A stretch of DNA of 34,056 bases, taken from Gemmatimonadota bacterium. GTDB lineage: Bacteria > Latescibacterota > UBA2968 > UBA8231. Where the stretch lies: NCBI GenBank assembly GCA_002712305.1, contig PATE01000082.1:1-34056 (forward strand), written 5' to 3'. The notes beneath the pieces were generated by a model, which worked only from the letters and a program-made list of their open reading frames with translations, had not been told where the DNA came from and made no database searches. The position numbers were made by a program, and so were the translations under genes. Positions 1 to 34,056 of this stretch are shown piece by piece. Position 1 is the stretch's first letter, and each line of letters opens with the position of its first letter.

Positions 1-192
1 CAGACGGCCTCGCACAAACTCGCCGAAGTCGTCTACGCCGATGCGCAGGCACAGCAGCCTGACGGCGAAGCACCAGATGCAGCCCCTGAAGGTGGACCTG
101 CAGCGCCTCAGGACGAGGGGGCCGTCGACGCCGACTTCGAAGTCGTCGACGACACACCGGCGGACGACGCTGAGGGTGAGAAGAAGCAGTAG
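1..192 (+). CDS. dnaK: Chaperone DnaK (Hsp70), C-terminal end only
   Basis: The window opens inside a reading frame that runs from base 1 to a TAG at 190-192 (63 residues visible). It contains KLAEVVYADAQAQ followed by an Ala/Pro/Asp/Glu-rich tail and the motif DADFEVVDD. This is the typical end of bacterial DnaK: the last lid helix, then a disordered acidic tail with a conserved EVVDD-like end. DnaK is the ATP-dependent Hsp70 chaperone of the cytoplasm. The stop codon directly abuts the dnaJ ATG at 193, so the two are co-transcribed and probably translationally coupled. The ATPase and substrate-binding domains lie upstream of the window, so the call rests on the tail and on synteny. Confidence 0.87.
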   Translation, partial: QTASHKLAEVVYADAQAQQPDGEAPDAAPEGGPAAPQDEGAVDADFEVVDDTPADDAEGEKKQ

Positions 193-1323
193 ATGGCCAA
201 ACTCGACTACTACGAGGTTCTGGGTCTCGACAAGAGCGCGGATCAGGACCGGATCAAGGGTGCCTACCGCAAGCTGGCTCTCAAATACCACCCCGATCGC
301 AATCCCGATGACAGTGAAGCGGAAGCGAGCTTCAAAGAGGCGTCAGAGGCCTACGAGGTCCTCAGCGATGAGGAGAAGAAGGCCAACTACGATCGCTTCG
401 GTCACGCCGGGGTTCAGGGGAACTTCGGAAACGGTGGTTTCCAGTGGTCGGACTTCTCTCACGCCACCGACTTCGAAGACATCTTCGGCAACATCTTCGG
501 AGGAGGCGGACGGCGATCGCGGGGGCCGAGTGGCCCGCCCAAAGGGCGAGACCTCCGCATTGCGCTGACGTTGTCTCTGGAGGAGGTCACCGTCGGTGTT
601 GAGAAGAAGATCAATCTGCAGCGGATGAAGGGGTGTGACGTCTGCGGCGGTGACGGTGCGGCGCCCGGATCGACGCCAAAGCAATGCCAGACGTGTGGTG
701 GTATCGGACAGGTTCAGCAGGTCTCCCGTTCCTTCTTCGGACAGCAGGTGACGGTGGGCGCGTGTCCAACCTGTCAGGGCGAAGGACAGATGGTCAGTGA
801 CCCCTGCCGTGAGTGTGCGGGCGAAGGACGCGTGCGGGACAAAACGACGATCACCGTTCGCATCCCGGCGGGTGTCAGCACAGGTAACTACATCCCCCTC
901 CGCGGACAGGGCGATGCAGGTCCCCGAGGTGGATCACCGGGGGATGTGCTCGTGTTCATCGAAGAGGAGGAACACGAACATTACACGCGCGAGGGTAACG
1001 ACGTCATCTATCGATTGCCCATCAGTATCAGTCAGGCAGCCCTCGGTGACGAAGCGGAGGTGCCGACGCTGCACGGCGCCGTCAAGATGAAGATCCCCGA
1101 GGGAACGCAGACGGGCCGCGTGTTCCGGCTGAGAGGAAAGGGGATTCCCGACGTCGATGGGCGAGGGATCGGCGATCAACTCGTGGAGGTGCTGGTTTGG
1201 ACGCCCACCCAGCTTACGCCGGAGGAACGCCGTCTGTTTGGTGAACTCGACGAGATCCATCAGCAGCGAGCCAGTTCAGAAGGCAAGAGTTTCATCGATC
1301 GCATGCTCGAAGCCTTCGGCTAG
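193..1323 (+). CDS. dnaJ: Chaperone protein DnaJ (Hsp40)
   Basis: This is a full-length type I DnaJ of 376 aa, the usual length. The J domain (about residues 4-70) has the HPD tripeptide at 33-35 that stimulates the DnaK ATPase. A Gly/Phe-rich linker follows (FGNIFGGGG). The zinc region has four CxxCxGxG repeats (CDVCGGDG, CQTCGGIG, CPTCQGEG, CRECAGEG). The two C-terminal beta-barrel substrate-binding domains come next (VRIPAGVSTG, GDVLVF and KIPEGTQTG). The protein delivers unfolded clients to DnaK in the cytoplasm. The ATG at 193 follows the dnaK stop with no gap. No grpE or hrcA is in view, and any heat-shock promoter must lie upstream of the window. Confidence 0.97.
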   Translation: MAKLDYYEVLGLDKSADQDRIKGAYRKLALKYHPDRNPDDSEAEASFKEASEAYEVLSDEEKKANYDRFGHAGVQGNFGNGGFQWSDFSHATDFEDIFGNIFGGGGRRSRGPSGPPKGRDLRIALTLSLEEVTVGVEKKINLQRMKGCDVCGGDGAAPGSTPKQCQTCGGIGQVQQVSRSFFGQQVTVGACPTCQGEGQMVSDPCRECAGEGRVRDKTTITVRIPAGVSTGNYIPLRGQGDAGPRGGSPGDVLVFIEEEEHEHYTREGNDVIYRLPISISQAALGDEAEVPTLHGAVKMKIPEGTQTGRVFRLRGKGIPDVDGRGIGDQLVEVLVWTPTQLTPEERRLFGELDEIHQQRASSEGKSFIDRMLEAFG

Positions 1324-1359
1324 TCGACATGAATCCTGCACAGGAGATTGGGTAGCCCG

Positions 1360-2163
1360 GTGGACTTTCCACGTACCCTTCCCGAAGGTGGAGACGTTCT
1401 TCCCGGTGTGGCCAATGCCGTGGCGATCGCAAGTGCGAAGGGCGGGGTTGGCAAGTCAACTGTGGCCGTCAATCTCGCTCTGGCCCTGGCTGCCGATGGG
1501 GCTCGGGTTGGGCTCATGGATGCAGATATCTATGGCCCAAGTCTTCCGCTTATGCTTGGATTGCGTGACGCGCCCGAAATGGATGACGAGGGGCGTATCC
1601 GACCTCTACAGGCGCACGGTGTCTCGACCATGTCCATGGGATTTCTGGCTGAGGAAGACGCACCCGTCATCTGGCGTGGCCCCCTGCTCGGTCAGGCGAC
1701 GCAGCAGTTCCTGCAGCAGGTCGATTGGGGTGAGCTCGATATTCTACTGATCGACTTGCCGCCAGGAACCGGTGACATTCAACTGACCCTGAGTCAGATT
1801 GTCGCCCTCAGCGGCGCTGTGATCGTGACCACGCCACAGGCGGTTGCTCTTGAGGATGTGGAGCGTGGCATCGCGATGTTCGACAAGGTCGAGATCGAAA
1901 CCCTCGGCATCGTTGAGAACATGTGCTTCTACGTCTGTCCCCACTGCGACCAGAAGCATGCCCTTTTCGGTGAGGGAGGGGGCCAGAGTATAGCGGACAA
2001 GGCCGGTGTCGATCTGCTGGGCCAACTCCCCCTCGACGAACGACTTCGAGCAGCTGGTGATTCCGGGACCCCGCTGATCGTCTCCGACCCGATGGCTCCG
2101 CAAAACAAGGCCTTTACGGACGTGGGCCAAGCGCTCGTGTCGGCGCTTTCAGAGCTGACATGA
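1360..2163 (+). CDS. mrp: Mrp/NBP35 (ApbC) family Fe-S cluster carrier ATPase, short form
   Basis: This is a P-loop NTPase of the ParA/MinD superfamily with the deviant Walker A AKGGVGKST, MDADIYGPSLP, and LLIDLPPGTGD as Walker B. The Mrp-specific CPHC pair (ENMCFYVCPHC) is present and should bridge a 4Fe-4S cluster between two subunits. Mrp/ApbC proteins bind and transfer Fe-S clusters to target apoproteins. The N-terminal MIP18 (DUF59) domain of longer Mrp proteins is absent; about 267 aa remain. The start is uncertain. GTG 1360 sits 13 nt after AGGAG (1342-1346), while TTG 1348 is only 1 nt from it. An 8-codon ORF (1329-1355) ends just before the GTG and contains the ribosome-binding site. 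The stop overlaps the next gene, an Fe-S protein and a plausible client. Confidence 0.93.
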   Translation: MDFPRTLPEGGDVLPGVANAVAIASAKGGVGKSTVAVNLALALAADGARVGLMDADIYGPSLPLMLGLRDAPEMDDEGRIRPLQAHGVSTMSMGFLAEEDAPVIWRGPLLGQATQQFLQQVDWGELDILLIDLPPGTGDIQLTLSQIVALSGAVIVTTPQAVALEDVERGIAMFDKVEIETLGIVENMCFYVCPHCDQKHALFGEGGGQSIADKAGVDLLGQLPLDERLRAAGDSGTPLIVSDPMAPQNKAFTDVGQALVSALSELT

Positions 2164-2576
2164 CAACGGCCATGGGCCGTGTGCGGCGTTGGGCGAGGCG
2201 ACGATCGCTAAGTATGCTTCCTGTGGGCACCACGTGCTGCGCAGCAGAGCTTGATGCTGCCATGGGGCCTGCTTTTGACCCCCCGCACAAGGGCATCGAC
2301 ATCGTGACGGACCCCGGAGTTGCTGACCTACTCGTGGTGGCGGGGCGGATCAGCCAGCCCCTTGCCGAGGAACTGGTCCTCCTCTACGAGGCAATGCCAT
2401 CGCCGGCCACGGTCATCGCCTTCGGCGCGTGTGCCATGACGGGAGGGGCCTGGGGCGAACATGGCGAAACGGTAGATCTGTCCACCCTGATGGCCGTTGA
2501 CATCCACATACTCGGGTGCGCGCCTCCTCCCCAACATCTCTACGAGGCCATCGAGCGTCTTCGCCACGACCAGTAG
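2160..2576 (+). CDS. Orphan NuoB-like (NADH dehydrogenase 20 kDa subunit/hydrogenase small subunit) Fe-S protein
   Basis: A 138-aa protein whose ATG overlaps the mrp stop (ATGA). It carries the complete cysteine pattern of the NuoB/[NiFe]-hydrogenase small-subunit family. VGTTCCAAEL (C26, C27) matches the tandem-Cys motif, DLLVVAGRIS matches NuoB DLMIVAGT, FGACAMTGG carries C91, and HILGCAPPPQHLYEAI carries C120. The C27-C91 and C91-C120 gaps (64 and 29) are nearly those of NuoB cluster N2 ligands (65 and 29 in E. coli). A 4Fe-4S cluster is therefore expected. No other Nuo or hydrogenase subunit is nearby, and the protein is shorter than NuoB. Family membership is well supported by motifs, but the function is unknown. 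Coupling to mrp suggests that Mrp loads its cluster (inference). Confidence 0.8.
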   Translation: MTTAMGRVRRWARRRSLSMLPVGTTCCAAELDAAMGPAFDPPHKGIDIVTDPGVADLLVVAGRISQPLAEELVLLYEAMPSPATVIAFGACAMTGGAWGEHGETVDLSTLMAVDIHILGCAPPPQHLYEAIERLRHDQ

Positions 2577-2698
2577 CACCTTGCTGCCCAGGCCAAGCCC
2601 CCCGTATCTTTGCCCAAGGCGTGTTTCCCCCTCGCCCTTGCGGTGATTCCTTCTCCGCATCCTCCCCGAGCCTTGTCTCTCTGACCTGGATCGGATTC

Positions 2699-3610
2699 GT
2701 GCCAGCTACCGTGCCTACCCAGGCGACAGAAGCAGGCCCCCGTCGCTGGCACCGCGTCGACATCGTGGTCCCAGAGGATGTGGCCGAACTGCTCGCTGCC
2801 GAGTGTTTCGAACTGGGTAGCTGTGGCCTGCAGACCGAAGCGGTCGGTGATACTCATACGCGTCTGACTGCCTTTTTCGACGAAGACAACTCGCCGGATA
2901 CCATTCGCACCGGCCTGAATCTGGCAGTTGAGCGAGTGGATTGTGAGCGGCCTGAGATTCTGATCTCGGAGGAGGTCGCCTCCGATTGGAATGCCGAATG
3001 GCGTCGCTTCTACGAACCAGTCTGGGCGACAGAGAGCATCGTCGTCCATCCACCGTGGATTCCCGTCGATACCCTGCCGGGGCAGATGGCGATCGTTATC
3101 GATCCGGCCATGGCCTTTGGCACGGGGGGACATGAGTCGACGCAGACGGCACTGGCTGGGCTTGAGGATACGCGACTCGAAGATCGACGAATTCTTGACG
3201 TAGGTACCGGCTCTGGCGTGCTGGCCATCGCCGCATGCCACCTCGGTGTCACATCCCTTGTCGGCGTAGATATCGATCCGATCGCCATCGACAATGCGCG
3301 TCTGAATCTGCACGCGAATCTGGGAAGCGAGCACGTCTCCCAACGAGTCGTTCTGCAGCAAGGCAGTGCCGAGGACGCTGGCGATGAACCCTTCGACGTC
3401 ATCGTCGCCAACATTGAAGGCCACATTCTATTGCCGATGGTACCGGTGCTCATGCAGAAACTCGCCCCCGGTGGATGTATCATTTTCGCAGGTCTGCTGC
3501 GGAAAGAAGAGCGCGCCTTCATTGATGGACTCGTCTCAGCCGGTCTGACCATCGATGGCCGTTGGCAGCGAGACGATTGGTTCAGTTGCCGAGCGCGTCC
3601 GGTGGAGTAA
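2699..3610 (+). CDS. prmA: Ribosomal protein L11 methyltransferase
   Basis: PrmA uses S-adenosylmethionine to methylate ribosomal protein L11. From GTG 2699 the protein is 303 aa, within the family range. An N-terminal L11-recognition domain (residues 14-85) is followed by DWNAEWRRFYEPVWA at the family-typical linker. Next come MAFGTGGHEST, SAM motif I DVGTGSGVLA (168-177), acidic GVDIDP (D191) and the catalytic-region motif NIEGH (238-242), where NIL is more usual. The frame is open back to 2516, inside the previous gene. That extension is Pro/Ser-rich and unlike any PrmA N-terminus, so I place the start at GTG 2699 (GTG 2711 is an alternative). Neither has a strong Shine-Dalgarno. The next gene, rsmE, also acts on the ribosome. 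Confidence 0.94.
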   Translation: MPATVPTQATEAGPRRWHRVDIVVPEDVAELLAAECFELGSCGLQTEAVGDTHTRLTAFFDEDNSPDTIRTGLNLAVERVDCERPEILISEEVASDWNAEWRRFYEPVWATESIVVHPPWIPVDTLPGQMAIVIDPAMAFGTGGHESTQTALAGLEDTRLEDRRILDVGTGSGVLAIAACHLGVTSLVGVDIDPIAIDNARLNLHANLGSEHVSQRVVLQQGSAEDAGDEPFDVIVANIEGHILLPMVPVLMQKLAPGGCIIFAGLLRKEERAFIDGLVSAGLTIDGRWQRDDWFSCRARPVE

Positions 3611-3614
3611 GCCG

Positions 3615-4358
3615 ATGCCTGCCTTTCTCATCGATCCCGACCAGATTCAAGACCATCGGTTGTCATTCAGTACTGACGAAGCCCACCACCTCCGTGTCCG
3701 CCGCATTCGTCAGGGCGAGATCGTCGATGCGATCGACGGTCAGGGCACATCATATCGGATTCGTCTGGTCCTTCTCGATGGCAATGACGCCATCGGTGAG
3801 ATCGTGGAGCAGAAGCAGGAACATGCAGAGGGGCAGCCCTATTTGCATCTGGCTGTGGCCATGATGAAGGGGCAGCGCTTTGACACGGTGGTAGAGAAGG
3901 CGACGGAGATCGGTGTCCACACGATCCAGCCACTGTTGACCGAACGTGGCGTTGTCAGGGGAGAGGGCAAGCTGGAGCGATGGGAGCGGATTGCACAGGC
4001 GGCGGCCAAACAGTGTGGGCGGTCCCATATTCCGGAAATCGCAAAGGTGATGGAATTCGACAGTGTCGTCACCTCCTTTGCCGAGCGCGAACTGTCCTTG
4101 TTGGTCGCCGATCCTGGCGCGGATGGTTCGCTCGAGGAGAATTGGGTGCCCGATTCTCGATGCCTGGCTCTCTTCATCGGACCCGAAGGCGGATTCCATC
4201 CCCGCGAACTGACTTGTCTGGATGGTCAGGGCGCGTGCAGCTTCATGTGGGGCCACCACATCTTGCGGGCTGACACAGCAGCAATTGTTCTGTCAGCCCT
4301 CGTCATCGACCGGGCTTTTCGTCATACAGGCCAGGTTTCCACCTATCAACGAGTGTGA
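3615..4358 (+). CDS. rsmE: 16S rRNA (uracil-N3)-methyltransferase RsmE
   Basis: A SPOUT-class methyltransferase that makes m3U1498 in 16S rRNA with S-adenosylmethionine; 247 aa, normal length. It has the N-terminal PUA-like domain ([12 protein letters not shown]) and the diagnostic [18 protein letters not shown], then [13 protein letters not shown]. The knotted SAM site has [12 protein letters not shown] and [12 protein letters not shown]. The ATG at 3615 lies 7 nt after GGAG (3604-3607), which overlaps the end of prmA. The gene is therefore tightly coupled to prmA, a common pairing. In-frame codons upstream of 3615 lie inside prmA and are not needed. The substitution of Asp for the more usual Glu in ILRxET is conservative. 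Confidence 0.95.
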
Positions 4359-4363
4359 GAGTT

Positions 4364-4819
4364 ATGGCACTTCCAATCGCCGTCATCCACGGCCCCAATC
4401 TGAATCTGCTCGGTACACGCGAGCCAGACGTCTATGGAGCAACCACGCTGGCCGATGTGGAGAGCCACTTGTCGGTGGTTGCCTCAGAATTGGGCGTGGA
4501 GTTGCGGTTCACACAATCAAACCACGAAGGTGAGATTGTAGATGCCATTCACGCTGCCGCCTCCCGGGCAAGAGGTATTGTGATCAACCCAGGCGCACTC
4601 ACACACTACAGCATCGCCGTACGGGACGCCGTGGCGGGTGTCGGGCTCGCGACCGTCGAAGTCCACCTGTCGAATGTCCATGCCCGCGAGGCCTTTCGAC
4701 ACACGTCAGTGATCGCCCCCGTTTGTGTCGGTCAGATCGCCGGCTTTGGACAGGACTCCTACCGACTGGGTCTGCGGGCACTCGTGCACCATCTTCAGGT
4801 ACAGGAGGACGCGGCATGA
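4364..4819 (+). CDS. aroQ: Type II 3-dehydroquinate dehydratase
   Basis: This enzyme catalyses the third step of the shikimate pathway, dehydration of 3-dehydroquinate to 3-dehydroshikimate, in the cytoplasm as a dodecamer. The protein is 151 aa, the family length. All expected active-site residues are visible: GPNLNLLG (10-17), R19, the catalytic Y24, N76 in [11 protein letters not shown]99 and H101 in [14 protein letters not shown], and R112. The start is set at ATG 4364. GTG 4355, which overlaps the rsmE stop, would add three residues. The stop overlaps the following gene by ATGA. No other aro gene is in the window, so it is a lone pathway gene inside a ribosome-modification operon. Confidence 0.96.
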
Positions 4820-6234
4820 TCCGCCTTCCCTCAGTCGTCACTGTTGCATTCGTGTCGAGTCTGGTTGTGAGTCTGGCTCCAAGCGTTCTGGCTCAACAAG
4901 TGCATATCATCGATCGTGATCAAGTCAACATCCGAGCCGACGCGACCACGCAGTCACGGGAGGTCGCCGCTCTAAGACGTGGTGTCGAGGTCATCGAGGT
5001 CGGTCGTCATGCCGGTTGGATCCAGATTCAGATGGTAGATGGAGGCCAGGGGTGGGTTCACGGCCAACTCGTCCTGGCTCGTTTCGTGGTTGCTGGGCAA
5101 GGTGTGCGTCTGCGCGAAGGACCGTCTACGGGTCGATCCTCGGTGACCATGCTCTTTCGCGGGCAACAAGTGGATCGCATCGGGGCGGAGCAAGGTGGCT
5201 GGACGCAGATCCGCATCGCCGATGGCCGGACGGGTTGGCTCGCCACACGATTCTTGCGGCCCAAGACCTCGGAAGACGCTACACCACAACCTGAAGTTGC
5301 GGCAGAGCCAGCAGTGACCCCGGACACACCTGTCCCCGACCTCGAATTCGAGCCTGAGGTGCTGACTCGGGTGCAGCGGAATCCCTACGCTGAAGGACTT
5401 CAGCGCGAGGTAGGGGGGGAGCACAGAGCAGCGCTGGAGGCCTTTGAGGAAGTCCTGGTTGAAGAGCCGAGCAACGTCAACGCGTTGTTTCACGCGGCAA
5501 AAGCCCATCGCCACCTGGGTGAATATGATGGGGCGCTGGAGAAGCTGTATCGAGCGTTGGACGTGAGCGGTGGTCGCCGCGATGTCTACCTAACACTGGG
5601 CGAGGTCTATCGCCTGCAGGCTCGACCCGACAGCGCCGAGAAATACCAGGCCTTGTTCCGTGGCGAACCCTGGCCTCCGGCCCAGCCTCCGCCGAGAATG
5701 GTCGGTGCCGTCGCAGAGGGCGCGCCTCCTGCGCAGGAGACGGAGGAGGCCGAAGCCGAAGCCGACGGCAATCCACTCGATGGCCCTTGGGTGTTGATCG
5801 GTTTCGCGGGTGTTGGACTGCTGGCCCTGGCTGGCGTCGTGTGGTGGGTCGTCAACACCAGCCAGAAGCGCCCGGCAGACGCGCCACCCAAAGCGGCTGC
5901 TGCCGAAAAGGAGGCTGGCGGTGGAAAATTTTCCCAGGTCTGGGAGAAGGAAGTGGACCAGGCGGGGCAAGGCCGGGCGACGACGGAGGAGGAAGAGAGT
6001 CTCGATCGACAGATCGACGAGAAGTGGGGCGAATTACGTCAGAGCGTGGAGAGCTTCACTGAAGGGGGCGAAGAGGGGGAGGTCGTCGGGATCCTGGACC
6101 AGGTCGATGGACTTCGCCAGACACTGGACGGACAGGATGAGCGGAACCGACTCTACGCGGACATCGTGCGACTGCAGAACATGAAGATCGAGGCGATGAC
6201 GCAGGAGATCCGACGCCTGCGGGGTCGGCGGTAG
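4816..6234 (+). CDS. Membrane-anchored protein with signal peptide, two SH3b domains and TPR repeats
   Basis: A 472-aa protein of unknown function. Residues 1-26 form a Sec signal peptide ending VLA|Q. Two bacterial SH3 domains follow (about 29-88 and 91-149), each with NIRADAT/RLREGPS and a GWIQI/GWTQI strand followed by a GW turn. A Pro/Glu-rich linker leads to TPR-like helices (about 190-280: [20 protein letters not shown], then [22 protein letters not shown]). A transmembrane helix lies at about 324-347 and a charged coiled coil at 395-472. Predicted topology is SH3b/TPR outside and coiled coil in the cytoplasm. SH3b domains usually bind peptidoglycan or cell-wall peptides, so a cell-envelope sensing or scaffolding role is possible (inference). 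The start is firm: AGGAGG 4803-4808 lies 7 nt before the ATG. Confidence 0.8.
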
Positions 6235-6254
6235 GTCGCGTAGCTGCTGACCTA
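6232..6254. terminator. Weak inverted repeat between convergent genes
   Basis: TAGGTC (6232-6237) and GACCTA (6249-6254) form a 6-bp stem with an 11-nt loop, followed by AAAA. Each arm contains the stop codon of one of the two convergent genes. The stem is short and has no real U-tract, so it is at best a weak bidirectional terminator. Confidence 0.3.
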
Positions 6255-6827
6255 AAATGCGTAGACGACCTGAAGGCGGGCAGTGCCGTCGTGTTGGACC
6301 GAGATTTCGGGGAAGACCCGCTTGGTTCGTTCCTGCGGAATCAGGGCGACGCCCAGCGATGCCAAGGCAAGGGCGCGAGACGACCAACCCCAAACGCGTG
6401 CTCGATCTGCTTTGTCCTTGAGTTCGGCAGCACGTCCCTCGACACCATTTCGAGCGTTGATCTTGGCTTCCGCATCGCGATCACTGGCCGTGTCAAACTG
6501 CAGCCATGATATCAGTCCGAAGGCGACAGTGCCCCCCAGGAAGCTGATATAGGGGAACTCGCGCACCGTGACGGTCTGAGCCTGGCTGCCGAGGGAGTCC
6601 AGCGTTACGATCCGGTCGATCTGGTTGGGTTCGAATGTGTGGATCTCGCCACTGCTACTGCGTACGATGACCAGGTCATCGCTGCGTTGGATCAGCTGCC
6701 CCATGATGATCGTGCCATCCGTCAGATACACGCGGGCGTCTGTCGTTCCCGTCTGCGCCATTGTCGCAGAACCGGCCAGCAACAGTGAAAAGATGGTGCA
6801 CATGGCGGTGAAACGCAGGCTTCGCAC
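6252..6827 (-). CDS. Hypothetical exported protein with small SH3-like N-terminal domain
   Basis: A 191-aa protein that I do not recognise as a named family. A signal peptide ends at ATMAQ (about residue 24). It is followed by VYLTDGTIIMGQLIQRS and GEIHTFEPNQIDRI, a pattern common in exported proteins that carry a short Sm/SH3-like beta domain for a surface property. A hydrophobic segment (YISFLGGTVAFGLISWL), a charged helix rich in Ala/Lys/Arg/Asp and a second hydrophobic stretch (SSRALALASLGVALIP) come next. The start is chosen at GTG 6827, which lies 7 nt from GGGAG; TTG 6833 is only 1 nt from it. A consensus-like promoter lies upstream. It is convergent with the SH3b/TPR gene and divergent from rnhB. 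Confidence 0.7.
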   Translation of the reverse strand: MRSLRFTAMCTIFSLLLAGSATMAQTGTTDARVYLTDGTIIMGQLIQRSDDLVIVRSSSGEIHTFEPNQIDRIVTLDSLGSQAQTVTVREFPYISFLGGTVAFGLISWLQFDTASDRDAEAKINARNGVEGRAAELKDKADRARVWGWSSRALALASLGVALIPQERTKRVFPEISVQHDGTARLQVVYAF

Positions 6828-6881
6828 AGACAAACTCCCAGGAAATCGGCACCGAGCAACTGAAGGTTTCGAACCTCTCGC

Positions 6882-6909
6882 AATGTACCGGCATCCCAGA
6901 AACTGTCAA
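6882..6909 (-). promoter_or_regulatory. Sigma-70-like promoter for the exported protein gene
   Basis: On the minus strand a perfect TTGACA (6909-6904) is followed after 16 bp by TACATT (6887-6882, 4 of 6 matches to TATAAT). Transcription would start near 6875, about 48 nt before the GTG at 6827. A small dyad, AGGTT-TCG-AACCT (6864-6876), sits at the predicted start site and could be an operator. This is pattern recognition only. Confidence 0.5.
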
Positions 6910-6914
6910 CCAGC

Positions 6915-8099
6915 GTGAAACTCGATGCTCAGCATCTGAGTGAGGCGACGATCGCCGAGATCGAGGAGCTGTTGGCACGCCGCGGAGGGGCGGGTCGCAC
7001 GGTCCTGGCCCTGTTGGAACAGGATGCCCGCGCCGGCGTTCGACGTCTCGCCGTGCGGGAGCGCCAACGTCTTCGTCGGCGAGAAGCTGAGCAGCGACGA
7101 CTGAGGTGGATCCGACAGCATGAGGACGGTCTCTGGTCGACTCAGATGACGCATGTTGCCGGTGTCGACGAAGTGGGAAGGGGATGTCTGGCGGGGCCCG
7201 TCGTAGCCGCGGCCGTGATTCTTGCACCCGGCACGCGCCTGAAGGGGGTGGACGATTCGAAAGTTCTTGACCCGCCCGAACGTCAGGCATTGCGACGACA
7301 GATCGAGGCGGACGCCATCGCGTGGCACGTGGCCGTCGTGTCGGCGGCTCGCATCGATCGGATCAACATCCTGGAGGCGTCTATGGAGGCGATGCGCGTC
7401 GCTCTCGACGGACTCCAGCCTGCCCCGCAGCACGTGCTCGTGGATGGCAATCGATCACCAGGTAGTTCGTTTCCCGAAACCCTGCTGGTCGATGGCGACG
7501 CGAGATCGATGAGCATTGCCGCTGCGTCGATCGTCGCCAAGGAACATCGTGATGAACTGATGGTGGCCCTCGACGGGCTTCACCCGGGCTACGGATTCGC
7601 CAGCAACAAGGGGTACGCGAGCCCCGGCCATCGGGACGCCTTGCTGAATCATGGTCCCTGTGCGGAGCACCGATACAGCTTCTCGCCTCTGGTCGAACGC
7701 GACCAGTTGCAGTTGGGGTTCGGCGGAGTGTCTCCAAAGATCCCGGAGACCGGGCCCACCGGCGAATCTGCTGCAGCCGCCTATCTGGAAACCCTTGGAT
7801 ATGCAATCGAAGATCGCCGATACCGCGCAGCAGGTGGGGAGATCGATCTGGTCGCCAGAGATGGAAGGTGCTGGGTCTTTGTCGAGGTAAAATCGACGGC
7901 CGTAGCTGGGGAACGGAATCACCCGGAAACCCGTCTGTCTTCAGCACAGCGGCAGCGATTGATGCGCGCCGCCAAGCACTTTCTACGAGTGCGCGCCAGC
8001 GACACAGAATGCCGATTCGATGTGGTCGCTGTCGATATGTCTTCGACACCCGTTCACATCGAGCACTGGACGGACGCGTTCACAGCAGATGGACGATAG
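6915..8099 (+). CDS. rnhB: Fusion protein: ribonuclease HII plus YraN (UPF0102) nuclease-like domain
   Basis: A 394-aa protein joining two genes that are often neighbours. Residues 1-75 form an Arg-rich helical extension like that of long Bacillus-type RNase HII. Residues 80-262 are RNase HII: GVDEVGRGCLAGPV (D85, E86), LVDGN (D177), GD (D195) and SMSIAAASIVAKEHRD give the DEDD metal site that cuts RNA-DNA junctions to remove ribonucleotides and primers. Residues 283-380 are YraN: ESAAAAYLETLGY, GGEIDLVARDG (E309, D311), VFVEVKS (E324, K326) and RFDVVAVD, a PD-(D/E)XK-like fold of unclear role. About 20 residues link them with no internal stop. The start is GTG 6915 with no clear ribosome-binding site. 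Confidence 0.93.
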   Translation: MKLDAQHLSEATIAEIEELLARRGGAGRTVLALLEQDARAGVRRLAVRERQRLRRREAEQRRLRWIRQHEDGLWSTQMTHVAGVDEVGRGCLAGPVVAAAVILAPGTRLKGVDDSKVLDPPERQALRRQIEADAIAWHVAVVSAARIDRINILEASMEAMRVALDGLQPAPQHVLVDGNRSPGSSFPETLLVDGDARSMSIAAASIVAKEHRDELMVALDGLHPGYGFASNKGYASPGHRDALLNHGPCAEHRYSFSPLVERDQLQLGFGGVSPKIPETGPTGESAAAAYLETLGYAIEDRRYRAAGGEIDLVARDGRCWVFVEVKSTAVAGERNHPETRLSSAQRQRLMRAAKHFLRVRASDTECRFDVVAVDMSSTPVHIEHWTDAFTADGR

Positions 8100-8178
8100 T
8101 AATCGAAGCCTGGCGATGTATGTAGCAGAAAGGGCATGGCGGCCCGTCAGCCTAGTTCAGTCACTCAGATCTCTCAGC

Positions 8179-9492
8179 TTATTCCGCGCTGAGCGACAGC
8201 GCTCGGTGTACGATGCGGCCGGCGACGATCGTCCCCACGGCACGCCCGCGCATCCCGTGTCCATCGAAGGGCGTGTTTGTGGATTTCGAGAGGAAGTGCC
8301 GACTGTCGACAGACCATGCCTGATCCAGATCCAACAGCGTCACATCCGCCTCATCTCCGACCTGAAGCCTTCCTCCGGCAAGTCCCAGGATTCGTGCCAC
8401 CGCGCACGACCATCGATCGATCAGTGCCTGCAGGTCGAGAACACCCTCATGGAACAGATGAGTGAGCGATAGGCCAACTGCGGTCTCTAAACCGACGATG
8501 CCCATGGGGGCCTCGAGGAAGGGCAGAGACTTTTCCTCAGCCGTGTGGGGGGCGTGGTCGGTGGCGAGGGTGTCGATCGTGCCGTCCGCAAGGCCTGCAA
8601 GCATGGCCTCTACATCGACCTGAGCACGCAACGGCGGACTCATCTTCGCCGCCGTGCCCTGCTTCTCCACCTGCTCATCGGTGAGCAGAAAGTGGTGGGG
8701 GAGTACCTCACACGTGACGGGCAGGCCTTCGGCTTTGGCACCGCGCACCAGATCGACGGTACCGGCGGTGCTGATGTGGAGGATGTGCAGGGGGCCGCCC
8801 GTTTCTCTCACAAGATCGATGTCTCTGGCAATCATCTGCTCTTCACCTGCTGAGGGCATGCCCTTCAGGCCGAGTCGTTTGGACACGATACCTTCGTGCA
8901 TGCAGCCACCGGCGGTCAGACGTTTGACCTCTTCATGGGGAGCAATGGGCCGACCCAATTCGGCGGCCAGGCGCAGTGCCTGCCGCATCATGTCTTCCTC
9001 TTCGACAGGGTCTCCGTCGTCTGAGAAGGCGATGGCACCTGCCCCTGCCATTTCCTTCAGGGGAGCCAGGCCGTTGCCGGCGCGTCCACCGGTCACCGTG
9101 CCAATGGGATACACGCGCACACAGGCTCCGTCGTAGCGCTCTACGAGGTCTGCGATTCCGTCGGCTGTATCCGGAGGTGGCTCTGTGTTCGGCATCGTGG
9201 CGATGGCGGTAAAACCACCCGCAGCGGCCGATTCTGTCCCCGTCTGAATCGTCTCTTTGTGTTCGAAGCCCGGTTCGCGCAAGTGGACATGGGCGTCGAT
9301 GAAACCGGGGGCAACGATGAGTCCGGTCACATCTACGTGTTCCACATCGGGCGCGCCAAGATCCTGACCCAGGGCGGCCACCTTCCCGTCATGAATCAGC
9401 AAATCGGCCCGCTCATCACGGTTCGATGCGGGATCGACGATCCGGCCACCCTTCAGCAGAAGGGGACGATGGGTAGATGGGGTGTTCGACAT
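8179..9492 (-). CDS. pyrC: Dihydroorotase (type I)
   Basis: This enzyme cyclises N-carbamoyl-aspartate to dihydroorotate in pyrimidine biosynthesis; 437 aa, cytoplasmic. It is an amidohydrolase with DAHVHLREPG (metal His at 68 and 70), the FTAIATMPNT region, PHEE and HISTAGTVDLV on the metal-ligand strands, and TDHAPH with the catalytic Asp. The C-terminal region has the usual NTPFDGHGMRGRAVGTIVAGR. The length and the HVHLREPG signature place it in class I. The ATG (9492-9490) has AGGA about 8 nt upstream. The gene lies 14 nt after the double ECF ATPase on the same strand, so the two are probably co-transcribed. pyrB is not adjacent. Confidence 0.96.
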   Translation of the reverse strand: MSNTPSTHRPLLLKGGRIVDPASNRDERADLLIHDGKVAALGQDLGAPDVEHVDVTGLIVAPGFIDAHVHLREPGFEHKETIQTGTESAAAGGFTAIATMPNTEPPPDTADGIADLVERYDGACVRVYPIGTVTGGRAGNGLAPLKEMAGAGAIAFSDDGDPVEEEDMMRQALRLAAELGRPIAPHEEVKRLTAGGCMHEGIVSKRLGLKGMPSAGEEQMIARDIDLVRETGGPLHILHISTAGTVDLVRGAKAEGLPVTCEVLPHHFLLTDEQVEKQGTAAKMSPPLRAQVDVEAMLAGLADGTIDTLATDHAPHTAEEKSLPFLEAPMGIVGLETAVGLSLTHLFHEGVLDLQALIDRWSCAVARILGLAGGRLQVGDEADVTLLDLDQAWSVDSRHFLSKSTNTPFDGHGMRGRAVGTIVAGRIVHRALSLSAE

Positions 9493-9506
9493 GCGGCAGT
9501 CCTGCT

Positions 9507-11246
9507 CTACGGGTTGTGAGAGGGGCTTTCATCACCGGTAAGGCCCGCCGGGATCAGGGATCGAGCATAGGCGTCGACGTCAGCGAAGGTCAACAGGTCA
9601 TGCGTGAACCCGTCGCGTGCCTGACGGAGTCGTCCGAATCGCCAGGCCAGCGGCGGGATGAGGGGCGCCTCATCGGCAAACCACTCCGTGTCGAAAGCAC
9701 CGACGGTGGGTCCGTCGTACGCGATCTGTCCCTTGTGCAGAATCACAAGGCGAGGCGCCAACTCGCTGATCAAATCCATATCGTGAGTCACCAAGACGAC
9801 GCTGCGGTCATCGCGCTGCAGGTCCTGCAGAATCTGGATCAGTACGCGAGTCGATTGGGCATCGAGCCCCGCCGTAGGCTCGTCGAGGACGAGTACTTGT
9901 GGGTCCATCGCCAGGACCCCGGCGATGGCGACCCGTCTGCGCTCACCACCGCTGAGATGAAAAGGGGATCGATCTCCGTACTCGGCCAGGGGCAGTTGCA
10001 CCGCATCCAGTGCGGTGGCCACCGCCTCGTCCACCTTCGCGGGGGCGAGGCCGACATTCTGGGGCCCAAAGGCGACATCCTCCGCTACGGTCTCGGCGAA
10101 CAACTGAGCCTCGGCGAACTGAAACACGAGTCCAACTCGGCGTCGCAGCTGCATCAGAGGCAGCCGGTTTTCGTCTGTCAGGTCGATCCCGTCCAATTCC
10201 ACGCGGCCCCGTGTGGGTCGTAGCAGACCATTGAGGTGCTGAACGAGTGTGGTCTTCCCCGATCCGCTCGCACCTGCTATCGCCAGAATCTGACCGCGTC
10301 CGATCTCCATCTCGACACCATCGAGCGCCTGAATCGGCTCCGGTAAGCCCTCCGCATAGGTATGCGACACGTGGCGGATCCCCATCTGCGGCACAACATC
10401 ATCGCAAGGCTCTGAAGGGCGCTCTAAGGAAGCGGGTTCTGTCCAGTGGGCGAGCTGCCGATCCAGATCCTCGATCGTTAGCGGCAGAGGATCGAGGGGC
10501 AAGGGCAAGGATCGAGCGCACCGGACACTGAAGGGAGCACAGATCCCATCCTCTTCCAAAGAAAGTCCATCTGCAAACACGACAACTGGCTTGTCGTCAT
10601 GGGCAAGGCTGCCACGACGCAGGACCAGTAGCCGCTGAGCCCTTGAGGCCTGCTCAGGGCTCTGGGTCACATGTACGATACAAATGCCCTGATCAAGACA
10701 CAGGCGTTCGATCCAGCGCATCAATTCTTCGCCCGAGGCTGGATCCAGAAGAGCTGTTGGTTCGTCCAACAGCAGATAAACCGGTCGCATCGCCACGGCG
10801 GCGGCGATGGCAAGTCGCTGCCGTTCGCCTCCAGACAGCAAGTGGGGTGGTGTGTGCCGATATCGCTCCAGTGAGAATGCTTCTAGCATCTCATCGACTC
10901 GTTGCCGCATCAAATCCACGGGAACGGCGCAGTTCTCCAGACCGAAGGCGACCTCAGCCTCCACCGACGTCGTGACCAGCTGATCGTCTGGATTCTGAAA
11001 GACCATCCCTACGCGGCGTCGGATCTGGTTCAGGTCATCGACGTGGCTCGTAGACAAGCCATCGACCAGAACAGAACCACTTGTGGGTTGGAGCAGACCA
11101 TTGAGACAGCGAATCAGCGTCGTCTTCCCAGAGCCGTTTGCCCCCATCAGGGCCAAATGCTGTCCTTCGATCAGGTCGAGGTCGACCGAATCGAGGGCAC
11201 AGATGCCGCCGGGATGGCTTATGGAAAGTCCTCGGACCTCGATCAA
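9507..11246 (-). CDS. Fused double ATPase of an energy-coupling factor (ECF) vitamin/metal transporter (EcfA-EcfA')
   Basis: One 579-aa polypeptide holds two ABC nucleotide-binding domains normally encoded as EcfA1 and EcfA2 (CbiO type). Domain 1 has Walker A GANGSGKT (35-42), Q-loop FQNPDDQLVTTSV, LSGGE (137-141) and LLLDEP (158-163). Domain 2 has GASGSGKT (325-332), FQFAEAQLFAETV, HLSGGE and VLVLDEP. These Q-loop contexts and AEVAFG/EDVAFG are characteristic of ECF ATPases. The switch histidine is present in domain 2 (VTHDMD, H488) but is Gln in domain 1 (VTQSPE, Q195), so the two sites may be unequal. The fused pair would power uptake with an EcfT and a substrate-binding S protein, neither in this window. 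The start is TTG 11246 with a weak ribosome-binding site. Confidence 0.93.
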   Translation of the reverse strand: MIEVRGLSISHPGGICALDSVDLDLIEGQHLALMGANGSGKTTLIRCLNGLLQPTSGSVLVDGLSTSHVDDLNQIRRRVGMVFQNPDDQLVTTSVEAEVAFGLENCAVPVDLMRQRVDEMLEAFSLERYRHTPPHLLSGGERQRLAIAAAVAMRPVYLLLDEPTALLDPASGEELMRWIERLCLDQGICIVHVTQSPEQASRAQRLLVLRRGSLAHDDKPVVVFADGLSLEEDGICAPFSVRCARSLPLPLDPLPLTIEDLDRQLAHWTEPASLERPSEPCDDVVPQMGIRHVSHTYAEGLPEPIQALDGVEMEIGRGQILAIAGASGSGKTTLVQHLNGLLRPTRGRVELDGIDLTDENRLPLMQLRRRVGLVFQFAEAQLFAETVAEDVAFGPQNVGLAPAKVDEAVATALDAVQLPLAEYGDRSPFHLSGGERRRVAIAGVLAMDPQVLVLDEPTAGLDAQSTRVLIQILQDLQRDDRSVVLVTHDMDLISELAPRLVILHKGQIAYDGPTVGAFDTEWFADEAPLIPPLAWRFGRLRQARDGFTHDLLTFADVDAYARSLIPAGLTGDESPSHNP

Positions 11247-11364
11247 TGGGCTTTCTCGGAATCACGACAGGAAACTGACACGTTGACACCTCCAACAGAG
11301 GCTCAGTAAGTTGATGAAAGCCCGCAAGTTCCTGTATTCCAGTCAAGTGACATCGGAGTTCCCT

Positions 11365-12246
11365 TTGACGAAGCTGTGGCCATTCAAGATGCCTGTGGCC
11401 GGTATCATCTCTCACGCAATTCGTATCAGCCTGTTGGTGGTGCTCGTAGTGTTCGCCAGTTGTGGGAGCGACAGTGACGACGACCCAAAGATTGTGGGTC
11501 CGGACCTGCCGCTGGGCGAGGGGCGTCTGTATGCCATCGACGCGGTCTCCTTTGGTAGCGTCGATGGTCTGGATGTGGCCGGGATCTATGGTCGCACAGG
11601 GGGCGCATCCAAACCCACGGTCATCCTCGTCCACGACGTGGGCAACAATCTGGCGGGTCAGGAATGGCTCTTCGATGAGTTTTTCGAGACCCTGCTCGAG
11701 CATGGATACAATGTCCTTGCGGTTGACTTGCGCGGCCACGGGCTGACGTCGCTACCGAGTGATGGTCGCGCGGTGGAACAACTGCTGCTGGCCGATCTGG
11801 ACAGTTTCCACCTCGAAGTACGCGCCGCGATCACCTGGTTGCGCGGTCAAGCATCGGCCGACGCGAGTCGACTGGCCGTCATCGGTACCGGCGGTGGCGG
11901 AAACGTGGCGTTCGTCGCGATGGGGGCTTTTTCCGACGATCTGAAGGCCGGCGTTGCGATTTCTCCCGGACTGTGGGATTCCAACGCATCACCCCTTGTG
12001 ATCGGTGACGGTGTGGCGAATTTCAGCCCTCACACGATGCTCTATCTGGTCGGGGAGTCCGATATACTGCCCGTAAGCGATGAGTTGACCTTCAGTTATG
12101 CTGGGTTCGCCGAGTTGTTGGCTTCTTTGACCAGTGATCCAAAGACGCTGGCCGTCGTGCCGGGCGTTGCCGGCCATGGCCTCGACCTGCTGGAAGCACC
12201 GACTCTGTCGCAGCTGGTGCTGGACTGGCTCGAGTTGCATCTATAA
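11365..12246 (+). CDS. Lipoprotein with alpha/beta-hydrolase fold lacking the nucleophile serine
   Basis: A 293-aa predicted lipoprotein. A hydrophobic signal (ISLLVVLVVFASC) ends in a lipobox Cys followed by an acidic GSDSDDD linker. The rest is an alpha/beta hydrolase of the dienelactone-hydrolase-like type: PTVILVHDVGNN (oxyanion-loop strand), YNVLAVDLRGHGLT, RLAVIGTGGGGNVAF at the nucleophile elbow, SPGL, YLVGESDILPVSD (acid region) and GVAGHGLDLL (His). The elbow normally reads G-x-S-x-G. Here the serine position is Gly (GGC at 11890-11892), so ordinary serine-hydrolase chemistry is not expected. The start is TTG 11365, 6 nt after GGAG (11355-11358); ATG 11389 and ATG 11314 are alternatives. 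Confidence 0.82.
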   Translation: MTKLWPFKMPVAGIISHAIRISLLVVLVVFASCGSDSDDDPKIVGPDLPLGEGRLYAIDAVSFGSVDGLDVAGIYGRTGGASKPTVILVHDVGNNLAGQEWLFDEFFETLLEHGYNVLAVDLRGHGLTSLPSDGRAVEQLLLADLDSFHLEVRAAITWLRGQASADASRLAVIGTGGGGNVAFVAMGAFSDDLKAGVAISPGLWDSNASPLVIGDGVANFSPHTMLYLVGESDILPVSDELTFSYAGFAELLASLTSDPKTLAVVPGVAGHGLDLLEAPTLSQLVLDWLELHL

Positions 12247-12289
12247 CTCATCACTGATGCATCTCTCAGCTCTGTGACTCCTACGTAGG

Positions 12290-12322
12290 GGCCCCTCTGT
12301 CGCGGTCTTCGGCCCCTCTGTC
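12290..12322. repeat. 12-bp direct repeat upstream of the GT2 gene
   Basis: GGCCCCTCTGTC occurs at 12290-12301 and 12311-12322, exactly 21 bp apart (two helical turns). The first copy overlaps the palindrome AGGGGCCCCT (12287-12296). It lies just upstream of the glycosyltransferase start and could be an operator, but nothing in the window identifies a regulator. Confidence 0.5.
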
Positions 12323-12346
12323 AGCGCACCCAAGTTGGCCGCTGGA

Positions 12347-13087
12347 ATGACCGTGACCACACCACCTGTCGCACTCATTATCCCTGCACTGAATGAGCAG
12401 GATTCCATCGGACGCGTGGTCGGTGATCTGCCGCGAGACCTCATCTACGACATCATCGTGGTCGACAACGGGTCGACCGATGACACCGCGCGTCGAGCGA
12501 TCGACGCGGGTGCACGTGTTGTTCGCGAGCCACGTCGCGGCTATGGGCAGGCGTGTCTCACGGGCATAGAGGCCGTGCAGGACGAGGCAGCGGTGATCGT
12601 CTTCGTCGACGGAGATTACTCTGACGATCCGCGAGAAGTCGCTCAGATCCTGGCGCCGATCATCGCCAATGAGGCAGATCTTGTCATCGGGTCTCGAGTG
12701 CTGGGTCAGCACGAATGGGGAGCTCTGATGCCCCAACAACGATTCGGCAATGCCCTGGCGACGCTGCTGATTCGGTGGATGTATGGTGTGCGATTCACCG
12801 ACCTGGGCCCCTTTCGTGCCATCCGACGAGACGCCCTCACACGGTTGGACATGGCAGATCGAGACTATGGATGGACCGTGGAAATGCAGGTAAAGGCAGC
12901 CCGGCGTGGCCTTCGATCCGTCGAGGTACCCGTGAGCTATCGGCGACGACTCGCCGGTGAATCGAAGGTGGCCGGAACGATATCTGGATCGTGCCGTGCC
13001 GGATGGAAGATCATCGCCACGATCTTCCGATACGCCAGACAGCAGGACGGCCAGCAGTTGCCGGCGTCATCCTCCCTTCCGTCATGA
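12347..13087 (+). CDS. Family 2 glycosyltransferase (polyprenyl-phosphate sugar synthase type)
   Basis: A 246-aa GT-A fold enzyme. It has the N-terminal ALIIPALNEQDSIGRVV, nucleotide-binding IIVVDNGSTDDT (D40), metal-binding VFVDGDYSDDP (D88, D90), IGSR, and FTDLGPFRAIRRDAL with YGWTVEMQVKAARRG. This pattern matches dolichyl/undecaprenyl-phosphate glucose or mannose synthases and related GT2 enzymes of the DPM1/GtrB group. The C-terminal transmembrane hairpin of GtrB is absent. It probably transfers a sugar from UDP or GDP to a lipid carrier at the cytoplasmic membrane face. The gene overlaps the next by ATGA, and that gene encodes a GT-C enzyme that could use the lipid-linked sugar. The start is ATG 12347; TTG 12335 is an alternative. 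Confidence 0.87.
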   Translation: MTVTTPPVALIIPALNEQDSIGRVVGDLPRDLIYDIIVVDNGSTDDTARRAIDAGARVVREPRRGYGQACLTGIEAVQDEAAVIVFVDGDYSDDPREVAQILAPIIANEADLVIGSRVLGQHEWGALMPQQRFGNALATLLIRWMYGVRFTDLGPFRAIRRDALTRLDMADRDYGWTVEMQVKAARRGLRSVEVPVSYRRRLAGESKVAGTISGSCRAGWKIIATIFRYARQQDGQQLPASSSLPS

Positions 13088-14835
13088 CGTCACGGGTCCA
13101 AGTTGGTGCCATCCTGGCGGTGGGGGCCGGACTTCGACTGATCGGGATGAAGCAGGGGTATCCGGACTTCTACGGTCACGTCGACGAGATCGGTGTCGCC
13201 GCCAGTATCTGGAACTTCTTTCGGGAGGCGACCTTGCACCCGACGGAGTTCACCTACCCGGCATTCTTTCAATACCTCGTGGCCCTCGGTGTCACCGTTG
13301 CAGGTGGCTGGGTCGCACCCGCGTTGGCCGATGCGACCTATCTGGATCGCCTGAGGCTACTGTCCTACACCGATCCGGGTCTGAGCGTCCTCGTTGGCAG
13401 AGGCATCAGCATTCTGGCCGATCTGATCCACATTGCACTGATCTATCAACTCATCCGTAGAGTAGGCGCCGGTTCCTGGGCCTGGTTCGGGGCGCTCAGT
13501 CTGGCCGTGGCAGTGATTTCCGTTCGCCAGGCCCATATGGCCCTGCCCGATGCGACCGTGGCCATGCTGTCGACACTCGCCATCTTCTATGCGGTCAAGA
13601 TTCTACAAGAGGAGGGGTATTGGCGGGACTACCTGGTGGCAGGTGTGGTCTGCGGCCTGGTCTTGGCCACGAAATACAATGGCGCTCTGTGTGCGCTTGC
13701 CGTGTTGGCCGCTCATCTGTTGCGCCACGGCGACGTCCCAGTGTGGCGAAGGATCGTGGATCCTCGGCTGCTGGGCGCAGGTACTGCTGCGGTTGCGGCT
13801 GCCCTGCTCGCGTGTCCGTATTTCCTGTTGGCACCGGAGCAATACCTCGGACTTGCCCGCTACCAATTGTCCAGCCTGGACTTTGCCCTGCGCGAAACGT
13901 CACCCTGGTGGTGGATTGCGCGCGATTGGGTGTTGGCGGAGCACATTCTTGGAGGACTCCTATTGGCGGGCGCCGTTGGGGGCCTCGCACGGCGCGACCG
14001 TGTGGACTGGCTCGCCCTGGCCGCGATCGTGCCTGCTTTCGCCTATATCGGGTCGTGGACGAAGGAGAGCCTGCACTATCTGCTGCCCTATCTGGGGATT
14101 CTCATCGTCCAGGCGACACGGTTTTTGGCTCATGTCGAATCTCGACTGCCACGTTCACCCGCTTGGCTGCTGCCTGGACTGGCCATCCTTGCACTGATAC
14201 CGAATGGGGCGTCATCGCTGCAGAACAGTCTGCAACTGCATCTCACCGACACGCGGACCCGCGCTGCCGAATGGATACAGCAGACGATCCCCGACGGTAC
14301 CGGGATCGGCATGACCTGGCTTCCGTACTGTCCACGACTGCCCTCCGTCGACGACCGGCATGGCCTCCTTGTGGCCTATGCGACATCGAGGCAGGCACAG
14401 CAACTGCTCCAAACCGAAGGCAGACTCTCTCCCGCCTACCGGATCGTGAATCTCGAGGTCTGGCTCAAGGAGCCAGTCGTTCCTGAGGCCCTGCGTGCTC
14501 ACGTTGATCTCGATGATCAAGAGACGCGACGGGTCTTCAGTCGGGGCTGGCGGAGCCCACGACAACTGCGGCAGAGCGGCGTGCAATACGTCGTTCTGCC
14601 GGACGGTGCCTACGCCCGATACCTGAACGACGATGCGCAGCCGTCGAGTCTGGCCGCCCTATATCGACAGCGGGTGAACCGAGCCTACTTCGAGCTTCTC
14701 CTATACCCCTCCATCTCCCAGACGGTGGCCGTCTTTGACAAAGACGTCTCCACGCGGGGCGGGGAGATCCGAGTTCTGCGGCTCAGAGACTCGGCCAGGG
14801 ACGCTACGCCCAGAGATGAAGACCCTGAGCGGTAA
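13084..14835 (+). CDS. GT-C family membrane glycosyltransferase (ArnT/PMT-like)
   Basis: A 583-aa integral membrane protein. About ten hydrophobic segments cover residues 5-400 (for example VQVGAILAVGAGLRLIG, WFGALSLAVAVISV and LLGAGTAAVAAALLACPYFLL). A soluble C-terminal domain of about 180 residues follows. The first extracytoplasmic loop carries FYGHVDEIGVA with D34-E35, the acidic pair typical of lipid-sugar-dependent GT-C enzymes. ISVRQAHMALPDA and LATKYNGAL in later loops are also typical. It would transfer a sugar from a polyprenyl phosphate donor to an acceptor on the outer side of the cytoplasmic membrane. Acceptor and sugar cannot be told from sequence. Translation is coupled to the preceding GT2 gene (ATG 13084 overlaps its TGA). 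Flagellin genes follow, so flagellin glycosylation is a conceivable but unproven role. Confidence 0.85.
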   Translation: MTSRVQVGAILAVGAGLRLIGMKQGYPDFYGHVDEIGVAASIWNFFREATLHPTEFTYPAFFQYLVALGVTVAGGWVAPALADATYLDRLRLLSYTDPGLSVLVGRGISILADLIHIALIYQLIRRVGAGSWAWFGALSLAVAVISVRQAHMALPDATVAMLSTLAIFYAVKILQEEGYWRDYLVAGVVCGLVLATKYNGALCALAVLAAHLLRHGDVPVWRRIVDPRLLGAGTAAVAAALLACPYFLLAPEQYLGLARYQLSSLDFALRETSPWWWIARDWVLAEHILGGLLLAGAVGGLARRDRVDWLALAAIVPAFAYIGSWTKESLHYLLPYLGILIVQATRFLAHVESRLPRSPAWLLPGLAILALIPNGASSLQNSLQLHLTDTRTRAAEWIQQTIPDGTGIGMTWLPYCPRLPSVDDRHGLLVAYATSRQAQQLLQTEGRLSPAYRIVNLEVWLKEPVVPEALRAHVDLDDQETRRVFSRGWRSPRQLRQSGVQYVVLPDGAYARYLNDDAQPSSLAALYRQRVNRAYFELLLYPSISQTVAVFDKDVSTRGGEIRVLRLRDSARDATPRDEDPER

Positions 14836-14880
14836 GGTGTAGCGCTCTTTCGGTTTGTTGTATTCCCGCGAGTTTGGTTT

Positions 14881-16050
14881 CTATCCGGTTAACAGTGACA
14901 TCACCGTCTCTACGGGGATACGCGACTGAATCATGGCTGACCGAGAGAGGTCCTGAAGGATCTGTCCTTTTGCGACCAACGTCGTCTCGGCGGAGAAATC
15001 TGTATCACGAACCGTTCCCTCGGAGGCGGTTACACCTTCGATCGCACCCTCGGCGAAACTGAGCGTGTGCTGCAATCGATTCAGCACGGCGCCGACTTCG
15101 CCCCGTTCTTTCGACATTCTGTCGATGGCCTTATCGATCGAGGCCAAGGCATGGCGTGAGCTGTCTCGCGTGCCGACACTGAGTTGGTCGATGCCGAGTA
15201 CCGTGCCGCTGACCGTGATGTCCTTGATGTCATAGTCGAGGCGATCCGCGTTGACACCGTCGCCACCGAGTTGAAAGCTGCCACCGATTCCTTCTTCGAT
15301 GACCAGCGTCTGGCCATCCAGATCACCGTCGGTGTAGCTGCCTTGCGATTTGGCAACGTCATGTCCGGCCAACACGACCTCGACGCCCAACTGATCAAAG
15401 TTGGCGACGATCGTCGTCCCTTCAGCCACCTTATCGCCATCGAGAATCGATCCGAGCGAGATCGTCTGAGAATTAGTGCCATTGCTCAGAGTGATCTCAT
15501 TGTCGGCGGGCGAGTCAGTGAAGGTGTAGGTGCCTGCATCGACACTGGCCAGATCCACACGGCGAATCCCATTGTCGGCCAGCGTATCGATGGCCGACGA
15601 GGCTGCATCGTTCACCTTGTTGCCGAAACCTGACAGCAGACTCTGGCCGTTGTAGGAAGCGAGTTTGGTGATACGATCGATGTATTCGCTCAACTGATTG
15701 AACTCGGAGTGAACGGCCTCCCGATTCGTGTCGTTGAGGGTATCCGTCGACGATTGCGTCGCCAGTTCGCGCATACGGATGAGGATCGGATTGATCTCAC
15801 CCATCGCGCTTTCCGCCGTGCGCAGAAGTTCGATGGCCCTTTCTGTGTTGCGGGTTCCCTGGGTCAGGCCACCGATTTCGGCGCGCATCCCCTCAGAGAT
15901 CGAGAGCCCGCCCCCGTCGTCACGGGCGCTGTTGATTCGCATCCCCGATCCGAGTCGTGTCTGGCTGGGTAACAGCTCCCTCGCGGAGCGGCCGTGCACG
16001 TGGCGGGCGCGCTCGAAGGCAGCGTTGCTGTTGATTCGTGCTGCGAACAT
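14881..16050 (-). CDS. Flagellin, divergent paralogue
   Basis: A 389-aa flagellin. The N-terminal coiled-coil domain has INSNAAFERARHVHGRSARE, GSGMRINSARDDGGGLSIS and LIRMRELATQSSTDTLNDTN, matching the conserved D0/D1 region but with unusual substitutions (DDGGGL for DDAAGL, GSGMRINS for SSGLRINS). The central domain is shared with the divergent flagellin at 16521 (TYTFTDSPADN, TIVANFDQLGVEVVLAG, YTDGDLDGQTLVIEEG). The C-terminal helix ends AMIQSRIPVETVMSLLTG. Flagellins are exported by the flagellar type III system and polymerise into the filament. The ATG at 16050 is preceded by AAGGAGG (16066-16060) at 9-nt spacing, and a sigma-28-like promoter lies about 200 nt upstream. The weak N-terminal consensus suggests a minor or specialised filament subunit (inference). 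Confidence 0.92.
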   Translation of the reverse strand: MFAARINSNAAFERARHVHGRSARELLPSQTRLGSGMRINSARDDGGGLSISEGMRAEIGGLTQGTRNTERAIELLRTAESAMGEINPILIRMRELATQSSTDTLNDTNREAVHSEFNQLSEYIDRITKLASYNGQSLLSGFGNKVNDAASSAIDTLADNGIRRVDLASVDAGTYTFTDSPADNEITLSNGTNSQTISLGSILDGDKVAEGTTIVANFDQLGVEVVLAGHDVAKSQGSYTDGDLDGQTLVIEEGIGGSFQLGGDGVNADRLDYDIKDITVSGTVLGIDQLSVGTRDSSRHALASIDKAIDRMSKERGEVGAVLNRLQHTLSFAEGAIEGVTASEGTVRDTDFSAETTLVAKGQILQDLSRSAMIQSRIPVETVMSLLTG

Positions 16051-16256
16051 TGGCTGAAACCTCCTTGTTCCTGCCTGATGATGGGCAGTCGCCCCAATCG
16101 AGTGTGGCTCGGATCGAGCGTGGCTCGGTGGGAAGACTGCGACGAACGACTGTCCTACTCCTCCTTGAGGACCGTCTTGAAGCGGTAGATCCCACGCGGA
16201 GAGGGCACTCCACGACTACTTCAGGTCACTTAGTGGAACTTGGTATCATGTTCCGA

Positions 16257-16283
16257 GTATCGACGGATCTGCCCAAGACTTTC
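16257..16283 (-). promoter_or_regulatory. Sigma-28 (FliA)-like promoter of the minus-strand flagellin
   Basis: On the minus strand GAAAGTCT (16283-16276) and GTCGATAC (16264-16257) are separated by exactly 11 bp. The sigma-28 consensus is TAAAGTTT-N11-GCCGATAA, and each element matches at 6 of 8 positions. The start site would be near 16250, giving a leader of about 200 nt to the flagellin ATG at 16050. Confidence 0.6.
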
Positions 16284-16324
16284 GTGGAAAATGACTGAAA
16301 GATGGAAAAAAACGGACAACGTGC

Positions 16325-16352
16325 TAAAGTTGGCGGCAAGGGGGCCCGATAT
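16325..16352 (+). promoter_or_regulatory. Sigma-28 (FliA)-like promoter of the plus-strand flagellin
   Basis: TAAAGTTG (16325-16332, 7 of 8 matches to the -35 consensus) is followed after 12 bp by CCCGATAT (16345-16352, 6 of 8 matches to GCCGATAA). It sits about 170 nt upstream of the flagellin ATG at 16521 and only about 40 bp from the opposite-facing promoter, so both flagellins probably belong to the late flagellar class. Confidence 0.65.
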
Positions 16353-16425
16353 ACGGAACAGGTGGACTACATCCGGTGGAGGTGGGGAGGACGATTCAAT
16401 AGCCCCGTTCCGGAAAAACTGGTTG

Positions 16426-16445
16426 TTTACACTGCATTTACACTG
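16426..16445. repeat. Short direct repeat in the flagellin leader
   Basis: The 470-bp spacer between the two flagellins (16051-16520) holds no credible gene. Besides the two promoters it contains TTTACACTG at 16426-16434 and again at 16437-16445, an 11-bp period. The second copy is near the end of the untranslated leader. It could be a protein-binding site, but its meaning is unknown. Confidence 0.4.
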
Positions 16446-16520
16446 TGCTATCTGCCCGATGGCCGTCGTTTAGCTTCGAAACGGACTTCGCCCCAAGGAG
16501 CAAGGAGGCAACATCGTACC

Positions 16521-17681
16521 ATGCCACTGCGAGTGAACAACAACATAGCTGCCATTAATACGCAGCGATTGATCTCGCGCAACGTGAACGTCCTCCACCG
16601 AGGACTCGAGCGACTTTCATCGGGACTGCGAGTCAATCGCGCCTCTGATGATGCGGCAGGACTGGCCGTATCTGAAGGTCTCAGAAGCGAGGTCGCTCGG
16701 CTCGGCCAGAACGTGCGCAATGCGCAACAGGGGTCTGATCTGCTGCAGACGGCCGAAGGATCGCTGCAGGAAGTCAACAACGTGCTCGTGCGGATGAAGG
16801 AATTGGCCAACCAGTCGGCTACGAGCACGGTGAACGATACGAATCGGGAATCTATCGCAGCTGAGTTTAACCAGCTCGTGTCCACGATCGATCGAATCGT
16901 CGAAGCGACGACGTATAACAGTAGCAATCTGCTCACCGGTTTTGGCAATCAGGTCAGCAGCACGGCCTCGACCGCCGTCACAGGGAGTGCGACAACTGGG
17001 GTTACCCGTATCAGCTTATCCGCTGTTCAGGACGGAACCTTCACCTTTTCTGACACCGCCGCCGATGGGGATTTGACCCTGGGAAATGGCGCCGTCACCC
17101 AGACGCTGAACATGGGCACGCTGCTAGACGGAAATGTGGTGGCTTCGGGGACATCGGTCGTGGCCAATTTCGATCGACTCGGTGTTCAGGTCACCCTGGC
17201 GGGTGTGGGCGTACAGGGCGCTATCGGTGACTACACGGATGGAGATCTCGACGGTACGACCATCGTCGTTGAGGGCAGCACGGGCGGATCGTTCCAGGTG
17301 GGCCCGTCCAACTCCTTCTTCAATCGTCTCGAGGTCGGCATCTCCGATCTACGTGCTACGGGCACGAGTCTGAATCTGGGCGGCACGTCCGTGGCGAGTC
17401 TTAACTCTGCCCGTCAGGCGATATCCTACATCGACCAGGCGACGGCCACTGTATCAGTGGCCAGAGGGGATCTAGGAACGGCACAGAATCGGCTGAACTT
17501 CAGTATCGCTTTCACCGAGGTAGAAATCGAGAACATCAGTGCGTCGGATGCCACGATACGCGATGCGGACGTGGCTACGGAGGTGACTTCGTTCACGAGG
17601 GCACAGATCCTGGTCAGCGCAAGCAACTCCATGCTGGTTCAGTCCAACGTGTCATTGGTCTCGGCTCTGTCCCTGTTGTAG
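16521..17681 (+). CDS. fliC: Flagellin
   Basis: A 386-aa flagellin with a clean consensus N-terminus: RVNNNIAAINTQRLISRN, LERLSSGLRVNRASDDAAGLAVSEGL, QQGSDLLQTAEGSLQEVNNVL and VRMKELANQSATSTVNDTNR. The central domain is Thr/Ser/Gly-rich (TFTFSDTAADGDLTLGNG, SVVANFDRLGVQVTLAG, YTDGDLDG). The C-terminal D1/D0 helices read YIDQATATVSVARGDLGTAQNRL, IRDADVATEVTSFTRAQIL and NSMLVQSNVSLVSALSLL. It is the probable main filament subunit. The frame is open back to 16302, but the family N-terminus fixes ATG 16521, 12 nt after AGGAGG (16503-16508). A sigma-28-like promoter lies upstream and an intrinsic terminator lies 165 nt downstream. Confidence 0.96.
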   Translation: MPLRVNNNIAAINTQRLISRNVNVLHRGLERLSSGLRVNRASDDAAGLAVSEGLRSEVARLGQNVRNAQQGSDLLQTAEGSLQEVNNVLVRMKELANQSATSTVNDTNRESIAAEFNQLVSTIDRIVEATTYNSSNLLTGFGNQVSSTASTAVTGSATTGVTRISLSAVQDGTFTFSDTAADGDLTLGNGAVTQTLNMGTLLDGNVVASGTSVVANFDRLGVQVTLAGVGVQGAIGDYTDGDLDGTTIVVEGSTGGSFQVGPSNSFFNRLEVGISDLRATGTSLNLGGTSVASLNSARQAISYIDQATATVSVARGDLGTAQNRLNFSIAFTEVEIENISASDATIRDADVATEVTSFTRAQILVSASNSMLVQSNVSLVSALSLL

Positions 17682-17845
17682 GGATCAGCGCCAGAAACGG
17701 AGCTCGCCGACGAGTCCAGTCCACTCCGACCCGAAGTATACAGCACGTCACCTATTCAAGGAGGAACATCTTACCTCCATCCTCCGGCCGGCAGTACCGC
17801 GAGGTGAGATGACGAGGGAGGTGCAGTGCGAGCTCCAAGAAGAAG

Positions 17846-17874
17846 GCCGCCTCAAGGATGAGGCGGCTTTGTTT
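17846..17874 (+). terminator. Intrinsic terminator downstream of flagellin
   Basis: GCCGCCTCA (17846-17854), loop AGGA, TGAGGCGGC (17859-17867), then TTTGTTTCG. This 9-bp GC-rich perfect stem with a T-rich tail is a strong rho-independent terminator on the plus strand. It separates the flagellin transcript from queA. The rest of 17682-17943 holds no gene I can support. Confidence 0.85.
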
Positions 17875-17943
17875 CGTTATACAAAGGGATTTGATCTGAT
17901 TCGGAGGGACCCGTAGCTTGCTGTCTTTCCCCGCCGGCCTTCG

Positions 17944-19008
17944 ATGAACCTGGACGACCTCGATTTTCATCTTCCCGACGAGCTGATCGCGCTCCATCCG
18001 ACCTCGCAGCGGGACGGTTCACGGCTTCTGATTCTCGATCGCTGCAAGGGGGATCTCACCGACAGCAGATTCCCACACCTTCTCTCGCACCTTCGCGCCG
18101 ATGATGTGCTGGTCCTGAACGAGACTCGTGTCGTGCCGGTGCGATTGCTCACGCGCAAGCCATCGACGGGGGGACTGGTTGAACTGCTGGTTCTGGGCAG
18201 GGCGCCAGGCGAGGGCTGGATGGCGATGGCGAAACCCCTCAAGGGATTGGTTGCCGGCAAGATACTGGAGGCCAGCAGCGGGTTGCAGTTGGAGGTCATC
18301 GATCGTGTTGAAGATCGACTGCACTTTCGCATCGTCGGACACGATGACACAGGTGTCGATCCCACGGGACTGGACACGTTCTTTCAGCTTACCGGTGACA
18401 TCGGGCAGATCCCGCTGCCACCCTACATTCGGAGATCTCCCGTCGAGGCAGATTCTCAGCGATATCAAACCGTGTTTGCACGCACCAACGGTTCGATCGC
18501 TGCACCCACAGCTGGCTTGCATTTCAGCGAAACGCTGCTTGGTCAGATCCAAAGGGCCGGTGTGACGATAGAACGCCTCCTGTTGCACGTTGGGGCCGGA
18601 ACATTCGCCCCCGTTCGTGCGGCAGATCCACGGCAGCATCGGGTGGAGGCGGAGTACTTTCGCTTGGAGCCAGAGGCGGCCGAACGGATCATGAAACGTC
18701 GTGCCGCTGGTGGACGTGTGGTGGCAGTAGGGACCACGAGTGTCCGCGCTCTGGAAACCTGCGCAAAGACGGGGACACTCAAATCTGGGGAAGGCTGGAC
18801 TGACCTGGTGATCACACCCGATCACAGGTTCAAACTCGTAGACGCGATGATCACAAATTTCCATCTGCCTCGCTCAAGCCTGATGATGCTGGTGAGCGCC
18901 TTTGCAGGATCAGAGCATATTCGCAAGGCGTATCAGCATGCCGTTGGGGCCCGATATCGCTTCTACAGCTATGGTGACGCCATGTTCATTCATGGAGATC
19001 GGCGTTGA
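17944..19008 (+). CDS. queA: S-adenosylmethionine:tRNA ribosyltransferase-isomerase
   Basis: QueA transfers and isomerises the ribose of S-adenosylmethionine onto preQ1-modified tRNA to make epoxyqueuosine. The protein is 354 aa, standard length. Recognisable family blocks are FHLPDELIALHPTSQRDGSR, VLNETRVVPVRL, IPLPPYIRR, RYQTVFARTNGSIAAPTAGLHF, LLLHVGAGTFAPVR, VGTTSVRALET, ITNFHLPRSSLMMLVSAFAG and FYSYGDAMFI. No tgt or queG is in the window. The stop overlaps the TTG start of ispDF, so translation of the two is coupled. The ATG at 17944 lacks a good Shine-Dalgarno, but the family alignment begins at this residue. Confidence 0.97.
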   Translation: MNLDDLDFHLPDELIALHPTSQRDGSRLLILDRCKGDLTDSRFPHLLSHLRADDVLVLNETRVVPVRLLTRKPSTGGLVELLVLGRAPGEGWMAMAKPLKGLVAGKILEASSGLQLEVIDRVEDRLHFRIVGHDDTGVDPTGLDTFFQLTGDIGQIPLPPYIRRSPVEADSQRYQTVFARTNGSIAAPTAGLHFSETLLGQIQRAGVTIERLLLHVGAGTFAPVRAADPRQHRVEAEYFRLEPEAAERIMKRRAAGGRVVAVGTTSVRALETCAKTGTLKSGEGWTDLVITPDHRFKLVDAMITNFHLPRSSLMMLVSAFAGSEHIRKAYQHAVGARYRFYSYGDAMFIHGDRR

Positions 19009-20165
19009 GCGGTTCCACGGGTGTGGTTCTGATTCCTGCTGCGGGTCGTGGTCAACGGATGGGAAGCGAAACCCCCAAGCAGTATCTGCCGGTCAATGGT
19101 CGCCCCCTGCTGGCTCGCACCATAGAGGCGATTCATCGCTGTGACCGCGTGCATGGGATCGTCGTGGCAATCCATCCCGATGATCAAGATCGCTACGACT
19201 CGATCGCTGCCGCGATCGGCCCCAAGTTGCGTGGCTCCGTCTTTGGTGGACACGAGCGGACCGACTCGGTCTATGAGGCACTCAAAGCCCTGCAGAACGA
19301 AGATGACATCGTCCTGGTGCACGATGCTGTCCGCCCCTGGGTGCGTCCTGACCTGGTGGCCAATGTGATCGATGCTACCGACCGCCATGGGGCGGCGATT
19401 GCGGCGCTGCCCGTGACAGACACGGTTAAACAGGTCGCGGATGGCGTTATCGTGGCCACGCCCGACCGAAGACAACTTTGGAATGCCCAGACTCCACAAG
19501 GATTTCATCGGGAGCTGTTGATCTCTGCCTTTGCCCAACGAGACCCTGCCCAGCCCGCCACGGACGAATCGGTTCTGGTGGAGCGAGCCGGCCACCAAGT
19601 CCATATCGTCGAAGGAGATGTAGCCAACGTGAAGGTGACCACACCCCGCGACCTGCCGTCACCGGAGACCCTTCCCACGCGGATCGGGCAGGGCTATGAT
19701 GTCCACGCATTCGACGAGGGGAGCCCCCTGATTCTCGGCGGAGTACCCATCGAATCTCCTCGAGGGCTGATGGGTCACTCCGACGCAGACGTGCTGACCC
19801 ATGCCGTGATCGACGCGCTGCTGGGGGCGGTAAATCTCGGAGACGTGGGCCAGTTGTTCCCCGACACCGATGCAGCCTACGCAGGGATCTCCAGTCTCGT
19901 CCTGTTGGAGCAAGTGCGGAATCGGCTGCAGTCGATGGGCGCTCAGATCATCAACATCGATACGGTCATCATGGCTCAGGCCCCGAAATTGGCTCCTTAC
20001 GCGCAGCAGATCGCCGCGTCTCTCGCCGCGACACTTCAACTCGACGTGTCTCGCGTCAGCATCAAGGCGACGACGACGGAGCGGCTTGGATTCATCGGCC
20101 GTGAAGAAGGGATGGCCGCCCAAGCCGTTGCCCTGGTGTCCTTAGGGGGCGCGGTGGACGCATGA
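19005..20165 (+). CDS. ispDF: Bifunctional IspD-IspF enzyme of the MEP isoprenoid pathway
   Basis: A 386-aa fusion catalysing two non-consecutive steps of the methylerythritol phosphate pathway. Residues 1-220 are IspD, 2-C-methyl-D-erythritol 4-phosphate cytidylyltransferase: IPAAGRGQRMG, ETPKQYLPV, VLVHDAVRPWV, TVKQV and QTPQGFHRELL. Residues about 226-386 are IspF, the cyclodiphosphate synthase: RIGQGYDVHAF with the Asp/His zinc ligands, LILGGVPI, GHSDADVLTHAVIDALLGA, GDVGQLFPDTD and KATTTERLGFIGREEGMAAQAVAL. The kinase IspE between the two steps is not in view. The TTG start at 19005 overlaps the queA stop and is 7 nt after GGAG (18994-18997). The stop overlaps the next gene by ATGA. Confidence 0.96.
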   Translation: MSGSTGVVLIPAAGRGQRMGSETPKQYLPVNGRPLLARTIEAIHRCDRVHGIVVAIHPDDQDRYDSIAAAIGPKLRGSVFGGHERTDSVYEALKALQNEDDIVLVHDAVRPWVRPDLVANVIDATDRHGAAIAALPVTDTVKQVADGVIVATPDRRQLWNAQTPQGFHRELLISAFAQRDPAQPATDESVLVERAGHQVHIVEGDVANVKVTTPRDLPSPETLPTRIGQGYDVHAFDEGSPLILGGVPIESPRGLMGHSDADVLTHAVIDALLGAVNLGDVGQLFPDTDAAYAGISSLVLLEQVRNRLQSMGAQIINIDTVIMAQAPKLAPYAQQIAASLAATLQLDVSRVSIKATTTERLGFIGREEGMAAQAVALVSLGGAVDA

Positions 20166-20824
20166 GCGAATTGATCGCGGGTGCCACCGAGCAGATGACC
20201 TCGTGGCCACCGTTCTGGTCCTATGCGTTTCTCGGCTTCAGCGCGTTTCTCGAGAACGTTATTCCACCGGTCCCAGGAGATACGGTGGTCGTGTTTGGTG
20301 CGTATCTGGTCGGTCGCGGAGCACTGGACTGGCAACCCGTCTATGCCGCCACGAGCGTGGGGGGGACCGCGGGATTCATGGTCATGTGGTATCTCGGCCT
20401 GACTCAGGGACGCTCACTGATTGTGGGTCACCCCCGAGTCGCACGAATCCTGTCTGAAAAGCATCTTGACCGGGCACAAGCGTGGCTCGACAGGTACGGC
20501 CTATGGCTGGTAGTCGCCAATCGCTTTCTCACCGGGATTCGCTCGGCCATTTCGCTGGCTGCCGGCATGGGCCGCATGCGTTTTTATCGCGTTTTTCTCG
20601 CGGCGCTGCTCGGAATGATGGCCTGGAATGGAATTCTGCTGGGTGCAGGGTTGATGGTCGGGCGCAACTGGCCTCTGGTATTGGAGTGGGTGTCCGTCTA
20701 TAACCGGGTGGGACTCGCGATCCTGGCCCTGGCTGTTCTGGCCGTGGGCGGGCTCTGGTGGATCCGTCGTCGCCGACGGGCGAATCAGGCGGCCGTCGTT
20801 GACAGTCTCTCTGAGAGCGCGTAG
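20162..20824 (+). CDS. DedA/VTT-domain membrane protein
   Basis: A 220-aa membrane protein of the DedA family. It shows ENVIPPVPGDTVVVFGAYLVG near the N-terminus, where the family has an acidic residue and a re-entrant hairpin. VVANRFLTGIRSAISLAAGMGRM follows, the second conserved block with an essential Arg. Several hydrophobic segments follow, and a positively charged cytoplasmic tail begins with RRRRRAN. DedA proteins act in membrane lipid homeostasis; some transport undecaprenyl phosphate or phosphatidylethanolamine across the membrane. Its ATG overlaps the ispDF stop, and isoprenoid synthesis next to a possible polyprenyl-phosphate flippase is a sensible pairing (inference). The exact substrate is not predictable. 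Confidence 0.88.
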   Translation: MSELIAGATEQMTSWPPFWSYAFLGFSAFLENVIPPVPGDTVVVFGAYLVGRGALDWQPVYAATSVGGTAGFMVMWYLGLTQGRSLIVGHPRVARILSEKHLDRAQAWLDRYGLWLVVANRFLTGIRSAISLAAGMGRMRFYRVFLAALLGMMAWNGILLGAGLMVGRNWPLVLEWVSVYNRVGLAILALAVLAVGGLWWIRRRRRANQAAVVDSLSESA

Positions 20825-20825
20825 A

Positions 20826-20880
20826 TTTTCCAGTTCGTACCCGGGTCGGAATCTTTTCCAGTTCGTACCCGGTTCGGAAT
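20826..20880. repeat. Tandem 27-bp intergenic repeat upstream of rplM
   Basis: Two copies, 20826-20852 and 20854-20880 (28-bp period), differ at one position. Each begins TTTTCCAGTTCGTACCCGG and ends TCGGAAT. Within each copy the half-sites CCAGTTCG and CCGG(G/T)TCG are 11 bp apart. The reverse complement resembles the repeats at 26923-26963 (CGAAC followed by an A-run, then CGGGT and CGAAC again). It lies about 105 nt before the rplM start, in a spacer without any other gene. Confidence 0.85.
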
Positions 20881-20984
20881 CCCTGTGCCAAAGTCGTAAT
20901 CAACGAGTCGTGGCATCGGATTGGCCATCAACTGGGTCATCAAACTGGGACTGCTACGTGGTCCCACAGCGTGGAACGTACAAA

Positions 20985-21419
20985 TTGACATACAAGACTT
21001 ACAGCCCTAAGGCGAGCGAGATCGAAAATCGCTGGTTCATCGTTGACGCACAGGGCAAGACGCTCGGTCGTCTGGCAAGCCAGATTGCCCACATTCTACG
21101 CGGCAAGCACAAGCCGACCTACACGCCCCACCAGGACATGGGTGATCACATCGTCGTCATCAACGCCTGCAAGGTTCATCTGAGCGGTCGCAAGGCCGAG
21201 CAGAAGGTCTACTATCATCACACGGGGCATCCCGGTGGATTGAAGACCACACCTTTCGAGCGCGTCCTGGCAGAGCATCCCGAGCGCGTCATCAAGAAGG
21301 CCGTCTGGGGCATGCTGCCAAACAACCCTCTTGGCCGTAAGATGTTCCGCAAGCTACGTGTCTATGGCGGTGCCGACCACGGTCACGCCGCACAGCAGCC
21401 CGAGCTGCTCGAGTTGTAG
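20985..21419 (+). CDS. rplM: 50S ribosomal protein L13
   Basis: A 144-aa L13, standard length. The sequence shows KTYSPKASEIENRWFIVDA, KTLGRLASQIAHILRGKHKP, YTPHQDMGDHIVVINA, YYHHTGHPGGLK, AVWGMLPNNPLGRKMFRKL and the C-terminal HAAQQPELLEL. L13 is an early-assembly 23S rRNA-binding protein, and in E. coli it represses its own rplM-rpsI leader. The frame is open far upstream, but family alignment starts at the TTG at 20985 (TYKTYSPKA). GTG 20958 would give a slightly longer protein. It is followed by rpsI after 58 nt, the conserved operon order. Confidence 0.95.
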   Translation: MTYKTYSPKASEIENRWFIVDAQGKTLGRLASQIAHILRGKHKPTYTPHQDMGDHIVVINACKVHLSGRKAEQKVYYHHTGHPGGLKTTPFERVLAEHPERVIKKAVWGMLPNNPLGRKMFRKLRVYGGADHGHAAQQPELLEL

Positions 21420-21477
21420 ATCCTACGAATCTTCGAAACACCTTTCGCAATGTCTGTTTTTGGGAGCCCATTCTACA

Positions 21478-21876
21478 ATGGCTGAAGCCGCTCAAAAGTT
21501 CGAAGCCACCGGTCGCCGTAAGACCTCCGTCGCCCGTGTCCGGATGCATCCGGGTTCAGGGCAGATCACGATCAACGGCCGCAAGGTAGACGAATACCTG
21601 CGACGTGATGCACTTGAGATGATCATGATGCAGCCGCTGCAGCTGGTGGAATCACGTGACAAGTTCGATATCGCGATCAGCACCAGTGGCGGTGGCAAGC
21701 GCGGTCAGGCCGGTGCCGCCTCTCTGGGCATCGCTCGAGCCCTCGTGAGCTTCGATCCTACCATGCGTACCGCGTTGAAGCGCGCCGGATTCCTGACGCG
21801 TGATCCTCGTGAGAAAGAGCGCAAGAAGTACGGATTGGCTGGCGCCCGCAAGCGCTTCCAGTTCTCGAAGAGGTAA
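21478..21876 (+). CDS. rpsI: 30S ribosomal protein S9
   Basis: A 132-aa S9. ATGRRKTSVARVRMHPGSG at the N-terminus, INGRKVDEYL, the Gly-rich GGGKRGQAGAASLGIARAL, and the C-terminal RKKYGLAGARKRFQFSKR are diagnostic. The terminal SKR tail reaches the P-site tRNA anticodon loop. The ATG at 21478 has GGGAG about 11 nt upstream. The stop codon TAA (21874-21876) lies inside the left arm of a 10-bp inverted repeat described separately, so translation termination and RNA folding here are physically linked. Confidence 0.97.
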   Translation: MAEAAQKFEATGRRKTSVARVRMHPGSGQITINGRKVDEYLRRDALEMIMMQPLQLVESRDKFDIAISTSGGGKRGQAGAASLGIARALVSFDPTMRTALKRAGFLTRDPREKERKKYGLAGARKRFQFSKR

Positions 21877-21896
21877 GCATACTGCACTTACCTCTT
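21868..21896 (+). promoter_or_regulatory. Hairpin A at the rpsI stop codon (alternative structure)
   Basis: AAGAGGTAAG (21868-21877) and CTTACCTCTT (21887-21896) are perfect 10-bp arms with a 9-nt loop. The left arm includes the last two rpsI codons and its stop. The right arm shares bases 21892-21896 with the left arm of hairpin B, so the two cannot form fully at the same time. Confidence 0.65.
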
Positions 21897-21934
21897 TAGG
21901 GAGTTTCGCCCGAAGGGTGAAACTCCCTAAAGAG
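21892..21934 (+). promoter_or_regulatory. Hairpin B in the rpsI-rpsB spacer (long perfect inverted repeat)
   Basis: CTCTTTAGGGAGTTTC (21892-21907) pairs perfectly with GAAACTCCCTAAAGAG (21919-21934). GCCC/GGGT extends the stem inward to a GAA loop, about 20 bp in all with one G-U pair. No U-tract follows, so it is not a standard intrinsic terminator. It may be an RNA processing, stability or attenuation element between rpsI and rpsB. Confidence 0.7.
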
Positions 21935-21989
21935 AGACCAAGGCCGAATGGCATTGGAGGAGCGTCGTCAGGTATAGACGGCAGCAGTA

Positions 21990-22038
21990 GAGTTTGCGCA
22001 GCAAACTCAAAAAGGTTGTGAGCGCAGCGAGCAACCTT
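21990..22038 (+). promoter_or_regulatory. Two further hairpins in the rpsB leader
   Basis: GAGTTTGC-GCA-GCAAACTC (21990-22008, 8-bp stem, 3-nt loop) is followed by five A bases. AAGGTTG (22012-22018) then pairs with CAACCTT (22032-22038) around a 13-nt loop. They stand 110-160 nt before the rpsB start. Bacterial rpsB mRNAs are often autoregulated by S2 through their leader, and these hairpins may be part of such an element, but they do not match a class I can name. Confidence 0.5.
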
Positions 22039-22147
22039 CAAACACATGATCTCGACGGTATCGGGGGTGTCCCACCGGGAAGTGCTCGTTGGGGCTCCGG
22101 TATCGGATGACGGGTCATGGACGACTAACCCATACAGGGAGTACAAC

Positions 22148-22912
22148 ATGGCAGAGGTTCGCGTCAGCGACCTGCTCGAGGCGGGAACCCATTTCGGGCA
22201 CCAAACCCGACGATGGAACCCGAAGATGGAGCCTTTCATCTTCACCGAGCGCAATGGCATTCATCTCATCGATCTGAACAAGACCCTACGTGGCCTCGAG
22301 GCAGCCTATCAGGCCGTCCGTCGCACAACGCAGGAAGGCAAGCCGGTTCTCTTCGTCGGTACGAAGAAGCAGGCCGTCGACGTCATCCGCCAGGAAGCTG
22401 AGCGCTGTGGCATGTTTTATGTCACCGAGCGCTGGCTCGGGGGGATGCTGACCAACTGGCAGACGATTCGCATGAACATCCGTCATCTGGACCATCTCGA
22501 TAAGATCTCTACAGATGGGACGTATGACAGGCTGAAGAAGAAGGAAGTCCTTCTGCTTGAGAAGGAGCGTGCTCGCCTTGATCGCACGTTGACCGGAATT
22601 CGTAAGATGGGAGCTCTCCCCGGACTGATGTTCATCATCGACATCAACAAGGAGCAGCTGGCCATCTCTGAGGCGCAGAAGCTGGGGATTCCTTCTGTCG
22701 CGATCGTGGATACCAACTGCGATCCCGACTCTGTCAGTCACCCCATCGCCGGAAACGATGACGCGATTCGATCGATCGAGATCATCACTCATCACATGGC
22801 TGATGCAGTGATCGAGGGCCGTGCCGCCAGTGGCAAGTCCGAGGGCCCCGCAGGGGACAAGGACGGCGACGACAAGCCGGAGGCGCCAGCAGAGGTTGCT
22901 GCTGCGAACTAA
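22148..22912 (+). CDS. rpsB: 30S ribosomal protein S2
   Basis: A 254-aa S2. Diagnostic stretches are VSDLLEAGTHFGHQTRRWNP, FIFTERNGIHLIDLNKT, VLFVGTKKQA, ERWLGGMLTNWQTI, KMGALPGLMFIIDINKE, IPSVAIVDTNCDPDSVSHPI and GNDDAIRSIEII. A charged Ala/Asp/Lys tail ends the protein. S2 joins the 30S subunit late and is needed for S1 binding. The ATG at 22148 lies 6 nt after GGGAG; the upstream in-frame extension to 22046 is not part of the family. tsf follows after 63 nt, the conserved pair. The 271-nt spacer from rpsI contains the hairpins listed separately. Confidence 0.97.
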   Translation: MAEVRVSDLLEAGTHFGHQTRRWNPKMEPFIFTERNGIHLIDLNKTLRGLEAAYQAVRRTTQEGKPVLFVGTKKQAVDVIRQEAERCGMFYVTERWLGGMLTNWQTIRMNIRHLDHLDKISTDGTYDRLKKKEVLLLEKERARLDRTLTGIRKMGALPGLMFIIDINKEQLAISEAQKLGIPSVAIVDTNCDPDSVSHPIAGNDDAIRSIEIITHHMADAVIEGRAASGKSEGPAGDKDGDDKPEAPAEVAAAN

Positions 22913-22975
22913 GAAACTCACCCGCCTCGCGGGTATCCACTAACAACTACCTGAGCAAGTTCTAAAGGAAGACAG

Positions 22976-23572
22976 ATGGCAGAGATCACCGCCGCGATGG
23001 TGCGCCAGTTGCGCGACAGCACCGGGATCGGCATGATGGATTGTAAGAAGGCCCTTCAAGAAACCGATGGCGATATGGACAAGGCCGTCGAGTTCTTGCG
23101 CAAGCAGGGAATGTCGGCTGTTGAGAAGCGTGCCGGGCGTGACGCCAATGAAGGAGTGATCACCTCATACATTCACCCCGGAAGTCGCCTTGGTGTCCTG
23201 CTGGAAGTCAACTGCGAAACAGACTTCGTTGCTCGCACGGATGACTTTCAGGAGTTTGCACGCGATGTGGCGATGCACATCGCCGCCGAGCAGCCCGTTG
23301 CAGTCGGCCGCGAAGAGCTTGACGCGGCCGCTGTCGAGAAGGAGAAGGAGATCTACCTCGAGCAGGCCAAGAATGAGGGCAAGCCCGAGAACATTGCAGA
23401 GAAAATCGTCCAAGGGCGCCTGGAGAAATACTATCAGGAGGTCTGCTTGCTCGAGCAGACTTTCGTCAAGGATCCAGACAAGACGATCGACCAGATGTTG
23501 ACGGATCTGACGGCCAAGATTGGCGAGAAGCTGACCATTCGTCGATTCTCTTGTTTTCGCTTGGGCGACTGA
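22976..23572 (+). CDS. tsf: Translation elongation factor Ts, short form
   Basis: EF-Ts is the guanine-nucleotide exchange factor for EF-Tu. At 198 aa this is the short single-core type found in Thermus and many other phyla rather than the E. coli-length form. It has the N-terminal UBA-like domain (VRQLRDSTGIGMMDCKKALQE, the EF-Tu contact region), the core VNCETDFVARTDDF and the C-terminal FVKDPDKTIDQML with EKLTIRRFSCFRLGD. The ATG at 22976 follows AAAGGA by 6 nt. The upstream spacer has a small hairpin (ACCCGC-CTC-GCGGGT, 22920-22934) without a T-tract. pyrH, which usually follows tsf, is absent. Confidence 0.96.
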   Translation: MAEITAAMVRQLRDSTGIGMMDCKKALQETDGDMDKAVEFLRKQGMSAVEKRAGRDANEGVITSYIHPGSRLGVLLEVNCETDFVARTDDFQEFARDVAMHIAAEQPVAVGREELDAAAVEKEKEIYLEQAKNEGKPENIAEKIVQGRLEKYYQEVCLLEQTFVKDPDKTIDQMLTDLTAKIGEKLTIRRFSCFRLGD

Positions 23573-23619
23573 CGATCCTAGTCAGGCCAACGGAGCACGA
23601 AGGAAGGGGAGGCAGGGTC

Positions 23620-24180
23620 ATGTTAGACGAGATCTATGCCGAAGTGGAAACGATGATGGCCAACGCTCTCGAAGCGCTGTTCCGAGATTTGACCGGCATT
23701 CGTACCGGCAGGGCCACGACTTCGCTGCTCGACGGCATTCGTGTCGACTACTACGGTTCAGCGACACCCCTGAACCAGTTGGCATCGATCACGGCGCCCG
23801 AGCCTCGACTGTTGATGATCAAGCCTTACGAGCAACCGTTGATCGGTGACATTGAGAAGGCGATTCTGGCGGACAAGTCGTTGGGGCTCAACCCCAGCAA
23901 CGATGGGCAGGTCATCCGCCTGCCGATTCCTGAATTGACGGAAGAACGCAGGATCGAGATGACGAAGGTCGCTCGCGGCAGGGCAGAGGACGCGCGAGTT
24001 GCTGTGCGTCACGCTCGCCGTGAGGGGTTGGACCTGATCGATGTTGCCAAGAAGGATGGTGACATCTCGGAGGATGATGCTCGGCACAGTCACGATCACA
24101 TCCAAGAGTTGACGGACAACAACACCAAGCGCATCGACGAGATCATCAAGCACAAAGAAGCGGAGATCATGGAAGTATAG
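23620..24180 (+). CDS. frr: Ribosome recycling factor
   Basis: RRF, with EF-G, splits the post-termination ribosome. The protein is 186 aa, standard length. Family markers are LTGIRTGRATTSLLDGIRVDYYG, TPLNQLASITAPEPR, IKPYEQPLIGDIEKAI, LGLNPSNDGQVIRLPIPELTEERR, AEDARVAVRHARREG and the C-terminal ELTDNNTKRIDEIIKHKEAEIMEV. Together these give the two-domain tRNA-like shape. The ATG at 23620 has GGGGAGG upstream. The gene follows tsf after only 47 nt, in place of the common tsf-pyrH-frr order, and ends at a strong bidirectional terminator. Confidence 0.97.
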   Translation: MLDEIYAEVETMMANALEALFRDLTGIRTGRATTSLLDGIRVDYYGSATPLNQLASITAPEPRLLMIKPYEQPLIGDIEKAILADKSLGLNPSNDGQVIRLPIPELTEERRIEMTKVARGRAEDARVAVRHARREGLDLIDVAKKDGDISEDDARHSHDHIQELTDNNTKRIDEIIKHKEAEIMEV

Positions 24181-24225
24181 ACGCTCGATCGACCTGCCAC
24201 TTCTTAGCTCATAACTGCTGATAGA

Positions 24226-24257
24226 AATAGGCGGCGCCCCAGAGGGTGCCGCCTATT
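24226..24257. terminator. Bidirectional intrinsic terminator after frr
   Basis: AATAGGCGGCGCCC (24226-24239), loop CAGA, GGGTGCCGCCTATT (24244-24257) form a 14-bp stem with a single G-U pair. A/T-rich bases flank both ends. It lies between convergent frr and the membrane coiled-coil gene and can serve both. Confidence 0.8.
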
Positions 24258-24280
24258 GTCATTCCCGTGCTGTTGTCTAT

Positions 24281-24772
24281 CTAGTCGAGACGGCGCTTGC
24301 TCCGTGGCGGCGTGTGCTGGGAGATCCGCCCCAGCAGGTCGTCCTCGAGATCCTCGCGGGTCTGCGGGAGCTGCTCGGGTTCGTCTTCTATGGGGGGGGG
24401 CTGCTCGGGCGCCTGGGAGGCGGCCTCGTCAAGGTGATGCCCCAGCACTGCGATCTTGTGTCGCTGCAGATGGGCCAAGTCCTCTATATTCTGCAGGTGG
24501 GCTTGCCGCTCGAGCAGACCCACATGCAGACCATCGACGAGGCCGATGGCGACGTCCAGGCGAGACCGGAGATCCTCCTCGTCGATTTCCGCCAATTCCT
24601 CAAAGCGCTCATCGACTTCCTGGCCCAAAAGTCGGCGCTGTCCTGCCAGAACCCGAAGGGCCAGCTTGTTCTGTCGTCGCCTCCGCATCTGCCAGAGTGT
24701 CAGCAGTGTCAGTGCGGCCCCGACAAGGGCGACGATGATGGGGATCATCCAGTACGAGGGAAGCGATGACAC
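24281..24772 (-). CDS. Hypothetical single-pass membrane protein with cytoplasmic coiled coil
   Basis: I do not recognise this 163-aa protein. Residues 8-28 (WMIPIIVALVGAALTLLTLW) form one transmembrane helix. It is followed by RRRR, which places the remainder in the cytoplasm. Residues 30-120 are predicted helical and charged (LAGQRRLLGQEVDERFEELA, ERQAHLQNIEDLAHLQRH) with heptad-like spacing. The tail is Pro/Glu/Asp-rich. The start is GTG 24772; an internal ATG at 24748 would cut into the membrane helix. It is convergent with frr and divergent from the GGDEF-like locus. An anchoring or scaffold role is the most that can be suggested. Confidence 0.65.
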   Translation of the reverse strand: MSSLPSYWMIPIIVALVGAALTLLTLWQMRRRRQNKLALRVLAGQRRLLGQEVDERFEELAEIDEEDLRSRLDVAIGLVDGLHVGLLERQAHLQNIEDLAHLQRHKIAVLGHHLDEAASQAPEQPPPIEDEPEQLPQTREDLEDDLLGRISQHTPPRSKRRLD

Positions 24773-24805
24773 GGTAGATAGCCTAGTTGCGGACCATGTT
24801 GTCTG

Positions 24806-24820
24806 GGCCTAAGTTAGGCC
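24806..24820. promoter_or_regulatory. 15-bp palindrome in a divergent spacer
   Basis: GGCCTAA-G-TTAGGCC is perfectly symmetric around a single central base. It lies between the divergent membrane coiled-coil gene and the GGDEF-like locus, 34 bp from the former start. Position and symmetry suit a repressor operator. No regulator gene is adjacent. Confidence 0.4.
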
Positions 24821-24935
24821 AAGTTGCCGACTTTCCGCAATCCAGCCGAGTTTCCAAATCCAACAGGCCCAACCCGAGATCCGGGCGAAACCAGCCGTCG
24901 GATCGACCCTCCCATCGGCATCGAAGCACGGACGA

Positions 24936-25489
24936 ATGAGTCAAGCCCAGGATCCAGCCGACCTGCAAGCTGAGATTGCCCGGTTGAAGGACGAAAACGA
25001 GAAGCTGCGTGCCAGCAATCGCCGCTGGATACGAATTGCCGGCACGGATTCTCTTACGAAGTTGCCCAACAAGGTCTTCTTCTCCACGGCTCTTCTGCCG
25101 CAGGCGATCAGTAAGCCAATGCCGATGGCCGGCCCCTGGGTTGTATCATGATCGCTCCTGACCGATTGGGCGAATACAATCAGAAGTTCGGGCGCACGGG
25201 CGGCGATGAGATCGTCAAGGGAGTTTCCGAGTTTCTCTCGGAGAACGTCGAGGAGGAAGAGAAACTCGTCCACATTGATGGCGCGAACTTTGTGTTGATT
25301 CTCCCTGAAGGCGATCTCAGCAAGGCCAAACGTCGTGGACTCACCCTACGGGCGCGCGTGTTGAATCGACAGTTTGAGTGCGGTGGCACCCAGATCTCAC
25401 TGACGCTGAGTCTCGGTGTCGTGAGTCGCATGCCCTCTCCTGAGGGAGCCACGGTTGTGGTGAAAGATCTGGTGCATGAGTTCCTGTGA
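24936..25489 (+). pseudogene. Degenerate GGDEF-domain protein interrupted by a -1 frameshift
   Basis: Two overlapping frames together make one GGDEF-like protein. The first (24936-25151) gives a short coiled coil (LQAEIARLKDENEKLRASNR) and the domain start TDSLTKLPNKVFFSTAL. The second frame continues with NADGRPLGCIMIAPDRLGEY, NQKFGRTGGDEIVKGVSEFL, VHIDGANFVLILPEGD and SLTLSLGVVSRM. The join needs one extra base near 25115-25116 (AAGCC where AAGGCC would restore frame). It may be a true mutation, an assembly error or programmed slippage. The catalytic GGDEF loop reads DGANF, so it should not make cyclic-di-GMP even if intact. The GGDE in RTGGDEIV aligns to the earlier H..GD motif, not to the active loop. 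It may once have been a c-di-GMP receptor or scaffold. Confidence 0.72.
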
Positions 25490-25616
25490 CGGCTAGAAGC
25501 CGCCCTCAATCAAGCAAAACAAATGGGCGGGGATCGTCCCTGCGAGGATCCAGAGACCGAATTCTGAGTCAGCCGCTCGATCGATGGTCGACCGACCTTG
25601 ACCCCACGAGATTCTC

Positions 25617-26489
25617 TTGTTCGTTGATCTGATCCGTTCCGCCCGGCCTCGTCACTGGGTGAAGAACGTCTTCGTTCTTGCTGCACCTCTGTTTTCCGGG
25701 CATCTGTTTCTGCAGCCTGATCTGACGCGCGCCCTGATCGCCCTGGGCCTTTTCATCGCAGTCAGTTCGGCCATCTATCTGATCAACGATATCACCGATC
25801 GTGAGCAGGATCGGCTTCACCCACTCAAAGCGTCGCGACCGATTGCCAGCGGTCGGTTGAGGCCCACCGTGGCCGGCTTCGTGGCGGGAATCCTGCTTCT
25901 GACATCCGTCGTAGCCGCTTATGGGTTGGCTCCGGGGTTCGCCTACATCCTCGGTGGATATGCGTTGATCCACTTGGCGTATTCGGTGTGGTTGAAGAAG
26001 CTCGTTCTGCTCGACGTGCTCGCCATTGCTGCGGGGTTCCTGCTCCGGGCGATTGGTGGTGCAGTGGCCGTGGATGTGGTGATCTCCACGTGGTTTGTGC
26101 TGTGCACGTTCACCCTCACTCTGCTGCTGGCCACCGTGAAACGTCGACAGGAACTGATTGAGTTGGGCGAGTCGGCCTCACAGCATCGCCACGCCCTTGA
26201 AGGGTACGACGTGGCCTATCTGGATCAGGTGGTCAGTATTCTGACGGCTGCCTCGATCGTCTGTTATGCGCTGTACGCTGTCGGTATCGGTGAATCCGCC
26301 TCTGCCCAAGGACACATGGAGTGGACGGTTCCCCTGGTTATCTACGGGATCCTCCGCTATCTCTATATCGTGCGTCGCCTAGATATCGGGGGCGATCCCA
26401 CGGCCTTGCTTTGGCGAGATCGTCCATTGCAACTGACGGTACTGTTGTGGGGAGCACTGAGTTCGGGGCTGATCTACGCTGGGATATAG
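25617..26489 (+). CDS. UbiA-family prenyltransferase, decaprenyl-phosphate phosphoribosyltransferase-like
   Basis: A 290-aa polytopic membrane protein with about eight or nine hydrophobic helices. The first Asp-rich motif is LINDITDREQDRLHPLKASR (N57, D58, D61, D65), matching NDxxDxxxD of UbiA enzymes, and is followed by RPIASG. The second conserved region is YSVWLKKLVLLDVLAIAAGF with LLRAIGG, then LLATVKRRQEL. These features, including the HP.K..RP block and the KRR after the sixth helix, fit the subgroup that transfers phosphoribose to polyprenyl phosphate (as in Rv3806c) better than quinone-type UbiA. The product would be a lipid-linked pentose for envelope glycans (inference). TTG 25617 is the start used; its ribosome-binding site is weak. 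Confidence 0.85.
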   Translation: MFVDLIRSARPRHWVKNVFVLAAPLFSGHLFLQPDLTRALIALGLFIAVSSAIYLINDITDREQDRLHPLKASRPIASGRLRPTVAGFVAGILLLTSVVAAYGLAPGFAYILGGYALIHLAYSVWLKKLVLLDVLAIAAGFLLRAIGGAVAVDVVISTWFVLCTFTLTLLLATVKRRQELIELGESASQHRHALEGYDVAYLDQVVSILTAASIVCYALYAVGIGESASAQGHMEWTVPLVIYGILRYLYIVRRLDIGGDPTALLWRDRPLQLTVLLWGALSSGLIYAGI

Positions 26490-26519
26490 AAAAGCCGGCC
26501 CAACGAGCGTTGGACCGGC
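26490..26519 (-). terminator. Intrinsic terminator for tRNA-Ala
   Basis: Read on the minus strand, 26519 to 26494 forms a hairpin (GCCGG paired with CCGGC, one mismatch, then CCAAC paired with GTTGG, loop of 4), followed by TTTT (26493-26490) and an A/T-rich stretch. It starts 8 nt after the tRNA 3' end and reaches the stop codon of the convergent prenyltransferase gene. Confidence 0.7.
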
Positions 26520-26527
26520 GATACAAA

Positions 26528-26603
26528 TGGTGGAGCAGAAGGGGATCGAACCCTCGACCTCAGGCTTGCAAAGCCCGCGCTCTCCCAACTGAGCTACTGC
26601 CCC
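26528..26603 (-). tRNA. tRNA-Ala (anticodon UGC)
   Basis: A 76-nt tRNA on the minus strand with encoded CCA (TGG at 26528-26530 on the plus strand). It begins GGGGCAGTAGCTCAG, has anticodon loop CTTTGCAAG (anticodon TGC), the T arm GGTTCGATCC and the 3' end CTGCTCCACCA. The acceptor stem pairs fully and contains G3-U70, the wobble pair by which alanyl-tRNA synthetase recognises its tRNA. It reads GCN alanine codons. The minus-strand gene at 26860-26630 ends 26 nt upstream, so the tRNA may be processed from a shared transcript. Confidence 0.97.
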
Positions 26604-26629
26604 ATCTCTCGGTGCGAGACGCCGCCGCG

Positions 26630-26860
26630 TCAATCAGAGTCGGCAGATCCCTCTGAGCTCTCTGCAGGTCCTTCGAAGCGCAGCAGGATGGTCGAGGCAA
26701 TGAAGAGGCTGAAGAATGTGAAGCCGAACAGGTCAGCTCGCAGGTAGTCCCAAACTTCTCCGACGGCTGAAATCGTATAGCCGCCAAGGCAGATCAAGTA
26801 GAGGATGATACTGCCGAGCTGCACACGCTCGAGGAAGGCCTTGCTGCGGGCCCAGGCCAT
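26630..26860 (-). CDS. Small two-helix membrane protein, hypothetical
   Basis: A 76-aa protein that I do not recognise. Two hydrophobic segments, about residues 16-34 (GSIILYLICLGGYTISAVG) and 44-61 (LFGFTFFSLFIASTILLR), flank a short loop EVWDYLRAD. The tail is Ser/Glu/Asp-rich. Both termini are probably cytoplasmic. The frame is open up to 27037, but ATG 26860 is preceded by GGAG at 7-nt spacing, and the extra upstream codons cover the repeat-rich spacer, so the short version is preferred. It lies directly upstream of tRNA-Ala on the same strand. Function unknown. Confidence 0.65.
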   Translation of the reverse strand: MAWARSKAFLERVQLGSIILYLICLGGYTISAVGEVWDYLRADLFGFTFFSLFIASTILLRFEGPAESSEGSADSD

Positions 26861-26892
26861 GTTCGTCTCCAACACGTAGATTTTGTGGCGTC

Positions 26893-26976
26893 TTTTCAGG
26901 TTCGAGGCGATGGATCGGAATCCGAACCTGAAAAAAGATCGGGTTTGCGAACCTGCAAAAAGACCAGGTCGACCTG
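26893..26976. repeat. Cluster of inverted and direct repeats upstream of the thiolase gene
   Basis: TTTTCAGGTTCG (26893-26904) and CGAACCTGAAAA (26923-26934) form a perfect 12-bp inverted repeat with an 18-nt spacer. CGAACCTG occurs again at 26948-26955, so CGAACCTG(A/C)AAAAAGA is repeated with a 25-bp period (26923-26938 and 26948-26963). CAGGTCGACCTG (26965-26976) is a perfect 12-bp palindrome. The unit resembles the reverse complement of the tandem repeat at 20826-20880. The cluster fills most of the divergent spacer between the small membrane protein and thiolase genes and could hold operators. Confidence 0.8.
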
Positions 26977-27055
26977 AAGGATCCAAGCTAAGTACCTGAA
27001 TTTGATCAAAGATAGATGCGGGTTTCAACAACGTCAATGTGAAGGATATCGTCGC

Positions 27056-28237
27056 ATGAGCGAGGCAGTCGTCATCGCCGCGGTCCGCACCGCCATTGGC
27101 TCTTTTGGGGGCGCACTAAAAGAGATTCCAGCTGTCGATCTTGGCGCCACCGTCACTCGCGCTGCCCTCGGGCGAGCCGGCGTCGCTCCGGAGCGTGTGG
27201 ATGAGGTCATCATGGGGATGATCTATCAGGCGGGCCTCGGGCCCAATCCCGCCAGGCAGGCGGCGGTCCGTGCCGATCTTCCTTACTCGGTTCCTGCCAT
27301 GACGGTGAACAAGCTGTGTGGCTCGGGCCTGAAAGCCGTAGGACTGGCAGCCACAGCCATCCGCGCAGGGGAGGCCGAAGTGATCGTGGCCGGCGGGATG
27401 GAGAGCATGAGCCGTGCACCCTTCTCTCTGCCGGCGGCCCGGTGGGGTGGGCGGCTTGGACATGGGGAAATGGTGGACCTGATGATTATGGATGGTCTGT
27501 GGGACTGCTTCTACGACTGCCACATGGGGATCACCGCCGAGAATCTGGCAGAGGAATACAACGTCACGCGGCAGGAGCAAGATGCCTTCGCACTGCGCAG
27601 CCAGCATGCCCATGGGGCGGCAGTGGCTGACGGGCGGTTCGAGGCCGAAATCGTCCCCGTCGAAGTGCCTCAGCGCCGAGCCGATCCGGTGCAGTTCCAG
27701 GTAGACGAACATCCTCGTCCCGAAGCAGACGAGGAGGGCCTGGCTCGACTTAAGCCCGCCTTTAAGGACGACGGAACCGTCACCGCAGGGAATGCTTCGG
27801 GGATCAATGATGGGGCGGCGGCGTTGTTGGTGATGGAGGGGGAGGTTGCACAACGAGAAGGCATCAAACCACTTGCACGGATTGTCGACACGGTTTCCGT
27901 CGGTGTCGATCCCCGCATCATGGGAATCGGCCCGGCTCCGGCCATCAAGCGGCTGCTGGAGCGAAACAATCTGACGATGGGACAGATCGATTTGCTGGAA
28001 GTCAACGAGGCCTTCGCCGCCCAGAGTCTGGCTGTAGGGCTTTCGCTGGAGTGGGATCTTGCGAAGGTGAACGTCAATGGGGGGGCGATTGCCATGGGCC
28101 ATCCCGTGGGAGCATCGGGAGCCCGGATCGCAGTCACATTGCTCTACGAGATGCAAAGACGTACGGCGAGGAGAGGGATCGCTGCACTGTGCATCGGCGG
28201 TGGTATGGGGATCGCGACACTCTTTGAAGCGATATAG
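27056..28237 (+). CDS. Acetyl-CoA acyltransferase/acetyltransferase (thiolase)
   Basis: A 393-aa thiolase. The nucleophile is in [10 protein letters not shown] (C88), the second catalytic Cys in CIGGGMG (C379), and the catalytic His in [18 protein letters not shown] (H349). This numbering is almost the same as Zoogloea biosynthetic thiolase (89, 348, 378). Other family blocks are [54 protein letters not shown] and [13 protein letters not shown]. It condenses or cleaves acetoacetyl-CoA or longer 3-ketoacyl-CoAs. Length and motifs favour the acetoacetyl-CoA (PhaA/AtoB) type, but substrate range is not certain. The ATG at 27056 follows AAGGAT by 8 nt. No partner beta-oxidation gene is adjacent. 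Confidence 0.95.
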
Positions 28238-28265
28238 AGACTGCCGCCGAATCGACGGCAGTCTC
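28237..28265. terminator. Hairpin between thiolase and ssb
   Basis: GAGACTGCCG (28237-28246) pairs perfectly with CGGCAGTCTC (28256-28265) around a 9-nt loop, starting at the thiolase stop codon. It lies between convergent genes. There is no clear T-tract on either side, so it may be a weak bidirectional terminator or an mRNA 3'-end stabiliser. Confidence 0.5.
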
Positions 28266-28271
28266 AAAGAC

Positions 28272-28703
28272 TCAGGCGGCCAGTTCGAAGACCTCTGTGT
28301 CTGCCTCGTCCATCTCGGTATTGCTCTCGCCAACAAGCTCCGGCGTGTCTGCCGCAACGCTTTGGGACAGGACCTGCAGGTGTCGTACCTGGATCTCCAC
28401 GAGGGAATGAGGATTCTCATCCTCATCCCGCCAACTGTGGCTGTGAAGTCTCCCACTGAGCAGTACCGGAGATCCCTTGGCCAACCGATCTGCAAGACGT
28501 TCCGCCTGTGCTTGCCAGACGACGAAATTGAAGAACGAGGCCTCCTCCTGCCAGTCTCCCTCTCGATCTCGGAAGGAGCGATTGACGGCGAGTCGGCCAC
28601 TCAGGCGAGCGACGCCGCTTTCTGTCAGTCGGAACTCAGGATCCTGGACAAGTCTACCGGCGACGGTGATCTGATTGACTGCGGGCATTCGTAGCTCGGA
28701 CAT
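28272..28703 (-). CDS. ssb: Single-stranded DNA-binding protein
   Basis: A 143-aa SSB with one OB fold (residues about 9-112). NQITVAGRLVQDPEFRLTESG, ARLSGRLAVNRSF, EASFFNFVVWQAQAERLADRL, KGSPVLLSGRLHSHSW and LVEIQVRHLQVL follow the bacterial SSB pattern. SSB coats single-stranded DNA in replication and repair and recruits partner proteins through a C-terminal acidic tip ending in IPF. Here the protein ends TEVFELAA without that tip, and the linker is short. It may be a second, specialised SSB rather than the replicative one (inference). The ATG at 28703 has GGAGGA 5 nt upstream. It is divergent from the methyltransferase gene. Confidence 0.92.
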   Translation of the reverse strand: MSELRMPAVNQITVAGRLVQDPEFRLTESGVARLSGRLAVNRSFRDREGDWQEEASFFNFVVWQAQAERLADRLAKGSPVLLSGRLHSHSWRDEDENPHSLVEIQVRHLQVLSQSVAADTPELVGESNTEMDEADTEVFELAA

Positions 28704-28863
28704 ATGATCCTCCGGCTTTGGGGGAATAAGGTGGTGGCGAGTTGTGCCGAGGTGAGAACTCGCAGAGTTCGTGCCAAAGGATATGTGTGAAGGTTAATAG
28801 ATTGTGTTGCAATAAGTTAAGGGTGTTGTCTTTGCTCTCGAGGAAAGTGGAGGGTGGCACCCG

Positions 28864-30375
28864 ATGACCACAACGGTGCCACCGGGACGACCCACGTCAA
28901 CGGGGCAACACTTCACGCCAGAACCGACGGCGGCCTTTCTATGGGAGCAGATTCGGTCGGTCATGCCACCGGTCCTTCCATCTGGTAAACGGCTGCGCGT
29001 CGTCGATCCGGCCGCCGGCGAAGGTGCGTTGCTGCGGCCCCTGAACGGGGTCCAAACCGATCTGGCGATTGGACTCGAGATCGACCCCGTCGTAGCAAAG
29101 CGTGGCCGCAGGGTGGGCGTCGAAGTGGGGGACGGTCTGCTCGACCATCAACTGCGTGCGGCCAGTTTCGATGTGGCCGTCGCCAATCCTCCTTTTGGCC
29201 GCGCATCCGATCTGCTCACGGAGGATCAGTGGCGGCAGCTGGGATCCCGTCGGGGCCCGTCGATCTGGGGGGAGTGGAGCGCCAACTCACGCCGCAGATT
29301 CGCTTCCCGGCCCCTGGAGCAACTCTTTGTTGAGCGCTGTCTTGAGCTGGTTTCCGTCGGGGGGTGGCTTGCGCTCATTCTTCCAGACGGATTGCTCGCC
29401 AATCGACGCTCTCAGGCGGCGCGCGATTGGATCCTGCAGCGCGCTCGGCCGGCGATGATCGTTGCACTACCCAGTGCGACCTTCCGAAGGCCTGGGCTCC
29501 ATGCGATGGCACATCTGGTCCTGCTAAAACGGAAAACTACCGACCACGGTGCTCCCCAGGGCGACCCTTGTTGGCTCGTCCAGCGCCCTTCAGCTCGACT
29601 AGACCTTTCATCGTTGATGGCAACGATCTCGACAGATCTGCAGCAGGCACGGGATGGCCACAAGATCGAGGGGATCTCCAGCATCGATCCGGGCAGGCTA
29701 CGCGGGAGTCGCTGGGATGCCGGCTACTGGCAGGGCCAGCAACAGGCCCATTGGTGGTCGCCCAAGATTCGAGACGCACCCCTGGGAGACTTTGTCGAGC
29801 ATCTCACCTATGGTCCGATCGTGACGGGCAGCAAACCGACTCACGTCGTGGATGGCATCGTCTCTATCCGGCAAGGCGACTTCACTGGAACGGGCCTGCG
29901 ACTGACCCAGGCGCTGCGGGTTGCCCTCCATGGGGATCACGATCCGCAGCGGAGTCGTGTACGCTGCCGTGACCTGTTGCTGCCACGTTCTGGCGCAGGT
30001 GCTCTTGGACGCAATCGAATCGGTGTATACCTACTAGAGGAAGAGGCGAACATCGGGTGTTTTGTCGATCGAATCCGACTTGCAGGGATCAATCCGTTCT
30101 ACGTCTGGCTTTTTCTTCGAACCCAGCCCGGCTGGGGACAGATCAAGGCCGCCTTCAACGGCGTCGGCACGCCGAACATCAATTTCGAAGAGATCAGGTC
30201 GCTGCGGATACCGCAGCTTTCCCCCGAACGGCAGGACCACGTTGAGGCTGCATACAAGCAGCGGATACTCCCACTACACGTGGAGGAGAGGGCTGATGCG
30301 ACCGAACAGGCGGTCGTAGAGTTTTCCGCCCTGATTCATGAGTTGGAGCAGTTGCTGATGGGAAAGCGTGGTTGA
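28864..30375 (+). CDS. N6-adenine DNA methyltransferase with C-terminal target-recognition domain
   Basis: A 503-aa protein combining HsdM-like and HsdS-like parts. The N-terminal catalytic half has [18 protein letters not shown] motif [13 protein letters not shown] (D48-G54), GLEIDP and the adenine-methylase motif NPPF (108-111). The region from about residue 280 resembles a single type I specificity domain ([35 protein letters not shown], then [20 protein letters not shown] and [12 protein letters not shown]). It should methylate adenine in a defined sequence without a separate S subunit. No endonuclease or helicase gene is adjacent, so it looks like an orphan or type IIG-like modification enzyme. 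GGAGGG lies 9 nt before ATG 28864. The 160-bp spacer to ssb (28704-28863) is AT-richer but shows no gene. Confidence 0.88.
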
Positions 30376-30461
30376 GAGATGGGAAGCGGGTTGATTACAT
30401 TCGACAGACTGGCATTCGTCGGCTCTTTAGTGACCCCTCTTGCAGACGTTTCAGGCATCGC

Positions 30462-32579
30462 GTGACCACGAATCCATATGACCTCGGCGCAGAATACGGG
30501 AATCGTCTCGCCGGTGAGACCTCTCCGTATCTGCTGCAGCACGCGGCCAACCCCGTCGACTGGTTTCCCTGGGGGGAGGAGGCGCTGACCACGGCGCGGA
30601 ATCAGGATCGACCGATTCTGCTGTCGATCGGCTACTCGGCCTGCCACTGGTGTCACGTGATGGAACGTGAGTCTTTTGAGAACGCAGACATCGCCACTCG
30701 GATGAATCAGCACTACGTCAATATCAAGGTTGACCGCGAGGAGCGGCCCGACCTCGACGAGATCTATATGGCAGCCGTTCAGGCGATGACGGGAAGTGGG
30801 GGGTGGCCGATGACCGTGTTCCTCACCCCTGACCTGCGGCCCTTCTATGGCGGCACCTATTTCCCGCCTGACGATCGTTACGGCCGGCCGGGATTTGGTC
30901 GGGTTCTGGAGTCTGTTGCCAATCACTACTCCACCCAACGCAGCCAGGTTGAAACCCAGGCCCAACGACTGACAGATTTCCTCGAGCAGAATTCCGACCC
31001 TCTTGTGGCGGGGGGGACACTCGACGGCAGCCTGTTGACCGAAGCGCCGCGCCAGTTGGCAACCAATTACGACAGCGTGTATGGCGGCTTCGGCACGGGA
31101 CCCAAGTTCCCTAACACTGACAGTCTTGCGCTGCTGTTGCGCATCTGGCACGACACAGGCGACGCCGAGTCTCTCGAGATGGTGACACACACGCTTCGGT
31201 GCATGATTCGTGGTGGGATCTACGATCACCTGGGCGGAGGATTCCATCGATACAGTGTCGACGAGAAGTGGCTGGGGCCACATTTCGAGAAGATGCTCTA
31301 CGACAATGCACTGCTTGTTCCCTTGCTGCTCGACGCGCACGTTGCCACTGCAGATCGTGAATTTCGACGCATCGCCCTGCAGACGCTCGACTACGTGCTG
31401 CGGGAGATGTCCCATCCTGAAGGCGGATTCTACTCGACACAGGACGCGGACTCAGAAGGGGTGGAAGGGAAATTTTTTGTGTGGACACCCGACGAGATCG
31501 AGGATGTGCTCGACGACGATCGCGCATCTGCCGATTCGGCGGTTCACCTCGTATGTCGCTATTTCGATGTCACGCCCCACGGGAATTTCGAGGATGGTCA
31601 GAGCATCCTGCACATCGATACCGACCTGGAAACGGTTGCAGCCGAGGCCGCGGTTTCCATCGACCACCTGCGAGAGACGATCGAGCGCAGTCGCCATGCC
31701 CTGTGGGAAGCGAGGCAGCGCCGGATCGCCCCGGATCGTGATGAAAAGATCGTCGTGGCCTGGAATGGACTCATGTGCACCGCCATGGTCCGTGGTTACC
31801 AGATCAGCGGAGATTCACGATACCTGGACGTTGCCGTCAAGACCATGGGTAGACTCCTGGATCACTTCGTTGTCGATGGTGTTCTGCGTCACGGTGGTCT
31901 CGGCGCTGACGTAGGGACGCAGCCCGCATTTCAAGACGATGTGGCCGCCGTCATGGCGGCCTGTATCGATCTGTATGAGGCAACGTTCGACGTAGCATGG
32001 ATGAACCACGCTCAAACGCTGGCGACACAGATGCTGGACGCCTTCTGGGACGCGGAGGGGCACGGATTCTACTACGTTCGAGATGGATGCGAGGATGTGC
32101 TGGTGCGCAGCAAGAATCCTTTTGACGGCGCCACGCCTTCCGGCAACGCGATGGCCGTCGACGCGTTGCTTCGCCTTGGTGCTTTGACGGGAGACCGTGA
32201 TCTGGTGCAGCGTGCCGAAGAAACCCTCGCTCTCTACGCGACGGCCATGAAGCAGTCACCCAACGCGTGCCCGCGAATGATGGCCGCACTGCATCGCTAT
32301 CTGCGTGGTGATGTCGAGATCGCCGTCGTCGGTGACCCTGCTCAGCGTGGGACGTATCTACAGAGCATCCACGCTTACTACATCCCACACCGGATCCTTG
32401 CGGGCACTGAGGTCGCACAAGAGGACCCCGCGAGTCAGATCACGTCTCCTCTGCTGCAGGGCCGTCGACAGATCCCAGCCGTCTTTGTGTGCCAGCGGCA
32501 GATCTGTAGTGCGCCCCTGACCACGACGGCCGACGTCCATCAGGCGTTGGCCCACATTGCCCGAGATTACGCCGCATGA
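30462..32579 (+). CDS. YyaL/SPATA20-type thioredoxin-domain protein (DUF255)
   Basis: A 705-aa cytoplasmic protein. Residues 14-175 form the thioredoxin-like DUF255 domain: [49 protein letters not shown] (C61-H-W-C64) and [14 protein letters not shown], then [20 protein letters not shown] and GTYFPP. The remainder resembles an alpha/alpha six-barrel of the N-acylglucosamine epimerase/glycosidase type: [52 protein letters not shown] and [12 protein letters not shown], with [14 protein letters not shown] near the end. The family is widespread but its biochemical role is unsettled. The start is GTG 30462, where family similarity begins; TTG 30372, overlapping the methyltransferase stop, is possible. 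It overlaps the next gene by ATGA. Confidence 0.92.
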
Positions 32580-33121
32580 GCGAACGGACGGCAGGCGGCC
32601 GCAGCCAGGAACAAGCTCTGATCGGACGACTCCAACAGGCGCCAGTGTTTCAGCACCTGGCAGGACGTTATCTGCAGGTGCTGCGAAGGATCGCGCGTCC
32701 AAGAACGCTTGCCTCGGGTGCAACGGTCATCGAGGCCGGAGATGCAGGCCCTGGCCTGTTTATCCTGCTGAAGGGAACGTGGGCGGTGGGCGACAGTTCG
32801 GACCACGTGCTCGAACCCATCAGCACAGCCGGCGAGATTGCGGAACTGACCGAAGCGCCCCAGGCTCTAAGGATCGGTGCCGTGGAAGACAGCTTTGCCC
32901 TACACATACCTCACGACGTGTTGTCGGCACTTTTCTCTCGAGATGCAGATCTGCATCAGCGTCTTTGCCGTAATGCCATCATGGATTTGTCACAGCGACT
33001 GGTGGCATCGAACTCCAGACTCGATCGCCTTGGTGAGGAGCGGGCAACACTCGAAACGGATCTGGCCGCCATCGAGATGGAGTTGAATGATGCCCGTATG
33101 TTGCAGAGCATGCGTGTTTAA
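32576..33121 (+). CDS. Cyclic-nucleotide-binding-fold protein with C-terminal coiled coil
   Basis: A 181-aa protein of the CRP/cNMP-binding fold. The beta-roll covers about residues 18-125: [70 protein letters not shown] and [13 protein letters not shown]. The phosphate-binding cassette keeps a GE pair (86-87), but the Arg that usually contacts the cyclic phosphate is not in its expected place (PQAL for PRxA). Cyclic nucleotide binding is therefore doubtful. There is no DNA-binding HTH. Residues 135-178 form a helix or coiled coil, probably for dimerisation. The ATG overlaps the YyaL-like stop, and the next gene starts 5 nt after its stop, so it is part of one transcription unit. Confidence 0.8.
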
Positions 33122-33126
33122 CTTCG

Positions 33127-34056
33127 ATGTCGACCGACAGTGAAAGACGCCTCTACCATGTGAAGGAGTCGGTGCAGTTTCGCCCACTCGTCGAGGGGGG
33201 CGATGAATCTGCCTATGTGCAGACTGCGGCGTTGAATCTGGCTCGGCTCGCAAGCCTGGCCCAGTTGTGCAGAGACCTCGCCGCTGTGAATGCCGAACCG
33301 ATTCTGTTACCCGGTGCGTCGTTGCTGCGCCTCTACTCCGACGTAGGGTGCAGGTCGATGGAAGACATGGATCTACTGATTCGTGCAGACCGGCGCGCGC
33401 AGGTTGCCGACACGTTGGCGGCCCAGGGGTGGCGCTCGCCACCACGTCATCCCGACCTGTTCGTGCGCGCCGATGGGTTCACCCTCGATCTGCATACGGA
33501 TCTGCTGAACGGCGAGCGCCTCACTCACCGACGAGGAGCCGGTTGGATCGAGCCAGGTGATGCGTGGGCGAGGTGTTGCCGCCGAGAGGTGGCGGGGTTC
33601 GAGTTTCTGACGTTGGCAGAGGGGGACGAAATCCTCGTCACAGCCGCACACGCGCTGCGGCACAGCTACCGTAGACTCACCTGGCTCGTCGATTTCGTTC
33701 TCCAACTGCGCGCTACACATCTCTCTGCAGAAGAGCTCTGGGTTCAGGCGCGGGCGGTCCAACTTCATCACAGTCTCGCCTATGCACTGGAATTGGTGGA
33801 CGAATCACGGGTTTCACTCCCATCTTGGATAGCAGGATGGTCCGAAGAGTATTCCGTGAACCGTAGGGTCGATTTGATTCTTCGCTGGATCCATCGTCAC
33901 CGGCACGAAACAGTCGGTGGTGAGTTGCTCGGATGCTGGACCGGAACCCGCGGCCTAGATCGCCTACGATTGCTGAGCGAATTCGTGTTTCCACGACAGG
34001 ATGTTCTTTTGCAGGTGTATCCCCGACTGCCTTCCACTCTGGCTCCCCTCGTCTAT
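33127..34056 (+). CDS. Uncharacterised nucleotidyltransferase (NTP_transf_5-like), truncated by window end
   Basis: An open frame of 310 codons from ATG 33127 that runs off the window without a stop. ILLPGASLLRLYSDVGCR with SMEDMDLLIRADRR (R76, D80, D82) matches the family pattern K-G-x-x-L...R-x-x-x-D-x-D-L-L-V, where the paired Asp residues bind metal. GWRSPPRHPDLF, TLDLHTDLL and LVTAAHALRHSYRRLTWLVD with FVLQL follow as in that family. The usual KG before the helix is replaced by PG (L61-P62-G63), which may matter for activity. These enzymes resemble pol-beta nucleotidyltransferases; substrates are unknown, and many sit in polysaccharide or peptide-modification clusters. It begins 5 nt after the cNMP-fold gene. 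The C-terminus is not seen. Confidence 0.78.
   Translation, partial: MSTDSERRLYHVKESVQFRPLVEGGDESAYVQTAALNLARLASLAQLCRDLAAVNAEPILLPGASLLRLYSDVGCRSMEDMDLLIRADRRAQVADTLAAQGWRSPPRHPDLFVRADGFTLDLHTDLLNGERLTHRRGAGWIEPGDAWARCCRREVAGFEFLTLAEGDEILVTAAHALRHSYRRLTWLVDFVLQLRATHLSAEELWVQARAVQLHHSLAYALELVDESRVSLPSWIAGWSEEYSVNRRVDLILRWIHRHRHETVGGELLGCWTGTRGLDRLRLLSEFVFPRQDVLLQVYPRLPSTLAPLVY

Follow-up and report, generated by a model that had tools for sequence, protein, structure and literature searches.

The window, which is the whole stretch of DNA analysed (34,056 nucleotides), lies on contig C1 of a 4.77-Mb genome assembled in 146 contigs (G000). The genes and sites under study are as follows.

193..1323, + strand: dnaJ, the upstream neighbour of mrp (Pfam DnaJ domains; synteny)
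1348..2163, + strand: mrp/apbC, a P-loop Fe-S cluster carrier and NUBPL/Ind1 relative (PF10609 NUBPL/ParA, E 7e-99)
2160..2163, + strand: ATGA overlap of the nuoB start and the mrp stop (sequence; the mrp TGA is at 2161-2163)
2160..2576, + strand: nuoB-like gene, a candidate relocated and divergent NuoB of 138 aa (PF01058, AF2/Foldseek match, codistribution with NuoCD2)
2235..2240, + strand: codons of C26-C27, the tandem Cys of the N2 site (sequence and alignments)
2430..2432, + strand: codon of C91, an N2 ligand (sequence; invariant in A3)
2517..2519, + strand: codon of C120, an N2 ligand (sequence; invariant in A3)
2516..3610, + strand: ORF with prmA (ribosomal L11 methyltransferase), the downstream neighbour (PF06325, E 3e-57)

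The start of mrp is either the TTG at 1348 or the GTG at 1360, and the true start of prmA is probably near 2700. Synteny comparison revealed a conserved hrcA-grpE-dnaK-dnaJ-mrp order. An earlier note on this DNA had reported that the ATG of the nuoB-like gene overlaps the mrp stop, and the ATGA at this junction, which confirms that report, suggests that the two genes are translationally coupled. In G001 the gene starts with GTG and overlaps mrp by 4 bases; in G015 and G013 the two genes abut or overlap; and in G005, G009, and G012 a gap of 15 to 19 bases separates them. When the window ORFs were compared by BLAST with two nuo operons and a SUF set, no further complex I subunit was found, as the note had also stated. 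The ABC-ATPase match in this check is unrelated.

The ORF at 2160 to 2576 matched Oxidored_q6 (PF01058) with an E value of 5e-18 and a score of 65.5 bits, the cut-off being 27. In an alignment with solved NuoB/NdhK chains, C26, C27, C91, and C120 fell on the N2 ligand positions, and they were invariant in all 6 of the 6 g1 and g5 orthologues. An AlphaFold2 (AF2) model had a pLDDT of 83.5 and a pTM of 0.80, and the top Foldseek matches of this model were complex I NuoB/PSST/NdhK chains (TM by query of about 0.83 to 0.85, E down to 8e-13). Domain match, alignment, and predicted fold therefore agree with the N2-type cysteines first described for this 138-aa protein. The protein shares with NuoB/Nqo6/PSST/NdhK, the complex I B subunit, the PF01058 fold, four N2 ligands with matching spacing, and a candidate NuoD-type partner in the genome. 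Unlike these proteins, it is encoded after mrp, lacks SPRQ, carries CxC in place of the tandem CC in genus g7 (G013), and falls below the NCBIfam NuoB cut-offs (95.2 versus 142.7 for TIGR01957 and 109.3 versus 116 bits for PRK06411). It is therefore a divergent NuoB. In g1 orthologues, the SPRQ motif has changed, as has the PGCPPRPE consensus at the C terminus, and thus the contact with NuoCD2 could also have changed.

G000 contains two PF01058 genes, the canonical gene on C58 and the mrp-linked gene on C1, and two NuoD genes, on C58 and C81. The earlier note had raised the matter of a full nuo operon elsewhere in the genome, and the result went against its reading: there is a canonical operon on C58, plus a divergent second operon on C81. 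The C58 operon has its own canonical NuoB, which rules out the mrp-linked gene as the only NuoB of G000; this operon yielded no E, F, or G gene. On C81 (L063), the order is nqrABCDEF, an NqrM-like gene, and then nuoA-CD-E-F-G-H with further membrane subunits to N, and both nuoB and nuoI are absent from the operon. We refer to the product of this second operon as complex I-2. The nqr-nuo operon is also present in G001 (C73, L064), G005, G009, G012, G015, G013, and G019, several of these being fragments cut by contig ends. The C81 operon shares the A, CD, E, F, G, H, and N-type gene order of nuo operons with fused nuoCD and NuoEFG. Unlike the usual nuo operon, it is linked to nqr, and the B and I subunits of its complex are encoded elsewhere. 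The NuoI-like gene of G000 (NuoI2) is on C102 (L168:7186-7572), between rny and dxr. NuoI2 occupies the same position in G001 (C71), G013 (C60), G009, G015, and G012, and G007 likewise retains one; the search missed it in G005 and G019, both of which are highly fragmented. In G043, a NuoI-like gene lies after rny, near a superoxide dismutase gene.

Among the 25 genomes of family f1, the mrp-linked NuoB was found in 8, representing three genera (G000, G001, G005, G009, G012, G015, G013, and G019, the last counted although its gene is cut by a contig end). NuoCD2 is present in exactly the same 8 of the 25 genomes. The chance of such a match is about 9e-7 by hand calculation, a value that assumes independent genomes and that, since the genomes are related, makes the match look stronger than it is. 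All genomes are MAGs, so that absences carry some risk, and because of this and their shared phylogeny, the eight carriers are not eight independent events. G007 (C26, L127) has no NuoCD2, and its NuoB after mrp is a relic from which an internal deletion has taken out the C91 region. At the junctions read in g4, g7, and other f1 genomes outside the eight and G007, prmA directly follows mrp and there is no NuoB. G003, whose mrp copies scored lower, was left out of this reading. In G013, the mrp-linked NuoB is the only NuoB-like gene and NuoCD2 is the only NuoD-like gene, and therefore the complex of this genome cannot borrow a canonical one. A sole NuoB with the remaining nuo genes elsewhere is the situation that the earlier note had named as contrary to its own proposal, and it is what G013 has.

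In a NuoB tree built from all rows, the mrp-linked clade was on long branches and had no firm placement; AU tests on a trimmed set of NuoB rows were more informative. A topology uniting the mrp-linked NuoBs with the canonical NuoBs of their own genomes was rejected (p-AU 0.006), and one uniting them with operon-type B2 was not (p-AU 0.086). Joining the mrp-linked clade to the g4 NuoBs also escaped clear rejection (p-AU 0.07), and the tree alone therefore does not settle the origin of the mrp-linked NuoB. The clade of mrp-linked NuoB and outgroup B2 is weakly supported (89/72 with two phylum-level rows) because of the long branches. Between G000 and G001, for which dS is saturated, dN was 0.285 for the mrp-linked NuoB, 0.297 for NuoCD2, 0.309 for NuoG2, and 0.206 for NuoF2, compared with 0.118 for the canonical NuoB, 0.093 for Mrp, and 0.075 for DnaJ. 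In the close pair G005-G009, the dN/dS of the mrp-linked NuoB was 0.16 at a dS of 0.34. These values indicate that the mrp-linked NuoB shares the evolutionary tempo of complex I-2 and that purifying selection acts on it. The gene is not a chance occurrence, being conserved at this locus in three genera and kept under such selection.

Outgroup genomes of families f3 and f4 retain an arrangement with nuoB inside the operon: G044, G046, G045, and G035 have nuoA-B-CD-E-F in one operon, and G042 has nuoB-CD-E-F. The operon NuoBs of the outgroups are among the closest matches of the mrp-linked NuoB outside f1, at 36 to 38% identity versus 33% for the canonical NuoB of its own genome. We assign the ORF at 2160 to 2576, with a probability of roughly 85%, as the N2-cluster B subunit of a divergent second complex I, the remaining subunits of which are encoded on other contigs (C81, with NuoI2 on C102). 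The grounds are its homology and N2 ligands, the lack of nuoB in the C81 operon, a distribution and a tempo that match those of complex I-2, and the presence of nuoB in the outgroup operons. "Orphan" NuoB genes can thus be displaced subunits of a second complex.

The earlier note had favored an orphan, that is, a stand-alone Fe-S protein, perhaps a redox relay or cluster client. In such a reading, the protein would work with Mrp as a redox relay or cluster carrier and would need no large subunit. A very short protein that has lost SPRQ, whose gene is coupled to mrp and whose parent complex has lost catalytic residues, would suit such a role. We nevertheless consider it improbable, since a partner large subunit is encoded in the nuoB-less operon on C81 with the same distribution across the 25 genomes, the gene is absent or decayed in f1 genomes outside the eight that have NuoCD2, and its tempo is that of NuoCD2 and NuoG2, not that of Mrp, which persists in genomes without the mrp-linked NuoB. 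Even less probable is that the protein replaces the usual NuoB of the canonical C58 complex I in certain conditions. Although the canonical complex is present in 6 of the 8 carrier genomes, G013 has the mrp-linked NuoB and no canonical complex, canonical operons of g4 occur without the mrp-linked NuoB, and complex I-2 would be left without a B subunit of its own.

The protein belongs to the same superfamily as the small subunits of hydrogenases and formate hydrogenlyase-type enzymes and has a weak FrhG match (E 1e-4), but complex I NuoB/NdhK proteins are its best matches in both structure and sequence, and we give a function of this kind almost no credence. A hydrogenase small subunit is disfavored in G000 by the absence of a NiFe large subunit (PF00374), which is likewise absent from G005 and G015. 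PF00374 NiFe hydrogenase large-subunit genes are present in G001 (C75) and G009 (C181), where they are unlinked to the mrp-linked NuoB.

The state of complex I-2, to which we assign the mrp-linked NuoB, was read from alignments. Residue roles in NuoF2 were assigned via Thermus Nqo1. In NuoF2, N92 is replaced by D, D94 is replaced by S or L, GEET is lost and NN is replaced by HT in g1 and g5, and the N3 cysteines are kept; NuoF2 of G013 has kept GEET, and part of its FMN site is retained. All four N1a cysteines are present in NuoE2, the inspected N1b, N5, and N4 motifs are kept in NuoG2, and NuoI2 has eight cysteines in 3 of 3 aligned rows. The HPxTHG loop of NuoD2 is missing in all f1 rows shown and present in G043, G046, and G025, and the position equivalent to Tyr87 is Tyr in most rows and Trp in G015. 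High degeneracy marks the NuoL2, NuoM2, and NuoH2 sequences of G000, in which antiporter Lys/Glu positions are changed, the NuoH2 reading being tentative since its ORF is a poor match (E 0.027). The g1 complex I-2 therefore lacks what marks a functional respiratory complex I, namely, the FMN/NADH site, the HPxTHG loop, and the antiporter Lys/Glu. The FMN-site and His-loop losses extend to g5. In outgroup f4, the FMN/NADH-site, HPxTHG, and antiporter residues are kept in the subunits inspected.

As in a nuo operon with fused nuoCD, the Fe-S ligands of E, F, G, and I are present where inspected; unlike the usual complex, that of g1 and g5 is without the FMN-site and quinone His residues, and that of g1 is also without the antiporter residues. 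The Fe-S ligands are thus the conserved part of complex I-2, as if it were an electron wire with changed ends, and the complex points to a derivative of complex I that has kept the Fe-S chain and lost both catalytic ends. The suggestion of the earlier note that the protein is something other than a respiratory subunit was half right: complex I-2 has lost most residues for NADH oxidation, quinone reduction, and pumping.

A mechanism consistent with the gene order can be proposed. The mrp-linked NuoB (NuoB2) would be translated from the mrp message and would receive its [4Fe-4S] N2 cluster, presumably from Mrp. Synthesis from the mrp message may help Mrp to load the NuoB2 cluster prior to assembly, after which NuoB2 would bind NuoCD2 and electrons would pass through N2. 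We know of no settled bacterial factor that loads cluster N2. By analogy, Mrp could plausibly load N2 directly, and the maturation by Mrp that the earlier note suggested for a cluster client may yet hold. Ind1/NUBPL is an Mrp-family protein and a complex I assembly factor (PMC6196649). Loss of ind1 leaves about 28% of complex I and causes a Q-module intermediate to accumulate, and NUKM, which is orthologous to NuoB, has been reported in one Q-module intermediate (PMC6196649). In mitochondria as here, an Mrp-family ATPase is tied to complex I Fe-S maturation, although here the tie is one of gene order only. In Helicobacter pylori, ApbC (Mrp) was reported to bind 29 of 37 Fe-S proteins in a two-hybrid system (PMC8144621). 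NuoB is named there among the FdxA interactors, and the ApbC interactome as given there is therefore not evidence for direct Mrp-NuoB contact.

A second displacement of nuoB was found in genus g12 (G038 L175, G040 L176, G041 L177, and G043 L041:8936-9499), where nuoB is inside a SUF locus with the order sufB-C-D-S-U-T, rrf2, nuoB, hesB-nfu. The SufS, SufT, Rrf2, NifU, and HesB domains were confirmed in the G043 locus, and nuoB is absent from the nuo2 operon of G043, as read. G046 (L184) has both an operon nuoB and a SUF nuoB, 91 to 92% identical to the G043 protein, and this two-copy state looks like a duplication intermediate. These arrangements indicate that the nuoB of complex I-2 has moved twice, independently, into Fe-S assembly loci, that of mrp in f1 and that of SUF in f4, and two such relocations suggest selection without proving it. 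In G025 (f2), a B2-type NuoB is in yet another place, with a hexapeptide transferase, a canonical NuoB, and a nuoI-like gene in its vicinity, and thus not every displacement of nuoB ended at an Fe-S locus. We put forward, as a speculative reading that is possible but on balance unlikely, that selection twice moved the gene for the N2 subunit to an Fe-S biogenesis operon, so that the protein would be made at the site of cluster delivery, and that the f1 complex is an Fe-S electron wire without the NADH site, quinone His, and proton-pump residues, linked to Na+-NQR. The bacterial mrp-nuoB pair and the independent suf-nuoB pair provide a natural system for asking whether Mrp/Ind1-type ATPases load N2 directly.

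Elsewhere in the window, positions 6915 to 8099 contain an RNase HII-like ORF, the C-terminal stretch of which resembles, by eye, a UPF0102/YraN fusion.
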